64,000 bases of DNA from assembly GCA_934338065.1 (NCBI GenBank), contig CAKRGX010000002.1:136167-200166 (forward strand), written 5' to 3'. Below are positions 1-64,000 of the stretch, one piece after another; position 1 is the first letter of the stretch; every line of letters starts with the position of its first letter. Origin of the DNA: an uncultured Eubacterium sp. Lineage in GTDB: Bacteria; Bacillota; Clostridia; Lachnospirales; Lachnospiraceae. A program made the translations under genes and the position numbers. Under the pieces are notes generated by a model, which saw only the letters and a program-made list of their open reading frames with translations, did no database searches and had not been told where the DNA came from.

Positions 1-793
1 GAAACACACGCTGACAGGTTTTTTTGACCGTATCTTTTTTCTCTCCCTCACTCATATGGGAAAGCGGTCTTTCCAGCGTCTGTTCAATCAGATGACGAAG
101 CTCCTGTGTCGTACCAATTCTATTTCCGGCTCTCTGAACATTATAGATTGTCTTTGCAATCTCAAAGGCAAATGGTTCGTCTGCATTTTCTACCAACATA
201 CCTTCCATCTCTTCCTGTGTCAGTTCTGAGAGCCGTTCTGCTGCTGATATTCCATGCTGTGGATCCAGTCTCAGATCAAGCGGTCCATCATTTTTATAAG
301 AGAATCCTCTTTCCGGATTGTCAATCTGCATGGATGACACACCAAGATCTGCCAAAACAAAATCGAATTTTCCATATTGTTCTGCCACTTCATCTATATT
401 TGCAAAATTAATCTGCGTAATCGTAAGGATATCCTCTCCAAAACCGGCATCGCGCAGCCGCTTTTCTGTCTTTGCTGACTCAATCGGGTCAACATCCAAA
501 CCATAGATATGTCCCTGTCCCTGCAATTGTTCCAGCATTTTTCTTGTATGACCGCCATACCCAAGCGTGGCATCCAGCCCTCTCTGCCCCGGTCTAATCC
601 GGAGAAAATCCAGAATCTCCTTCACCATGATAGAAATATGCATCCCAGCCGGTGTGCCACCTTTGCTGATCACCTTTGCTATCGTATCTGCATATTTATC
701 AGGATCATGTTCTTTATACTTTTCGCTAAATCTTCGCGGATGTGTTCCTTTATAACGCACCCGTCGTTTATGTGGTGTCTGTTCCTGTGACAT
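1..793 (-). CDS. rsmH: 16S rRNA (cytosine-N4)-methyltransferase, RsmH/MraW type (C-terminus cut by window edge)
   Basis: The reading frame starts with ATG at 793 behind AAAGGAG and stays open to the left edge, giving about 264 residues of a protein that is usually 310-350 long. RsmH methylates C1402 of 16S rRNA with S-adenosylmethionine. The SAM-binding motif is visible as GLDATLGYGGHT (around residues 76-87), followed by the family motifs VLADLGVSSMQID and RGFSYKNDGPLDLR. A roughly 50-residue basic N-terminal extension (RRVRYKGTHPRRFSEKY) precedes the usual start of the fold, so this may be a paralogue rather than the copy of the cell-division cluster. It diverges from trkA. Family assignment is firm; exact substrate is inferred. 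Confidence 0.9.
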   Translation of the reverse strand, partial: MSQEQTPHKRRVRYKGTHPRRFSEKYKEHDPDKYADTIAKVISKGGTPAGMHISIMVKEILDFLRIRPGQRGLDATLGYGGHTRKMLEQLQGQGHIYGLDVDPIESAKTEKRLRDAGFGEDILTITQINFANIDEVAEQYGKFDFVLADLGVSSMQIDNPERGFSYKNDGPLDLRLDPQHGISAAERLSELTQEEMEGMLVENADEPFAFEIAKTIYNVQRAGNRIGTTQELRHLIEQTLERPLSHMSEGEKKDTVKKTCQRVF

Positions 794-831
794 AAGCGGC
801 AATCTCCTTTTGATCTCAACATTTTGATTCC

Positions 832-861
832 AGTATAGCATAATCGTTCCATGTTTTACAA
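832..861 (-). promoter_or_regulatory. Promoter of the rsmH-type gene
   Basis: On the minus strand TTGTAA (-35) and TATACT (-10) are 18 bp apart, and the -10 is preceded by TGC, an extended -10 element. It lies about 40 bp before the start codon. Confidence 0.55.
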
Positions 862-928
862 GAGGCCGGCAGGTTCGTAAAGCTTTGGATGATACCTGCG
901 AATTATACTAGCTTTTTCCCCACAGCAG

Positions 929-937
929 TGATATAAT
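929..937 (+). promoter_or_regulatory. Extended -10 promoter of trkA-trkH
   Basis: TGATATAAT is a perfect TATAAT with the TGn extension, 70 bp before the trkA start. No good -35 is visible at 16-18 bp, which is normal for extended -10 promoters. The 794-1006 stretch holds only this and the divergent promoter. Confidence 0.5.
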
Positions 938-1006
938 ACCAATAGTATTGATGGCAGACGGAGATCACGGATTTTCAGTCGCCACTTTTTATTGGAGGAA
1001 TGAACG

Positions 1007-2395
1007 TTGAAAAAATGGAACACAAAAACAAAACAGGGCCTTAATATCATCATCGTCGGCTGTGGAAAAGTTGGTGTTGCACTAACGGAACAGCTCAGCA
1101 GGGAAGGTCATGATATTACCCTTATTGATAAAAATTCCAGCCGTTTACAGGAAACCGCTAACTTATATGATGTCATGGGGGTTGTCGGCAACGGTGCCAG
1201 CTATAATGTCCAATTGGATGCAGGAATTGAAAAAGCTGATCTGATCATTGCCGTTACTTCTTCTGATGAACTGAACGTACTTTGCTGTACAATTGCGAAA
1301 CAAGCCGGCGACTGTGCTGCCATCGCCCGTATCTGTTCACCGGATTACAGTCAGGATGCCGGATATCTACGTGAAAAACTCGGTCTTACGATGATCATCA
1401 ATCCCGATCTGGAGACAGCACGGGAAACGGCACGTATTCTCTATCTGCCAACAGCACTGGAGGTAAATGCTTTCTCCCATGGTCAGGCTGAGATGATTAA
1501 GTTTCAGTTGCCGGAAGATAATGTACTGGCCAATATGTCGATTTCTGATCTTGGGAAAAATATCTCTTCCGAAATACTGATCTGTGCCGTGGAACGTGAT
1601 GGCGAAGTTTATATTCCAAATGGCTCTTTCGTTCTCCAGGCAAACGACACCATTTCCTTTTTATCTTCCCGCCAGAGCATCCGCTCTTTTTTGCAAAAAG
1701 TAAAAGTCAAAACCAGACAGGTAAAAAACACTCTTATTGTTGGCGGTGGAAAATCTGCGTATTATCTGGCTCACCAGTTGATACACATGGGAATTGACGT
1801 AAAAATCATTGAAAAAAATGTACAGCGCTGCGAAGAGCTGAGTATTTTACTTCCGGATGCGATCATCATCAACGGAGATGGAACGGACCAGGAACTTCTC
1901 AAAGAAGAGGGTATTGAACAGGCAGAATCATTTGTCCCTCTGACCGGAATTGATGAAGAAAATGTCATGCTCACTCTTTACGCCAAACAGGTATCAAATG
2001 CCAAAGTAATAACTAAGATTAACCGCATGACATTTAAAAATGTCATCAGCAACCTGAATCTGGGCAGTGTTATCTTCCCAAGAATGATTACATCCGAAGC
2101 GATCATTGCCTATGTACGTGCCAAAAAGAACTCACTCAACAGCAACATTGAGACACTCTATCATCTGTTTGATTCCCGTGTAGAGGCGATTGAATTTCTT
2201 GTTGATGAGGCATCCGCAGTAACCGGAAAACCTTTGATGAACCTGAATCTGAAGGAAAATCTGCTTGTGGCGTGTATCTATCGCAACGGCATTACCAGAA
2301 TACCAAGTGGTCAGGATACCATACAAATTGGTGACACAGTCATTATTGTTACTACACATACCGGTTTTGACCAATTGACGGATATTCTGGCATAA
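1007..2395 (+). CDS. trkA: Trk potassium uptake system regulatory subunit TrkA
   Basis: This cytoplasmic 462-residue protein has two tandem RCK units. Each begins with a Rossmann nucleotide-binding motif, GCGKVG at 18-23 and GGGKSA near 246-251, and each is followed by a TrkA-C domain. TrkA gates the TrkH channel in response to NAD(H) or adenine nucleotides. The length matches full-size TrkA. The start is TTG, chosen because GGAGG lies 8 nt upstream and the only nearby ATG (1000) is in another frame. trkH follows after 22 nt, so both are clearly one operon. Confidence 0.95.
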   Translation: MKKWNTKTKQGLNIIIVGCGKVGVALTEQLSREGHDITLIDKNSSRLQETANLYDVMGVVGNGASYNVQLDAGIEKADLIIAVTSSDELNVLCCTIAKQAGDCAAIARICSPDYSQDAGYLREKLGLTMIINPDLETARETARILYLPTALEVNAFSHGQAEMIKFQLPEDNVLANMSISDLGKNISSEILICAVERDGEVYIPNGSFVLQANDTISFLSSRQSIRSFLQKVKVKTRQVKNTLIVGGGKSAYYLAHQLIHMGIDVKIIEKNVQRCEELSILLPDAIIINGDGTDQELLKEEGIEQAESFVPLTGIDEENVMLTLYAKQVSNAKVITKINRMTFKNVISNLNLGSVIFPRMITSEAIIAYVRAKKNSLNSNIETLYHLFDSRVEAIEFLVDEASAVTGKPLMNLNLKENLLVACIYRNGITRIPSGQDTIQIGDTVIIVTTHTGFDQLTDILA

Positions 2396-2417
2396 GAATA
2401 TAGGAATGGAGATTAGT

Positions 2418-3893
2418 ATGAATCGTTCAATGATCAGCTATATTTTAGGCTATATATTAAAAATTGAATCAATCCTGCTGCTTTTACCTTGTATCGTTGG
2501 TATGTTATATCAGGAAAAACAGACCTATGCCTATTTGGCCGTAGCAGCTCTCTGCGCCGTTTGCGGTCTTCTGTTATCTTTGCGCAAGCCCAAAAACAGT
2601 GTGTTTTATTTAAAAGAAGGATGTGCTGCCACTGCATTAAGCTGGATTTTTTTAAGTCTGTTTGGCTGTCTTCCATTTGTTATTACCAAAGAGATTCCCT
2701 CTTTTACCGATGCTCTTTTTGAGACAATTTCCGGCTTTACAACGACAGGAGCCAGTATCTTGTCCGATGTAGAAGCACTTTCCCACTGTACACTTTTCTG
2801 GCGCAGTTTCACCCACTGGATTGGTGGTATGGGCGTCTTAGTTTTCTTACTTGCAATTATTCCTCTGAGCGGCGGCTCCCACATCAACCTGATGCGGGCT
2901 GAAAGTCCCGGACCTTCGGTAGGTAAACTTGTGCCAAAACTGCGTTCCACTGCCCGGATTCTTTATATTATCTACTTTGCCATGACAGTACTAGAGATTG
3001 TCCTGCTTCTCATTGGCAGGATGCCCGTATTTGATGCTGTCACATTAAGTTTTGGTACAGCAGGAACGGGAGGGTTTGGTATTAAAAACAGCAGCCTTGC
3101 CGATTATTCAACGTACCAGCAATGGATCGTAACCATATTTATGATTTTGTTTGGTATTAATTTTAACGCCTATTATCTGATCCTTTTCCGCAAGTTCCGG
3201 AAAGCTTTCGGCATGGATGAGGTGCGTTATTATCTGCTGATCATCGCAGCTTCCATTGCCATTATCTTTTTTCAGATCTGGCATACTACGACAACAGCAG
3301 TAGAGGCTCTTACGCACGCATCCTTTCAGGTTGCATCAATCATTACAACAACCGGTTATTCAACCATTGATTTTAATATGTGGTCGCAAACCTGTAAATG
3401 CATCCTTGTTCTGCTTATGTTTGTCGGAGCCTGCGCCGGAAGTACCGGCGGCGGCATCAAAGTGTCACGCTTTGTTATACTGATAAAAACCGTTTCAAAA
3501 GAACTGGGATCTTATATTCATCCGAAAAGTATTAAAAAAATCAAAATGGACAAAAAACCGATTGAACATGAGGTTGTTCGCTCGGTTAATGTTTATTTCA
3601 TAACATTTATGCTCATCTTCTCTGCCTCTGTTTTCCTGATATCCTTTGAAGGCAAAGATCTGATCACAAACTTTACTGCCGTTGCCGCCACGATCAACAA
3701 CATCGGACCGGGGCTGGAACTTGTCGGACCATCACACAATTTCGGCAGCTTTACGGTATTTTCCAAATATGTCCTGATGTTTGACATGCTCGCCGGCAGA
3801 CTGGAATTGTTTCCTCTGCTGATTCTTTTCCATCCGGCGATCATAAAGGAATTCTTTCAACGGCCAAAACGATGCAAAAGAATAAAACGATGA
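2418..3893 (+). CDS. trkH: Trk potassium uptake transmembrane subunit TrkH
   Basis: This is a polytopic membrane protein of 491 residues that forms the K+ path regulated by TrkA. The four pore loops of the TrkH/KtrB family can be recognised as GFTTTGAS, GTAGTGGFG, ITTTGYSTIDF and NNIGPGLELVGP, spread through the protein as expected. ATG 2418 is preferred over ATG 2406, since the GGAGA site overlaps the first ATG and is well spaced for the second. The gene follows trkA closely. A matching full TrkA/TrkH pair points to Na+- or H+-coupled or channel-like K+ uptake. Confidence 0.95.
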   Translation: MNRSMISYILGYILKIESILLLLPCIVGMLYQEKQTYAYLAVAALCAVCGLLLSLRKPKNSVFYLKEGCAATALSWIFLSLFGCLPFVITKEIPSFTDALFETISGFTTTGASILSDVEALSHCTLFWRSFTHWIGGMGVLVFLLAIIPLSGGSHINLMRAESPGPSVGKLVPKLRSTARILYIIYFAMTVLEIVLLLIGRMPVFDAVTLSFGTAGTGGFGIKNSSLADYSTYQQWIVTIFMILFGINFNAYYLILFRKFRKAFGMDEVRYYLLIIAASIAIIFFQIWHTTTTAVEALTHASFQVASIITTTGYSTIDFNMWSQTCKCILVLLMFVGACAGSTGGGIKVSRFVILIKTVSKELGSYIHPKSIKKIKMDKKPIEHEVVRSVNVYFITFMLIFSASVFLISFEGKDLITNFTAVAATINNIGPGLELVGPSHNFGSFTVFSKYVLMFDMLAGRLELFPLLILFHPAIIKEFFQRPKRCKRIKR

Positions 3894-3962
3894 CAGAAAC
3901 CGTGTATAATTTTGTTTTCTTCTTCATACAGTATATTATATATTCTTGTTTAGGAGGAAACT

Positions 3963-5816
3963 ATGTGTAGTATTTCCGGCTTCTATCATCCCACTGCCGA
4001 TTTTGAAAGCCAGCGGGATTATTACTGGCACATTCTTGAAAATATGAAATCCTGCCTGCACCATCGTGGTCCTGATGAAGATGATTGTCTTTTGAGTTCC
4101 CACTGCGGACTAGCTCACACAAGGCTCTCTATCATTGATCTGAAAAATGGTCATCAGCCAATGACACGGCAGATGGATGGATTTCGTTACCATATTGTTT
4201 ATAATGGAGAAGTGTACAATCTCCCTGCACTACGCAGCGAATTGAACAATCATCAGATACCAATCCGGACAAACTCAGATACAGAAGTTCTTTTATTATC
4301 CTATCTTACTTTCGGACCCGATTTTGTAAAGAAAGTAGATGGGATTTTTGCATTTGCTATCTATGATGAACGACACAATACTCTTACTCTCTTCCGTGAC
4401 TCATTCGGAGTTAAGCCATTATTCTATACCATCCATGAAGGAACGCTTATTTTCTCTTCTGAGCCGAAAGGCTGCTTTCAGTTCCCTGGTGTAGAGGCAG
4501 TCCTTGACCGGGATGGTCTCAACGAAATCCTTTCCCTGGGTCCGGCACGCAATCCCGGTTCCGGTGTATTTAAGGACTTTCACGAACTGCTTCCCGGCAC
4601 ATATCTGACGTGCAGCAAATATGGCCGCCATGAGACAAACTACTATCATCTAGAGAGTCATCCGCACTTTGACTCCTATGAGAAAACCGTAGAGAAAACT
4701 TCCTTTCTCGTTCAAGACGCCATACGAAGACAAATGATTTCCGATGTACCAATCTGTACATTTTTATCCGGAGGTATTGATTCCAGCGTAGTTTCTGCGG
4801 TCTGCGCCGGAGAATTGAAAAAACAGGGCAGACAGCTAACCACCTATTCCTTTGATTTCAAAGAAAATGACAAATATTTTCAGGCAAATTCATTCCAGCC
4901 ATCACAGGACCGCCCATTTGTTGATCAGATGGTGTCATTTCTTGCATCCGATCACCACTATCTTGAATGTGATAATACCAAACAGGCCGATCTTCTAACC
5001 AGCTCTGTTGACGCACATGATCTCCCCTGCATGGTTGATATTGATTCTTCTCTTCAGTTTTTCTGCAGTGAGGTAAGCCGTTCTCATAAAGTCGTCCTGA
5101 CAGGAGAATGTGCCGATGAAGTCTTTGGCGGATATCCCTGGTTCCATCGTGAAGAAATGCTGAACTCCGGTACCTTTCCATGGACACCATCTCTTCAACC
5201 ACGAAAAGCGCTTCTATCACGGGATCTGATCGAACATCTGCACATGGACGAATATGTGAAACAAAGTTATAATAAAGCAGTCAGCGAAATTAATGTTCTT
5301 CCGGAAGAAAACGAAATTGAGACAAACCGGCGCCGCATCAGTTATCTCAACATCCGTTATTTTATGCAGACACTGCTTAACCGCATGGATCGAACAAGTA
5401 TGTTTTCCGGTTTGGAAGCCCGTGTTCCATTTGCCGACCGTGCACTTGTCGATTATGTATTTAACATTCCGTGGGAAATGAAAGCCAAAGGGGGACTGGT
5501 TAAAAATATGCTCCGTCAGGCTTCCCGTGGGCTTCTGCCGGATGAAATACTCTTTCGGAGAAAAAGTCCCTATCCAAAAACTTATCATCCTTATTATGAA
5601 AATCTGCTGGCCGGCAGATTACACCAGACATTGAGTGATACCGCATGCCCACTACATGAATTATTGGATGAAAAAGCATTAAACCAGTTTCTTTCCAATC
5701 CAAAAGATTACGGCCAGCCATGGTACGGCCAGCTTATGGCAGGACCACAAATGATTGCTTATCTGTTGCAAATAGATTATTTTCTGCGTAAATACCACGT
5801 ACGTATCTGCCTCTGA
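3963..5816 (+). CDS. asnB: Asparagine synthase (glutamine-hydrolysing)
   Basis: The enzyme makes asparagine from aspartate, glutamine and ATP. The N-terminal class II glutaminase domain begins with the catalytic Cys2 directly after Met1 (MCSISGF) and has the RGPD motif. The synthetase domain carries the pyrophosphate loop SGGIDSS near residues 269-275. At 617 residues it has the usual length. AGGAGG precedes the ATG at good spacing. A TATAAT at 3905-3910 could be its own -10, but no -35 fits. There is no T-box-like leader: only 69 nt separate it from trkH. Confidence 0.93.
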   Translation: MCSISGFYHPTADFESQRDYYWHILENMKSCLHHRGPDEDDCLLSSHCGLAHTRLSIIDLKNGHQPMTRQMDGFRYHIVYNGEVYNLPALRSELNNHQIPIRTNSDTEVLLLSYLTFGPDFVKKVDGIFAFAIYDERHNTLTLFRDSFGVKPLFYTIHEGTLIFSSEPKGCFQFPGVEAVLDRDGLNEILSLGPARNPGSGVFKDFHELLPGTYLTCSKYGRHETNYYHLESHPHFDSYEKTVEKTSFLVQDAIRRQMISDVPICTFLSGGIDSSVVSAVCAGELKKQGRQLTTYSFDFKENDKYFQANSFQPSQDRPFVDQMVSFLASDHHYLECDNTKQADLLTSSVDAHDLPCMVDIDSSLQFFCSEVSRSHKVVLTGECADEVFGGYPWFHREEMLNSGTFPWTPSLQPRKALLSRDLIEHLHMDEYVKQSYNKAVSEINVLPEENEIETNRRRISYLNIRYFMQTLLNRMDRTSMFSGLEARVPFADRALVDYVFNIPWEMKAKGGLVKNMLRQASRGLLPDEILFRRKSPYPKTYHPYYENLLAGRLHQTLSDTACPLHELLDEKALNQFLSNPKDYGQPWYGQLMAGPQMIAYLLQIDYFLRKYHVRICL

Positions 5817-5824
5817 CAACAACA

Positions 5825-5877
5825 AATCAGCCGTGTGAAAAAGCAGCGTAGAAACGCTCTCCTTCACACGGCTGATT
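5825..5877. terminator. Hairpin between convergent asnB and dpaB
   Basis: Perfect 15-bp arms, AATCAGCCGTGTGAA and its complement, enclose a 23-nt loop that can form a second small helix (AGCG/CGCT). No U-run follows on the plus side; a U-rich TTTGTTGTTGT follows on the minus side. It probably ends the dpaAB transcript and may act for both genes. Confidence 0.55.
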
Positions 5878-5878
5878 A

Positions 5879-6472
5879 CTATAAAAAGGGTGATCTGACT
5901 ACCGGCTGCAGTTGTTTTCCTTCTTTTGCCTTTTCCATTGTTTTCTCCAGATCCTCTAAATGAGCAATCAGTGATTTCGGTTTTTTTTCAGGATCATCCT
6001 GTCCAAATGGAACAAAATAAATATTTTTTGTATTCATTAACATCCCAATATTTTTCATACTTGCTCCTAATGCATCATTTGTTGACAAAGCAATCACAAC
6101 CGGCTTATCATTCCGCATATGTGCTTTTGCAGCCATAAGAACAGGCGTATCCGTTATTCCGGCACATAACTTTGCCATCGTATTCCCGGTACAGGGTGCG
6201 ATAACCAGAATATCCAAAAACGACTTTGGTCCGATTGGCTCTGCCTCCTGTATTGTAAAAATTCCCCGTTCCCCCGTTATCTTCTGTATTTCTTTAATAA
6301 AATCTTCTGCATCACCAAACCGGCTGTTCACGGTCTGAGCCATATTAGAAAAAATCGGAATCACCCGGTAATCCTCTTCTACCAGACGTGTCACGACTCC
6401 CTTTATTTTTTCATAAGTACAAAAAGAACCTGTAAAAGCAAGCCCTATGGTCTGCTTATTCTTTTTGCCCAT
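5879..6472 (-). CDS. dpaB: Dipicolinate synthase subunit B (flavoprotein-like)
   Basis: SpoVFB/DpaB is a subunit of dipicolinate synthase, which makes the spore-core chelator dipicolinic acid in the mother cell. The 197-residue length and the flavoprotein fold (GLAFTGSFCTYEK at the N-terminus, APCTGNTMAKLCAGITDTPV in the middle) match the family. It follows dpaA after only 4 nt, the order found in Bacillus. This is direct evidence that the organism makes spores or descends from a spore former. Confidence 0.93.
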   Translation of the reverse strand: MGKKNKQTIGLAFTGSFCTYEKIKGVVTRLVEEDYRVIPIFSNMAQTVNSRFGDAEDFIKEIQKITGERGIFTIQEAEPIGPKSFLDILVIAPCTGNTMAKLCAGITDTPVLMAAKAHMRNDKPVVIALSTNDALGASMKNIGMLMNTKNIYFVPFGQDDPEKKPKSLIAHLEDLEKTMEKAKEGKQLQPVVRSPFL

Positions 6473-6476
6473 TCCG

Positions 6477-7256
6477 TTAATCTCCCAAAATTGTTTTTAT
6501 GATTACTTCCATAAGTATGCTCGCCGCAGATTTCGGTGCATATTTCCCCGGCAATCCAAGACATAATCCGGCATTAATTTTTTCTTTCCGACAATACGAA
6601 TGATCCACTCCTCCCGGACGTGAAGCAATATCAATGATAACTGCCTCTTTTTTTACCTTCTTAAGCAGCTCTTCCGTAAGGACAAGAGCCGGAACCGTAT
6701 TAAAAATAATGTCATAATGTTCCATCTCTTTGTCCAGGTCGTCAAAGGACATTGTCTTACAACCATGTGATCTTGCCAGTTGTCTCTTTGCTTCCTTTCT
6801 CTCTGCCACTGCTACATGTGCCTTCCACGCCATCAGTTTATCTGCCAGAACAGATCCGCAGGTACCATATCCCAGAACAAGGATCCGGGCATCCTGTATG
6901 CACACGCATCCTGCCTGTAGAGCTTCACAGACAGCTCCTTCAGCTGTTGCCACGGCATTACGGCTTGCCATCCCCTCCGCCTGCATATAATCAATAAAGC
7001 GGATTTCTCTGCGTTCACAGCATTTCCTCATATCCTCAGGAAAATGACATCCATAAATAATCTGCCCTTTCTGCAGGTTATCTGCAATTTTTGTAAGATA
7101 ATCTGCAGTCTGTGGTACCGGCAGTAAAACAGCATCATGATATCCCGGCAGATAATCTTCTGCCTGCATCACCTCATGCCCCTGCTGCCGCAGCATGTCA
7201 GCCAGATAATGCTGCCGGGCTTCATCTCCCAGAACAAGAAAATGATATTTTTCCAT
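6477..7256 (-). CDS. dpaA: Dipicolinate synthase subunit A
   Basis: DpaA is the NAD(P)-dependent partner of DpaB. A Rossmann motif GYGTCG lies at roughly residues 129-134, followed by an acidic end of strand 2 (VAVAERK). The protein has 259 residues, somewhat shorter than the about 297 of Bacillus SpoVFA; the missing part is in the N-terminal catalytic domain region. The start has AAAGGAG about 9 nt upstream. Pairing with dpaB makes the call firm. Confidence 0.9.
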   Translation of the reverse strand: MEKYHFLVLGDEARQHYLADMLRQQGHEVMQAEDYLPGYHDAVLLPVPQTADYLTKIADNLQKGQIIYGCHFPEDMRKCCERREIRFIDYMQAEGMASRNAVATAEGAVCEALQAGCVCIQDARILVLGYGTCGSVLADKLMAWKAHVAVAERKEAKRQLARSHGCKTMSFDDLDKEMEHYDIIFNTVPALVLTEELLKKVKKEAVIIDIASRPGGVDHSYCRKEKINAGLCLGLPGKYAPKSAASILMEVIIKTILGD

Positions 7257-7286
7257 TCACATACTCCTTTTTATGATCTTTCTACC

Positions 7287-7294
7287 AGTATATG
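7287..7294 (-). promoter_or_regulatory. Possible sporulation (sigma E/K-like) -10 element before dpaAB
   Basis: On the minus strand CATATACT lies about 31 bp before the dpaA start and resembles the CATAnnnT -10 of mother-cell sigma factors. No clear -35 was identified. The known sigma-K control of spoVF in Bacillus is the only other support. Confidence 0.3.
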
Positions 7295-7320
7295 CAGAAA
7301 TGAATCACCTGCATGCCAGA

Positions 7321-8223
7321 TCAATAAGCCGACTGATATTTCATTAGTTCTTCGATATATATTTTCCCTAAAGAACTGATACCTGCTCCCACCCGGCTGA
7401 TATAGCCAATCCGCATCTTTTCTGACTCTTTCAACGGTATCGCCATAGAATCATCTCCATTCAGTTCTTCACATATAATACCCGAACATAACGTGTAAGC
7501 ATCCAGTCCTGTCATCAGATTCAACATCGTAGCACGGTCATTTGCCTTTATGATACGTTTATAATCATATGTACTTTTCATTTCCTCTGATAAATAAAAA
7601 GAATTATTCTTTCCCTGATCAAATGCCAGGCAGGGATATGGCTCCAGATCTTCCATAGAAATCATATCATAACCAGCCAGCGGATGTCCCGAACGCAGAT
7701 AGACATACGTATCGCAGGTAAATAATTCTGTAAATTTCAACTGATTTTCTCTGAGTATTTTATTTAACACCTTTTCATTAAAGTCATTCATATAAATAAT
7801 ACCTAGTTCACTCTTAAAATTCTTTACATTTTCAATGACCTCAAATGTCTTTGTTTCATGCACAGCAAATTCATAATTCTCCATTCCCGCACGCTTTACT
7901 GTTTCCACAAAAGCCTTTACGGCAAAGGAATAGTGCTGCATCGAAACACTAAACTTTTCTTTTAGATTTTTATCCAGATAGCGGTTACTGAGCAGACGAT
8001 ACTGTTCCGTGACCTGTCTGGCATATCCCAGGAACTCCTCCCCCTCCGGTGTTATAACAATTCCACGATTGCTCCGCAAAAACAGTTCAAAATCCAGTTC
8101 CTTTTCCAATTCTTTTATCGACCCGGATAGGCTTGGCTGTGAAATAAACAATGATTTGGCCGCTTCATTCATAGAGCCATGATCTGCCACCGCAATCGCA
8201 TACCTAAGTTGTTGTAACGTCAT
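7321..8223 (-). CDS. LysR-family transcriptional regulator
   Basis: This 300-residue protein has an N-terminal winged helix-turn-helix (MTLQQLRYAIAVADHG..., residues 1-60, with the family motif SQPSLSGSIKELE) and a periplasmic-binding-like effector domain. The start at 8223 is chosen because GGAGG lies 6 nt upstream; the ATG at 8229 directly abuts that site. The gene lies 13 nt after the ThiF-like gene and in the same direction as the O-acetylhomoserine sulfhydrylase gene, so regulation of sulfur amino acid synthesis, comparable to CysB/CysL-type regulators, is likely but inferred. Confidence 0.88.
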   Translation of the reverse strand: MTLQQLRYAIAVADHGSMNEAAKSLFISQPSLSGSIKELEKELDFELFLRSNRGIVITPEGEEFLGYARQVTEQYRLLSNRYLDKNLKEKFSVSMQHYSFAVKAFVETVKRAGMENYEFAVHETKTFEVIENVKNFKSELGIIYMNDFNEKVLNKILRENQLKFTELFTCDTYVYLRSGHPLAGYDMISMEDLEPYPCLAFDQGKNNSFYLSEEMKSTYDYKRIIKANDRATMLNLMTGLDAYTLCSGIICEELNGDDSMAIPLKESEKMRIGYISRVGAGISSLGKIYIEELMKYQSAY

Positions 8224-8236
8224 TGCCATCCTCCTT

Positions 8237-9064
8237 TTAGACAAGACTTTGTAAATCCAACCGGCATGACGGTGCATGATATTCACTCTCTTTTAATTCA
8301 AAAATATCTTTCTTTTCACCACATACACGGCAATCAGCCGAATGTTTTGGAATATCTACGATACGGAACTTCATGGACAAACCATCAAAAGTCAGCATTT
8401 TTCCTGTTAGCAGGTCTCCGGCACCCGTCAGATACTTCTGCGCCTCCAGTGCCTGTATGCTTCCAATAATTCCCGGAATAGAGCCAATCACCCCCGCACT
8501 CGAACAACTGTCAATCTCTCCGTCTGCCGGAATTTCCTCAAATATACAACGATAACAAGGCCCCTCCCCTGGTACATAGGTTAGGACCTGTCCATAAAAT
8601 TCCCGAATCCCTGCATGACAGAATGGTTTTTTTGCTAATACACATGCATCGTTGATAAGAAACTTTGTAGCAAAATTATCCACACCATCAATAATAAAGT
8701 CGTAAGACTTGATCAATTTACCAATATTTTTTGCATTCACCCGCTCCGGATAAACAACAACATTCACATCTGGATTTATTTCTTTCACACGTTCTGCCGC
8801 TGACTGCACTTTAGGTACACCCACGGCTCCTGTGCCATGTATGATCTGCCGCTGGAGATTGGACAGATCAACCGAATCTCCATCGGCTATTCCTATTGTT
8901 CCAATTCCGCTCGCTGCCAGATACATAATAGCCGGAGAGCCAAGTCCTCCTGCACCAATAACCAGGACTTTGCTCTCCAACAGCTTTTTCTGCCCACTGA
9001 CTCCTACTCCCCGTAAGATTAAATGTCTGGAATAACGCTCCAGCTGCTTTTCTGTCAATGCCAT
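8237..9064 (-). CDS. ThiF/MoeB/HesA-family adenylyltransferase (E1-like)
   Basis: E1-like enzymes activate the C-terminal Gly-Gly of small sulfur-carrier proteins as acyl-adenylates. The ATP-binding motif GAGGLGSP is near residues 37-44, DLSNLQRQ carries the conserved Arg, DGVDNF follows, and two cysteine pairs (CYRC and CRVC) form the structural zinc site. SCSSAGVIG may hold the reactive cysteine. No rhodanese domain is attached and no ThiS/MoaD-like carrier gene is seen in the window. Its place between a sulfhydrylase and a LysR gene suggests protein-bound sulfide delivery for homocysteine or cysteine synthesis; molybdopterin or thiamine roles cannot be excluded. Confidence 0.85.
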   Translation of the reverse strand: MALTEKQLERYSRHLILRGVGVSGQKKLLESKVLVIGAGGLGSPAIMYLAASGIGTIGIADGDSVDLSNLQRQIIHGTGAVGVPKVQSAAERVKEINPDVNVVVYPERVNAKNIGKLIKSYDFIIDGVDNFATKFLINDACVLAKKPFCHAGIREFYGQVLTYVPGEGPCYRCIFEEIPADGEIDSCSSAGVIGSIPGIIGSIQALEAQKYLTGAGDLLTGKMLTFDGLSMKFRIVDIPKHSADCRVCGEKKDIFELKESEYHAPSCRLDLQSLV

Positions 9065-9127
9065 ACTCCCTCCAAGTTTCTGTCATATTTATTCTGTCTC
9101 TGAGCGTAGCATATTCTCCACCTTCTG

Positions 9128-10435
9128 TCAATCAACAGCTCGAAATGCCTCTTCAAGATCCTCGATAATGTCATCAACATTTTCCGTACCAATAGAAAGA
9201 CGAATGGTATTTGGTTTTATTCCCTGATCTGCCAATTCCTGCTCTGTAAGCTGCGAATGTGTCGTTGATGCCGGATGAATAGCCAGTGACTTCACATCTG
9301 CCACATTGGCAAGAAGTGAGAACAGCTCCAGATTATCAATAAAATCTTTTGCCTTCTGTGCATCTCCCTTGATTTCAAAAGTAAAGATAGAACCTCCTCC
9401 ATTTGGGAAATACTTCTGATACAGTTCTTTTTGTTTTTCATCGGAAGTAACTGACGGATGGTTGACTTTCTCCACTTGTGGATGCTGATTCAGATATTGA
9501 ACTACCTTCCGTGCATTTTCCACATGACGCTCCACTCTCAAAGAAAGCGTTTCCAATCCCTGCAAAAAGAGAAACGCATGAAATGGAGAAAGAGTCGCTC
9601 CGGTATCACGAAGCAGAATTGCGCGAATCTTTGTAACAAAAGCTGCCGGACCTGCTGCCTTTGTAAAACTGATACCATGATAGCTTGGATTTGGCTCTGT
9701 TAAGGATTGGAATTTTCCACTTGCTTCCCAGTCAAACTTACCACTATCAACAATGACGCCGCCAATTGCTGTTCCATGTCCACCAATGAACTTTGTCGCA
9801 GAATGTACCACGATATCGGCTCCATACTCAATCGGACGAACAAGATAAGGTGTTGCAAATGTATTATCGATCACCAGAGGTATCTGATGCGCATGTGCCA
9901 GCTTAGCCAGTGCCTCAATATCTACAATATCCGAATTAGGATTTCCCAATGTTTCAATGAAAACAGCTTTTGTATTTTCCTGAATGGCATCCTCTACTTC
10001 TTTGTAATTAAACGGATCCACAAATGTTGTCTGAACACCATAATCCACAAGGGTATGTTCCAGCAGGTTATACGTTCCACCGTAAATATTCTTGGCTGCC
10101 ACAATATGATCTCCTGCATGTGCCAGATTCTGTATCGTATAAGCAATTGCTGCTGCCCCGGATGCAACAGCTAACGCTGCCACGCCACCCTCTAACGCTG
10201 CAATCCTCTGTTCAAATACATCTTCTGTCGGATTGGTCAGACGTCCGTAAATGTTCCCTGCATCTGTTAATCCAAAACGTGCTGCTGCATGTTCACTGTT
10301 GTGAAAAACATAAGATGAAGTAGCATAGATTGGAACTGCTCTTGCATCGGTAACAGGATCTGCCTGCTCCTGTCCTACATGTAACTGTAATGTCTCAAAT
10401 TTTAAATTTCTCTCTTTATATGTTTTCTTGCTCAT
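9128..10435 (-). CDS. metY: O-acetyl-L-homoserine sulfhydrylase
   Basis: This is a PLP enzyme of the Cys/Met metabolism family, 435 residues, converting O-acetylhomoserine plus sulfide to homocysteine in the cytoplasm. The PLP-binding lysine lies in HSATKFIGGHGT near residue 211, and the N-terminal FETLQLHVGQEQ is typical of MetY rather than cystathionine synthases, as is the length. It leads a three-gene group with the ThiF-like and LysR genes and has its own promoter 70-100 bp upstream. Confidence 0.93.
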   Translation of the reverse strand: MSKKTYKERNLKFETLQLHVGQEQADPVTDARAVPIYATSSYVFHNSEHAAARFGLTDAGNIYGRLTNPTEDVFEQRIAALEGGVAALAVASGAAAIAYTIQNLAHAGDHIVAAKNIYGGTYNLLEHTLVDYGVQTTFVDPFNYKEVEDAIQENTKAVFIETLGNPNSDIVDIEALAKLAHAHQIPLVIDNTFATPYLVRPIEYGADIVVHSATKFIGGHGTAIGGVIVDSGKFDWEASGKFQSLTEPNPSYHGISFTKAAGPAAFVTKIRAILLRDTGATLSPFHAFLFLQGLETLSLRVERHVENARKVVQYLNQHPQVEKVNHPSVTSDEKQKELYQKYFPNGGGSIFTFEIKGDAQKAKDFIDNLELFSLLANVADVKSLAIHPASTTHSQLTEQELADQGIKPNTIRLSIGTENVDDIIEDLEEAFRAVD

Positions 10436-10502
10436 AAAAGACTCCTTTCCTCAGGCATCTTTTGCTGCCTTTCTTTGCTGCTTGTTTTCTTAATCTGCAC
10501 TT

Positions 10503-10531
10503 ATCATATCAAAACATTGCGATATTGTCTA
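10503..10531 (-). promoter_or_regulatory. Promoter of metY group
   Basis: TAGACA and TATGAT are separated by exactly 17 bp on the minus strand. Directly upstream (10532-10558) is an AT-rich stretch with repeated ATAACTATAACC/AACTATATAA, a plausible LysR-type activator site. The leader is only about 60 nt, too short for a SAM riboswitch. Confidence 0.65.
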
Positions 10532-10565
10532 ATACTAACATTATATAGTTGGTTATAGTTATCAC

Positions 10566-11087
10566 TTATACCAACTTTTCGTAATCACTTTTTAGAAAAC
10601 GATGATAAATGGTGTGTCCCATCTCCATTTTCACACAATAATAATACTCGTCCACACCGCTGTCAGTAAAATAGATCACATAATCAAAATCTGCTCCCTC
10701 CGGCATTTCTTCACAACAATATTCCCCGAATTCTGCAAATACCCCTTCTATCTGTGATAATGTAAGAAAATGATTTTGTTTAAATGCTTCAACAAGCTCT
10801 GCAAGAAAAGTCGATGGTGATACATTTTTGTGTACGTATTCCACATAATCTGCCGGCGCGCTCACCTCAATACGCTCTTCATGCACACAAAAATGAAAAC
10901 CCGGATAAGCCTTTTCAAGCTCTCTGCACATATCCTTCGGAGTGTCATAAGAACCACCCAGCAGTGTATTTAACGAATCCAACGGATAATAAAAACGCAT
11001 CGTTTCTTTTACAAAGCCCAGCTTAAGCTGGGCCTCTATGATCTGATCGGTAATATTTTTTTGTAGTTGTCTTATATTATTTAACAT
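10566..11087 (-). CDS. DUF3877-like protein of unknown function
   Basis: This is a soluble 173-residue acidic protein with no signal peptide or membrane segment. Its composition and length resemble the clostridial DUF3877 family; I assign it from memory of that family and not from a search. It contains two cysteines in EYCCEE and a run of aromatic residues (DEYYYCVKM) near the C-terminus. Its ATG overlaps the stop codon of the copper ATPase gene by one base (TAATG), so the two are translationally coupled. That link could mean a copper-related role, but nothing in the sequence proves it. Confidence 0.65.
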   Translation of the reverse strand: MLNNIRQLQKNITDQIIEAQLKLGFVKETMRFYYPLDSLNTLLGGSYDTPKDMCRELEKAYPGFHFCVHEERIEVSAPADYVEYVHKNVSPSTFLAELVEAFKQNHFLTLSQIEGVFAEFGEYCCEEMPEGADFDYVIYFTDSGVDEYYYCVKMEMGHTIYHRFLKSDYEKLV

Positions 11088-11296
11088 TATTTTATCTCCA
11101 AAACGGTATAATCTTGTTCTTCTACTGCCTGCTTCAACTGATCATCGCTGATATTACCTTCCAGCGTAACAACGGCTGTTCCAGCCTCATGACTGACAAC
11201 GGCTTCCTGAACTCCATCCAATGCTTCCAGCGCCTTCTTTACGTTTGCCTCACAATGTCCACACATCATTCCTTCAATTTTCATTTCTTTCTTCAT
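11087..11296 (-). CDS. Possible separate CopZ-like copper chaperone from an internal start in copA
   Basis: In frame inside copA, ATG 11296 is preceded by GAGGA (11304-11308) at 7 nt, and the 69-residue product starting MKKEMKIEGMMCGHC would be a complete CopZ-type domain with the expected length and CxxC motif. The stretch before it is a low-complexity linker rich in Asn, Glu and Arg. This is inferred internal initiation; the DNA shows the site but not its use. Confidence 0.45.
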   Translation of the reverse strand: MKKEMKIEGMMCGHCEANVKKALEALDGVQEAVVSHEAGTAVVTLEGNISDDQLKQAVEEQDYTVLEIK

Positions 11297-13618
11297 GTTA
11301 TTTTCCTCACTTTCTATTTCATTCCAGTTATTATTTTTCATTCGTCTGTCTTTTGCTGCATTGTGTATTTTCTTTCTGTTCAATCGCAATGCATTGGTCA
11401 CTACGCAGAAGCTTGACAAACTCATGGCTGCCGCCCCAAACATCGGATCCATCTGCCATCCCAGCAACGGAATCCATACTCCGGCTGCCAGCGGAATCCC
11501 GATGACATTATAAATAAATGCCCAGAATAGATTTTCATGAATATTTCTGAGTGTCCAGCGGCTTAAACGGATTGCTGCCGGTACATCACCAAGCCGGCTC
11601 TTCATCAGCACAACATCGGCTGCATCAATGGCAACATCTGTCCCGGCACCAATTGCAATCCCGATATCTGCCCGGGTCAGTGCCGGAGCATCGTTGATAC
11701 CATCTCCTACCATGGCAACGGTTCCCTTTTTCTGAAGCTCCTGAATAACCGCATCTTTTCCATCCGGTAGAACGCCTGCCACAACCCTGTCCACACCAAC
11801 CTGATCTCCGATAGCCTGCGCCGTCTGTTCATTGTCCCCTGTCAGCATAACGACATGAATTCCCATATTCTGCATTTCCTTTACTGCTTTCGGACTATCC
11901 TCTTTTATCACGTCCGCTACAGCGATCATGCCCATCCATTCATTCTCTCTGGTAAAAAACAAGGGGGTCTTTCCCTCTCCTGCCAGTTGATCTGCTCTCA
12001 TAAGATACTTTTCCGGTATTTCCTTAAGAGATGCAATATATACTTTGCTGCCGCCTTCGATCCTTTGCCCATCGCAGACTGCTCTCAGTCCATTTCCCGG
12101 AAGGATTTCAAATGATTCCACTTCTTCCCTGGTTATCTTTCTTTCCTCAGCATAAACAACAATTGCCTTTGCAAGTGGATGTTCACTTTGCTGCTCAAGG
12201 GAATAGGCCAATTTTATCAATTCTTCTTCTGACGCTCCATCAGCAGGAAGAATATCCGTTACTTTTGGCTCTCCCTTTGTGATCGTTCCCGTCTTATCCA
12301 ATGCTACGATCTGTGTCTTACCTGCCTTTTCTAACGAAGCCGCTGTTTTGAATAAAATGCCCTCTTTCGCACCTATTCCATTTCCAACCATAATGGCTAC
12401 AGGAGTTGCCAGTCCTAGAGCACACGGGCAGCTGATGACTAGCACAGAGATTGCCCTCGCTAACGCATAACCGAACGTCTGACCGGCAATCATCCAGACA
12501 AGAAAAGTAAGTGCAGCAATACCAATTACAATCGGTACAAAAACACCTGATACACGATCGGCTGCTTTAGCGATTGGAGCCTTCGTCGCTGCAGCATCAC
12601 TGACCATCTGAATGATCTGAGATAATGTGGTGTCTTCTCCAACCCGCGTTGCTTCGCAGCGAAGAAATCCGGATTGATTCACTGTAGCAGCCGACACCGC
12701 GTCTCCTGCCTGCTTATCCACCGGAATACTCTCGCCAGTAAGCGCCGCCTCATTTACTGCACTGTTTCCTTGGATTATGACACCATCTATCGGAACATTT
12801 TCCCCAGGGCGAACGACAAAAATATCGCCTTTTTGCACTTGTTCGATTGGAATTATGATCTCTTTATCCTCACGTACTACGGAAGCAGTCTTGGGTGCCA
12901 GTTTCATCAAACCCTTCAGAGCATCCGTTGTACGCCCTTTTGACTTTGCCTCTAACATCTTGCCTACCGTGATCAATGTCAGGATCGTCGCAGCAGACTC
13001 AAAATAAAACTCATGCATATATCTCATGACCGCCTGCATATCCATCCGCATCTGAGCATCCGTCATAGCAAACAGCACATAAGTACTATACCCAAAAGCT
13101 GCACTGGCACCTAAGGCAACCAACGCATCCATATTCGGTGACCGAAGCCATAAACTTTTAAATCCGCGAATAAAAAATTTCTGATTGATAACCATAATGA
13201 TCCCCGTCAGCAAAAGCTGGACAAGTCCCATTGCTACATGATTTTCTGCCAGAAAAGAAGGCAGCGGCCACCCCCACATCATATGTCCCATCGATACATA
13301 CATCAGTACAACGAAAAATATCAGAGAACTCCATAATCGTTTTTTCAAGACAGGGGTCTCGTGATCTGCCAAAGCTTCTTCTGCGTCCGATATACCGGTA
13401 CCTGCAGCCGGCTTTTCTTCTCCCCGGGGAGATGCTTCATATCCGGCATCTTTTACCGCCTTAAGAATAGCTTCCTCAGAAGCGGTGCCTTCCACCCCCA
13501 TTGTGTTAGTCAAAAGGCTTACCGAACATGAAGTTACTCCATCCACCGTATTCACTGCCTTTTCCACACGTGCGCTGCAGGCAGCACAACTCATTCCCCT
13601 GACATGATATTGCTTCAT
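11087..13618 (-). CDS. copA: Copper-exporting P1B-type ATPase with C-terminal CopZ-like domain
   Basis: The 843-residue pump has an N-terminal heavy-metal domain with CAAC (Cys11, Cys14), TGES in the actuator domain, the CPC metal path (CPCALGLATP), the phosphorylated DKTGT near residue 440, the SEHP motif and GDGINDAP. CPC marks Cu+ transport. Beyond the last membrane helices, residues 775-843 form a second heavy-metal domain with CGHC, like a free CopZ chaperone fused to the pump. ATG 13618 is chosen over 13657 because AAGGAG lies 7 nt upstream. The gene has its own promoter with a palindrome and is coupled to the DUF3877-like gene. Confidence 0.94.
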   Translation of the reverse strand: MKQYHVRGMSCAACSARVEKAVNTVDGVTSCSVSLLTNTMGVEGTASEEAILKAVKDAGYEASPRGEEKPAAGTGISDAEEALADHETPVLKKRLWSSLIFFVVLMYVSMGHMMWGWPLPSFLAENHVAMGLVQLLLTGIIMVINQKFFIRGFKSLWLRSPNMDALVALGASAAFGYSTYVLFAMTDAQMRMDMQAVMRYMHEFYFESAATILTLITVGKMLEAKSKGRTTDALKGLMKLAPKTASVVREDKEIIIPIEQVQKGDIFVVRPGENVPIDGVIIQGNSAVNEAALTGESIPVDKQAGDAVSAATVNQSGFLRCEATRVGEDTTLSQIIQMVSDAAATKAPIAKAADRVSGVFVPIVIGIAALTFLVWMIAGQTFGYALARAISVLVISCPCALGLATPVAIMVGNGIGAKEGILFKTAASLEKAGKTQIVALDKTGTITKGEPKVTDILPADGASEEELIKLAYSLEQQSEHPLAKAIVVYAEERKITREEVESFEILPGNGLRAVCDGQRIEGGSKVYIASLKEIPEKYLMRADQLAGEGKTPLFFTRENEWMGMIAVADVIKEDSPKAVKEMQNMGIHVVMLTGDNEQTAQAIGDQVGVDRVVAGVLPDGKDAVIQELQKKGTVAMVGDGINDAPALTRADIGIAIGAGTDVAIDAADVVLMKSRLGDVPAAIRLSRWTLRNIHENLFWAFIYNVIGIPLAAGVWIPLLGWQMDPMFGAAAMSLSSFCVVTNALRLNRKKIHNAAKDRRMKNNNWNEIESEENNMKKEMKIEGMMCGHCEANVKKALEALDGVQEAVVSHEAGTAVVTLEGNISDDQLKQAVEEQDYTVLEIK

Positions 13619-13679
13619 CTTTAATCTCCTTTCCTTATGTATTTCATCTGTTGACATATACTATCTCTGATTTTCATAA

Positions 13680-13708
13680 ATTTTATGTAATCACATTACA
13701 TGAAACAA
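13680..13708 (-). promoter_or_regulatory. copA promoter with perfect palindrome
   Basis: TTGTTT and TAAAAT are 17 bp apart on the minus strand, and between them lies ATGTAAT-CAC-ATTACAT (13685-13701), a perfect 7-bp inverted repeat. A dyad between -35 and -10 fits a repressor or a MerR-type activator. It differs from the CopY box TACAnnTGTA. No regulator gene lies beside it. Confidence 0.5.
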
Positions 13709-13744
13709 AAAAAGCCGGCAAGAAAGCAACTAATCTCACCAGCT
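13706..13744 (-). terminator. Rho-independent terminator after efp
   Basis: On the minus strand an 11-bp stem with three G-U pairs (AGCTGGTGAGA / TCTTGCCGGCT) encloses a 10-nt loop and runs into TTTTTTTG. It lies 16 nt after the efp stop and separates the long aro/argS operon from copA. Confidence 0.85.
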
Positions 13745-13760
13745 CATTTTATTCTATAAC

Positions 13761-14318
13761 TTACAGTCTCTTGAGATACTCACCTGTTCTTGTATCAATC
13801 TGAATCCGGTCTCCCTGATTGACAAAGATAGGAACTGCTACCTGTGCACCGGTCTCTACTGTTGCAGGCTTTGTTACATTTGTTGCGGTATCACCTTTCA
13901 CACCAGGCTCAGTCTCGGTAACTTCCAGTTCTGCAAACATAGGTGGCTCAATTGCAAAAATATTGCCTTTATAAGATACCATCTTAACATTGTCATTTTC
14001 TTTTACAAACTTCATGGAATCACCAACAGCTTCCTCCGTCAGAGCGATCTGCTCAAATGTCTCGTTATCCATAAAGTTATACATCTCACCATCATTATAT
14101 AAATACTGCATCTCTTTCTTATCAATATGAGCCTGTGGGTATTTTTCCGTTGGGCGGAAGGTCTTCTCCACAACACCACCATCGACTACGTTCTTTAACT
14201 TCGTACGTACGAAAGCTGCTCCTTTACCAGGTTTTACATGCTGAAATTCAATAATCTGAAAAACAGTTCCGTCAATCTCCACTGTTAAACCATTTCTGAA
14301 ATCTCCTGCTGATACCAT
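13761..14318 (-). CDS. efp: Elongation factor P
   Basis: EF-P relieves ribosome stalling at polyproline stretches. The 185-residue length is standard, and the KOW-like first domain carries the tip loop [10 protein letters not shown] with the lysine that is modified in many species. The start ATG 14318 ([10 protein letters not shown]) is preceded by AGAGGA and matches known EF-P N-termini; a longer frame exists upstream but is not used. It is the last gene of the operon. The order pepP, 3-dehydroquinase, efp resembles Bacillus yqhT/yqhS/efp. Confidence 0.96.
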
Positions 14319-14382
14319 AGTTTCCTCTCTTTCCGTCGCAGAATACGACAATAAATTCATACTTATCTTAATTTTATTATAT

Positions 14383-15597
14383 TTAGAAGCATTTTTCAAG
14401 TATTTCTTTTGCAATATCACTGATCATCCTATGATCTGTGGATATCTTTACCATAGCAGCTCTCTCATAGAAAGGCTGGCGCTTTTCCATCAGATCACGG
14501 ATATACGCCGTATTCATATTCCCATTGAGAAGAGGACGGTTCTCGCCTGCCTGAACCCGCTCCAGAATCGTCTCCGGCTCTGCTGTGAGAAGTACAATAC
14601 TTCCCATGTTTCTCAATTTTCTTACATTTAACTCCCGAAGAGCCATCCCGCCTCCACATGAAATAATCGCAGGTTTCATTGTTCCCAGTTCATCAATCAT
14701 TTCCGTTTCTAACCGGCGAAAATAACTTTCCCCTTTCTTTTCAAATATTTCCGATATCGAACAGCCCTCCTGCCTTTCAATCCACTCATCGGTGTCAATC
14801 TCCATACGATTTGACTGAACTTTCAGTTCTCTGGATATCGTTGATTTCCCAACACCCATAAAGCCGATCAATATAATATGACGGTTTCCTTTATAAATTT
14901 TGTCAAAGATTTCCCTCATTCTCTCATAGGAAACCTGTCCCGGAGCAGATATCCGGTGTGCACACCCAAAAGATACTTCGGAACCATATAATCCGCCATA
15001 TAGACGTGAATCTACCCCTAATTCTCCCATTGACATAGTAATTAACGGGTAATCCGGGTATTGTTCCTTCATTGCTGCTGTCGCTTCCAGCAGGCAGTCT
15101 ACATCTTCTCTGTTCTGAGGCATGCAGGCTAGCTTTGCCACATCCGCCCCTGCTGTCTTTGCCCTCTGCAATCGTTTCAGGATAGCTGCCCTGGAAGGTG
15201 TCTTTTCAAAATCATGGTAAGAGCCAATGATCTTTGTATGACCAGACTTGTACTGTGAACTCAGCCGGCGCAGCATTTCCTCATCCCGTGCCACTTCAAC
15301 ATCCACATAATCCGCTTTTCCCTGTTTTAATATATCTTCTATCAGAGAAAAATAATCGAACCGGGAACCATTTGGCTCTCCACCCTCCGCTTCGGTACGC
15401 AATGTAACAATCAACTCTTTTTCTCCCAGCAGCGACTTGAGTTCATCGACAACACCCGGCAGTTCTTTTTCATATCCGGCAAAAAAGTCGACACGCCACT
15501 CTACCATCTCAATTGGTAGAGATTGGTATTTTCTTGCGCATGCCGTAATCTGATCCCGAAGTATTTCTACGATAGGTACACATATCTTTGGTTTCAT
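14383..15597 (-). CDS. Fused type I 3-dehydroquinate dehydratase and shikimate kinase (AroD-AroK)
   Basis: Two shikimate-pathway enzymes lie in one 404-residue chain. Residues 1-230 are type I dehydroquinase: EWRVDF, catalytic His128 in [10 protein letters not shown], Schiff-base Lys155 in VAKLACMP, and SRLY/SAPGQ near 197-221. Residues about 240-404 are shikimate kinase: Walker A GFMGVGKS (245-252), EIDTDEW with the substrate aspartates, FRRLE, CGGG (314-317) and RPLL. All key residues are present in both halves, so both activities are expected. The start overlaps the pepP stop by 4 bp (ATGA). The two enzymes act two steps apart, with AroE (dehydroshikimate reduction) between them, so the fusion is not simple channelling. 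Confidence 0.93.
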
Positions 15598-16682
15598 ATA
15601 GCAAGCTCCATTTCTGACAAACTCTTTGGTGAATGTGTAATATTCTCACATCCTTTTTCCGTTATAATAACTACATCCTCGACCCGAACACCGCCGAACC
15701 CTTCAATATAAATTCCGGGCTCCACTGTGATCACCATCCCCGGCTGAATGATCTGATCTTCTCTTGGCGAAAATGTTGGTTTCTCATGAATCTCCAATCC
15801 AAGAGAATGACCAAGTGCGTGTCCAAAATAATCCCCATAACCAGCACTTTGGATCACCTCACGAGCAAGAAGATCTACTTCTCTTCCCGTCATTCCCGGC
15901 CGGATACCATCCAGTGCTGCCTGCTGTGCCTGAAGAACTGTCTGGTAAATCTGTCTCTGCCTGTCGTCTGCCGGACCGATTACAACTGTCCTTGTCATAT
16001 CCGAACAGTACCCTTTATATAAGCAGCCAAAATCCATCGTGAGAAAATCACCTTTCTGCAATCTTTTGTCCGTCGGCACCGCATGGGGCATCGCAGAATG
16101 AATTCCGGATGCAGCTATTGTATCAAAGCTCGTCCCTTCTGCCCCTTCTTCTTTCATATAAAATTCGAGATACGCTGCTACCTGCTTTTCTGTCATCCCA
16201 GGCTTTATGACCGATAAGATTCTTTGAAAAGCACGATCACCGATTGCCTCTGCCTGTCGGATATATTGCTGCTCATCTGACTTCTTTACTGCACGAAGAT
16301 GATCAATCTCTCCCTTCACAGGCACCAATCTGACACCATCTAATCCCGCTTTATCAAACGCTTCGCGAATCTTTTCATAAGAAGAAAATGTCAGGATCTG
16401 ATCTTCAAACCCTATATTTTTTATTTTTTCTTTTTGAATCTGTTCAACAACAGGAGCATAGTACCCTTCTTTTCCCCATAAACGGACCTCACAATCCGGA
16501 CACTCTTCTTTTGCTGCTATTGTATAACGGGAGTCTGTCACTACCAGATGGCACTTCTCTGAGAAGAACACATAACCTTCCCCTGTGAATCCCGCCATAT
16601 AACGCATATTAGTTGCACCGTTAAAGAGCAATGCATCTATTTCAAGGGATTGAAATATTTTTTTCTGAATTTCTTTTTCCAT
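15594..16682 (-). CDS. pepP: M24-family Xaa-Pro aminopeptidase/dipeptidase
   Basis: This 362-residue cytoplasmic metallopeptidase removes N-terminal residues before proline. It has an N-terminal creatinase-like domain and a pita-bread catalytic domain with the metal ligands in MDFGCLYKGYCSDMTRT (two Asp), GHSLGLEIHE (His), TVEPGIY (Glu) and GVRVED (Glu). GAGGA lies about 7 nt before the ATG. Its first 46 bp overlap the end of the yqeG-like gene in another frame, and its stop overlaps aroD-aroK by 4 bp. YqhT of Bacillus, next to efp, is the likely counterpart. Confidence 0.93.
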   Translation of the reverse strand: MEKEIQKKIFQSLEIDALLFNGATNMRYMAGFTGEGYVFFSEKCHLVVTDSRYTIAAKEECPDCEVRLWGKEGYYAPVVEQIQKEKIKNIGFEDQILTFSSYEKIREAFDKAGLDGVRLVPVKGEIDHLRAVKKSDEQQYIRQAEAIGDRAFQRILSVIKPGMTEKQVAAYLEFYMKEEGAEGTSFDTIAASGIHSAMPHAVPTDKRLQKGDFLTMDFGCLYKGYCSDMTRTVVIGPADDRQRQIYQTVLQAQQAALDGIRPGMTGREVDLLAREVIQSAGYGDYFGHALGHSLGLEIHEKPTFSPREDQIIQPGMVITVEPGIYIEGFGGVRVEDVVIITEKGCENITHSPKSLSEMELAI

Positions 16683-17197
16683 CTGTTCTTCCTCTTTTCT
16701 TCCCGCTTCTTTAACCGATATTCTTTTAAAACAATTCGTTCTAATTTGCGCTTCAATACAATCTGTATTTCTTCTTTTTCATTAATCGGTTTTACAAGAT
16801 AATTTTTTAGTCCAATTCTTTTTGCTCCAAAAATATCGGTAAATAGCTGATCACCAACAAATACCGTATTCTCCGGCCTGGTATTCATTAATTCCATTGC
16901 ATAATAATATCCCTTTTTTGCAGGCTTATGGGCATTAAACACACTATGAACCCCTATTTCCTCATTGAACATATGAACTCGTTTTTTCTTATTATTGGAT
17001 ATCAGACAACATTCAAAACCAATCTTTTTCAACCTGGCAAAAAGCTTCTTGGCCTGCCCTGTTGCCTCTTTTCCATGCTCTACCAGAGTGTTATCAATAT
17101 CAAACAAGATTCCACGAAATCCCTCTTCATATAACTTTTCATAGTCAATGGCATATGTTGATGACACTGTGGTGTCAGGGAAAAAACGTTCAAACAT
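16637..17197 (-). CDS. yqeG: YqeG-family HAD-IIIA phosphatase
   Basis: The HAD nucleophile motif DIDNTLVEHG is at residues 33-42, SNNKKK is motif II, and VGDQLFTD is the motif with the late aspartates. The 186-residue length and highly basic C-terminus (KKREEKRKNRWKKKFRKKY) fit YqeG, which is often linked to ribosome or cell-envelope gene clusters; its substrate is not known. The basic tail is the part that overlaps pepP, so the overlap is real and not a mis-called start. Confidence 0.9.
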   Translation of the reverse strand: MFERFFPDTTVSSTYAIDYEKLYEEGFRGILFDIDNTLVEHGKEATGQAKKLFARLKKIGFECCLISNNKKKRVHMFNEEIGVHSVFNAHKPAKKGYYYAMELMNTRPENTVFVGDQLFTDIFGAKRIGLKNYLVKPINEKEEIQIVLKRKLERIVLKEYRLKKREEKRKNRWKKKFRKKYFNPLK

Positions 17198-17228
17198 AAC
17201 TCTGATTCCTTTCCTATCCTATTTTACC

Positions 17229-18545
17229 TTATTGGGCTACCGATTGTAAATGTGTAATAAATTGTTCTGCCACACGCCCGGAATATCCACCATTGCGAAG
17301 ACTCCATGCATTTGCCTGCATAAGCAGCTCGTCTTTACTAAGCGTTATTTCCGGATACTTCTTTGCCAGTCCAAGAACAATTTCATCAAATGCCTTTTTC
17401 TGTGGACGACTAAAGTTAATACTCACTCCAAATCGTGCAACAAGAGACAGTTTTTCCTGCATCGTATCCGAACGATGCAGTTCATCCTGTGACATATCCG
17501 ATCTGTCACTCCATGTCTCACGAATCAAATGTCTTCGGTTGGATGTAGCATAGATAAGTACATTATCCGGCCGCACTTCCATACCACCCTCAATCACTGC
17601 TTTCAGATATTTGTATTCAATTTCGAATTCTTCAAAAGATAGATCATCCATATAAATAATAAATTTATAATTCCGGTTTTTAATCTGTTCAATAATCTCT
17701 GCCAGATCCTGGAACTGATGTTTATATACTTCAATAAGTCGAAGTCCCTGATCGTAATATTGGTTAAGGATAGCTTTAATACAAGTTGATTTACCTGTTC
17801 CACTGTCACCAAATAGCAAACAATTATTCGCTTTACGGCCTTCAACAAAAGCCTCTGTATTCTCTACCAACTGTTGTTTCTGTGATTCATAGCCAATCAA
17901 CTGATCCAGTGTAACATCGCTTGTATGTGTGATTGGTGATAACTGCATCTCCTCACCATGATGTACCACACGGAACGCTTTGTTTAATCCAAATTTACCT
18001 ACGCCATATGTCTTGTAAAATTCCGTTACAATATCAAACATATCTTCCGCACCCTTTGCTTCACAAAGCTGCTTTGCCAAGGCACGTACTTTTTCGCTTA
18101 CACTCTTATTATATGTGTTTTCAGCCTTTGCCATAGAATGATAGTGAGTAAGAATATCAAAACACTTCACGCCAAGTTTGTTTTCCAAAGAAGTAAAATC
18201 GTAATGAAATAAATGATAAAAACAATCCATATCCTGTTTTACAATCGTGTTTACCGTGCCATCCTTTGAAGCACCAACAGTTTCACAAATAATGCTGAAC
18301 GGATTTTCATTGGTTGCAAGCAGATAGGCAATATAGCACTGCCACAGATTTTCATCAAAACCATAACGAGTTGCCAGATCAAGCAAACGATATATCTGAT
18401 CGTAGATTGCTCTCACAAGCTGCTCCTTTGTGGCCCCCTCTTCTTGTTCCGCCTCCTGTAAAATATCACTCAGGTGCATTAAAATGCTGTCCTTTCCTAA
18501 CTGACCATACATGATCAATCGTGCTGTCTGTCGATACATTGTCAT
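17229..18545 (-). CDS. DUF815-family AAA ATPase
   Basis: This 438-residue protein has an all-helical N-terminal half (about 1-200) with no known motif, then an ATPase domain with Walker A GDSGTGKST near 245-253, Walker B FIIYMDDLSF near 298, and a sensor-like TSNRRHLI. The domain order and motifs fit DUF815, a widespread family with no established function. No membrane segment is seen. It follows another ATPase gene by 12 nt; two unrelated ATPases side by side suggest a joint role, but this is inference. Confidence 0.85.
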   Translation of the reverse strand: MTMYRQTARLIMYGQLGKDSILMHLSDILQEAEQEEGATKEQLVRAIYDQIYRLLDLATRYGFDENLWQCYIAYLLATNENPFSIICETVGASKDGTVNTIVKQDMDCFYHLFHYDFTSLENKLGVKCFDILTHYHSMAKAENTYNKSVSEKVRALAKQLCEAKGAEDMFDIVTEFYKTYGVGKFGLNKAFRVVHHGEEMQLSPITHTSDVTLDQLIGYESQKQQLVENTEAFVEGRKANNCLLFGDSGTGKSTCIKAILNQYYDQGLRLIEVYKHQFQDLAEIIEQIKNRNYKFIIYMDDLSFEEFEIEYKYLKAVIEGGMEVRPDNVLIYATSNRRHLIRETWSDRSDMSQDELHRSDTMQEKLSLVARFGVSINFSRPQKKAFDEIVLGLAKKYPEITLSKDELLMQANAWSLRNGGYSGRVAEQFITHLQSVAQ

Positions 18546-18557
18546 CTCTCCTTTACA

Positions 18558-19889
18558 TCACATTTTTTCTAAATCAATCAAGTGTATATTTGTCATATTT
18601 TTTGCCATAGCTGACAATTCTGACGTAAAACCTTCTTTGGAAAAGAAATAATAAAAATCTGCTTCTCTTCCTGTCTGCTCAACCTTAGATAAGAAAGCTT
18701 CAAAATCACCTATTCCCATCGGCTTGCTGTCCCATTGGCAAGTCCCTACAAGGAGTTCTCCCTCTTGCGAATCTGCAATCAGTGGAACAACACCCTCTTT
18801 TCCATACAGACTTTCAAATTTTCCAAATTTACCCGGAAGCCGATCAAATTGATTCATCAATTCCAAAAACTCATGGCAGACTTTCTCATAGGTTCTTTCC
18901 ACAAGTTCATCCATTTTATTCTTAAGGAAAGTGTCATAAAACTTATCTGGCTCCATTAAACTCAGCTCTGACATATGCGGATAGATCAGTTTATACCAGA
19001 AATACAAAAAAGAATCGATAATGCCGTATAGTCCCTTTTGTACAATATCCTTTTTCTCAGGCTCATAAGAAAATATCTTTGCTGCCACATCGATCTGCAT
19101 CAGGTTTTTAATATATACGGATATCTTTGCCCTGCTGAATCCAGTCCTTGTATGCAGATAATTCAACTTCGGTTTTCCCTCTGCAAGTACCGATAAAATT
19201 GTACTATAATAGGGCAGTTCACGAAGTGATGTCTTGAGGAACCTCTGCGCCTCCCTGTGTAATGGTCCCTTATGGTCTAATATGATACGAACCATATTTT
19301 TCTTCAATGCTTCTCTTGGGTTCCAATGATCCAGATAGGCAGGCACACCGCCAAATATTGCATAGATCAGAACACATTGCTCTGTTGTGCTATCCGGGAA
19401 CCGGTCAACCATTTCCATAAAAGAAAATTCTTTTAACTTGATAAAAGACGTAATACGATTAGAAAGATCTCCCATGTCCTCTACCATCGTATTCTCAACC
19501 CATTGGATCGATGAACTCGCAAGAAGTATCATGCACCGCCCTGCCGGAAGCTTTTGCACATATTCTGCAAAATCCTGCAAAAACGTCTTATAACCTTTCT
19601 GCATCAGATCAAATTCATCAACAATAAAGATTACCCTCTCCTGTTCCGCTTTCAACAGGACTTCCTTCTGCTTTTCTTCAAAATACATGATCTGCTCTGT
19701 CTGCGATAATTCTCTCGCCTGATAGTAAACATACGTCTTATCCTCGATGAAACGACGGATCAAAGCAGTTTTACCAATTCCCTCTCTTCCATAAAGAATA
19801 ATCATCGTGTTTTCTTTTGCCTGATATGACTGGTTTAATAAAGCCAACTCTTTTTCACGCCCAACAAACACAATCCCACTCCCTTTCAT
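18558..19889 (-). CDS. Archaeal-type (DUF234) STAND-like ATPase with degenerate nuclease domain
   Basis: A 443-residue protein: P-loop ATPase (residues 1-220) with Walker A GREGIGKT (34-41) and Walker B VIFIVDEFD (86-94), a winged-helix region around 225-300 (HTRTGFSRAKISVYIKNL), and a C-terminal DUF234-like domain (300-443). DUF234 is related to PD-(D/E)XK nucleases, whose E-x-K is here GTCQW (382-386), so the catalytic pair is lost. The start overlaps the argS stop by one base (TAATG). Such ATPases are often stand-alone or defence-linked; here it is locked into a housekeeping operon. Biological role unknown. Confidence 0.85.
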   Translation of the reverse strand: MKGSGIVFVGREKELALLNQSYQAKENTMIILYGREGIGKTALIRRFIEDKTYVYYQARELSQTEQIMYFEEKQKEVLLKAEQERVIFIVDEFDLMQKGYKTFLQDFAEYVQKLPAGRCMILLASSSIQWVENTMVEDMGDLSNRITSFIKLKEFSFMEMVDRFPDSTTEQCVLIYAIFGGVPAYLDHWNPREALKKNMVRIILDHKGPLHREAQRFLKTSLRELPYYSTILSVLAEGKPKLNYLHTRTGFSRAKISVYIKNLMQIDVAAKIFSYEPEKKDIVQKGLYGIIDSFLYFWYKLIYPHMSELSLMEPDKFYDTFLKNKMDELVERTYEKVCHEFLELMNQFDRLPGKFGKFESLYGKEGVVPLIADSQEGELLVGTCQWDSKPMGIGDFEAFLSKVEQTGREADFYYFFSKEGFTSELSAMAKNMTNIHLIDLEKM

Positions 19890-21658
19890 TACATCTTATC
19901 CGGTGCCTCAAAGCCCAGCATATCAATGCAAGTCTCCAGTAGTCTCTGTACAAGTGAAATCAGTTTCAGATAAGAGGCTTTTCGCTCCACATTTTCCTCA
20001 GCAAGAATCTTCGTCTCATGATAAAAATGATTAAAACTTTCTGACAGTTCAAAAATATATTGACAGATTTTGTGTGGCGCCAGCTCTGCATAAGCTGTCT
20101 CCATCATGTCCGCAAACTTAGTTAAAGTCAGATATAACTCTGTTTCGCTCTTGCTTACCGGAGCAAGTAAACCGGCTGCCTGAGACACCACACCACCCGT
20201 TGCCTCATATTTTGCAATCAGTGATTTAATGCGGACAATCGTGTATAAGATATATGGTCCGGTATTTCCCTCAAACGAGGCAAACCGCTCAATATCAAAA
20301 ATATAATCTTTCGATGCCTGATTTGAAAGATCACCGTATTTCAACGCAGCCAATCCTACCTTAGCAGCTATCTCCTGTGCTTCGTTTTCCTCATAGTCAC
20401 GATTCTCTCTCATTTTCTTATACACTTCTTCATTGATCTGTTCACGAAGCGCCTGCAGCCGAAGCACGCCTCCATCTCTCGTCTTAAATGGCTTTCCGTC
20501 TTTTCCATTCATGGTCCCAAATCCAATGAAGTTTAACTCTACATCAGGCCGTGTAATACCTGCTTTCTTTGCTGTACGGAATACCTGTGTAAAATGCAGG
20601 GATTGTCTTTTATCTGCAAGATAAATGATCTGATCCGGATGAAATAACTTTTCTCTCTCCACAATAGTAGCCAGATCTGTTGTTGCATAAAGCGAAGCCC
20701 CATTCGACTTAACGATCAGACAAGGAGGCAATTCCTTCTTGTCACCTTCCTGGGCAATATCAACAACAAGAGCCCCGTCACTCATGTGAGCGATGCCATC
20801 TTTCTTCATCTTCTCTACCATATCCGGTATATACGGCTGTGCATCACTTTCCTTCTTCCAAAGATCAAAGAATACATTCAAACTGTCGTAATTCTTCTTC
20901 AGATCGGCTATCGACACATCTAGTATATGCTGCCACAAGGCACGGTAGCCACGATGACCATCCTGTAATCTTGCCGTTATTTCCTGTGCAGCAAGCAGGT
21001 AATCCTCATGTTCTTTTGAATAAGCACTTGCTTTAGGATAGATCTTCTCAAGATCGCTGATCGTAAAGGGAGCCTCCTGTGGATACTCCCCTTCATAAGA
21101 ATCATCAAAATAAGGCAGATCCGGCTGGCAGGTTTTCACTTCCTGAATAATAAGACCAATCTGAAGACCCCAGTCACCAAGGTGAACATCACCGATAACA
21201 TGATCTCCCATAAAACGGCAAATACGCTTTACACTCTCTCCAATAATAGCCGGACGCAGGTGCCCGACATGCAGTGGCTTAGCAACATTCGCACCACCAT
21301 AGTCAATGACAATCGTCTTTTGTTTATCCGGAAGAGAAACGCCAAAGCGGTCTTCCTCATTCATTTTTTCCGCTTGTGCTGCCAGACATTTTCCACTGAC
21401 AGTAATATTGATAAATCCAGGATTAACTGCTTCGATCTTATCAAAAATCTCATCTTGTTCAAGCAATGCCACAACATCATTTGCAATCATAATAGGAGCT
21501 TTTTTATACTCTTTTGCAGCAGCCATCGCGCCATTACATTGGTATTGGCACAGATCAGGACGATTACTGACACAGATCATACCATATTTCTGATCATAAC
21601 CTGCTTTTACAAAGCCATCGGTCACCTTTTCTTTTAACACTTCAATTATCTTTTTCAT
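19889..21658 (-). CDS. argS: Arginyl-tRNA synthetase
   Basis: A class I synthetase of 589 residues that charges tRNA-Arg. The HIGH-type motif is HVGHLRPAIIGE, the N-terminal tRNA-recognition domain covers about 1-110, and the C-terminal anticodon-binding domain ends with CIDMLGFEAPDKM. A KMSKS motif is replaced, as is common for ArgRS, by a KTRDGG-type loop. ATG 21658 has GGAGG 5 nt upstream and is preferred to the TTG at 21670. It sits between aroA and the DUF234 ATPase gene. No T-box leader is visible. Confidence 0.95.
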   Translation of the reverse strand: MKKIIEVLKEKVTDGFVKAGYDQKYGMICVSNRPDLCQYQCNGAMAAAKEYKKAPIMIANDVVALLEQDEIFDKIEAVNPGFINITVSGKCLAAQAEKMNEEDRFGVSLPDKQKTIVIDYGGANVAKPLHVGHLRPAIIGESVKRICRFMGDHVIGDVHLGDWGLQIGLIIQEVKTCQPDLPYFDDSYEGEYPQEAPFTISDLEKIYPKASAYSKEHEDYLLAAQEITARLQDGHRGYRALWQHILDVSIADLKKNYDSLNVFFDLWKKESDAQPYIPDMVEKMKKDGIAHMSDGALVVDIAQEGDKKELPPCLIVKSNGASLYATTDLATIVEREKLFHPDQIIYLADKRQSLHFTQVFRTAKKAGITRPDVELNFIGFGTMNGKDGKPFKTRDGGVLRLQALREQINEEVYKKMRENRDYEENEAQEIAAKVGLAALKYGDLSNQASKDYIFDIERFASFEGNTGPYILYTIVRIKSLIAKYEATGGVVSQAAGLLAPVSKSETELYLTLTKFADMMETAYAELAPHKICQYIFELSESFNHFYHETKILAEENVERKASYLKLISLVQRLLETCIDMLGFEAPDKM

Positions 21659-21687
21659 AATTTCCTCCAATCAAGCTTATGTACTCT

Positions 21688-22995
21688 CTATTTTAATTCT
21701 AAATTTAATTTTGTCAACTCTACAAAATAGTTTTCAAATGTTTTTCTGCAGCATAAAGGATCATTTATGACAATCCCCTCTACTCTGGTTCCCAGCAGAG
21801 AAAACGCCATTGCCATACGATGATCGTCATACGTTTCAATCTCAACCGGGTGTTCCGGTGACACAGACAATCTATCCGGATGAATCACAATTTCCTCGTC
21901 TTTTTCTTCACATTCTATCCCAACCCGCTTCAACTCTGTCACGATTGCCCGAATCCGGTCTGATTCTTGTCTGCGAATGTGCCCTACTCCGAATATCCTT
22001 GTCGTTCCTTTTGCAAAAACAGCCACACACGCAAGTGTCATTGTCTGATCAGAAAAATCACTCATATTGATGGTAATTCCGTTCAAAGCTTCCTCCGGAC
22101 CATAGACAACAATACCTTCTTCCGTATCTTCTGCTCTACAGCCCATCTTCTCCAACGCGTGAATAAATTGAATATCCCCCTGGGTACTGTCAAAATGAAC
22201 ATGCCGCACCCTTGCCTTTCCTCCGTTGATGGCCGCCATACCGTAAAAATAACAGGCCGCCGACACATCCGGCTCAATCTGATACTCTCTTGCCAAGTAA
22301 TGCTGCTTTGGCAGTATCTTATACTCATTTTCCCCACACTGCTCCATCTGTACACCAAATTCATCCATCATCTTCATTGAGATTTTCACATATGCTTTGG
22401 CATCTCGCTGTCCTGTCAGTTCAACAGTAAATCCCTGCTGGCAAAAAACGCCATTCAACAAAAGAGCGCTCAAAAACTGACTACTTTCATCTATATTTAA
22501 ATACACTCGTTCACACGCCTTTTTCTCTCGTCCCAGAATAGTAAACGGGAAACAGTACGGTGTATTCTTATATTCAAATTTAACCCCAAGGCTCTCTAAT
22601 GCCCTCAATAAAGGCCGCATCGGACGTGCCCTCATCTGTTCGGAAGAAGTAACATCATATCGCCCCCCTGACAGAGCAAGCATAGCTGTCAGAAATCGGG
22701 CAGCCGTTCCGGCGCTTCCCACGTAAACCTCTACATTATCTTTGGGAATTTTTGTTCCCATTCCCCTAAGGGTAACCTGCGCTTTCTCTTCTTCTACAAC
22801 AACCTCATATCCAAGTGTCTGTAAAGCTCTCATAAAGACACGGGAATCATCACTAAATAAAACGCCTTTTAACACACTTTTTCCTTCCGCCAGAGCAGCC
22901 AGAAGGAGTGCCCGGTTTGTAATACTTTTCGATCCCGGTACTGTAATATCTATATCAGGAGATGTTGCAAAAGGTTTCATATGATATCGCTTCAT
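21688..22995 (-). CDS. aroA: 3-phosphoshikimate 1-carboxyvinyltransferase (EPSP synthase)
   Basis: The enzyme joins shikimate-3-phosphate and PEP. The 435-residue chain shows PGSKSITNRALLLAALAEG near the N-terminus, GSAGTAARFLTAML, RARPMRPLL, the acidic DFSDQTMTL and DRIRAIVTELKRVG, and the late DDHRMAMAFS. ATG 22995 is chosen since AGAGGA lies 7 nt upstream; a longer frame runs through a terminator-like hairpin. It is the first gene of the operon and lies just behind that hairpin. Confidence 0.94.
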   Translation of the reverse strand: MKRYHMKPFATSPDIDITVPGSKSITNRALLLAALAEGKSVLKGVLFSDDSRVFMRALQTLGYEVVVEEEKAQVTLRGMGTKIPKDNVEVYVGSAGTAARFLTAMLALSGGRYDVTSSEQMRARPMRPLLRALESLGVKFEYKNTPYCFPFTILGREKKACERVYLNIDESSQFLSALLLNGVFCQQGFTVELTGQRDAKAYVKISMKMMDEFGVQMEQCGENEYKILPKQHYLAREYQIEPDVSAACYFYGMAAINGGKARVRHVHFDSTQGDIQFIHALEKMGCRAEDTEEGIVVYGPEEALNGITINMSDFSDQTMTLACVAVFAKGTTRIFGVGHIRRQESDRIRAIVTELKRVGIECEEKDEEIVIHPDRLSVSPEHPVEIETYDDHRMAMAFSLLGTRVEGIVINDPLCCRKTFENYFVELTKLNLELK

Positions 22996-23019
22996 CACAA
23001 TTTCCTCTCCTCTAAAACT

Positions 23020-23075
23020 AAAAAACGAGGTTTCACCAGGCATAGCAAAAAAACTATCGCTTTCCCGGTAAAACC
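23020..23075 (-). terminator. Terminator or attenuator between tktC and aroA
   Basis: On the minus strand GGTTTTACCGGG pairs with CCTGGTGAAACC (12 bp, two G-U), an inner ATAG/CTAT helix caps it, and TCGTTTTTTAG follows. It lies just after the transketolase stop and only about 25 nt before the aroA start, so aroA transcription must start inside it, read through, or be attenuated. Confidence 0.75.
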
Positions 23076-23090
23076 CCATAAAATTACTGA

Positions 23091-24032
23091 TTACTTACAA
23101 AAATCTTTTACTTTCTCATAAATACTATCAGCATCCAGACCATACTTCTTAACCAGTTCAACGGCTGGTCCGGATTCACCAAATACATCATAAACACCAA
23201 TCTTGCATACCGGAGTAGGAGCTTTCTCAGAAAGCACATCACATACTGCACTTCCCAATCCACCGATAACGGAATGTTCCTCTACCGTAACAACCTTACC
23301 TGTTTCTTGTGCCGATGCAACGATCAGATCCTCATCTAACGGTTTAATCGTATGAATATTAATCACTTTTGCATCAATACCATCAGCAGCCAGCTTTTCA
23401 GCAGCTTCCAGACAATTAGATACCGGAAGACCTGTTGCTACAATCGTTACGTCTTTTCCTTCACGAAGCACAACACCCTTACCAAGTTCAAATTTATAAT
23501 CCGGCCTATCATTGATCACAGGCACAGCCAATCTTCCAAAACGAAGATAGCATGGTCCCTGATGCTCATAAGCAGCACGTACAGCAGCTTTCGCCTCAAC
23601 ATCATCAGACGGAACAATAACTGTCATTCCCGGAATCGTACGCATCAACGCTATATCTTCATTACACTGATGGGTAGCACCATCTTCTCCTACCGAGATA
23701 CCGGCATGAGTAGCACCGATCTTAACATTCAACTGTGGATAGCCGATGGAATTACGAACCTGCTCAAAAGCACGTCCTGCTGCAAACATAGCAAATGAAC
23801 TTGCAAATGGAACTTTACCTGTCGTAGCAAGTCCTGCTGCAATACCCATCATATTACATTCTGCTATACCGCAGTCAATATGACGTTCTGGAAAAGCCTT
23901 TTTAAAGATACCGGTTTTCGTAGCTGCAGCAAGGTCAGCATCCAGAACAACAAGGTTGTCGAACTCTACGCCAAGTTCCGCAAGCGCATTTCCATAACTC
24001 TCACGAGTTGCAATCTTCTTTACTTCTGACAT
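23091..24032 (-). CDS. Transketolase, C-terminal subunit
   Basis: The second half of a split transketolase, 313 residues: a pyrimidine-binding domain (EDGATHQCNEDIALMR with the conserved Glu) and a C-terminal domain (ATGLPVSNCLEAAEKL). Transketolase moves two-carbon units in the non-oxidative pentose phosphate pathway, using thiamine diphosphate. Its start overlaps the end of the N-terminal subunit gene by 13 bp in another frame, so the two are translated together. Split forms are common in clostridia and archaea; this is not a broken gene. Confidence 0.94.
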   Translation of the reverse strand: MSEVKKIATRESYGNALAELGVEFDNLVVLDADLAAATKTGIFKKAFPERHIDCGIAECNMMGIAAGLATTGKVPFASSFAMFAAGRAFEQVRNSIGYPQLNVKIGATHAGISVGEDGATHQCNEDIALMRTIPGMTVIVPSDDVEAKAAVRAAYEHQGPCYLRFGRLAVPVINDRPDYKFELGKGVVLREGKDVTIVATGLPVSNCLEAAEKLAADGIDAKVINIHTIKPLDEDLIVASAQETGKVVTVEEHSVIGGLGSAVCDVLSEKAPTPVCKIGVYDVFGESGPAVELVKKYGLDADSIYEKVKDFCK

Positions 24033-24856
24033 AATGACTCACCTGCTTTCTCTAATTCTTCCATAGCCTGTGCATACTGCTCATCATTCGGAGCAGTTCC
24101 ATGCCAGCTTGCCTGATTCTCCATAAAGGAAACACCTTTACCCTTGATCGTTTTTGCAATAATTGCTGTAGGTTTTCCCTTTGTTGCTTTGGCTTCATCA
24201 AAAGCAGCTTTCAAGGCGTCAAAATCATGTCCATCCACATTGATCACATGGAAATTAAATGCTTTAAACTTCTCATCAATCGGATATGGTGTACAAACCT
24301 CATCTACTGCACCATCGATCTGAAGATTATTGTTATCTACAATTGCCACAAAATTATCTAACTTGCGGTGTCCGGCAAACATAGCTGCCTCCCATACCTG
24401 TCCTTCCTGAATTTCTCCATCTCCAAGAAGCGTATAAACCCGATAATCTTCCTTACTCAGTTTAGCAGAAAGCGCCATACCTACCGCAGCCGAAATGCCC
24501 TGTCCCAAAGAACCACTCGACATATCCACTCCCGGAATATGCTTCTTATCCGGATGACCTTGCAGATAAGAACCTACTTTACGAAGGGTCTTAAGATCTT
24601 CTACCGGAAAAAATCCACGGTTTGCCAAAGCAGCATAATATCCCGGTGCCGTATGTCCTTTACTCAGAACAAAACGGTCACGATCCGGCTTGTCCGGATT
24701 TTTCGGATCAATATTTAATTCTTCAAAGAAAAGATATGTAAAAATGTCTGCTGCTGAAAGAGAGCCGCCCGGATGTCCTGACTTTGCATTATATACCCCT
24801 GTCACTACACCCTTACGAACTTCAACAGCCATTTTCTGAAGCTCTGTCTTGTTCAT
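24020..24856 (-). CDS. Transketolase, N-terminal subunit
   Basis: The thiamine-diphosphate-binding half, 278 residues. The TPP motif runs from GDGEIQEGQVWE to VDNNNLQ, and GHPGGSLSAAD near residue 27 and KGHTAPGYYAAL are typical transketolase active-site loops. AAAGGAG lies before the ATG. Together with the downstream C-terminal subunit and the transaldolase just upstream it covers the non-oxidative pentose phosphate pathway; all three lie in one direction. Confidence 0.95.
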   Translation of the reverse strand: MNKTELQKMAVEVRKGVVTGVYNAKSGHPGGSLSAADIFTYLFFEELNIDPKNPDKPDRDRFVLSKGHTAPGYYAALANRGFFPVEDLKTLRKVGSYLQGHPDKKHIPGVDMSSGSLGQGISAAVGMALSAKLSKEDYRVYTLLGDGEIQEGQVWEAAMFAGHRKLDNFVAIVDNNNLQIDGAVDEVCTPYPIDEKFKAFNFHVINVDGHDFDALKAAFDEAKATKGKPTAIIAKTIKGKGVSFMENQASWHGTAPNDEQYAQAMEELEKAGESLCQK

Positions 24857-24901
24857 AATGTTAATCTCCTTTTATTATACTGTTTCATGTCAGTGACAAT
24901 C

Positions 24902-25561
24902 TTATTTACCAAAGACAGCAATATAGTCTTTCTGGAATTTATCAATACCAATGTCCGTCAATGGATGTTTTGTCATCTGCTCAATAACATTATATGGTAC
25001 GGTAGCAATATCAGCCCCTGCCAATGCACAATCTGTAACATGGATCGGATTACGGATACTAGCTGCAATGATCTCAGTATCAATCTCAGGATCATTTGCA
25101 AAGATCTCAGAAATACTTTCAATCAGATCAATACCAGGCTGTGAAATATCATCCAGACGTCCGAGGAATGGAGATACATAAGCAGCACCTGCTTTTGCAG
25201 CCAGAAGTGCCTGATTAGCACTAAAGATCAAAGTCACATTACATTTGATACCTTCTGATGCAAGAACCTTTGTTGCTTTCAGTCCCTCTACTGTCATAGG
25301 AATCTTTACAACCATATTTTCATGCAATTTTGCAATTTCTCTACCTTCAGCAATCATCCCCTCTGCATCTACCGTGGTAGCTTTTACTTCTCCGCTGATC
25401 GGTCCGTCTACGATAGAAGCAATCTCCTTCAATACATCTTCCTGACTTCTGCCGCCTTCCTTTGCGATCAAAGACGGATTCGTAGTTACACCACAGATTA
25501 CACCCATTTCCTCAGCTTTTTTGATGTCCTCAATTTTCGCTGTGTCAACAAAAAATTTCAT
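24902..25561 (-). CDS. tal: Small transaldolase (TalC/FSA family)
   Basis: A 219-residue TIM-barrel of the short transaldolase class, which includes fructose-6-phosphate aldolase. It starts [20 protein letters not shown], has [13 protein letters not shown], and the Schiff-base lysine in [13 protein letters not shown]. Position before the transketolase pair supports a transaldolase role. AGGAGG precedes the ATG, and a good promoter lies 40-70 bp upstream. Whether it acts as transaldolase or aldolase cannot be told from the sequence alone. Confidence 0.92.
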
Positions 25562-25599
25562 TCTATTACCCTCCTAAAAAATTATATTTCATATGCTCT

Positions 25600-25629
25600 A
25601 TTATACAACCGAAAAGCATATAATATCAA
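25600..25629 (-). promoter_or_regulatory. Promoter of tal-transketolase genes
   Basis: TTGATA and TATAAT lie 18 bp apart on the minus strand, about 40 bp before the tal start, in the short gap behind the arylsulfotransferase-like gene. Confidence 0.7.
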
Positions 25630-25636
25630 CCCTTTT

Positions 25637-27166
25637 TTATATTCCATAAAAGCACATGCCGCCCAGCGTCAGTTTCACAACTGCCTCGACCGGACTGCCA
25701 TAATGAAACAATCGTGTCACCTTACCATCTGCATCATATTCTGCAAAATTTCCCTCTGCCATATCAGTAAGAATCAAATGGTCCCGCCAGATCTGTATCG
25801 TGTTTGCAGTACTGCCTCCAACCTCTCTGACTGTAAGTGTGTTCCACTTTTTCTTCTTTGTATCCATTTTCCCATATAGCGCTGCTGCTTTTCCTTTTTT
25901 ACCCACAAGCAGGGAAACTGTATCCTCTGTCACAGACGCCAGTTGCGAATCCTGCGTATCCCATGAGGCTGCTTCCTTATCCTGCAACACCTTTTTCTTA
26001 TTTATTTTTTTGTTCCACTGACTCTTCTGTCCCATTACAAAAAGGATGCGTGGTCTTGTACTCGTTATGGCATCAAGGCAAATCACTCCGGAAGGATCGG
26101 ATGCCGTAAGAAGCACCTGTCCGCCCTTTGGTGTAGAAAGTGATCCTGCTGATACTCCCTTGGGAAATTGATACACCACACGCTGTTTTCCCGTATTCAT
26201 AGAGGCTGCCAGCAGATAGGAACGGTTTTTCTTCTTCGCAATAGCATAAACTTCATCAAATCCATCGTAGCTAAAATCGTCAAGGGAACCATATCCCGTT
26301 ATTTCCACTGTCTGCAATACCCTTCCCAGTGATGAAACTCTGGCAATTTTGTTATCCGTCACCTGATACAATACACTATCTTCTGACTGATAAATCCTCT
26401 TTCCATGTGCCCCCTCTGTTTTTGTCACATTCCTGAGTACCCCCTGATTATCATATGCCAGTATCTCTTTCTTTTCATTAGGAAAAACAAAGAATAAGCC
26501 TTCCTTACTTGTATCTTTACTATATCCCTGGTCGACCGGTATCCGGATGGGAGCATCTCCTGTCGGTGCCGTATATTGATAGATTTTTTCTTCCCTTTTA
26601 GAGCCATTGGTATCCAACTGCTCAATTATGATATAATTTGTCTTTCCCGGAACCAGCCCGCTTACAACAAATTCATGCTGCGTCGCAAGATTATTTTCCC
26701 GGCCATTATTCACGTAACGAATATGATCCGGTATGGATTCATCCTCAACCGTAATCGTATATCGTATCATACACCGGTAAGACGTTGTAAAATAAAAATA
26801 AAAACTATTTTCATTCGTGCCAAATGGATTTAAAGCAATGATTGGATTTTGCAGATCCGCATCCGATCTTTTTATAAGGCGGTTCAAACGTTCTCTGTCG
26901 GCATTGGACTGCGTAACCCGATAGATCTCTTTGTTTTGAAAATTCAAAACATTTTTATTCTCCCCTGCTGTCTCAAGCACTGTCGCACTGCGTCCCATGT
27001 CATAACGGTACGCCCGGTCGACACCCAGATCTGTCTGTTCTTCCTTTATCCTATTCTGAATCTCACCACTTGGTCCCTTTTGTTGATTGGTAAGAAAATA
27101 ATAGCCCCCGGCGGTCACCCCTGCCAAAACAAGAAAGGTAATCAAGATCGGCTTAATCTTCTTCAT
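25637..27166 (-). CDS. Arylsulfotransferase-like envelope protein (signal-anchored beta-propeller)
   Basis: The 509-residue protein starts with a membrane anchor or signal peptide (about residues 5-26: ILITFLVLAGVTAGGYYF) without a lipobox cysteine. A domain near 110-200 with NPFGTNENSFYFYF and VSGLVPGKTNYIIIEQLD looks like the N-terminal immunoglobulin-like domain of arylsulfate sulfotransferases (ASST). The rest is rich in beta strands in a propeller-like pattern. The catalytic histidines of ASST are not obvious; few histidines remain, e.g. in WRDHLILTD, so activity is uncertain. Its start overlaps the EAL gene stop (ATGA), so it is co-translated. Confidence 0.65.
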   Translation of the reverse strand: MKKIKPILITFLVLAGVTAGGYYFLTNQQKGPSGEIQNRIKEEQTDLGVDRAYRYDMGRSATVLETAGENKNVLNFQNKEIYRVTQSNADRERLNRLIKRSDADLQNPIIALNPFGTNENSFYFYFTTSYRCMIRYTITVEDESIPDHIRYVNNGRENNLATQHEFVVSGLVPGKTNYIIIEQLDTNGSKREEKIYQYTAPTGDAPIRIPVDQGYSKDTSKEGLFFVFPNEKKEILAYDNQGVLRNVTKTEGAHGKRIYQSEDSVLYQVTDNKIARVSSLGRVLQTVEITGYGSLDDFSYDGFDEVYAIAKKKNRSYLLAASMNTGKQRVVYQFPKGVSAGSLSTPKGGQVLLTASDPSGVICLDAITSTRPRILFVMGQKSQWNKKINKKKVLQDKEAASWDTQDSQLASVTEDTVSLLVGKKGKAAALYGKMDTKKKKWNTLTVREVGGSTANTIQIWRDHLILTDMAEGNFAEYDADGKVTRLFHYGSPVEAVVKLTLGGMCFYGI

Positions 27167-28932
27167 CCGTGCATCTCCTTATCTAACATCGTTTCAAAAT
27201 CATTCATCGGCATTGGTCTTGCATACAAGTATCCCTGTGCGACATCACAGCGTATTCCCCGAAGGTAATCCGCCTGATCTTCCGTTTCAACACCCTCGCA
27301 TACTACAGTCATATCCAGTTCCTGCGTCAATTCTACTGTCTTGCGGATAATAATCTTGCTCGTTTCTGAACTTTCAGTCTCATCAAGAAATGATTTGTCT
27401 ATCTTAATAATATCAACCGGCAGATCTTTGAGCAGATTTAAGGATGAATATCCCGTTCCAAAATCATCAATAGACCAACTGATACCGATTTCTTTCAGTT
27501 CTCCCATCACTGATGCAAGTTCCTTCAGATTGTTTCTAAAAATACGCTCTGTTAATTCCAATTCAATCAAACACGGGGAAACGTCATACTTTGCCAGAAC
27601 GCTTGCCACTCTGGAAACATAATCCCGGTTCTGCAGTAGAACACGCGACTGGTTGACCGAGATAGGAACACACTCTTTTTGCTGTTTTATCCTTTTTTTA
27701 ATCATCCGGCATACTTCGCCTAAAATATAAAAATCAAGTTCCACAATAAATCCATTTTTTTCAAAAACCGGAATAAACTCATCCGGGTATATCATCGTAC
27801 CATCATCACAAATCCATCGCACAAGAGCCTCTGCTCCTACGATCTCTCCGGAATCCAGATCAAATTTGGGCTGAAGAAAAGCCTTAAATTCCTTTTTCTC
27901 CAGTGCTTTTTTCATCTGCCGTTCGATCTTATGCGTTTTTTGCATATTCTGATATACTTCCGCATCATAATAAACAACATTTAACTGATCTGACGCCTGC
28001 GCTTTTCTCCTTGCAACACTGGCATATTCAACCATATCTTCCACAGGATCATTAAAATTCGTGACAAGATAAACTCCAATACACAATTTAAGAAAAACTT
28101 CTTCATATTGGGAACTGATCTGATTTTCAAAGTCCAACTGTAAGTGGTTAAGTACATCCCTCAGTTCGTTCTCATCACGATAACGAATAAAAAAGATAAA
28201 ATGATCCGCCACACTATGGCAGCAAAACACCACATTCCGACCATTATCTATGATCATTTTTGCAAATAAGGCTAATAACTCATCTGTCTTTTGAAAACCA
28301 TAAAGATTATTGATCTTTTCAAAATTTATAATCTCTGTGCAAAAAAACGCATAGGATTCTTCCTCGTCCGCTTCTGCCAGATGCTGCTTTACCAGTTTTT
28401 TAAACGCTTCTAATCTCAAAAGGCCGGTCACAACATCATAAGTTTTTCTTTCATCTTTTCTTTCTGAAATCCCACAGGAAAAATAACTTGGACTTTCTTC
28501 CAATACAGACTCCCTCGCTGAAGAAGTGTGAATGGAATTAATCACAAATTTTCCATTTTTATGCATAATGATCATCGTAAACCGCAGATTAGAATAATAA
28601 ATAGTTCCTTTCATCGGTATACGCAATTCCAATTCACCTACAGCCTGATAACATTCATCGCTCAGCTTGCACACATCAACGGTTACCACCTTGATCGCGC
28701 AATCACTTGGAACTTTATACAGTTCCTGGTCCAGAAGCGCCCGGAACTCCTCTCTGCTGTTTGCCACATAATACTTTTTTGACCCTTTCCATTGGATATG
28801 TTCTCCCACGCAAGTAAGTACACCGTCCATATCCCGTCTGACATAATAAGCATAGAAATGATTCAGTGCAATCTGTTTAACCTGTTCCTTTACAAAGGCC
28901 GCTGTTTCCTCCTTCTTCTCCTTCATCATCAC
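27163..28932 (-). CDS. EAL-domain c-di-GMP phosphodiesterase with NTF2-like and degenerate GGDEF domains
   Basis: Three domains in 589 residues: a SnoaL/NTF2-like sensor (about 15-150), a GGDEF-like domain (about 165-320) whose GGDEF motif is replaced by VADHF, so no cyclase activity is expected, and an EAL domain (about 335-580). The EAL domain keeps GAEALVRW, the Asn in SVNQS, ELTE, DDFGTGYSS, IKIDKS, VCEGVET and AQGYLY, so it should cleave c-di-GMP. No membrane segment is seen. It is co-translated with the ASST-like envelope gene. The start lies 10 nt behind a weak G-rich site; the ATG three bases later is also possible. Confidence 0.9.
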   Translation of the reverse strand: MMMKEKKEETAAFVKEQVKQIALNHFYAYYVRRDMDGVLTCVGEHIQWKGSKKYYVANSREEFRALLDQELYKVPSDCAIKVVTVDVCKLSDECYQAVGELELRIPMKGTIYYSNLRFTMIIMHKNGKFVINSIHTSSARESVLEESPSYFSCGISERKDERKTYDVVTGLLRLEAFKKLVKQHLAEADEEESYAFFCTEIINFEKINNLYGFQKTDELLALFAKMIIDNGRNVVFCCHSVADHFIFFIRYRDENELRDVLNHLQLDFENQISSQYEEVFLKLCIGVYLVTNFNDPVEDMVEYASVARRKAQASDQLNVVYYDAEVYQNMQKTHKIERQMKKALEKKEFKAFLQPKFDLDSGEIVGAEALVRWICDDGTMIYPDEFIPVFEKNGFIVELDFYILGEVCRMIKKRIKQQKECVPISVNQSRVLLQNRDYVSRVASVLAKYDVSPCLIELELTERIFRNNLKELASVMGELKEIGISWSIDDFGTGYSSLNLLKDLPVDIIKIDKSFLDETESSETSKIIIRKTVELTQELDMTVVCEGVETEDQADYLRGIRCDVAQGYLYARPMPMNDFETMLDKEMHG

Positions 28933-28976
28933 GTCTTTTCGCCCCCCTTTAGATCCGGTTTAACAATTACTTCCCG

Positions 28977-30584
28977 TTATTCTCTGTCCCACTTATCACA
29001 TAAAGCATTAATCTGATCCGTAAACTTAGCGGTATCTTTATTGCTAAGTCCTTCGTTCTTTCGTATCACACTCAGTAATCGCTGTCCGGCAGTCAGCAGA
29101 CGCTGGAACATGTCCCCTGCACGTTTCTTAGCTGCTGTCTTCTTCTTAACTGCAATTGGTAATGCTTCCTTCACAAATTCACCCCGGATGAGATCAAAGA
29201 CCGTCCCGCTGTAAGGTGCTGATGCCTGAAAAGCATAACTTTCCAAAGTATGTACAAACTGATCACAGACGGCATCTTCACCATGTACCACAAACACTCT
29301 CTTCGGTGGCTTTTCCGTAAAACTGTTGATCCACTTGAGCAGACCATTCTTATCTGCATGTCCGCTGATGCCTGCTATTTTTGTTATCTTTGCTTTGACT
29401 TCAATCGTCTCGCCAAATAATTTAACCTCTGTTGCTCCCTCCAGTAAAGAGCGTCCCAACGTTCCCCTTGTCTGGTATCCGACAAATACGATCGTACTCT
29501 CCGGTCTCCACAGATTATGCTTCAAGTGATGCCGGATACGGCCAGCCTCACACATTCCGGATGCAGAAAGAATAACCTTCGGGTTATGATCAAAATTAAT
29601 CGCCTTACTGTCATCACTGGTGATCGAAAGTTTCAGTCCCGGAAATCCGATTGGATTAATTCCTTTCTGAACGATAGCTTTCGCTTCTTCATCAAAACAC
29701 TCATGTACATTTTTTCCAAAAATATTCGTTGCCTCCACGGCAAGAGGGCTATCCACATAAACCTCAAAATCAGACACTGCCGTTACTCGTTTTTCCTCTT
29801 TTATCTGGCGCAGAAAGTATAATATTTCCTGTGTCCTTCCTACCGCAAAACAAGGAATAACGACATTTCCTCCCCGTTGAAATGTATCCTGAATAATAGA
29901 TGCCAGTTCTCCCACATAATCCGGCTTTTCTTCTCCATGCAACCTGTCACCATAAGTAGACTCCATAACAACATAATCCGCTTTTTTCGTATAGACCGGA
30001 TCACGAAGAATAGGCTTGTTGCTATTTCCCAGATCTCCTGAAAAAACAACTGTCCGTTCTTCTCCGTCCTCTTTTGCAAACACTTCAATTGATGAAGATC
30101 CTAACAAATGCCCTACATCCGTAAACCGGATAGAAACCTCGTCACAAATAGAGATTATCTTGTCATAATCACAAGGAACCAGCAGACGAACTGCTCCCAG
30201 TGCGTCCTCCATTGTATACAAAGGTTCATACAACTGCCCACCGGAGCGCTGTGCCTTACGATTTCGCCATTCTGCCTCGAACTGCTGGATATGAGCACTG
30301 TCTCTCAACATAATCTGGCTCAATTCCGCAGTAGCCTTTGTAGCATACACCTGTCCGCGAAACCCCCTGGCATACAGCATCGGCAGCAGACCGGTATGGT
30401 CAATATGAGCATGCGTAAGCAAAATAAAATCAATCTCCGAAGCATTGACAGGAATTTCCTGATTTTCAAACATATCCTGTCCTTGTTCCATCCCTATATC
30501 CACGCAGAATTTCTTTTCCCCAGCTTCCATAAAGTGACAACTCCCCGTCACCTCATGATCGGCCCCAATAAACACAAGTTTCAT
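28977..30584 (-). CDS. Metallo-beta-lactamase/beta-CASP RNA-processing-type hydrolase
   Basis: This 535-residue protein has the zinc motif THAHIDHTG (His-x-His-x-Asp-His), GHLLGSS, FSGDLGN and late HADKNG plus VVHGE motifs, and the beta-CASP insertion with AVGRTQEIL and SASGM. The family includes CPSF-type RNA nucleases (RNase J relatives, YsnI/MBL-fold). No signal peptide is seen. A strong promoter lies 30-60 bp upstream. Its RNA target is unknown; the EAL gene follows after 44 bp. Confidence 0.92.
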   Translation of the reverse strand: MKLVFIGADHEVTGSCHFMEAGEKKFCVDIGMEQGQDMFENQEIPVNASEIDFILLTHAHIDHTGLLPMLYARGFRGQVYATKATAELSQIMLRDSAHIQQFEAEWRNRKAQRSGGQLYEPLYTMEDALGAVRLLVPCDYDKIISICDEVSIRFTDVGHLLGSSSIEVFAKEDGEERTVVFSGDLGNSNKPILRDPVYTKKADYVVMESTYGDRLHGEEKPDYVGELASIIQDTFQRGGNVVIPCFAVGRTQEILYFLRQIKEEKRVTAVSDFEVYVDSPLAVEATNIFGKNVHECFDEEAKAIVQKGINPIGFPGLKLSITSDDSKAINFDHNPKVILSASGMCEAGRIRHHLKHNLWRPESTIVFVGYQTRGTLGRSLLEGATEVKLFGETIEVKAKITKIAGISGHADKNGLLKWINSFTEKPPKRVFVVHGEDAVCDQFVHTLESYAFQASAPYSGTVFDLIRGEFVKEALPIAVKKKTAAKKRAGDMFQRLLTAGQRLLSVIRKNEGLSNKDTAKFTDQINALCDKWDRE

Positions 30585-30615
30585 GCTATCGCCTTCTTTC
30601 CCACATATATTAATA

Positions 30616-30644
30616 ATTATAAAGGATTTTCAAACTTACGTCAA
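30616..30644 (-). promoter_or_regulatory. Promoter of the beta-CASP hydrolase gene
   Basis: TTGACG and a perfect TATAAT are exactly 17 bp apart on the minus strand. It diverges from the carbamate kinase promoter with only 25 bp between the two. Confidence 0.8.
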
Positions 30645-30669
30645 TACGAGGCCAGGTAAAATGTTAGGA

Positions 30670-30698
30670 TTGAATCTCTCTATTTTTTTTGCTATACT
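30670..30698 (+). promoter_or_regulatory. Promoter of carbamate kinase gene
   Basis: TTGAAT and TATACT are 17 bp apart, with a TGC extension before the -10. The start codon lies about 68 bp further on. Confidence 0.65.
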
Positions 30699-30765
30699 AT
30701 ATTTTAATAAACAGCGATTATATGAACAGAAGTCGACGTAAAGCGCCTTTGGAATGGAGGTTATC

Positions 30766-31686
30766 ATGAAAGAAAAAAGAATTGTTGTTGCTCTTGGAAG
30801 AAACGCCTTTGGAGAAACGTTCCCTGAGCAGAAAAAAAATGTTAAAAAAGCTGCTGAATCCATAGCAGATCTTGTCGAACAAAAATATCAGATTGTCATT
30901 ACTCATAGTAATGGGCCACAAGTTGGTATGATTCAGACGGCTATGACAGAGTTTGCACGATTAGACGAGCGTTATACCGTTGCACCAATGTCACTCTGCG
31001 GGGCGATGAGTCAGGGATATATCGGTTATGATCTGCAAAATGCTATCCGAAGTGAATTATTAGACCGTGGTATTTTCAAACCGGTGTCAACAGTAATCAC
31101 GCAGGTCCGGGTAGATCCATTTGACAAGGCTTTTCATCATCCGACAAAAGTAATTGGTCGTACCATGACCCGTGAAGAGGCAGATAAAGAGGAGGAAAAA
31201 GGAAACTTTGTAGTACCGGAAGGTGACGGTTACAGACGTATCATTGCTTCCCCTCATCCAATCGATATCTATGAGATTGATGCGATTACTGCGCTGCTTG
31301 ATGCAGGTCAGATCGTGATTGCCGCCGGAGGCGGTGGCATCCCGGTTATGGAACAGGGGACCAAACTAAAGGGTGCCAGTGCCGTAATCGAAAAGGACTA
31401 TACTGCCGCAAAACTGGCTGATATGATTGATGCTTCACATCTGCTTATCCTTACCTCAAAAGAGCAGTTAACTACCGATGATACAAAGGAAGCCATTGGA
31501 AATATCTCGGTAAACGATGCCGTAGGACTTATTGATAAGGGACATTTTGACGCAATAACATCTTTACCAAAGATAGAAGCGGGAGTCTCTTTTGTTTCCG
31601 CCGGTGAGGGACGTACTGCCATCATCACAAAACTTGAAAATGCTTATCAGGGTATGAAAGAACGAATGGGGACAATTATTAAATAA
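30766..31686 (+). CDS. arcC: Carbamate kinase
   Basis: A cytoplasmic amino acid kinase of 306 residues that makes ATP from carbamoyl phosphate and ADP. It starts MKEKRIVVALGRNAFGE, with HSNGPQVGM and AAGGGGIPV typical of ArcC. ATG 30766 has GGAGG 5 nt upstream and is preferred to ATG 30754. It stands alone here with its own promoter and terminator: no arcA or arcB is present in the window, so the source of carbamoyl phosphate must lie elsewhere. Confidence 0.95.
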   Translation: MKEKRIVVALGRNAFGETFPEQKKNVKKAAESIADLVEQKYQIVITHSNGPQVGMIQTAMTEFARLDERYTVAPMSLCGAMSQGYIGYDLQNAIRSELLDRGIFKPVSTVITQVRVDPFDKAFHHPTKVIGRTMTREEADKEEEKGNFVVPEGDGYRRIIASPHPIDIYEIDAITALLDAGQIVIAAGGGGIPVMEQGTKLKGASAVIEKDYTAAKLADMIDASHLLILTSKEQLTTDDTKEAIGNISVNDAVGLIDKGHFDAITSLPKIEAGVSFVSAGEGRTAIITKLENAYQGMKERMGTIIK

Positions 31687-31716
31687 TATTTATCATAAAA
31701 AATAACAAATCAAGCC

Positions 31717-31746
31717 AAAAAAGAAGCTCTCACAAGCTTCTTTTTT
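31717..31746. terminator. Bidirectional terminator between arcC and the M15 peptidase gene
   Basis: AAAAAAGAAGCT and AGCTTCTTTTTT form a perfect 12-bp stem with a CTCACA loop. The A-run and T-run serve either strand, fitting the convergent genes. Confidence 0.85.
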
Positions 31747-31808
31747 GTGTTTACAATTTCCTGTTGTTTTCAAAAATCCTGCTTCATTTTGCGCCCCCTG
31801 CTATTGTT

Positions 31809-33029
31809 TTAATATTCAAAATGCTGATAATCTTTGCTATCTGTCCATTCACCACCCCAGGAAAATCCATTTTTCTTGAATATCCTGTATACCATATCTT
31901 TTTTGTGAATCATCTTATCGGCATGCTCCCCTGTACAATGTTTCGGATCGCGTTCCAAATATTCTTCTGAATTTTTTGGAAAATATCCGTCTTTTCTGAC
32001 ATACGGATTGACACGAGGATTGATATCGATGGCCAAACCAAGCGCATGTTTTGATAAACAATTGGTCCCTTCTATCATACGATAGTTAAAAGCAGAAGAA
32101 TTATTCGCTTCCATTGAAAGTTCGTCACTGCCCTCATAATCATCTACCAGGCGTACACTCTCGATCGGATATTCCCACTTATATAACTGATAAAATACTT
32201 TCATTACCGGATAAGCAATCCTCTGATTGACAATCAACTCTCCCTCCTGCACCATTCCATGAAAATCATAATGCAGAATACGTATATACCGGAGATCATC
32301 AAGCGAAATGTCAGGATTTTCCCGGTAGGAAACCCCCATGATCTTTTCTTTGATATAATCCGGAAGCACGGCACTGTTAAAACCCTCCTTATACACTTTA
32401 TAGGTTCCTACATATCGTCTTCCTCTAAGCATCTGGTATAAATATAAAATTGTAAATACCAGCACGGCTGCCTCATAAAATTTTCTCACCGATGTAACAC
32501 CGGCAAATGTCAGAAGGAAGATAAACATGCGTGAAAACACAGTAATCCACCAGCAAAACTGCATGCGCCGGTTAGTTGATACATTTGCCATATCATCCGA
32601 TACCGCAACTGTCATATAGATCACTTTATACTCCATCCAGATTTCGAACAAAAAAGCAAAGAAGAAAACGATCAACGTTGCTATTATAAGCGCTGCGCTA
32701 TTAATAAAGAAAGGCATTACCCGGAGAGCGGTAGAAAGGCATCCGCTTATCACTGCCAGAAAGACGCCGCTTATAAATTGTTTATTATGCTTTAACAGCA
32801 TGAAACAACCAACAACAATACATAAGCATCCTATTACATCCGGGAATATGTCCAGTTGAAATTGTCCGCCAAGAATATTCTGTGTCACATACTCCTGAAT
32901 CTTTCCCTGTATCGTAATCCCGCCAACCGGTCCCTTAGGAACAACAAACGCAGGATAAACAATGCCGGGAGCAAGATAAAAATCCACTCCGGTAAAGAAA
33001 AGCCCGATTGCTATCAAGACAATTGCCAT
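31809..33029 (-). CDS. Membrane-anchored M15-family D,D-carboxypeptidase-like protein
   Basis: Residues 1-215 hold several membrane helices (IVLIAIGLFFTGV, DVIGCLCIVVGCFML, AALIIATLIVFFFAFLF, MFIFLLTFAGV, LVFTILYLYQML). Residues 220-406 form a VanY/M15 peptidase with SKHALGLAIDINP (zinc His and Asp) and the final HFEY. Such enzymes cut D-Ala from peptidoglycan stems. The protein is larger than simple VanY and its domain lies after the helices, most likely on the outer side. AAGGAGG precedes ATG. It is the last gene of the long minus operon. Confidence 0.85.
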   Translation of the reverse strand: MAIVLIAIGLFFTGVDFYLAPGIVYPAFVVPKGPVGGITIQGKIQEYVTQNILGGQFQLDIFPDVIGCLCIVVGCFMLLKHNKQFISGVFLAVISGCLSTALRVMPFFINSAALIIATLIVFFFAFLFEIWMEYKVIYMTVAVSDDMANVSTNRRMQFCWWITVFSRMFIFLLTFAGVTSVRKFYEAAVLVFTILYLYQMLRGRRYVGTYKVYKEGFNSAVLPDYIKEKIMGVSYRENPDISLDDLRYIRILHYDFHGMVQEGELIVNQRIAYPVMKVFYQLYKWEYPIESVRLVDDYEGSDELSMEANNSSAFNYRMIEGTNCLSKHALGLAIDINPRVNPYVRKDGYFPKNSEEYLERDPKHCTGEHADKMIHKKDMVYRIFKKNGFSWGGEWTDSKDYQHFEY

Positions 33030-33052
33030 ATGGTTTCCTCCTTATCAATGGA

Positions 33053-33226
33053 TCAATTTTGTTTCCTTACAATCTTATATTCATCATCTGTCTGATAAAA
33101 CGGACAGGACTCATATGAGGAACTCAAAAAACGCGCCATCTCATCTTCATCAAGATTGACTTCACATTCTGCATATCCGTCATCATCATATACGTAAAAT
33201 GCACAGAACTCGCAGTTCGTTATCAT
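33053..33226 (-). CDS. Small cysteine-rich protein, DUF6472-like (57 residues)
   Basis: This short gene reads MITNCEFCAFYVYDDDG at the start, has Cys5-x2-Cys8, a third Cys in AECEVNLDEDEMARF, a fourth in ESCPFYQ, and ends DDEYKIVRKQN. Four cysteines in 57 residues suggest zinc or iron binding. The pattern matches the small Lachnospiraceae family DUF6472 as I recall it. Its start overlaps the stop of the upstream gene (ATGA) and GGGGGTG lies 5 nt before. Function unknown. Confidence 0.8.
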   Translation of the reverse strand: MITNCEFCAFYVYDDDGYAECEVNLDEDEMARFLSSSYESCPFYQTDDEYKIVRKQN

Positions 33227-34689
33227 ATAGCACCCCCGAGCATTCCCTGATTGTATAATCCACTCAGATCAACGCCCCATTTGGAAAGTATTGTAAAGAG
33301 AGACATCACTGCCTCCTGACCATACTTCTGGCTGAAAGACTGAGTCAACTCCTGATTGATCGGCACTTCCTCGCCTTTCAATGGCAGTACTTCGCTATCT
33401 AACACACCCTCTGTCACATCTGCCGAAAGTGAATATTCCATCTTCTCGCCATCTGCCTCCTGTACTATATGCATACGGTCATACTGCATAGTAACACATT
33501 TACCCTTTTCAAGGTTCTTTACACTTCCCTCTGCTGTCATATTCATCCTAATGCCATCCTGTTCCTGATCTATCTTGACATTCAGTTTATTGGTTGCCTT
33601 TTCCAGTTCAGTAACTGTCTTCATATTCAGCAGTGTGCTGCCTTCTGCATCTGTAACATGATAAGCAGCTGTTTCCTTGCAGCTATCACCAGAAGTACCG
33701 GTATACTGCATCTGTGCTTTTACAGCAGTCTTACCCTTCTGCGCCACGGAAACAGTAAAGTTTTTATGGAATTCACCACTTTCTTCCGAAAAACTGATAT
33801 CACAACAAATCTCCGATTCATTCTTTCCCTTGATGACAGCCTTTAAACCAGTAAGTTCATCTCCTTCACCCAAAACGTCAAAAGAAAAATTTTCTGCACC
33901 GGATGACAGATCAGAAGCTGCTTCTTTCACCGCCTTTGCAATCGTTCCCTTTTGTACTTTACAGAGATTTTCCACTGTATCAAGAACAGCTTGCTCTCCC
34001 TCCGCAAATCCTGACAAACTGTTAAAGAACTGCTGGATAACTTCTTTGGAAACAGTCAGACGATAGCCTTTATCTATCTTCTCACATGTGATTCCATCGT
34101 ATACCGTCTCTCCCTGCTCATCAATGAATTTGCTAAGATCATCTTTTAATTGGGAAAACTGTTTGGCAGCCTCCTGCATTTTCTGAGAATTATCTTTCTT
34201 GCTGTCCTCGTCTGCCCCCAGAGTAAATACTTTATTCGCTATAAGCTCCGGAACCGCTATAGCAGCTTTCTGATCTTCCAAAGAAGCATATGCTTGTAAA
34301 GATATATTATTATCATCAACACCAGTGCTCAGATTCATACGTCCCTTTTTATTTTTCATATCCAGTTGAAATCCGATATCAATCTGAAGCTTGCTCAATA
34401 CAGCAGCAACTTCTTTTTCCAGTCCTGCATCCATCTTAAGGTTATATATCTTTACCGATGTATCCACACCATTATCCAGCATGGCCTTTACCATATCCGA
34501 TGTACCAAAATATTCTCCTGTCGATGTTTCGCAAATCTTGTCCGGTGTCTGCTTTAACAATTCAAACGCTTTTGTTTTGTTCGATTGAAACACCCCTAAA
34601 GCAGCCATAGCACCAAACGATATTCCCACAATGGCGGCGACAATGGCAATCACCAGCACAACCAATTTCTTGTTCTTTTTCTTTTCCAT
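33223..34689 (-). CDS. Membrane-anchored extracellular protein, DUF6583-like
   Basis: A 488-residue protein with a basic N-terminus and one membrane segment (about 9-31: LVVLVIAIVAAIVGISFGAMAAL), followed by a large, mostly beta-rich domain rich in Lys, Glu, Thr and Ser that would lie outside the cell. It resembles DUF6583, a family of unknown function in gut clostridia; this is memory-based. GGAGG precedes the ATG. It lies between a PAP2 phosphatase and the small cysteine protein in an envelope-flavoured operon. Confidence 0.65.
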   Translation of the reverse strand: MEKKKNKKLVVLVIAIVAAIVGISFGAMAALGVFQSNKTKAFELLKQTPDKICETSTGEYFGTSDMVKAMLDNGVDTSVKIYNLKMDAGLEKEVAAVLSKLQIDIGFQLDMKNKKGRMNLSTGVDDNNISLQAYASLEDQKAAIAVPELIANKVFTLGADEDSKKDNSQKMQEAAKQFSQLKDDLSKFIDEQGETVYDGITCEKIDKGYRLTVSKEVIQQFFNSLSGFAEGEQAVLDTVENLCKVQKGTIAKAVKEAASDLSSGAENFSFDVLGEGDELTGLKAVIKGKNESEICCDISFSEESGEFHKNFTVSVAQKGKTAVKAQMQYTGTSGDSCKETAAYHVTDAEGSTLLNMKTVTELEKATNKLNVKIDQEQDGIRMNMTAEGSVKNLEKGKCVTMQYDRMHIVQEADGEKMEYSLSADVTEGVLDSEVLPLKGEEVPINQELTQSFSQKYGQEAVMSLFTILSKWGVDLSGLYNQGMLGGAI

Positions 34690-34730
34690 ATTAATCCTCC
34701 TAATTTTATGTCAAAATGAGACAAAAAACA

Positions 34731-35282
34731 TCATAACATATTTTTATGTGAATGTAAAATATTCGATTGTTTTATTTTCTTAACAACCAGATATGAAACA
34801 ATTCCAAGAACAATCCCGATCAGCATACCAGCCAGAATATCGGTTGGGTAATGCACATAAAAATATAATCTCGTTGCCGACATAAAAACAGCAACGACCA
34901 ATGCCGCCACTCCCATACGGCGGTTCCACAAGACAATTGCCATAGCTGAAGCAAAAGAAGACATCGCATGACCGGATGGAAAAGAATAATCCGTTGGATT
35001 TGCTATCAGCAAAGGTATCTCCGGGTGTCTCCAGCAGGGACGCGGTCTTGCAACCAACGGCTTTAGTGTTATATTTCCTACGATCAAACAGAGAACAAGG
35101 GCTGCCAGTACAGTCACTCCTATCATCCGGGTCTTCTTTTTAATCACAAGGAAAAGTCCGATTGCGATCCAAAGGATCCCTCCTTCCCCAAGAAGTGTCA
35201 AAACTTTAAAAATTACTGTTATTATGTCATTATGTATCCATTGAAACCAATTTAAAATTGTTTCGTCAAAACAGGCAGTCAT
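34731..35282 (-). CDS. PAP2-family membrane phosphatase
   Basis: A 183-residue integral membrane phosphatase with the three PAP2 motifs: KPLVARPRP, PSGHAMS, and TRLYFYVHYPTD. Relatives dephosphorylate undecaprenyl pyrophosphate (BcrC-like) or phosphatidic acid. Five to six helices are visible. The context of a peptidoglycan peptidase and a GH10-like hydrolase fits lipid-carrier recycling, but a lipid role is equally possible. Confidence 0.9.
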   Translation of the reverse strand: MTACFDETILNWFQWIHNDIITVIFKVLTLLGEGGILWIAIGLFLVIKKKTRMIGVTVLAALVLCLIVGNITLKPLVARPRPCWRHPEIPLLIANPTDYSFPSGHAMSSFASAMAIVLWNRRMGVAALVVAVFMSATRLYFYVHYPTDILAGMLIGIVLGIVSYLVVKKIKQSNILHSHKNML

Positions 35283-35298
35283 TCCTTCTCCCTTCCAT

Positions 35299-36573
35299 CT
35301 ATTTTTTCTTCTTGACTTTAATGAGACAATACCTCTTCAACGATCCATAAGAGGCATAAATCTTTACTTTTCCTTTTTTTCTTGCCTTAACAAGCCCAGT
35401 CTTAGTAACCGTTGCAATCTTCTTGTTAGAAGATCGCCATTTCAGCTTTCCTGCAAGACGGCCTATAGAAATCGAGGCACGAAGACGATATTTCTTTCCT
35501 GCTTTCAGTGTCTTCCTGCTTTTACTCATATAGATCTTTCCTATTGATTCAAAATAATGCTTTAACTCTTTTGACGCACTGGCACGATACAGATCACTGT
35601 AAGAAAAAAGAACATAACCTTCCGTATTTCCAGTGCTTATCTCCGTTATCTGACGGGCAATGTTGCGTGAGGATTTCTGCCATCCCGGATCCTCAGTCAG
35701 TTTATACCCGGTTTTATACAAAGCCAGCCCCACATACATGGGAATATCGATCGAATTGATTTTCCTCCACGCCGACAACCTTGTTGTAAACAGCTTTGTT
35801 TTTTTACCTGCCAGAAGATAATGATCTGACCAGTATATCTGTGGCACAATGTAATCAATATAGCCCCGGCAGGATAGCCATGTCTTTACATCTGCCCCGA
35901 TTCTTTCACAGTAATTGATGTCTCCGGCAGGACTAATACCAAAAAGAAGCCTCTTATTTTTCTGCTTAACAGCATGATAAACAGATTGAACCATCCCATT
36001 CACATTTTTCATACGCGTAGCTTTATCCACTTTTTTATATTTTTTTTCATTGGTAGGATAAAAATAATCATCAAAATGAATTCCATCTACCGGATAATGT
36101 TCGATGATTTCTTTCACCTGACGCACAATACGATCTGTCGTAGAGTTCTGTCCCGGATCAAGTACTTTTTTTGCTGTGACACGATAAGGATTCATCCATG
36201 CATGAAACTTCAGACCATGCTTGTGTGCCGAAGAAACTAATATACTCAGCGGATTATAGGACAGTGCGGAGCCGGAACCCGATATATATCTGCTCCATCC
36301 CACAACAGAAGACGGATAAATAGCATCATCATACGCACGCACATGAAAATATACTGTATTACATCCATTTGCTTTAATATTAGCAAAAATCCGGTCTGCA
36401 TTTGCTCGAAATACACCTTCAGGCTTATCCTTTAAACCAAACTTCTCAAACTCAAAACAGGAAACCCAGACACCTCTCACCCCTAATGACCCTGCCTGTA
36501 CTTGTTTTTCCTGACTCATTCCACTCATACATAACAGAGTAAAAACTGTCATCATCCATATAAAACGCTTCAC
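35299..36573 (-). CDS. Secreted GHL10-type glycosyl hydrolase-like protein with Ig-like C-terminal domain
   Basis: An N-terminal signal peptide (VKRFIWMMTVFTLLCMSG) precedes a DUF187/GHL10 TIM-barrel (about residues 30-325; RGVWVSCFEF, VYFHVRAYDDAIYPSS, AWMNPYR, VDGIHFDDYFYP, VPQIYW). The last 70 residues are a very basic Big_2-like domain (KIATVTKTGLVKARKKGKVK). The start is GTG 36573, chosen because AAGGAG lies 7 nt upstream. Relatives act on cell-wall glycans or are structural; the exact substrate is unknown. Confidence 0.88.
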   Translation of the reverse strand: MKRFIWMMTVFTLLCMSGMSQEKQVQAGSLGVRGVWVSCFEFEKFGLKDKPEGVFRANADRIFANIKANGCNTVYFHVRAYDDAIYPSSVVGWSRYISGSGSALSYNPLSILVSSAHKHGLKFHAWMNPYRVTAKKVLDPGQNSTTDRIVRQVKEIIEHYPVDGIHFDDYFYPTNEKKYKKVDKATRMKNVNGMVQSVYHAVKQKNKRLLFGISPAGDINYCERIGADVKTWLSCRGYIDYIVPQIYWSDHYLLAGKKTKLFTTRLSAWRKINSIDIPMYVGLALYKTGYKLTEDPGWQKSSRNIARQITEISTGNTEGYVLFSYSDLYRASASKELKHYFESIGKIYMSKSRKTLKAGKKYRLRASISIGRLAGKLKWRSSNKKIATVTKTGLVKARKKGKVKIYASYGSLKRYCLIKVKKKK

Positions 36574-36611
36574 TCCTGTTCTCCTTCCTGCAAACAATAT
36601 CGTCTGCTCTT

Positions 36612-37523
36612 TTATAACAATCCGGTGCTAAAATAACGTTCCATTCGGTCTGCCAGAATCGTTGCGATGCGAATGTCTTTTCCATACTTCTTCGTTATCT
36701 CTCTGGCTGCCCACACATTTGCCCCTGAAGAAGTTCCACACAAAAGCCCCTGGACTCTGGCCAATTCTCTCGTCATCGCAATCGCATCTTCATCCGTTAC
36801 TTCGACTACATCATCGATCAGTGCCGTATCCAGAACTGCCGGAATAAATCCATCACCAATCCCCTGTATACTGTGAAGTCCCGGTTCATGTCCAAGTAAT
36901 GCGGATACATTCTTCGGCTCAACAGCTACTACTTTCAGATCCGGATTTTTCTCTTTAAGATACTTTCCTATCCCCTGCAGCGTTCCGCCACTGCCCAGCC
37001 CGGAAACAAAAACATCAACCTTTTTATCCATCTGTTCATATAACTCAACTGCAGTAGTACAGTAGTGTATATCCGGATTATCCGGATTTTCAAACTGCTG
37101 AGGTAAAAAACAGTTGCCGATTTCTTTTACCAGTTGTTCTGCCTTTTTTACTGAACCTCCAATACTCAGTTCCGGTGGAGTCAGAACAAGTTCCGCTCCC
37201 AGAGAGTGAATGATCTTCTTACGCTCCTCACTCATGTTTTCAGGCATTACAATAATAACCCGGTATCCTTTACGTACACCAACAAACGCCAGACCAATGC
37301 CAGTATTACCGCTTGTCGGCTCTACAATTGTCATCCCCGGACGCAGTGTTCCTTTTTTTTCGGCCTGTTCTATCATATTTTTTGCCACACGGTCTTTAAT
37401 GCTTCCTCCCGGATTAAGAAATTCCGCTTTGGCAAATAAATGAAGCCCTGTTGTTCCTTCCAGATTGATCAGGGGTGTGTCCCCGATCAGATCAATAACA
37501 TTATCATAAACCATTTTTACCAT
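36612..37523 (-). CDS. cysK: Cysteine synthase
   Basis: O-acetylserine sulfhydrylase, 303 residues, PLP-dependent: the Schiff-base Lys43 in PGGSIKDRVAKN, PTSGNTGIG (substrate loop), GSGGTLQGIG (phosphate-binding) and GTSSGAN near the end. It makes cysteine from O-acetylserine and sulfide. It sits between ABC exporter genes and an envelope hydrolase, 27 nt after the ABC gene, an odd place for a biosynthetic gene. Two ATGs are possible (37523, 37514); AAGGG fits the first. Confidence 0.94.
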   Translation of the reverse strand: MVKMVYDNVIDLIGDTPLINLEGTTGLHLFAKAEFLNPGGSIKDRVAKNMIEQAEKKGTLRPGMTIVEPTSGNTGIGLAFVGVRKGYRVIIVMPENMSEERKKIIHSLGAELVLTPPELSIGGSVKKAEQLVKEIGNCFLPQQFENPDNPDIHYCTTAVELYEQMDKKVDVFVSGLGSGGTLQGIGKYLKEKNPDLKVVAVEPKNVSALLGHEPGLHSIQGIGDGFIPAVLDTALIDDVVEVTDEDAIAMTRELARVQGLLCGTSSGANVWAAREITKKYGKDIRIATILADRMERYFSTGLL

Positions 37524-37550
37524 ATCCTTTCCCTTATTATTTGAACTCTG

Positions 37551-39284
37551 TTATGCCCACTGAGCATCATATAGTTTCTTATAGAATCCACCTTTTTCCA
37601 ATAATTCTTTGTGGTTACCCTGCTCTACGATCTTACCAGCTCTCATGACAAGTATAACATCTGCTTCCTGGATTGTAGATAACCGGTGTGCCACGATAAA
37701 ACTGGTTCGCCCCTGCATCATCTTATGAAAGGCGCGTTGAATCTTTATCTCGGTACGTGTATCAATAGAAGATGTCGCCTCATCGAGAATCAGCATAGGC
37801 GGCAGACACAGCATAACACGGGTAATACATAGCAGTTGCTTCTGTCCGGCTGACAGATTTCCTCCATCTTCTCCTATGATTGTATCATATCCTTGTGGCA
37901 ATCGTTTGATAAAACTGTGTGCATGACTAGCTTTTGCAGCCTCAATAATTTCTTCCATGTCTGCATCCGGGCGCCCCATTGCTATATTATCTCGGACCGT
38001 TCCCTTTTTCAACCATGTTTCCTGCAAAACCATTCCATAATTTTCCCGAAGTGAGTTACGTGTAATCTCACGGATATCATGGCCACTCACACATATCTTT
38101 CCTTTTTTCACATCATAGAAACGCATTAACAGGTTGATCAATGTCGTTTTGCCACATCCGGTCGGTCCAACAACCGCCACACGCTGTCCCGGCTGAACTT
38201 TCAGATTAAAATGCTCGATCAGCGACTGATCCGGCTCATAAGAAAAGTAGACATCTTCTATCTCCACCGTTCCATCCGCTTTCTTTAATTCCACAGCAGT
38301 GTCTGCATCCGGTTCTTCCACCGGCTGTTCGATCAATTCCAGAACACGCCCGGCACAGGCAACAGCATTCTGCAATTCAGTCACCACTCCTGATATTTCA
38401 TTAAACGGTTTCGTATATTGGTTAGCATATGTCAGAAAACACGAAAGCTGTCCAACCGAAATTCCTCCTTTTACGGCATAAAAAGCACCAAAAACACCTA
38501 CACTTGCGTATACCAGACTATTGATAAAACGAGTCGATGGGTTTGTTATAGAAGAGAAAAAGATACCTTTTAATGAGCAGTCACGCAGCCGCTCATTGAT
38601 CTCGTCAAACTGTTCCTGTGTTTCTTCTTCTCGCCCAAACGCCTGCACAACTTTCTGATTACCAAGCATCTCTTCGATCAAAGCGGTCTGCTCTCCTCTT
38701 GTCTCAGACTGTAAGCGGAACATCTGATAAGTCCTTTTGGCAATAAAACTTGCCACAAATAAAGAAAGCGGTGTGATTACAACAACAATAAGTGCGATCG
38801 GTACATTTACGGAAAGCATAAATCCTAATGTTCCCAGTATAGTAATAATACCGGTGAATAACTGGGTAAATCCCATAAGCAGACCATCGGCAAATTGATC
38901 CGCATCAGCAATAACCCGGCTCACTATCTCACCATAAGGATGACTGTCAATATAGCTGAGAGGGAGACGTTCAATCCGTTGAAATGCATCATTACGAATG
39001 TCACGGACAACACAATAGGTAATTTTATTATTACACACATTCATGATCCACTGTGCTGCAACCGTAAACCCGATTGCTAAAGCAATTTTTTTGCATATAG
39101 TAAAAACAGCATCAAAGTCAACCTGTCCTTTCCCGACAATGTTATCAATCGCATATCCGGTCAGAATAGGAATGTACAACGTAAGAGCTACTGTCACCAT
39201 GGCTAACACTAGAGACAAAATAAGATAAAGCCAGTATCGCTTAATATATCGTAAAACCTTACGGATCGTTTCTTTCTGTGACAT
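37551..39284 (-). CDS. ABC exporter half-transporter B (catalytic half of a heterodimer)
   Basis: A 577-residue type IV ABC half-transporter: six membrane helices in the first about 310 residues and an ATPase domain with Walker A GPTGCGKTT, Walker B LILDEATSSID (catalytic Glu kept) and the switch His in VAHRLSTI. Its signature is NLSAGQKQ instead of LSGGQ. Its start directly abuts the stop of the preceding partner (TAAATG). The pair matches the heterodimeric exporters of the BmrCD/LmrCD type, with this half providing the good Walker B and the worn signature. Confidence 0.93.
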   Translation of the reverse strand: MSQKETIRKVLRYIKRYWLYLILSLVLAMVTVALTLYIPILTGYAIDNIVGKGQVDFDAVFTICKKIALAIGFTVAAQWIMNVCNNKITYCVVRDIRNDAFQRIERLPLSYIDSHPYGEIVSRVIADADQFADGLLMGFTQLFTGIITILGTLGFMLSVNVPIALIVVVITPLSLFVASFIAKRTYQMFRLQSETRGEQTALIEEMLGNQKVVQAFGREEETQEQFDEINERLRDCSLKGIFFSSITNPSTRFINSLVYASVGVFGAFYAVKGGISVGQLSCFLTYANQYTKPFNEISGVVTELQNAVACAGRVLELIEQPVEEPDADTAVELKKADGTVEIEDVYFSYEPDQSLIEHFNLKVQPGQRVAVVGPTGCGKTTLINLLMRFYDVKKGKICVSGHDIREITRNSLRENYGMVLQETWLKKGTVRDNIAMGRPDADMEEIIEAAKASHAHSFIKRLPQGYDTIIGEDGGNLSAGQKQLLCITRVMLCLPPMLILDEATSSIDTRTEIKIQRAFHKMMQGRTSFIVAHRLSTIQEADVILVMRAGKIVEQGNHKELLEKGGFYKKLYDAQWA

Positions 39285-41012
39285 TTAGCGAGTCCCCTTT
39301 CCATATTGAGATTCATAGATCTCCTTGTATACTTCACAGTTGTCGATTAACTGTTCATGCGTTCCCATTCCCACGATCAATCCATCATCCAGCACAACGA
39401 TCTTATCTGCCCCACGGACGGATGCCGCACGCTGAGAAACGATAAATAACGTCATATCCGATAATTCTGTCCGGATTGACTGACGCAGTCTAGCATCTGT
39501 CGCATAATCAAGAGCGGATGCACTATCATCCAGAATAAGGATCTCCGGTCTTCCCACAAGTGCCCTTGCAATCGCCAGACGCTGCCGCTGTCCGCCGGAG
39601 AAATTCCTTCCCTCCTGTTCAACCAGTTCATCAAGACCATTCTTCTTACCTTTTACAACCTCTTCTGCCTGTGCAATTCTCAGTGCCTGCCACATTTCAT
39701 CTTCTGTAGCATCTTTCTTTCCCCAAAGCAGATTACTGCGTATCGTTCCATGAAACAATACCGACTTCTGCAGAACAATTCCTATCTTTTTTCGCAGTTT
39801 CTTCAGATCCCATTGCTGAACAGGCACACCATCAATCTTCAGGATTCCCTCGGTTATGTCATAAAATCTTGGCAAAAGATGTACCAGTGATGTTTTACCG
39901 GAACCTGTACCGCCAATAATACCAATCGTCTCTCCACGTTTCACCGTCAGATTAATTCCCGACAGAGAGTTTTCTGATACCCCCGGATAAGCAAGCGCCA
40001 CCTGGGAAAATTCCACGACTGTCCCAGTCTCTGTTAATGCCTCTTCCGGTTCCGAAACCTCTGCCAGCCCGGGCTGGCGTTCAAATATCTCCTGAATACG
40101 GTTACCACATGCAACCGCTTTATTTACATTTACGATCAGATTGGCCAGTTTTACAAGTTCCACCAGTATCTGTGACATATAATTCACCAGGGCAACCAAT
40201 TCTCCCTGTGTAATCCATCCTCCATCTACATGGACCGCACCAATCCAAAGAAGGAAGATAACCGACCCATTTATAATAATATACGTAATTGGATTCATAA
40301 GTGCCGCGATTCGTCCAACCGACATCTGTACACGATTGAGTTGTTTGTTCTCATCACGAAAACTCTCCCGTTCCTCCTGCTGCTTATTAAACGCCCGTAA
40401 GACTCTGGCTCCTGTCAGATTTTCTCTTGTTCTCCCCAACAGTTGGTCCAGACATGCCTGAACTTTTTTATACAGAGGTATACTTAACAACATAACACCA
40501 AATACAACTATTGATAACAATGGGATTGCTATTACAAAAACTAACGCTGCTTTTACATCAATGGTAAATGCCATGATCATCGCACCAAATACGATAATCG
40601 GAGATCGCAAAAACAATCGTAAAACAAGATTCACACCGGCCTGTACCTGATTCACATCACTTGTCATCCGGGTAATCATCGTCGATGTTCCGATTTCATC
40701 TATATCTCCAAACGACAGTTTCTGCATATGCGCAAACAACTCAGACTTTAATTTGGCAGAAAAGCCAACAGCGGCTTTTGCAGCAAAAAACTGGGCCGTC
40801 AGAGCAGCCGATAACCCTATCATAGCAAGCAGAACCAGTACACCACCCATCTTTCCAATATATGCATAATCTTTATTCAGGATACCCCGGTCAATAATAG
40901 CTGCCATGACAAGCGGTACAAATAATTCAAACATAGCCTCTAAAAGCTTAAAAAGAGGTGCTAATATCGATTCTTTCCGATAATCTTTTAAAAAACGCAA
41001 TAATTTCTTCAT
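39285..41012 (-). CDS. ABC exporter half-transporter A (degenerate half of a heterodimer)
   Basis: A 575-residue half-transporter with an N-terminal six-helix domain. Its ATPase domain has Walker A GGTGSGKTS and a canonical FSGGQRQR signature, but Walker B reads ILILDDSASALD (Asp in place of catalytic Glu) and the switch His is Gln in IVSQRAAS. Together with the LSAGQ signature of the partner this makes one degenerate ATP site, as in known heterodimeric drug or peptide exporters. GGGAGG precedes the ATG. Confidence 0.93.
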   Translation of the reverse strand: MKKLLRFLKDYRKESILAPLFKLLEAMFELFVPLVMAAIIDRGILNKDYAYIGKMGGVLVLLAMIGLSAALTAQFFAAKAAVGFSAKLKSELFAHMQKLSFGDIDEIGTSTMITRMTSDVNQVQAGVNLVLRLFLRSPIIVFGAMIMAFTIDVKAALVFVIAIPLLSIVVFGVMLLSIPLYKKVQACLDQLLGRTRENLTGARVLRAFNKQQEERESFRDENKQLNRVQMSVGRIAALMNPITYIIINGSVIFLLWIGAVHVDGGWITQGELVALVNYMSQILVELVKLANLIVNVNKAVACGNRIQEIFERQPGLAEVSEPEEALTETGTVVEFSQVALAYPGVSENSLSGINLTVKRGETIGIIGGTGSGKTSLVHLLPRFYDITEGILKIDGVPVQQWDLKKLRKKIGIVLQKSVLFHGTIRSNLLWGKKDATEDEMWQALRIAQAEEVVKGKKNGLDELVEQEGRNFSGGQRQRLAIARALVGRPEILILDDSASALDYATDARLRQSIRTELSDMTLFIVSQRAASVRGADKIVVLDDGLIVGMGTHEQLIDNCEVYKEIYESQYGKGTR

Positions 41013-41030
41013 GTTTTCCTCCCTCGATTA

Positions 41031-43226
41031 TTATACTACACCAGCCCCGCCACTCTGCATTTCCAATTGGGCTTTTACCAGACGGTAATACATCCCTTTC
41101 TTCGCCAGAAGTTCTTTGTGCGAGCCAATCTCCGCAATCCGGTGGCCATCAATAACAATCAGCCGGTCAGCATTCTGAAGTGTAGACAGACGGTGTGCAA
41201 TCGCAAATGTCGTACATCCATCTGTTAACCGGTCCAATGCCTGTTGTATCATAAACTCACTCTCTGTATCAAGGCTTGCCGTCGCCTCATCCAGGATCAG
41301 AAGATGTGGTTTATTTAAGATTGCTCTGGCAATCGCAATACGCTGTCGTTCTCCACCGGATAGGCTATATCCTTTCTCTCCCACGTACGTATTATACCCA
41401 TCCGGGGTCTTTGATATGAACTCATGCGCATTTGCCATCTTAGCGGCCAGAATAACCTCTTCCAGGGTCGCATCAGGTCTTGAAAAACGGATGTTATTCA
41501 AGATCGTACCGGTAAATAAAAAGGTCTCCTGCAGCACAACTCCAATCTGCCTGTGAAAACGCTCCGAGCGTATCTCTTTGATGTCATGGCCATCAATAAG
41601 GAGCTGCCCGTCATCCACCTCGTAAAGGCGCATAATCAGATTGATCAATGTAGATTTCCCCGTTCCCGATGCCCCCACAATGCCAATCATCTCACCCTTG
41701 TTTATCGTCAGATTCACATCCTCCAAAACCGGCTGGTAAGATTTATATCCAAAAGTAGCATGTCGAAATTCTATCTCACCCTGCAGTTCCAGATCTACCG
41801 GGTTGTCGACATCCTCAATAAATGGTTCCTGCGCCATGACATCATTAATGCGTTCCAGACTGCTGATCAGATTGATCAGTTCTCTCGGCATATTGGTCAT
41901 CCAGTTAAGGTACATATACAATAGTTGTGTATAGGTAATAAACTGGAGAAGTTCTCCCGTTGTCATTGTTCCACCGAACACATCAAGACCTCCAATATAT
42001 ATCACAAGAAAAACACCAGCTCCCATCAGCAGACTGATCATAGGGAAAAAAGCAGCCCAAAAAACTTCATTTCTCGTCTGCACCCGGCAGTATTCTTCTG
42101 AAAGTTCATCGAACTTCTTTCTCTCCGCTTCTTCTTTGCCATATGACTTCACAACACGCATGCCGGAAATCACATCCTGAAGATTACTATTAACATCATC
42201 GCTCTTTTTCATCTGTAAGTGAAAACGCCGATGAATATTTTTTCGAAAACCATAGGTAACAAATACAGCGATTGGAATAAAGATAAAAGTAAGCAGAGCC
42301 AGCTTTACATTGAGTGCCAGCATAAATATAATATCGCAGGCAAAAATAAAACATACCGTAAACATATTACAGAATGTGCGTTCCATAAATTCGCGTATTT
42401 TCCCTGTATCATATACAATCCGGTTCATCAATTCACCCGGACGCCGGTCATTGATAAACCCCAGTGAAAGGACCTGTATTTTTGCAAAAAGCTGTTCCCG
42501 CAGATCCTTGGCGATCGTTGCCCCTAACACCGTACAATAATAACTTTTTAATATATTAATGATTACAATTCCAACACTTAAAGCAAACATAATGCCCAAA
42601 CAGATAAACGCAACTCCCATACCACCTTTTCCCTTTGTCAATACATCATCAACCAGATGTTTCTGTATCTCCGGATTTAACAAAGTCACTACTGCAGCCA
42701 GGATCATTAATGCAATAATGCCATAAAACCGTTTGTGATAGGGCTTTGCCATTCTTAAGAAGGTACGCCAGAATCCACCTTCCTTTGAGCAATGTGGGCA
42801 GTATTTTGTCCCTGGAATTGCTCTGCCACAAACGGGACAGATCTTTTCATACTCGGAACTAACTACTTCCTCATCTCTCCCGGAAGCCAGAATGTGAATT
42901 CCTCTGGCAATATAGGCATAACGTGACAAATGCCTGGCAGAATAATGTACCACATGCTGCATAACTCCTTCATATTCGATTACCAGAAGTCCACCGCCTA
43001 TTTTTGCCTCTGCCTTTACATGCCGGCACTTAGCAACATCATATGTTTTTATCAACTGTCCCTCATAAAACAAAAGCAGCCGTTTGGTTGTTACGACAAA
43101 ATAAGAGTTTGATAACCAGTTTCCTTCCTCCGTAATATCATACGGAACAGCATAATATATCTTTTCTTTTTCTTCCAGACCGATCTGCTGTTCAATCGTT
43201 TCCGGCAAATCATATTTCAATATCAT
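41031..43226 (-). CDS. ABC half-transporter with N-terminal regulatory domain and zinc ribbon (2)
   Basis: 731 residues: an N-terminal PH-like or beta domain (1-120, with VVTTKRLLLFYEGQ), a zinc ribbon CPVC-GRAIPGTKY-CPHC near 130-147, six helices, and a full ATPase domain (GASGTGKST, LSGGERQR, ILDEATASLD, AHRLSTL), all canonical. It follows the DUF1854 gene by 14 nt. Its partner is probably the similar 780-residue protein. The N-terminal part is absent from ordinary exporters. Confidence 0.9.
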   Translation of the reverse strand: MILKYDLPETIEQQIGLEEKEKIYYAVPYDITEEGNWLSNSYFVVTTKRLLLFYEGQLIKTYDVAKCRHVKAEAKIGGGLLVIEYEGVMQHVVHYSARHLSRYAYIARGIHILASGRDEEVVSSEYEKICPVCGRAIPGTKYCPHCSKEGGFWRTFLRMAKPYHKRFYGIIALMILAAVVTLLNPEIQKHLVDDVLTKGKGGMGVAFICLGIMFALSVGIVIINILKSYYCTVLGATIAKDLREQLFAKIQVLSLGFINDRRPGELMNRIVYDTGKIREFMERTFCNMFTVCFIFACDIIFMLALNVKLALLTFIFIPIAVFVTYGFRKNIHRRFHLQMKKSDDVNSNLQDVISGMRVVKSYGKEEAERKKFDELSEEYCRVQTRNEVFWAAFFPMISLLMGAGVFLVIYIGGLDVFGGTMTTGELLQFITYTQLLYMYLNWMTNMPRELINLISSLERINDVMAQEPFIEDVDNPVDLELQGEIEFRHATFGYKSYQPVLEDVNLTINKGEMIGIVGASGTGKSTLINLIMRLYEVDDGQLLIDGHDIKEIRSERFHRQIGVVLQETFLFTGTILNNIRFSRPDATLEEVILAAKMANAHEFISKTPDGYNTYVGEKGYSLSGGERQRIAIARAILNKPHLLILDEATASLDTESEFMIQQALDRLTDGCTTFAIAHRLSTLQNADRLIVIDGHRIAEIGSHKELLAKKGMYYRLVKAQLEMQSGGAGVV

Positions 43227-43240
43227 AATTCGTACTCCTC

Positions 43241-43783
43241 TTATAAGAACAAATCCAACTTGCGCTGCTCTTTTGATGTCAACGCAAACACATCCCGGAT
43301 CTCAAAACGGTTTTCATCAAGATCAGTAATAAGCAGCCGGCTGTCGGACAACCGTACAACTGCATTTCCTCCCATATTGATTGTAAAACGACATTCGCCC
43401 CGATCGGTAAGAACATGAAAATAGGCATATCCATATTCATCTTTAATATCTATAATTTTCTCAATCACCGGAGTAAAATAATGAAGATTCAGTTGTTCAT
43501 CCAGCATCTTCCGGGTATCCTTATCTACCTCTTTCATACTGGCAATAACACCGATTTCTTTAGAGCGCTCCTCCACGGTACGGAGGGAGATAAAACGATC
43601 CGGATCCGTAAAAGGAAATAGCCGGATTACCTGTATCCTCTCCCATACTCTGCCATCATATTCCAAACGTACAAAGCCTCCCTCTGTCCGGGAAAATTTT
43701 GCATTATCTTTTGTTATATAACGAAGCGATGTCATTTCATCAACTTCCTGAGACATCTGCTGAATCGTACTATGATCACTCAT
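43241..43783 (-). CDS. DUF1854 protein
   Basis: A soluble 180-residue protein with the DUF1854 pattern: VIRLFPFTDPDRFISLRT, EIGVIASM, HYFTPVIEKI, HVLTDRGECRFTINMGG, RLLITDLDENRFEIRDV. In proteobacteria DUF1854 genes lie next to ABC transporters of cyanophycin loci (annotation name as I recall it). Here it lies exactly between two such transporters. ATG 43783 has GGAGG 8 nt upstream and overlaps the preceding stop by 8 bp. Function unknown; likely a transporter subunit. Confidence 0.85.
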   Translation of the reverse strand: MSDHSTIQQMSQEVDEMTSLRYITKDNAKFSRTEGGFVRLEYDGRVWERIQVIRLFPFTDPDRFISLRTVEERSKEIGVIASMKEVDKDTRKMLDEQLNLHYFTPVIEKIIDIKDEYGYAYFHVLTDRGECRFTINMGGNAVVRLSDSRLLITDLDENRFEIRDVFALTSKEQRKLDLFL

Positions 43784-46118
43784 TCTCAAGTCCTCCTTTT
43801 AAAGCCAGAGACTTCGTCTGCAGCTCCATTAGTTTATAATAAATACCTTTTCTGGATTCCAGTTCCGGTTGTGTTCCTTCTTCCACAATTCTTCCACCAT
43901 CAATAACAACCAGACGATCTGCGTCACGCAGCGTAGAAAGACGATGCGCGATCGATAACGTTGTTCTTCCTTTGACCAGATATTGTAATGACTGTTGTAT
44001 TGCTTTTTCTGTCTCCGTATCAACACTGGCTGTTGCTTCATCCAGTATCAGAATCTTAGGATCTGCCAGTATCGCTCTTGCTATTGAAATGCGCTGCTTT
44101 TCGCCACCGGACAGATCCTTTCCTGATGCACCGATCACGGTGTCATAACCATCCGGCATATTAGAGATAAATTCATGCGCACTTGCGAGAATAGCCGCCC
44201 GTATAATGTCCTCCCTCGTTGCATCAGGATTGGCATAAGCAATGTTATCCGCTACCGTCCCCATAAAAATGTAGGTATCCTGAGACACCATTGCCACATT
44301 ACGGCGCAGATCGTAGAAAGCAAGTTTGCGAACGTCAATACCATCGATTGATATCGTGCCCTCATCTGCATCATACAAACGGGAGATCAAATTAACCAGC
44401 GTAGTTTTACCGGCACCGGATCGTCCTACAATTCCTAATACTTCTCCTGCTTTCACATGAAGAGAAATATCCTTTAATACCGGATTATTCACATCATAAC
44501 CAAACGTCACATGATCCAGGCAAATATCCCCTTTGGGTTCCTTAAGTGCAATCGGATCTTCTGCTTCCTGAATATCCGGAATGGCGTCCATGATCTCAAA
44601 CATTCTCTGCGCCGAGTTAATGCTGTCCGACCACAAATGAAACACGCGTGAAAAAAAGTTCATTGGTCCATTCAATTGCCCCACGTACCCGACAAAAGTT
44701 ATCAGTACACCAAGTTCCACACTTCCGGTTGTCATAAGGAGAAAAACACCCAGTATCCACACCCAGATATTAGATATTTCCTGTACAAGATTATACAATA
44801 TGGTAAACCGGTTATTATATTTAACAATTCGGATCTCTGCATCACGCAGACGCTCGTTCGGAGTGGTAAACCGTTCATTCTCCGGCTGCTGCTGTCCAAA
44901 TGCTTTGACAACCCGCGCACCAGTCAGATTATCGTTTACTTTGCTGTTCACACTCCTCTCAGCACGATGACGTCTTCCAAATAAACTCCATAATTTCGGT
45001 TTTAATTTCACACTCATAATAACTAATAACGGAAGCAGGATGCAGGCAGCCAATGCCAGTTTCCAATTCAGGCGGAACATAACGGTAAACGAGGCAATGA
45101 TGGTAAAGCCATGAACAAATATGTACGGAAATCCATCCAGAAAAAAGTTCGTTACATGCTCTGCATCACTCAGCACACGCGTCATCAGGCTTCCTGTCTG
45201 TTTGCTTGTAAAAAAACCAATCGACAAACGCCCCAGAGAAGCAAAGACATCCTGTTTCATATCACGAATTGTCGAAGCAACGATACGTGCCATGAACGTT
45301 CCCTGCAGAATGGCTACCGCCTGCTGTACCAGCTTCGACAACAGCATAACTATAACAAGCAGTAACAGAGCAAGACTGTACCGCCCAGCCAGACCAAAAC
45401 GCTCATAAAACACCGGATCTTTTGCCAATACCTGATCATACAATACCGTACCGCTTAAATACGGCCAGATCAGATTGAGTGCAGCGGCTGCAAAGTAACA
45501 CAAAAAGAGTACGATAAACTGACACCGGTAACGCCAAAAGTACTTTATCGTCCGAAAAAATATCGAGCGTTTATTCATGCACTTCGGACATATCTTTCTT
45601 TTTGGATCCGGATACATCGTCCCACACTTAGGACAATACTCCGCTTTTTCATCCTGAATATCCGCAGATGATTCTACCTCCTCTGCTTCATCCGGATATT
45701 TTTTGATCTGATTGTAACTTTTTCGAAACAAATTCATCTGCTCTAAATAAAGATTTGTCAATGCTGCCAACCTCTCTGAGCTGCCCTTGTGTTCAACGGT
45801 AACAAGGTTAGTAGCAATCTGGCGTTCCACCCGCATATGAGCAGTATCTTCTAATGGCAGCAACCGGAATGCATACTCCAATGTATCCTCGCTATATATC
45901 ATATCCTGCGTCTTGGTTCCACGAAAATATCTGGTCTGGCTTCCTATCGACTCACTGGTAACTACTCCCAGTTCCTTTGCCGTCAAAAACAAATATCCAC
46001 TTATATATTCACTATCAAAGGATAAGTCCGTCGGACACACATCCAGAATATCATCTTTTTTGATGCCGTACCCCTGCAGCATCGTCATAACTCTGTCTGG
46101 TAACTGATTTTTCTTCAC
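43776..46118 (-). CDS. ABC half-transporter with N-terminal regulatory domain and zinc ribbon (1)
   Basis: 780 residues: an N-terminal domain (1-150) followed by an acidic linker, a zinc ribbon CPKC-GTMYPDPKRKI-CPKC near 167-185, six helices, and a complete ATPase domain (GRSGAGKTT, LSGGEKQR, ILDEATASVD, AHRLSTL). The start is GTG with AAAGGGG about 10 nt before. It is the first gene behind a strong promoter. Together with the 731-residue paralogue and DUF1854 it forms a three-gene unit. Confidence 0.9.
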   Translation of the reverse strand: MKKNQLPDRVMTMLQGYGIKKDDILDVCPTDLSFDSEYISGYLFLTAKELGVVTSESIGSQTRYFRGTKTQDMIYSEDTLEYAFRLLPLEDTAHMRVERQIATNLVTVEHKGSSERLAALTNLYLEQMNLFRKSYNQIKKYPDEAEEVESSADIQDEKAEYCPKCGTMYPDPKRKICPKCMNKRSIFFRTIKYFWRYRCQFIVLFLCYFAAAALNLIWPYLSGTVLYDQVLAKDPVFYERFGLAGRYSLALLLLVIVMLLSKLVQQAVAILQGTFMARIVASTIRDMKQDVFASLGRLSIGFFTSKQTGSLMTRVLSDAEHVTNFFLDGFPYIFVHGFTIIASFTVMFRLNWKLALAACILLPLLVIMSVKLKPKLWSLFGRRHRAERSVNSKVNDNLTGARVVKAFGQQQPENERFTTPNERLRDAEIRIVKYNNRFTILYNLVQEISNIWVWILGVFLLMTTGSVELGVLITFVGYVGQLNGPMNFFSRVFHLWSDSINSAQRMFEIMDAIPDIQEAEDPIALKEPKGDICLDHVTFGYDVNNPVLKDISLHVKAGEVLGIVGRSGAGKTTLVNLISRLYDADEGTISIDGIDVRKLAFYDLRRNVAMVSQDTYIFMGTVADNIAYANPDATREDIIRAAILASAHEFISNMPDGYDTVIGASGKDLSGGEKQRISIARAILADPKILILDEATASVDTETEKAIQQSLQYLVKGRTTLSIAHRLSTLRDADRLVVIDGGRIVEEGTQPELESRKGIYYKLMELQTKSLALKGGLENE

Positions 46119-46159
46119 TTTCAGTTTCCCCTTTCCTTTTCTTAATCCAATATCTTTTC

Positions 46160-46188
46160 ATTATAACCAAAATATATGCTGTTGTCTA
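46160..46188 (-). promoter_or_regulatory. Promoter of the ABC/DUF1854 operon
   Basis: TAGACA and a perfect TATAAT are 17 bp apart on the minus strand, 40 bp before the first ABC gene and just behind the tetR terminator. Confidence 0.8.
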
Positions 46189-46197
46189 TTTATAACG

Positions 46198-46240
46198 AAA
46201 AAAAATCTCATAAATGACAGGTGTCTGTCATTTATGAGAT
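46198..46240 (-). terminator. Rho-independent terminator after tetR
   Basis: A perfect 16-bp stem, ATCTCATAAATGACAG and its complement, has a 4-nt loop and runs into eight Ts on the minus strand. Confidence 0.95.
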
Positions 46241-46270
46241 ATAAAAACTATCGTTTAACTTTCCAATGTA

Positions 46271-46876
46271 CTAGGCCAGTACTTCCTGACGATGGATCAT
46301 ATCACGGATTGCCCCGTACAATTCCTTCTTTAACTCTTCCAAAGTAACCGGCTCCCCCATCAATATAACACTATGACAGGTGGAATTAACCAGTTCAACG
46401 ATCATATACAACATTAACTCCGGATTTCGAAAATGTCTGCCCGATTCTTCGAGCAAAGCCTGATAGCCATCATAGAAACTATAGCCATCACTTTCCTCTT
46501 CCGAACTCAGAGCACTTCGGAAAACACCCCAGCTCAGGTTTTTGGCAATAAACCGTAACAACAATTTATTTTCATCCAGACGATTTATGATCGAATCTGC
46601 CAAAAAGATTACTTTATCCTCTAACGTCATAAGATTTTGCTGATTCATCTCTTTTGTTGCAGCTACAAATAACTCCTTCGCTTTTGCTGCGATCAGCTTG
46701 TCACGAATATCAAACTTATCCTTGAAGTACAGATAGAAGGTTCCTTTTGCCATATGAGCTTCTTTCGCTATATCGGAAATAGAAGTATCATTAATTCCCT
46801 TTTCTGTAAATAAGGCAAACGCCGCCACAAGAAGAGAATCTCTCTTTTGTTTTTTCTTTTCCAACAATTTGCCCAT
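46271..46876 (-). CDS. TetR-family transcriptional repressor
   Basis: 201 residues. The N-terminal HTH is clear (LFTEKGINDTSISDIAKEAHMAKGTFYLYFKDK); the C-terminal ligand domain is variable. ATG 46876 is used, with AAAGGTGG upstream. It is the last gene of the mmpL operon. Two matching palindromes at the operon promoter suggest that it represses its own operon and is released by the transported compound. Confidence 0.9.
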   Translation of the reverse strand: MGKLLEKKKQKRDSLLVAAFALFTEKGINDTSISDIAKEAHMAKGTFYLYFKDKFDIRDKLIAAKAKELFVAATKEMNQQNLMTLEDKVIFLADSIINRLDENKLLLRFIAKNLSWGVFRSALSSEEESDGYSFYDGYQALLEESGRHFRNPELMLYMIVELVNSTCHSVILMGEPVTLEELKKELYGAIRDMIHRQEVLA

Positions 46877-46900
46877 ATTCACAACCACCTTTCGTTATGA

Positions 46901-48892
46901 TCAATCATCTTTCTCGATGCCTTCTGTCTCAATGACAAATTTAACTTCGCCATCCATTCCGGCTGCTGCACCACTAAAACTCTTATAATCTTTGCCTACC
47001 TGACAAACTGCCTTAACACGATCCAGCAATCCTTTCACATTGTCTTCGTAAGCATCATTTAGCTTCGTAACACCCTTGTCATTGAACTTCTTGACACCTT
47101 TTGACAAAGTCTTACTTCCATCTTTCAGTTTATCACTTGCCGTATCCAGTTTATCAACACCGCTCACAAGCTTATTTGTTGCCTTCTTAAGAGATTTACC
47201 GCCTTTATCTAACTTCTTTACCCCCTGATTAACGGTAGCTACACTCTTCTTCATCTTCTTGCTTGCTTTAACCAGCTTACCGGATGAAGTTTTTAAGGTT
47301 GCATTATTTTTTACCAGTTTAACGCCGCCTTCATTCAATGTTTTCGCTCCTTGAACCAGTTCCGGTACACTGCTGTTTAATTTTGTCGAAGCTCCCGTCA
47401 GTTCTGAAGATTTAGCAGACAACTGACTCAGACCATCCATGATCGTATTGACATTTGTCGAAATAGCACTGGCACCCTGCTTCAATTCACTTTCTGACGA
47501 TGTTCCTGCCTTTAATTTTTTAATAGCTTCTTTCTGTGCCGTGAGTACAGCCTCAAGTTTTGCCGTTAGCGTAGCATCCACACCACTGGCTTTCATTGCC
47601 TGCAGCAACTGATCTGTCGATTCATAAGACTTCTCCAGCTCACTAAGACTGGTATTTAATGTAGTAATACCGTCACTAACCGCTTTGGCTCCGGCTTTTA
47701 ATTTCTGGACATTTTCTTTCTTGCCCATTTTATCAATATTACCGGTATAAGCTTTTAATCCGGTATCAAAGGCTGATATCTGGCCAGGCATATCTTTTAC
47801 TTTACTATACAGTTGTGAACATCCATCCGTTATCTTCTTTGCTCCATCCACATAGGCAGATGTTCCATTTGCAAAGTTCATAACACCTGTTGTATATTCA
47901 TTGACACCTTTCACCAGTTCCGGAGATCCTTTGGCCAGTTTACCAATCCCCTTTGCCAGTTCATCTACACCATCTTTTTTAAATTTTTTAACAGAGCTTT
48001 TCAGTTCTCCCATCTTATCAGCAAATAAATTCATATTATCTGCCAATTTGTCCGAACCATCTACCAGTTTTCCTGCCGCATCTGTCAGATCATCCAGCTT
48101 ATCCTCCAATTCATCCAGATCCTCTGTTTTATCCAGATCAAGTTCATTCAGCAGACTCGGACTGGCATACGTAAATGTGTTACCTAGGGAAAAATCTTTC
48201 GCATCTGCTGTCACAGTGAACTCTTCCGGAACTTTATCCGCTGCATCTTCATCCAGATCAAGGCTCTCTGCCATTCCGGGAACGCCAAGTCCCACAACAA
48301 TATTATTGGATCCGTCATTGATCACACGACCATGATCAACTTCGATATGATCAAATACATCCGAAGATAAGATCATTCCTGTCACCATGACAAATGGCGT
48401 ATAAATCGTTGTATCTTTTCCATCCACCTTCTTCGTTTTCTTTGACTTGTTTGTATAAGATACATGAATTTCTACTTTACCACTCTTTCCAAGCATTTCA
48501 TTGGCAGCCATCTCTTTTCCATCCAGTTTGTAACTAATCTTCAGATCAACCGGAAGTTCTTGGGAAGACTCGCCCTGATAATAAATATCTTTGCCACTGG
48601 CGGTCCAGTCAATCGTGTCTCCGCTTTGTGTAAATGTCTCATTTCCCTTAACATTTTTAATATTTTTCAAATTACTTTTGTCCGTGATATTTCCATTGAT
48701 CAGTCCGGCACCTTTCAACCAGTTAGCAACTGTCACCTGGGAAGTTGTTCCATCCGCAGCAGCATTCACATAGACCGATTCCTGTTTGCTTATTTTCTTT
48801 GCCTCAATAAAAGAACCATTGCTCAACACAAGACTAAGGATCAGTGCACTGCTCAGCGCACATTCACCAATACGTTTTATATTTCTCTTCAT
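46901..48892 (-). CDS. Secreted coiled-coil YhgE/Pip-like protein, MMPL partner
   Basis: 663 residues with a signal peptide (residues 8-30: IGECALSSALILSLVLSNGSFIEA) and a beta-rich domain (about 40-240). A long stretch (about 255-625) carries many repeated L-x2-G/A-x3-L units (LAKGIGKLAKGSPELVKG, LVSGVDKLDTASDKL). This coil resembles the central region of YhgE/Pip phage-infection proteins, but the usual flanking membrane domains are missing. It lies 17 bp after mmpL and probably works with it outside the membrane. Confidence 0.8.
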   Translation of the reverse strand: MKRNIKRIGECALSSALILSLVLSNGSFIEAKKISKQESVYVNAAADGTTSQVTVANWLKGAGLINGNITDKSNLKNIKNVKGNETFTQSGDTIDWTASGKDIYYQGESSQELPVDLKISYKLDGKEMAANEMLGKSGKVEIHVSYTNKSKKTKKVDGKDTTIYTPFVMVTGMILSSDVFDHIEVDHGRVINDGSNNIVVGLGVPGMAESLDLDEDAADKVPEEFTVTADAKDFSLGNTFTYASPSLLNELDLDKTEDLDELEDKLDDLTDAAGKLVDGSDKLADNMNLFADKMGELKSSVKKFKKDGVDELAKGIGKLAKGSPELVKGVNEYTTGVMNFANGTSAYVDGAKKITDGCSQLYSKVKDMPGQISAFDTGLKAYTGNIDKMGKKENVQKLKAGAKAVSDGITTLNTSLSELEKSYESTDQLLQAMKASGVDATLTAKLEAVLTAQKEAIKKLKAGTSSESELKQGASAISTNVNTIMDGLSQLSAKSSELTGASTKLNSSVPELVQGAKTLNEGGVKLVKNNATLKTSSGKLVKASKKMKKSVATVNQGVKKLDKGGKSLKKATNKLVSGVDKLDTASDKLKDGSKTLSKGVKKFNDKGVTKLNDAYEDNVKGLLDRVKAVCQVGKDYKSFSGAAAGMDGEVKFVIETEGIEKDD

Positions 48893-48909
48893 AGTTTTGT
48901 CCTCCTATT

Positions 48910-50988
48910 CTAATAATCTATTTTTCTCATACCCAGTGTTGTCTTACAGATCAGCTTATCAAACACAGTCAGCATTGCCGGCAAGACAACAATTACTACA
49001 ATCGTACTTATAATAGCACCTCTGGACAACAATGTACAGATTGACTGTATCATATCAATATTAGATGATAATGTAACTCCAAAGGTCGAGGCAAACAGAC
49101 ACATACCACTTACAATGATCGACTTGATCGAAGTTTTATGAGCTATGGCTATCGCCTCTTTCTTGCTCATGCGACGCTCCACGCGTTCTTTATAATACCG
49201 GCTTGTCATCAAAATCGCATAATCAACGGTTGCTCCAAGCTGAACTGCTCCAATGACAATTCCTGCTACAAACGGCAGTGTTTCACCACTATAATATGGT
49301 ACTGACATGTTCAGGAAGATAGCAAATTCAATAACAGCAACAAGGATAACCGGTATCAGGATGGACTTAAATGTAATCATGATAATGAGGAAGATAGCAA
49401 TAATAGAAACATAGTTTACACTTGCCAGATCAACATCCGTTACATCCTGTAAGTCCTTTGTCAACGGAGCTTCACCAATGACCATGGAATCCTTGCTATA
49501 ATGCTTAACGATCTTGTTGATCGAAGCAATCTGATCATTCACCTCATTTGTCGCCGTTTTATAATCGGAACAGACAAACGCAATCTCATAATGGTCGCTC
49601 TTTATCTTCGACTTATATTGTTTCGGTATCATGCTGTCTGGGAAGTTTGCTCCTTTAAAGGAATCCAGCCCCAATACCCACTTAACACCTTTCACATCCT
49701 CAACCTCGTTAATCATGGATGTCTTATCTTTTTCTGACATACCATTCTTCAGAAGCATAATATGCATATTGTTCATATTGAATTTCTCATCGAGTTTTTT
49801 ATTGGCTACTGCCGACTGCAGATCCTGTGGCAGAGCACCTGCAATATCATAATAAATCTGATAGTGGCTATTACCATGATAAGCTGGTCCGATCAGGACA
49901 GCAAATAATACGATGGCTACCGGCCAGAACTTAACAATCTTATTCGATACACCATCTAAATTGGGGATCAGATCCTTATGTGTTGTCTTATCAATTGCCT
50001 TATCAAAGCAGAGAATAAGTGCCGGAAGAACCGTCAGACAGACAATCACCCCCAGGATAACACCCTTTGCCATAACCAGTCCCAGATCCATACCAAGTTT
50101 AAATGTCATAAAACACAGAGCAGCAAATCCTGCAATTGTTGTTACAGAACTACTGGTGACGGACTTAAACGTATTCGAAATCGCATGCGCCATAGCCCGG
50201 TTTTTATCTCCCTCAAACCGTTCTTTATTCGCCTCATAGCTTTCCAGCAGAAATATAGAATAATCCATTGTCACACCAAGCTGCAGGATAGCAGTAAGTG
50301 CCTGGGTAATATAAGAAATCTCACCGAAGATTATATTACTTCCCAGATTATATATGATTGCCAGACCTATTCCCATAAGGAAGATAAACGGTGTTACCAG
50401 AGAATTCATCGTCAGAAGCAAAACGATCAACGCAAGCACCGCCGCTACCGCTACATAGACCGGCATCTCTGCCATAGCCAGATTCTTGATATCTGTAACG
50501 ACACCAGACATACCACTGATAAAAGCCTGATCTTTCACAATCTTTCTCATGTTCTCAATGGCTTCCATCGTTGAATCGGCTGACGTTGTATTGTCAAATA
50601 ATGCTATCATCATCGTTGCTTTTCCATTAAACAAAGCTTTCTTAAACTTATCCGGCAGCATTTCTTTCGGAACCGTGATGTCCAGAGCATCATCATACCA
50701 AAGAACATCTTCAACATGTTCTACTTTTTTTAATTTTTCTTTTAATGCAACAACATCCTTGTTCTTCATGTTTTCCACAACAATCATGGAAAATGCCCCT
50801 GTTCCAAACTCGTCGACCATCGTGTCCTGCCCGGAAACAGTTTCCAACGAATCCGGAAGATAACTTAGCACGTCATAATTAATTCGCGTTGACACATACC
50901 CGATCAATGCCGGCACCATGAGTATCACTGCCAGGATGATAACGAGTAATTTATGCTTTGTAATCCATTTACCAAATTTAATTACCAT
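48910..50988 (-). CDS. MMPL/RND-superfamily transporter
   Basis: 692 residues with a twofold design: helix, outer domain, five to six helices (around 165-330, including GVTMDYSIFLLE), then the same again (GATVDYAILMTSRYYKER). The conserved Asp-Tyr in each half (MDYS, VDYA) is the proton-relay motif of MMPL proteins, which export lipids or small molecules. ATG 50988 has AAGGAGG 8 nt upstream and is preferred to the start further upstream. First gene of an operon with the coiled-coil gene and tetR. Confidence 0.92.
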   Translation of the reverse strand: MVIKFGKWITKHKLLVIILAVILMVPALIGYVSTRINYDVLSYLPDSLETVSGQDTMVDEFGTGAFSMIVVENMKNKDVVALKEKLKKVEHVEDVLWYDDALDITVPKEMLPDKFKKALFNGKATMMIALFDNTTSADSTMEAIENMRKIVKDQAFISGMSGVVTDIKNLAMAEMPVYVAVAAVLALIVLLLTMNSLVTPFIFLMGIGLAIIYNLGSNIIFGEISYITQALTAILQLGVTMDYSIFLLESYEANKERFEGDKNRAMAHAISNTFKSVTSSSVTTIAGFAALCFMTFKLGMDLGLVMAKGVILGVIVCLTVLPALILCFDKAIDKTTHKDLIPNLDGVSNKIVKFWPVAIVLFAVLIGPAYHGNSHYQIYYDIAGALPQDLQSAVANKKLDEKFNMNNMHIMLLKNGMSEKDKTSMINEVEDVKGVKWVLGLDSFKGANFPDSMIPKQYKSKIKSDHYEIAFVCSDYKTATNEVNDQIASINKIVKHYSKDSMVIGEAPLTKDLQDVTDVDLASVNYVSIIAIFLIIMITFKSILIPVILVAVIEFAIFLNMSVPYYSGETLPFVAGIVIGAVQLGATVDYAILMTSRYYKERVERRMSKKEAIAIAHKTSIKSIIVSGMCLFASTFGVTLSSNIDMIQSICTLLSRGAIISTIVVIVVLPAMLTVFDKLICKTTLGMRKIDY

Positions 50989-51023
50989 CGTGCATGCCTC
51001 CTTTTTTGTTTTTTCTATTAAAA

Positions 51024-51079
51024 TGACCACTGGTCACTTTCACTGTATGCAGTTTATCACAAAAATGACCATCGGTCAA
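51024..51079 (-). promoter_or_regulatory. mmpL operon promoter with two TetR-type operators
   Basis: Two palindromes of the form TGACC-N3-GGTCA lie at 51024-51036 and 51066-51078, exactly 42 bp (four turns) apart. The -35 TTGACC (51074-51079) overlaps the second; the -10 is TAAACT (51051-51056) at a 17-bp spacing; the first lies just behind the transcription start. This layout would block RNA polymerase. Confidence 0.75.
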
Positions 51080-51097
51080 CCTTTATTCTTATACTTT

Positions 51098-51126
51098 TTC
51101 ACTTTTCTTTTTATGCTGCATAAAAT
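51098..51126 (+). promoter_or_regulatory. Candidate promoter of the subtilase gene
   Basis: TTCACT and TAAAAT are 17 bp apart on the plus strand. The match is moderate. The leader to the ATG is only about 35 nt and has no clear ribosome binding site. Confidence 0.35.
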
Positions 51127-51166
51127 ATTGATATAAAAAAACAGACAAATACATGAATTATCAAAT

Positions 51167-52057
51167 ATGAAAAATGTAAATGAGATCATCCATGCAATCC
51201 CTCTGCAAAAAAATCCCTTTCAGGGACAAAAAATTGGCATTGCCATTGTCGATACCGGTCTGACCCCCCACCCGGATTACCGGAGCCGTATGACCGGCTG
51301 GGTCGATGTCCTTCAAGGGCACCCCTATCCCTATGATGATAGTGGACACGGAAGTCATGTAGCCGGAATTGCCGCCGGTGACGGATTTCTCTCACGTGGC
51401 AAATTCTGCGGCATTGCCCCCCAATCTGACCTGATCGGGATCAAAGTGCTCGACCATAAAGGCAACGGCTCTGTTTCGGATATCATGAAAGCACTTCGCT
51501 GGATCCAGAACAACTACTTACGCTACGGAATACGCATCATCAATATCTCGATTGGCGCCAACGACCGGCAGATATTCGACGAAAACTGCTCTTTCGTACA
51601 AAAGGTTAACGAACTCTGGGATATGGGACTGGTTGTTGTTGCCGCCGCCGGTAATCAGGGACCGGGGCCACAGACGATCAGCGCACCCGGGAATTCACGC
51701 AAGATCATCACAGTCGGCTCTGTTCCCGATAGACGAAACACTCATTCCAATCATTCCGGTATTGGCCCGACACTTTCCTGCATAAAAAAACCAGACGTCG
51801 TTGCGCCTGGTTCTCATATTATCAGTTGCTGTCCACCCTCCCGTGGAAAATCCTTTTCCTATTCTATGAAGAGTGGAACCTCAATGGCTACACCTATTGT
51901 AAGCGGTGCCATTGCCCTTTTACTTAGCAAATATCCGGAACTTTCTCCCCGCGAAGTAAAGATCCGTCTCAAACACTCCTGCCAGGACCTTCACCTGCCA
52001 CACGAGCAGCAGGGATGGGGCCTTCTTCATATTACTAATCTGCTTCGTGAAGAGTAA
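51167..52057 (+). CDS. Subtilisin-like serine protease (S8) without signal peptide
   Basis: 296 residues with the full catalytic triad: Asp29 in VDTG, His61 in GHGSHVAG, Ser near residue 239 in GTSMATP, plus oxyanion Asn in AAGNQGPG. No signal peptide, propeptide or membrane segment is seen, so an intracellular protease (ISP-like) is likely. No Shine-Dalgarno site precedes the ATG; the stop of a five-codon frame (ATG 51152) overlaps its start. Its last 23 bp overlap the convergent Ig-like gene. A role in sporulation or germination is possible but unproven. Confidence 0.88.
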   Translation: MKNVNEIIHAIPLQKNPFQGQKIGIAIVDTGLTPHPDYRSRMTGWVDVLQGHPYPYDDSGHGSHVAGIAAGDGFLSRGKFCGIAPQSDLIGIKVLDHKGNGSVSDIMKALRWIQNNYLRYGIRIINISIGANDRQIFDENCSFVQKVNELWDMGLVVVAAAGNQGPGPQTISAPGNSRKIITVGSVPDRRNTHSNHSGIGPTLSCIKKPDVVAPGSHIISCCPPSRGKSFSYSMKSGTSMATPIVSGAIALLLSKYPELSPREVKIRLKHSCQDLHLPHEQQGWGLLHITNLLREE

Positions 52058-53726
52058 AGCTGATCTGTCTTCCACCGGATCCGATGGAAATATTATAAAC
52101 GCGATCTTTCTGCCCATCTTTGCCAGCAGTAATATGATAAGACCCATCACTGACATATATCACATAAGCACCTTTCTCATCTGTTACAGCCGTATAAGAC
52201 ATCCCATCCGATAAATTTTCTGCCACAATGTCTGCTCCCGCTACCGGCTTGCCGGTTTCATCCAACACGCTTCCTACAACCTTTTTTTGGTCTACTACAC
52301 GAATGACCGCTGTACTCTGGCATGTTCTGTTTGCATTTTTCTGATCGGTAATTGTCAACCGGACCTTATACTCTCCTACACTGACCGGCTTACCTGACAA
52401 CAGTCCTGTTTTCGCATCCATCCGGACACCGGAAGGAAGATTCATAGCCGCATAACTATACGTTCCACTTCCTCCTGCTGCCGTTATAAATTCTTGTTCT
52501 TTCACATCCGTATTCACAAGCATTGTCATATCTTCTGCTTTTGCTACGATAACAGATTCATTTCCAACATAGACATGTATCGTCTGAGTGATCACACTTC
52601 CCATCTCATCCGTTGCTTTTACCGTCAGATCCGTTCCAACCGTAACGGTTGTCAGCACACCGCTAAACAAAAGCTGATTATTTTTTGCTTTCACGGTAAT
52701 GCCAGGCACGTTTCCAATAAGCTGATAAGAAATATTTCCGCAGCAGTATTCACTGAGATCTACCGTTTTATCCCACTTCTCTCCTACGATACCAAGCCAT
52801 TTTTCATCCCGTGGCTGCGTACTGCGAACATAAATTGCCTGTGTCTCCATATTCTTTACACCATTACCGGGAAGTGATGATATCGTAACTCTGACAAAAG
52901 AGTCCTTATCCACCGAATACTCCGGATCTAATGTCAGATCATATGTTTTGTCTTCATAATTGCGCACCTGCGCTATCTTAAAATTACGTGTATACGCACC
53001 GAATGCATATTTTTTACCCTGAACGACAAACTGGTCTTTCTGCAATGTCATCGCCTTATCCAGTACCACACGTAATGCGTTTTCACTAAGTACTTCAACC
53101 GATGCAATGCTCACGCTATTCGTTGCCAGCACCGTTAGTTTGATACTTCCGGTTTTCTTGCTTCCTTCTACCGAAACAGCTTTGATCGTTACCGTTCCCG
53201 CCTTAAGCCCTGTTACTTTTCCGGCACTGCTTACTGTAGCAACTGTTTTATCCGAAGAAGACCATGTTACTTTTTTGTAGCTGCCAGCGGTTGGATTAAC
53301 TTTTGTCTTCAATGTCACACTATTACCTGCATATAATGGGTTCTGAGGCTGTGCAATCTTAATAGAAGTAACTTTTTTTACAACATTGATCGTAATCTTT
53401 GCCTTTTTCTTCTTATTTTTCTTTGACGTCACCGTCACCTTACATTTGCCCGTCTTCACTCCTTTAACATAGCCAGACGAAGAAACAGTAGCAATCTTTT
53501 TATTCGATGATTTATAAGAAACCTTTTTATTCGCCGATTTGTTAGGGGAAGCTTTTACTGTTGTTTTTAACTTAATCTTCTTTCCCACTGCCACATGGAC
53601 CGAAGTTCCATAGTTGCTTTTTACCGTAACTTTCTTGACCTTTACTTTTGCTGAAGCATCCTTTGCACCTGCTATCAGGATCATTGCCATCGCAATGATC
53701 AATAATCCTCTCATTTTTTTTCTCAT
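52035..53726 (-). CDS. Secreted multi-domain Ig-like (Big_2) surface protein
   Basis: 563 residues with a signal peptide (GLLIIAMAMILIAGAKDASA), two basic Big_2 domains (about 30-115 and 118-200; KKIATVSSSGYVKGVKTGK, KTVATVSSAGKVTGLKAG), a middle beta region, a putative-Ig domain (about 400-475; GSGTYSYAAMNLPSGVRMDAKTGLLSG), and a carboxypeptidase-regulatory-like domain at the end (VVGSVLDETGKPVAGADI). No sortase motif is seen. GGGAGG precedes the ATG. Adhesion or wall scaffolding is likely. Confidence 0.85.
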   Translation of the reverse strand: MRKKMRGLLIIAMAMILIAGAKDASAKVKVKKVTVKSNYGTSVHVAVGKKIKLKTTVKASPNKSANKKVSYKSSNKKIATVSSSGYVKGVKTGKCKVTVTSKKNKKKKAKITINVVKKVTSIKIAQPQNPLYAGNSVTLKTKVNPTAGSYKKVTWSSSDKTVATVSSAGKVTGLKAGTVTIKAVSVEGSKKTGSIKLTVLATNSVSIASVEVLSENALRVVLDKAMTLQKDQFVVQGKKYAFGAYTRNFKIAQVRNYEDKTYDLTLDPEYSVDKDSFVRVTISSLPGNGVKNMETQAIYVRSTQPRDEKWLGIVGEKWDKTVDLSEYCCGNISYQLIGNVPGITVKAKNNQLLFSGVLTTVTVGTDLTVKATDEMGSVITQTIHVYVGNESVIVAKAEDMTMLVNTDVKEQEFITAAGGSGTYSYAAMNLPSGVRMDAKTGLLSGKPVSVGEYKVRLTITDQKNANRTCQSTAVIRVVDQKKVVGSVLDETGKPVAGADIVAENLSDGMSYTAVTDEKGAYVIYVSDGSYHITAGKDGQKDRVYNISIGSGGRQISFTLHEAD

Positions 53727-53769
53727 GATTGGCCTCCCTTATTATTATGTCATTATTTATAAATACATA

Positions 53770-55386
53770 TTAATCACTAATTTTGTCAAAAGAATGTAAA
53801 TATTGATTTTCTTTATCGATTGTTATTTTGATTATACCGTTTCCTTTATGAGCAGAACGAAATGCGCCCTTATCTATCTTACGCATATTGGGTCCGATCT
53901 CCACCTCAGCACCTTCCGAACCATATAAGAAAAAAGTATCTTTATGAAGCTCTGTTACCCCCTGTGGAATCGATATGGTAAACATTGTTGAAAGTGTAAT
54001 ATTTTTTCCAAGATACCGTACTTTGTTTGGCAGCCCCATCAACCGTATACCCCATAAGGCATTATCTCCTATATAACGGACACTCAGCCTGCTCTGGTCA
54101 AATTCCAAAGCAATCGGTGGTGAAGGATTTGTCTCTCCCCGGAAGGAATCCCAGTAATCCTGCAGCCCCTGTGTCGAATTATCAAGGGCAAATGCCTCTT
54201 CCTCTATTCTTTCTAACGAATTCGGCAGGATAATAGTAACCCATGATTTCCTGTCTTCTTTATTTTCAAGTGCTGTCATATGGGCAAACGCGCGTTTTGG
54301 TATCACCTTCCGCCCTTCTTCCAGTTGGATGATCAGTGGTCCACAATGATAAAAAGCATCTTCCTCTATTTCAACATCTTCCGGAATGTTCAAAATTCTT
54401 TTTCCAATTTCCCTATCCGCTCCACCCAATCCGTTCTCTCCCAGCTCAAACGCATGACTGGCAATACGTCCAACATTTTCAGGCAGATCAAGGTAATCAT
54501 TGACATCACCGGTCTGACGATAATCCCCTGTATATTTCAAAAGCGTACTTCCCTTCAATATAAAATCTCCCTCTCTTATCGTACCGGGCAGATTCCTTTT
54601 CTGACAGTCAATCTCAATCACCATGCCAAACTCATTGCGGATCACAGAATAAACATAATCTCCTTTTTCGTATACGCTCTTCTGTAAACCTCCACTTAAC
54701 TCACAGTTCCTGCCAGCTTTGCCAAGCTTGTTTTCACACTCCGATCGAAAGGTACAAAAGGAAATACCATCCACATCCGTCCTCGTATAACAGTGATCTT
54801 CGTCAGATACAGCCCGGATACGCCATACCTCTCCTTTTTCATCATAAAGCAGACTGCAAAACTTTTTAAGCTTATCCGGCAATTGTTTCTTCGTCCCCAT
54901 ATAAGTCATCAACCGAACCGTATCTTCCTCTGGTAAAGAATGGCTTTTCATCAACTCTCCCTGAAACTCTAGAATATGAGGTTTATCCTTAATCTGAGGA
55001 ATGTCGATCAATATTTTATCATCCTTTAGATAAATATGTCCCACGCCATTACTGCCCGCGTGCACCCGATAGGTATTTCCTCCAAGACGGACCGCATTAT
55101 ATGTAAATTCATAACCATTTCCTACTGAATAACCAGTCATGAACTCTGCGTTGCACCGGAACTCCCTGTTATGCAGGGAAAAGGCGATATTTCCATCCGT
55201 AACACGAAAGATATCCACAGCGAATTTATTCTCCCTGTCCTTCCAGACTCCTTCGTATTCTTTACATTGCTTTATGAATTCTTCTCTATCTCTCTTTTGA
55301 ATCTGACTACTGATTAGTAAAAACAGAATACCACACAGACAAACTCCCACCACAAATAATAACAAAGACTTTTTTCTCTTTGACAT
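53770..55386 (-). CDS. Membrane-anchored leucine-rich-repeat (LRR_5-like) protein
   Basis: 538 residues with one N-terminal membrane segment (about 7-26: LLLFVVGVCLCGILFLLISS). The first half (30-270) has no recognised domain. The second half has degenerate BspA-like repeats (LPENVGRIASHAFELGENG, IPEDVEIEEDAFYHC, LPNSLERIEEEAFALD, IPQGVTELHKDTFF, IGPNMRKIDKGAFRS). The start ATG 55386 has GGGGGAGG just upstream. It follows trxB after 42 nt. Confidence 0.75.
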   Translation of the reverse strand: MSKRKKSLLLFVVGVCLCGILFLLISSQIQKRDREEFIKQCKEYEGVWKDRENKFAVDIFRVTDGNIAFSLHNREFRCNAEFMTGYSVGNGYEFTYNAVRLGGNTYRVHAGSNGVGHIYLKDDKILIDIPQIKDKPHILEFQGELMKSHSLPEEDTVRLMTYMGTKKQLPDKLKKFCSLLYDEKGEVWRIRAVSDEDHCYTRTDVDGISFCTFRSECENKLGKAGRNCELSGGLQKSVYEKGDYVYSVIRNEFGMVIEIDCQKRNLPGTIREGDFILKGSTLLKYTGDYRQTGDVNDYLDLPENVGRIASHAFELGENGLGGADREIGKRILNIPEDVEIEEDAFYHCGPLIIQLEEGRKVIPKRAFAHMTALENKEDRKSWVTIILPNSLERIEEEAFALDNSTQGLQDYWDSFRGETNPSPPIALEFDQSRLSVRYIGDNALWGIRLMGLPNKVRYLGKNITLSTMFTISIPQGVTELHKDTFFLYGSEGAEVEIGPNMRKIDKGAFRSAHKGNGIIKITIDKENQYLHSFDKISD

Positions 55387-55428
55387 ATCCTCCCCCACAT
55401 TCTGTAAACTCTCTGAACAAAAAATGCA

Positions 55429-56352
55429 CTATGTTTCAATATATTCACAGGCAGCCAGAGCAGCCACTGCTCCATCGGCTGCCGCAGTTGCCAATTGACG
55501 TACTGTTTTGGTACGGCAGTCCCCTGCCGTGTAGATGCCGGGAGTATTCGTCTTACAATCCTCAGACGCTTTAATATACCCTTTATCATCCAGTGCAACA
55601 TAATCAGCAAATGCTTCATTATCCGGCATCTGACCAATCGCAACAAATACTCCCGCAACCGGAAATTCCTCTTCTTCCTTTGTCTTTACATTCCGGATCT
55701 TCAATGCGGTAAGCATCGTAGTTCCGATCAGTCCTGCAACAACAGAGTTCAGGACAAACACTACATTTTCCTTCTCCTGAAGAGATCTTACAAGCTTATC
55801 CTCACCCCTGAATTCCTCTCTGCGATGTATCACATATACCTTGCTGCAATAACCGGACAAGAACAAAGCATCCTCCAGGGCTGTGTTACCACCACCAACA
55901 ACAGCCACCTCTCGTCCCCGGAAAAACATCCCGTCACAGGTTGCACAATACGACACACCTGCCCCGACCAACGCTTCTTCCCTCTCTACGCCAAGTGGAC
56001 GGTTCTTCGCACCTGTAGCAAGAATAACCGATCTTGCTTCATATTGTTTCTCTGTTCCATCATGATTTTTTACAAAGACAGCTTTTATCTGTCCATCACA
56101 CGATTCAATCCGGATTACTTTTTCCTGCTTATACTCAGCGCCCAGTCCGATTGCCTGATCATATAAATTTTGGGCAAACGCAAATCCCGATATTTTTGCA
56201 ATACCGGGATAGTTCTCCACTTCCGGAGAATTGACAATCTGCCCTCCATATGATTTTTGTTCCAATACAAGAACTGACTTTCCTGCGCGGACGCCATAAA
56301 TAGCTGCCGATAACCCAGCCGTACCGGCACCTACAATAATAATATCATACAT
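55429..56352 (-). CDS. trxB: Thioredoxin reductase
   Basis: An NADPH-dependent flavoenzyme of 307 residues: FAD motif GAGTAGLSAA, redox CATC in YCATCDGMFF, NADPH motif GGGNTALEDA and GIYTAGDCR near the end. It follows the thioredoxin gene after 16 nt, the expected pair for disulfide reduction in the cytoplasm. Confidence 0.95.
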   Translation of the reverse strand: MYDIIIVGAGTAGLSAAIYGVRAGKSVLVLEQKSYGGQIVNSPEVENYPGIAKISGFAFAQNLYDQAIGLGAEYKQEKVIRIESCDGQIKAVFVKNHDGTEKQYEARSVILATGAKNRPLGVEREEALVGAGVSYCATCDGMFFRGREVAVVGGGNTALEDALFLSGYCSKVYVIHRREEFRGEDKLVRSLQEKENVVFVLNSVVAGLIGTTMLTALKIRNVKTKEEEEFPVAGVFVAIGQMPDNEAFADYVALDDKGYIKASEDCKTNTPGIYTAGDCRTKTVRQLATAAADGAVAALAACEYIET

Positions 56353-56368
56353 ATCTCAAACCTCTTGA

Positions 56369-56674
56369 TTATAACAGCTCCAAAATCTCCTCTTTTGAAA
56401 TGACACCGATTGAGCGATTTGTCTCCTGACCATTCTTCATGACTACCAGCATCGGAATAGACATCACACGAAACTGCATTGCCAGATCCTGTTGTTCATC
56501 CACATTGACCTTACATACTTTTATATCACTCTTTTCCTCTCCAATCTCATCAACAACGGGTGATAACATCTGACACGGACCACACCAGGATGCCCAGAAA
56601 TCAATCAGAACCGGCTTGTCCGACTGCATAACCTCTGCTTCATAATTCTGTTTTGTAATCTCTATTACTGCCAT
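56369..56674 (-). CDS. trxA: Thioredoxin
   Basis: A 101-residue thioredoxin with the active site WASWCGPCQM and cis-proline IPM. ATG 56674 has GGAGG 9 nt upstream; a longer frame exists but is not favoured. It is the first gene of the trxA-trxB-LRR group. Confidence 0.95.
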   Translation of the reverse strand: MAVIEITKQNYEAEVMQSDKPVLIDFWASWCGPCQMLSPVVDEIGEEKSDIKVCKVNVDEQQDLAMQFRVMSIPMLVVMKNGQETNRSIGVISKEEILELL

Positions 56675-56737
56675 CAATAATAACCTCCATTTCAATTCTT
56701 ATTTTATACAAAAAACTCTGATTTTATTCTTTTCCTT

Positions 56738-56746
56738 ATCATATCA
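56738..56746 (-). promoter_or_regulatory. Extended -10 promoter of trxA-trxB
   Basis: TGATATGAT on the minus strand combines TATGAT with a TGn extension, 60-70 bp before trxA. No clear -35 at 16-18 bp. Confidence 0.4.
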
Positions 56747-56782
56747 CACATCCTGACAAAAATACAGACCATATTCACCGGA

Positions 56783-59362
56783 TCACTCTTCAAGCCATTC
56801 CCGCATCTCTTCGCTCACCCGGCTTATCTCCCGCTCAAACTCTCTTGCCGAGATTAACCGACACCCTGCTCCGCGAATGATAATCTGCTCTAATCCATCT
56901 GATGTTGCCACCGTGATCTGATATTTTTTACTGTTTTCATGAGCAAATTTTTCTATATACTGATCTGCTGTCTCAGCTTCTTTTGTGTAGACGACATGAA
57001 TATTATGATAGTCAAGGATCTCTGCCCTATGATTCTGCACACGGTATGCGTCAAACACCAGAATCACTTCGTATTTTTTATACCCCTGATAATTGCACAG
57101 AATATCCATCAATTTATCCCTTGCTGCCGCAATATCCACTTTCGCTAGAGAATGTAATTCATCCCAGGCAAAAATGATATTATAGCCATCTACAAGAAGG
57201 TATTTTTTATCTGTCACCGGTTTCTTTCCCGGTTTTGACAATCCGGTTGGTCTCGCTTGTACCGACCGCACACGCTTTTCGCCACTCCTTCGGTTTGCAT
57301 AAGACGTTCTCTCCAGAATACGATCCACTTCTTCTGTGTCGATCCACTCCTCTTTCTGTAACGATTTTCCTGAATCTTCCCGGTTTTCATCCGGCTGTTC
57401 TGACAAATTCCGGATTTTCTTTCCCTCTATATGCATATAATGACGAACCTCATTCCACGGCACATAAAAACCCGCTCCATGAGAGCAGAATACAGACCCG
57501 GACGGATGATCCAGATCACTCTCCGGATCATAACGCATGCTCTGTATCACTTCATCCGCATTATGACAAGGCCGGTAACCCGTCAGAGAGCAAAAAAGTC
57601 TTCCTTCTCCTTTGGTATAAGCCGTAACTTCCCTCGAATAATCCCGCATAGTGCTGACAGGAGCCTCCCCGGTCAGTATTGACATCCCTCTCTCTGCCGG
57701 TTCAAGAGAGAAACTTCCCGCCATTCTCTCCACATCTGTCATTGCTCTCCCTATGGATGCCTCCGGCACCTCCAGACGATATCGATAATACGGTTCTAAC
57801 AACACGGATTCTGTCTGCATCAATCCCTGTCTCACCGCACGGTACGTTGCCTGACGGAAATCCCCTCCTTCGGTATGCTTCAAATGTGCTTTTCCTGCTA
57901 TCAACGTAATTTTAACATCGGTAAGTGCAGAACCAGTCAGCACACCTTTATGCTCACGTTCCAGCAAATGAGTTAAGATCAGCCTCTGCCAGTTCTTGTC
58001 TAACAGATCTTCGCTGCATTCCGTTCCAATCTGAATACCACTCCCCGGCTCCCCCGGTTCCATCCATAGATGAACTTCTGCATAATGCCGCAATGGTTCG
58101 TAATGTCCCACTCCTTCTGCCGGCTGACAGATTGTCTCTTTATAAACAATATTTCCTGTTCCAAAAGAAACATCCAAGCCAAATCGTTCCCGTATCACTC
58201 TCTGTAAAATTTCAATCTGCACCTCTCCCATAACCTGTGCCTGGATCTCCTGTAGCTTTTCATTCCACACCACATGTAGTTCCGGCTGTTCTTCCTCCAG
58301 TTCACGTAGTTTAGGAAGAAATGCTGCCACATCACATCCCTCCGGCAAGCCAACCCGATACGTAAGAACCGGCTCCAGTACCGGCTTTACCACTCCCTGT
58401 TCCCATCCAAGTCCCTGCCCCGGATACGTCTCTGACAATCCCGTAACAGCACAGATTGTACCAGCCCCTGCTTCCGTGACACTTGCAAAACGGTCTCCGG
58501 AATAAATCCGGATCTGATTTACTTTTTCTGTTTTATCCGGCGCAGCAGATAATTCCATGCGTGCCGTCATAACACCACCGGTAATTTTCAGATGCGTCAA
58601 CCGGTTTCCCTGCGCATCCCTTGCAATCTTAAAAACTCGTGCCCCAAATTTTTCTGCATAATTCTTTTCACATGTATACCGGTCCAGTGCCTCTAATAAT
58701 TCATCCACACCATTCATTTTCAAAGCGGAGCCAAAAAAGCAGGGATACACTTTTCTTCTTAAGATAAGCCCTGGTAATTGCTCTTGACCAATATCCCCCT
58801 GTTGCAAATACCGGTCCAGCAGCTTCTCATCACAAAGTGCGATCTGTTCCTTCCATTCTTCACTATTCACATCGGTAAAGTCTACAATATTATCCGACAG
58901 CCGCTCTTTTAGTTCCTTCGTGACACATCCCACATCGGTTCCCGGCTGATCCATTTTATTTACAAAGAGAAACACCGGTACCTCATACTGCTTTAACAGA
59001 CGCCAAAGTGTCTGTGTATGCCCCTGCACCCCGTCTGCTCCGCTGATCACAAGAACCGCATAATCCAATACCTGTAAAGTGCGCTCCATCTCCGCCGAAA
59101 AATCAACGTGTCCCGGCGTATCCAGTATCGTAAGTCTCATATCAGCGGTTTCTAAAACTGCCTGCTTAGAAAAAATTGTGATACCACGCTCCTTTTCCAG
59201 ATCAAACGTATCAAGATACGCATCCCCTTTATCTACCCTGCCAGCCGAACGAATCTTTCCCGCCTTATACAAAAGCCCCTCCGACAGTGTCGTCTTCCCG
59301 GCATCTACGTGGGCCAGCATTCCCACACAAATGTTTTTTTTCTTTTTTTGTGCATCACTCAA
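56783..59362 (-). CDS. TetM/EF-G-like ribosomal GTPase fused to a YacP/Rae1-like NYN nuclease domain
   Basis: 859 residues. Residues 1-640 match translation GTPases of the tetracycline ribosomal-protection type: G1 AHVDAGKTT (17-25), ERGITI (switch I), DTPGHVDF (G3), NKMD (G4), EF-G-like domains III to V, and a C-terminal YRPC-type region. A variable linker (about 640-718) follows, then an NYN/PIN domain like YacP (residues 719-859) with the acidic residues Asp725 in VDGYN, Asp771 in VFDAY, Asp800 in TADQY and Asp822 in TSDG. Rae1/YacP cuts mRNA in the ribosomal A-site, so a ribosome-bound GTPase carrying its own nuclease is a coherent fusion. The start is TTG behind GGAGGGGG. Resistance to tetracycline cannot be inferred. 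Confidence 0.9.
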   Translation of the reverse strand: MSDAQKKKKNICVGMLAHVDAGKTTLSEGLLYKAGKIRSAGRVDKGDAYLDTFDLEKERGITIFSKQAVLETADMRLTILDTPGHVDFSAEMERTLQVLDYAVLVISGADGVQGHTQTLWRLLKQYEVPVFLFVNKMDQPGTDVGCVTKELKERLSDNIVDFTDVNSEEWKEQIALCDEKLLDRYLQQGDIGQEQLPGLILRRKVYPCFFGSALKMNGVDELLEALDRYTCEKNYAEKFGARVFKIARDAQGNRLTHLKITGGVMTARMELSAAPDKTEKVNQIRIYSGDRFASVTEAGAGTICAVTGLSETYPGQGLGWEQGVVKPVLEPVLTYRVGLPEGCDVAAFLPKLRELEEEQPELHVVWNEKLQEIQAQVMGEVQIEILQRVIRERFGLDVSFGTGNIVYKETICQPAEGVGHYEPLRHYAEVHLWMEPGEPGSGIQIGTECSEDLLDKNWQRLILTHLLEREHKGVLTGSALTDVKITLIAGKAHLKHTEGGDFRQATYRAVRQGLMQTESVLLEPYYRYRLEVPEASIGRAMTDVERMAGSFSLEPAERGMSILTGEAPVSTMRDYSREVTAYTKGEGRLFCSLTGYRPCHNADEVIQSMRYDPESDLDHPSGSVFCSHGAGFYVPWNEVRHYMHIEGKKIRNLSEQPDENREDSGKSLQKEEWIDTEEVDRILERTSYANRRSGEKRVRSVQARPTGLSKPGKKPVTDKKYLLVDGYNIIFAWDELHSLAKVDIAAARDKLMDILCNYQGYKKYEVILVFDAYRVQNHRAEILDYHNIHVVYTKEAETADQYIEKFAHENSKKYQITVATSDGLEQIIIRGAGCRLISAREFEREISRVSEEMREWLEE

Positions 59363-59470
59363 CGAAAATCCCCCTCCTTTTGATTTTTAATACATCCCTT
59401 CTCAGTTTTCTTCATCATTTATCACCCCTGCAAAAAATTCTGTATGAAAAAAGTAACTACAACCGTTAAT

Positions 59471-59521
59471 ATAAAGCAGGTACAAGAAACTCTGTCAAAG
59501 AGCTTTTTGCACCTGCTTTAT
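59471..59521 (-). terminator. Hairpin after pheA
   Basis: ATAAAGCAGGTACA and TGCACCTGCTTTAT form a 14-bp stem; the one non-identical position is a G-U pair on the minus strand. No long U-run follows, so it is a probable rather than certain terminator. The stretch 59363-59549 holds nothing else. Confidence 0.5.
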
Positions 59522-59549
59522 CATAGAAAATTTTAAAATCACAGTCGTT

Positions 59550-60683
59550 TTACGCCTCAAAGTTTCCCAGCACACGCATATAGGCAGCTTCATCTTTTAC
59601 CCCACGCAGTGCATTTTGTACGGCAGCATCATCCAGATTTCCTTCTACATCAATAAAGAAACGATATTCCCAGTTTCTTCCCGGAATCGGCCGTGATTCA
59701 ATCTGTGTCATATTCAGATCATTATATAAAAAATGCGACAAAATACGATACAGGGCTCCGCTCTGATGAGGCAGCTCGATACATAATGCAATCCTATTGC
59801 TACGGGATGTATATTCTTCTTTTTTCCCTATGATAATAAATCGCGTACAATTATTTTTTTCATGCTGGATACTGTCTGCAATCACCTCTAACCCATATTC
59901 TTTTGCCGCACGCCGGCTGGCTATCGCAGCCTGTGTCCTATCCTTATCCTCCGCAACCTTCTTTGCTGCAGCAGCGGTGGAACCATATTCAATTCCACGA
60001 TATTCCGGATGTTCCTCCATAAACCGTCGGCTCTGCATCAATCCCTGCGGATGTGAAAATACCGTCCGGATCTCATCTAATCTGGTGCCAGGCAGAGCAA
60101 GCAGACACTGATCTATCTTCATAACATACTGCCCCACGATGGCATTTTTATACTTTAACAAAAGATCATAATTCGCACTAATGCCTCCGGTAGAACTATT
60201 TTCAATCGGCAATATTCCATAGTCCGCGTCCCCTTTTTCAACAGCCTCCATCACACCCTGAAAGCTCTGACAACTCACACCATGAACCGCTGTTCCAAAC
60301 ACCTCTTCCATCGCCTGCTGGGTATGTGTACCCGGCACGCCAAAATAGTAAACTGTACGATCTCTGACAGTGACCGCCTCCGCAACCTTTGTAAAGTCGG
60401 TCACTTCATCGGAATGTGGCAGAATACCGTACTGATACTTACGACTGATAGACATAATCTGACTAAACAGTTCCCGCACAGCATGTTCGTTAAACTCCCC
60501 ATGTGACATAGCCCCCAGTTTGTCCAGTTTCTGCTCCTCGCGTTCTTTATCATATACAGCCTTCCCTGTTTCTATTTTATATTTTGCCACTTCATTGGCT
60601 ACCTTCATACGTCGTTCAAACAGTTCTACGATCTGACTGTCAATCTCGTCGATCTGCTGTCGTGATATCGATAAATCAACCAT
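59550..60683 (-). CDS. pheA: Bifunctional chorismate mutase / prephenate dehydratase
   Basis: 377 residues: chorismate mutase (1-90; SRQQIDEIDSQIVELFERRMKVANEVAKYK), prephenate dehydratase (about 108-285; GVPGTHTQQAM, ENSSTGGI, CTRFIIIG), and an ACT domain (295-370) with GALYRILSHF and ESRP for phenylalanine feedback. It converts chorismate to phenylpyruvate, directly downstream of the shikimate pathway. It follows folBK after 26 nt at the end of the folate operon. Confidence 0.95.
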   Translation of the reverse strand: MVDLSISRQQIDEIDSQIVELFERRMKVANEVAKYKIETGKAVYDKEREEQKLDKLGAMSHGEFNEHAVRELFSQIMSISRKYQYGILPHSDEVTDFTKVAEAVTVRDRTVYYFGVPGTHTQQAMEEVFGTAVHGVSCQSFQGVMEAVEKGDADYGILPIENSSTGGISANYDLLLKYKNAIVGQYVMKIDQCLLALPGTRLDEIRTVFSHPQGLMQSRRFMEEHPEYRGIEYGSTAAAAKKVAEDKDRTQAAIASRRAAKEYGLEVIADSIQHEKNNCTRFIIIGKKEEYTSRSNRIALCIELPHQSGALYRILSHFLYNDLNMTQIESRPIPGRNWEYRFFIDVEGNLDDAAVQNALRGVKDEAAYMRVLGNFEA

Positions 60684-60709
60684 TTTCTCTTGTTCCTTTC
60701 TACCGCATG

Positions 60710-61525
60710 CTATTTCTGTATCTTTTCAAGCAATTGCTGTACTGTTTTATGGTATACCGGATGAACTGCCCACGGAGCGATCTGTGATAGTGGCTGCAGG
60801 ACAAATTCGCGCAGATGCATCTGACAGTGGGGAATCGTCAGATCAGGCGTCTGCACAACGGTATCTCCAAACAAAATAATATCCAGATCAATCGTACGTG
60901 GCCCCCAGGGAATCGTTCTCTCCCGCTTTCCTTCTCTCTCAATGTTCTGTAAGATCAATAACAGCCCCTCCGGACTTTCCAACGTCTCCAGTTCAACGGC
61001 TGCATTGATAAATTTATTCTGATCGGTATAACCATAAGGTTCTGTTTCAATGAATTCAGACACCCGTACATGCCGGATCGCAGGATCTTCCTTCAATAAT
61101 CCGATTGCATCCTGTAAATGTTTTTCGCGGTCTCCCATATTCGATCCAATTGAAAGATACACTTTCTCCCAGCCTCTCTCAATCTTTACACTGACCGTAT
61201 CCAGCGGAAGCAGGATTGGTGCCCACGGTTTTTTTATTTCAACCTGAACGCGTCTGACCAGAGAAAAGGTGAGAAGAAGTTCTCTCGCGAGATGTTCTGC
61301 AACAGCCTCTATCAGTTGATAGTTATGCTTCTCCATCTGCTCTTTGACAAAATAAGAAACTTCTGCATAATTGATCGATAATGCCAGATCATCCTGCTTA
61401 CCGGCAGTGGATGTATCCGTATAGAGAATAAGGGATACCAAAAACTTCTGTCCCAGTACATTTTCCTCTTTCATTACACCATGATGACAATACACTTCCA
61501 AATCTTTTATCTGTATAGAATCCAT
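60710..61525 (-). CDS. folBK: Fused dihydroneopterin aldolase and HPPK (FolB-FolK)
   Basis: Two consecutive folate enzymes in one 271-residue chain. Residues 1-115 are FolB (DLEVYCHHGVMKEE, AEVSYFVKEQ, VEIKKPWAPILLPLD). Residues about 118-271 are the pyrophosphokinase FolK (SIGSNMGDREKHL, NAAVELET, WGPRTIDLDI). The start ATG 61525 is preferred to 61528 from its spacing to GGAGG. FolB and FolK act in series, so the fusion makes sense. Confidence 0.95.
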   Translation of the reverse strand: MDSIQIKDLEVYCHHGVMKEENVLGQKFLVSLILYTDTSTAGKQDDLALSINYAEVSYFVKEQMEKHNYQLIEAVAEHLARELLLTFSLVRRVQVEIKKPWAPILLPLDTVSVKIERGWEKVYLSIGSNMGDREKHLQDAIGLLKEDPAIRHVRVSEFIETEPYGYTDQNKFINAAVELETLESPEGLLLILQNIEREGKRERTIPWGPRTIDLDIILFGDTVVQTPDLTIPHCQMHLREFVLQPLSQIAPWAVHPVYHKTVQQLLEKIQK

Positions 61526-61537
61526 CATTTCCTCCCA

Positions 61538-62347
61538 CTATTCCTCGTTCAAAATAGCATCCGTCATCTTCAGCGCTCTTACATTCTTTTCTACATCATG
61601 AACCCTGACATAGCGGCACCCCTTCATCGCACCGATCACACTGGTTGCAATCGTACCTTCTTCTCGCTGGTCAACCGGAAGATCTAAGGTCAGACCGATC
61701 ATACTCTTTCTTGACGTTCCCAGCAATACCGGATATCCCATCGCAACAATATCTTCCAGATGATTCATAACCAGGCGGTTCTGTTCCAAAGTCTTACCAA
61801 ATCCAACCCCCGGATCCAACATGATCTTCTCCTTGTTCACACCATACCTTTCAGCGATTGACAAAGATATCTTAAGATCTTCTATCACATTCTTCATAAA
61901 ATCTGTGTATTCTGTATTATCTCGATTATGCATAAGACATACCGCCACATCATAACGCGCTGCCAGTTCGGCACAACGCTCATCATAGCGAAATCCCCAG
62001 ATATCATTAAGCAGATCTGCCCCTGCCATCAAAGCTGCCTCTGCAACATTTCCTTTATATGTGTCAATAGATATCGGAGTGTCAAATCGCTTTTTTAAAG
62101 CTTCGATCACAGGAACCACACGATAAATCTCTGCCTCATCACCAATCTGTACATGTCCCGGTCTCGTAGATTCTCCCCCTACATCAATAATATCTGCCCC
62201 TTCACCAATCAGCTTTTCAGCCTGGCGCAGTGCCTGATCCAATGTATTATATTTTCCTCCATCCGAGAAAGAGTCTGGTGTCACATTCAATATTCCCATG
62301 ACATATGTTTTTTCTCCTTCTGGAAAATTCTTCTGTCCTATCTGCAT
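61538..62347 (-). CDS. folP: Dihydropteroate synthase
   Basis: 269 residues; condenses the pterin pyrophosphate with p-aminobenzoate. The motifs GILNVTPDSFSDGG and VGGESTRPG are the classic substrate loops, and DPGVGFGKT and VLLGTSRKSMI follow. This is the sulfonamide target. ATG 62347 has GGAGAG before it; the upstream ATG has none. Confidence 0.95.
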   Translation of the reverse strand: MQIGQKNFPEGEKTYVMGILNVTPDSFSDGGKYNTLDQALRQAEKLIGEGADIIDVGGESTRPGHVQIGDEAEIYRVVPVIEALKKRFDTPISIDTYKGNVAEAALMAGADLLNDIWGFRYDERCAELAARYDVAVCLMHNRDNTEYTDFMKNVIEDLKISLSIAERYGVNKEKIMLDPGVGFGKTLEQNRLVMNHLEDIVAMGYPVLLGTSRKSMIGLTLDLPVDQREEGTIATSVIGAMKGCRYVRVHDVEKNVRALKMTDAILNEE

Positions 62348-62372
62348 TTTTCTCTCCATTCTGCTAAGAATA

Positions 62373-62939
62373 TTAACCCTTTAACCCTTGCATTGTCATA
62401 TTCATAAACATACGCTGCAAGTTGGCATCTTCTTCAAAGGAGCCTTTTGCCACATAAGTAGTCGTCGTGGTCCGCGGCTTCTGCACACCACGCATAGTCA
62501 TGCACATGTGCTCTGCCTCAATCATTACCATAACTCCTTTCGGCTGCAGATAGTTCATCACAGCTACAGCAATCTGTTCTGTCAACTGCTCCTGTATCTG
62601 TGCACGTCTCGCATAAACTTCAACCGTACGCGCTAACTTGCTTAGTCCAACGACTTTACCATCCGGAATATAACCTATGTGTACTTTTCCATAAAAAGGT
62701 AGAAAGTGGTGCTCACATACAGAATAAAAGGTTATATTTTTCTCTACCACCATATTTCCTGTATCAGTATGAAAAGTTCTCGATAAATGCTCCTCGGCAT
62801 CTTGTTCATACCCACCAAATATCTGTCCACACATCTTTGCAATGCGCTTTGGTGTTTCCTGTAGACCTTCACGTGAAACATCTTCACCTATTCCCTCTAA
62901 AAACAACTTTACCGCCTGTTCGATCTTCCCGTAATCCAT
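62373..62939 (-). CDS. folE: GTP cyclohydrolase I
   Basis: 188 residues; makes dihydroneopterin triphosphate from GTP, the first step of folate synthesis. Zinc ligands are Cys and His in [10 protein letters not shown] and the Cys in [10 protein letters not shown]; the GTP-binding [14 protein letters not shown] is intact. It is the first gene of the operon; a promoter lies about 85-110 bp upstream. Confidence 0.96.
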
Positions 62940-63022
62940 GTCGGCACCTCACAATCTAGTAATAGGATGCCAGCCTAAAATAAGGGTTCAGCCTGACACC
63001 GTAATATAACAAAACTGGTTTT

Positions 63023-63051
63023 ATTCTATCACAAGAATAGGGATAAGGCAA
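63023..63051 (-). promoter_or_regulatory. Promoter of the folate operon
   Basis: TTGCCT and TAGAAT are 17 bp apart on the minus strand, with TGA before the -10. The leader to folE is about 75 nt with no clear structure. Confidence 0.55.
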
Positions 63052-63070
63052 ATGAAACAGCGGAAGAGTT

Positions 63071-63152
63071 TGTGTTAAGTAATCGTTGGCACTTTTTTCC
63101 GGTTCCGTGTTACATGGGAAGACCGAAAAGATTGGAAGGATTACTTGACACA
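63071..63152. repeat. Long imperfect inverted repeat / hairpin between folE and the LRR gene
   Basis: TGTGTTAAGTAATC and GATTACTTGACACA form a 14-bp outer stem (one G-U), extended by three more pairs outward, and inside lie further short stems (CTTTT/AAAAG, CGGT/ACCG, TCC/GGA) closing on GTGTTACAT. The structure spans 82 bp. Its role is unknown: a small RNA, an mRNA stabiliser or a palindromic repeat element are possible. The rest of the 62940-63240 gap holds the folE promoter and the LRR-gene terminator. Confidence 0.5.
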
Positions 63153-63157
63153 GACAG

Positions 63158-63197
63158 AAAAAGGAGCTGAACACTAGTTGCTTAGTGCGACAGCCCC
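63158..63197 (-). terminator. Terminator after the LRR gene
   Basis: On the minus strand GGGGCTG...CACTA and TAGTG...CAGCTCC form a stem with a small internal loop and a 6-nt cap (AGCAAC), followed by TTTTT. It lies about 45 nt behind the LRR gene stop. Confidence 0.75.
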
Positions 63198-63240
63198 ATT
63201 TTTTACTATCTGGTTTCATAATCAACCTGTATCCGTTATT

Positions 63241-64000
63241 TTAATAAACATCCGAATTCAGGATATCCTGAAAATCATCGACAGAGGCATAAACTTTCCC
63301 CTTCCATGTGATGCTGGTCAAGCCACTGCAACCATCAAATGCACTTCCTCCTATCTCCGTCACGCTGTCTGGTATCGTGATACTCGTCAGGCCACTGCAG
63401 TTTTCAAATGCATTTTCTCCTATCTCCGTCACACTGTCCGGTATCGTGATACTCGTCAGACCACTGCAGCCAGAAAATGCATACTCTCCTATCTCCGTTA
63501 CCCCTGACGGTACTTTTGTATTTTTACAACCTGCAATCAACGTATTACTGGATGTTTCAATGATTGCATTACAATTCTCTCTGCTGTCATATACTTTATT
63601 ATTTTCCTCTACTTTGATACTTTCCAGGCCACTGCAGCCAGAAAATGCACACTGTCCTATCTCCGTCACGCTGTCTGGTATCGTAATACTCGTCAGGCCA
63701 CTGCAGTTTTCAAATGCACTTTCTCCTATCTCCGTCACGCTGTCTGGTATCGTGATACTCGTCAGACCACTGCAGCCATAAAATGCATACCCTCCTATCT
63801 CCGTCACACTGTCTGGTATCGTAATACTCGTCAGGCCACTGCAGCCTTCAAATGCATACCATCCTATCTCCGTCACTCCATCCTTAACAATGACGTTTAC
63901 TTTCCCCCCTGTATTCTCAATCTCATCTGAATTTGTTCCATCGTACACGATTGTCACAATCCGCGAATTATATGCAGCCATAAAATCATTGACGGTGGTA
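63241..64000 (-). CDS. BspA-like leucine-rich-repeat surface protein (N-terminus cut by window edge)
   Basis: The frame is open to the right edge, so at least 252 residues of a longer protein are present. The region is built from 23-residue LRR_5 units of the type VTEIGxxAFxxCSGLTSITIPDS. A 56-residue interval between the two blocks contains a variant unit (LESIKVEENNKVYDS..., NTLIAGCKNTKVPSG). It ends with a WKGKVYASVDDFQDIL cap. Such proteins are secreted or wall-bound and often bind host or bacterial surfaces; signal peptide and anchor lie outside the window. Confidence 0.88.
   Translation of the reverse strand, partial: TTVNDFMAAYNSRIVTIVYDGTNSDEIENTGGKVNVIVKDGVTEIGWYAFEGCSGLTSITIPDSVTEIGGYAFYGCSGLTSITIPDSVTEIGESAFENCSGLTSITIPDSVTEIGQCAFSGCSGLESIKVEENNKVYDSRENCNAIIETSSNTLIAGCKNTKVPSGVTEIGEYAFSGCSGLTSITIPDSVTEIGENAFENCSGLTSITIPDSVTEIGGSAFDGCSGLTSITWKGKVYASVDDFQDILNSDVY
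63322..63515. repeat. 69-bp tandem repeats in the LRR gene, block 1
   Basis: The GCCACTGCA landmark recurs at 63322, 63391 and 63460, exactly 69 bp apart; the copies are nearly identical in DNA, not only in protein. Confidence 0.85.
63628..63880. repeat. 69-bp tandem repeats in the LRR gene, block 2
   Basis: The same landmark recurs at 63628, 63697, 63766 and 63835, again with a 69-bp period. The offset to block 1 is 168 bp (56 codons). Confidence 0.85.

Follow-up and report, generated by a model that had tools for sequence, protein, structure and literature searches.

Rae1 (YacP) of Bacillus subtilis and the ribosomal protection proteins TetM and TetO are among the closest known counterparts of the protein reported here. 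Two studies describe Rae1 as an endoribonuclease acting in the A site of the ribosome (PMC6613710; PMC12320835), and one of them places rlmB/yacO, a homologue of a 23S rRNA methyltransferase, in one pathway with rae1 through an efp suppressor test (PMC6613710). For TetM, the action is attributed to Pro509 at C1054 (PMC8161019). A combination of the two systems has been in print since 2015, when a YacP-like NYN domain was recognized on Tet proteins from ten species of the Clostridiales and resistance by way of an RNase was suggested (Atkinson 2015; PMC4342817), which agrees with the surmise in the initial annotation of this locus that the architecture might be known. The fusions of that report share the architecture of the present protein and very likely belong to the same family; there they are read as Tet proteins, whereas the present analysis points to a genome's sole Rae1, relocated onto a GTPase that is not of the Tet type. 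A literature search found no later work on the fusion, and Condon 2018, whose title concerns the distribution of Rae1, may already mention such proteins. New, as far as these searches reach, are the exclusivity of one Rae1 per genome, the exit of the gene from the rlmB-sigH locus, the non-Tet tip of the GTPase, and the reading of the gene as a GTPase-coupled Rae1 to which these three observations lead.

Architecture and conservation of the fused gene

The gene (Table 1) lies in the window, the whole stretch of 64,000 nucleotides analysed here, and its frame of 859 amino acids contains no internal stop and begins and ends exactly where the initial annotation had placed it. Pfam profiles recover GTP_EFTU at residues 9-230 (182.5 bits), EF-G_D2 at 239-312, EFG_III at 330-401 (26.1 bits, slightly below its cut-off of 27), EFG_IV at 404-517 and EFG_C at 520-601, which together with the G motifs identify an EF-G-type translational GTPase with domains II to V. 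The Rae1/YacP profile (NYN_YacP, PF05991) follows at residues 722-855 with 168.1 bits, against a curated cut-off of 24.6, so that these domains and four conserved aspartates confirm a GTPase and a Rae1-type NYN nuclease on one chain. The nuclease had also been called complete: its four acidic residues are present, but the profile is matched at positions 1-136 of 166 and the C-terminal tail typical of Rae1 is absent. In the AlphaFold model (52 sequences; mean pLDDT 78.9, pTM 0.60), a prediction proposed at the outset, the ends are folded and nearly all of the linker falls below 50. A fold search using the whole model as query listed GTPase matches alone.

Table 1. Position of the fusion gene and its parts in the window
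Feature	Coordinates	Strand	Remarks
Whole gene, 859 codons and stop	56783..59362	minus	TTG start at 59362; read from 59362 down to 56783
AGGAGG, likely ribosome-binding site	59373..59378	minus	Ten bases ahead of the TTG, by eye
EF-G/TetM-type GTPase, residues 9-641	57440..59338	minus	G domain, II, III, IV, V and a short stretch that aligns to the last part of TetM
Domain IV tip, residues 490-503	57854..57895	minus	GKAHLKHTEGGDFR; Lys495 at the place of TetM Pro509
Variable linker, residues 650-717	57212..57415	minus	Mostly low-confidence in the model
Conserved island in linker, residues 678-682	57317..57331	minus	E678 in 174/175 and I682 in 172/175 aligned fused proteins
Rae1/YacP NYN nuclease domain, residues 722-855	56798..57199	minus	Profile positions 1-136 of 166
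Asp725 codon (first aspartate of the active site)	57188..57190	minus	

Both PF05991 and the GTPase domain occur in all 120 homologues listed (120 of 7985, the window's own protein among them), and 80 loci from genome records encode relatives that match nearly end to end; a chance or assembly join can therefore be dismissed, and the expectation of similar long GTPases in gut clostridia is borne out by many relatives. In an alignment of fused relatives comprising 175 rows, many of them close to each other, Asp725, Asp771, Asp800 and Asp822 are each present in 175/175, and the same holds for Asn728 and Glu804; in the GTPase part, Thr62 of switch I, DTPGH and NKMD are invariant, and the P-loop residues 22-25 are found in 174/175, with one gap. 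Because of too strict a start pattern or a length filter, 27 of 82 loci are missing from this alignment, and so is the copy of the window itself (P0002). A second alignment of 52 rows, which includes some of the dropped loci, again places the four aspartates, Asn728 and Glu804 in invariant columns. Conservation of the acidic cluster in orthologues, on which the initial annotation had staked its proposal, hence holds in both alignments. The four aspartates are taken to be the catalytic residues of the nuclease.

The tryptophan at residue 636 and Asp725 are separated in the fused proteins by a median of 94 residues, with a maximum of 135 and never fewer than 80 (175-row alignment), and by about 94 in the window protein. 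The sequence of the linker varies, yet the mid-linker residues E678 and I682 are nearly invariant (Table 1), and unfused orthologues of the GTPase stop ahead of this island. The island is a possible docking motif, and a linker that is never short leaves it possible that the nuclease could reach the decoding site.

Relationship of the two parts to Tet proteins and to Rae1

By sequence, TetO and TetM are the solved structures nearest to the GTPase part; the domain set is shared, and solved TetM aligns to residues 8-641 of the window protein. The latter differs from them in the tip of domain IV, in its profile score, in its position in the tree and in the added nuclease. With the NCBIfam tet_protect model it scores 419.1 bits, against a cut-off of 775 and the 1000.8 bits that one clostridial Tet type reaches, and with the model for housekeeping EF-G (TIGR00484) it scores 281.1 bits against a cut-off of 659.4. 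Lys495 aligns to Pro509 of TetM, and the TetM tip is missing: a tip of the form AHxKHTEGGDFR is common to the fused orthologues and, with small changes, to unfused ones, while four Tet types carry YYSPVSTP(A/S)DFR, in a comparison that omitted L005, L035, L037, L081, L082 and L128. The divergent L098 keeps KHTE alone of this tip, and L063 has T for K. In a GTPase tree five other protection-type proteins branch apart from the clade (SH-aLRT 100). Judged on score, tip and tree, this is probably not a TETRACYCLINE protein. The initial interpretation is supported in part, namely for the two domains on one chain and their conserved residues, but the label "TetM-like", taken as denoting a drug factor, is not supported: the tet_protect score is below the cut-off, the TetM domain IV tip is lacking, and true Tet proteins lie apart in the tree. 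Furthermore, 4 of 53 genomes with a fusion also hold a Tet-type protein (by score and length, E 1e-100).

Nearest to the fused proteins in the tree is a group of unfused GTPases from Clostridia (L083-L090, open frames of 655-671 aa), which have the similar tip KHTxGGDFREA and end near residue 650 of the window protein, without the linker island or the nuclease. A candidate metal site (C599/H600/C626/H628) found no support, since K stands at the last of these places in six of the unfused orthologues (eight compared).

The nuclease part matches solved B. subtilis YacP/Rae1 (5mq9) with E 1.2e-23, and the nuclease domain and its active-site aspartates are common to both (5mq8, 5mq9). The B. subtilis protein is free and its gene adjoins yacO/rlmB, whereas the window nuclease is fused, lacks the C-terminal tail and is encoded elsewhere in the genome, next to genes other than the rlmB and sigH that typically, though not definingly, flank rae1. 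A match to at least position 160 of 166, taken as presence of the tail, was found in 45/46 free and 20/52 fused proteins in a sample of the class (excluding G087, with a cut match, and the split copy in G060), and in 90/97 free and 11/12 fused proteins in a sample of the phylum. The loss-of-function suppressor change R166P of B. subtilis lies in this tail (PMC6613710). The idea that its loss signals replacement by the GTPase was not upheld, 11 of the 12 fused proteins of the phylum sample keeping it. Since many fused relatives retain the tail, although the window protein does not, it argues neither way.

Distribution of Rae1 and origin of the fusion

Evidence on the number of Rae1 copies comes from the genomes of relatives. 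Each of 16 genomes of fused loci has one PF05991 match (16/16). In the class to which Roseburia inulinivorans belongs, the Clostridia, PF05991 was matched in 100 of 147 genomes: in 53 the frame is of fusion size (734-937 aa; G087 is counted here, with its match cut), in 46 it is free (168-216 aa), and in one (G060) it is split. In the last case (L091, 1130-3759) the GTPase and the nuclease lie in two overlapping frames, through a frameshift in the genome or in its assembly. None of the 147 has two matches over the cut-off, the second match in G136 lying below it. A sample of 199 genomes of the phylum, sharing at least five with the class sample, gave 110 matches (12 fused, 97 free and one below the cut-off) and no genome with two; two of the 97 free matches fall in frames of about 300 aa, yet have the usual rlmB-like and sigH-like genes on either side.

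A profile built from the GTPase part and run on a sample that equals the class sample in size and handles found orthologues above 700 bits in 61 genomes: all 53 with the fusion, G060, three with a free Rae1 (G076, G122 and G144) and four lacking a PF05991 match, which hold an unfused GTPase (L087-L090, in G070, G041, G044 and G084, respectively). No orthologue above 700 bits was found in 43 of the 46 genomes with a free Rae1; a further genome with a free Rae1, G162, reaches 472 bits over part of the protein, yet the tip of the clade is present. The three samples were drawn at 90% completeness, with no values shown for individual genomes, which may hence be incomplete.

Free rae1 has its customary place in the order rlmB-rae1-sigH. 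In the 26 free loci that were opened, out of 46, the gene lies next to rlmB and/or sigH (26/26), in 20 of them between the two (the sigH match being weak in L121) and in the remaining six beside one. In contrast, rae1 is absent from about 3.7 kb around rlmB in 8/8 genomes with the fusion. In six of these eight sigH follows rlmB after 0, 3, 9, 24, 118 and 583 bases, and in the other two no sigH lies within the stretch fetched around rlmB. Rae1 thus seems to have left its old locus and to live on as the tail of a GTPase. As fused and free forms were not found together in the genomes sampled and rae1 is missing beside rlmB in the eight, the fusion carries the sole Rae1 of these relatives, a point that the initial annotation had missed, and we infer the same state for the window's own genome. 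The gene names used here (rlmB, sigH, mrnC, thyX, trxA, trxB, pheA and fol) are assigned by inspection of the sequences rather than by a family search.

The trees, built with roughly one in three or four of loci L001-L080, are consistent with a single fusion event without proving it. In a nuclease tree of 57 rows, a single group (99/96) unites the split copy with 28 of 30 fused rows, and the nearest free relative of this group (L113; 100/99) still occupies the old locus. The two remaining fused rows (L098 and L100), both on long branches, fall among free rows, so that the fused/free label needs three changes. When L098 was removed together with three free rows on long branches (L119-L121) and a different subset of fused rows was kept, the fused proteins formed one side of a branch with a support of 72/90, which is not strong. 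A quick GTPase tree, for which the program warns of long branches, places the 28 fused rows together (SH-aLRT 98) and an unfused copy from a plasmid among them. This copy (L142; NZ_CP097640.1, 4022-5941), named TetM family and carried by a plasmid of Ligilactobacillus salivarius, is nested among the fused clostridial GTPases and possibly represents a transfer that lost the nuclease.

No partner gene emerges from the neighbourhoods, and a conserved neighbourhood was rejected: trxA was found in two of 80 loci (L001 and L004), many contigs being short. In these two it stands directly behind the fusion gene, as in the window, and L100 looks alike by eye. An inverted repeat (aagcaggt/acctgctt, 59474-59518), terminator-like by eye, lies in the window between a pheA-like gene and the fusion. 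A plasmid origin was not upheld, at least 80% of the protein being found on two of 72,556 plasmid records (252 and 518 kb), 1,362 of which match some part. Nor was a phage origin: the two records named "Bacteriophage sp." (L138, MT835514.1; L139, MT835563.1) are unannotated faecal scaffolds with whole fusions of 869 and 875 aa, and L138 shows ordinary bacterial genes and by eye resembles a bacterial chromosome. Elsewhere in the window (63241-63981) a frame of near-identical leucine-rich repeats (SGLTSITIPDSVTEIG) resembles BspA-type surface proteins.

A proposed GTPase-coupled form of Rae1

Factors of the EF-G/TetM type enter the A site with domain IV. The explanation we consider on balance probable is that the fusion is a chromosomal translation-surveillance factor in which the GTPase would deliver Rae1 to ribosomes that have a vacant A site. 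In the proposed sequence, the GTPase would dock on a paused or stalled ribosome with an empty A site; upon GTP hydrolysis, domain IV would withdraw, and the tethered nuclease would enter the vacated site and cut the mRNA at the A-site codon, after which the broken message would be degraded and the ribosome rescued. As domain IV and Rae1 are both thought to use the A site, simultaneous action is unlikely and the two parts would need to take turns, presumably GTPase before nuclease. The presence of one Rae1 per genome, its relocation from the rlmB-sigH locus and the non-Tet tip support the reading of the gene as a GTPase-coupled form of Rae1, which would be chromosomal housekeeping rather than acquired drug resistance. 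Counted against it are the occurrence of the halves apart elsewhere, the nested unfused copy of Ligilactobacillus, the missing tail of the window protein and the possible incompleteness of the genomes. Since unfused orthologues occur with a free Rae1 or without PF05991, neither half needs the other in principle. The full version of this scheme, in which a single-chain machine would sense the vacant A site and, after GTP hydrolysis and the exit of domain IV, swing its tethered PIN-type nuclease in to cut the codon, we put forward more tentatively, as less likely than not.

The same observation that the halves live apart, together with the unfused L. salivarius plasmid copy nested among fused ones, keeps open a fusion that serves dosage only, in which the GTPase and Rae1 perform separate jobs on the ribosome without a common substrate; the variable sequence of the linker would fit this, but its maintained length and conserved island, and the 53 genomes with a fusion against one split copy, make it unlikely. 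We give still less credence to a tetracycline-resistance protein with an added RNase, whose domain IV would eject the drug and whose nuclease would have ribosomal or stalled RNA as its target. This would be close to the RNase mode of resistance suggested in Atkinson 2015 (PMC4342817), and both the proximity to TetO and TetM among solved structures and the naming of some relatives as TetM/TetW/TetO/TetS family in public records favour it, but a score of 419 bits where the cut-off is 775 and a Tet type reaches 1001, a differing tip with lysine for Pro509, a clade separate from the Tet types, the additional Tet-type protein in 4/53 fusion genomes and the near absence from plasmids (at least 80% of the protein on just 2/72,556 records) all weigh against it. 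Least probable of all is an RNase delivered by the GTPase to rRNA or tRNA for ribosome maturation or decay: PMC4342817 cites a role of the domain in the maturation of rRNA and tRNA, and the usual neighbour rlmB/yacO is the methyltransferase homologue linked to rae1 in the suppressor test, yet the studied relative is described as cutting mRNA in the A site (PMC6613710; PMC12320835), and this analysis found no pointer to rRNA.

Under the preferred reading as a GTPase-coupled Rae1, a nuclease with a built-in translational GTPase makes recruitment to ribosomes testable with one protein. In eukaryotes a rescue GTPase is paired with a no-go-decay nuclease, and the single-chain machine, if real, would be a one-protein bacterial counterpart of that pairing and would replace free Rae1 across a large part of the clostridia. 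Lastly, because some relatives are named in public records as members of the TetM/TetW/TetO/TetS resistance family, gut surveys can count as tetracycline resistance a gene that may belong to chromosomal housekeeping.
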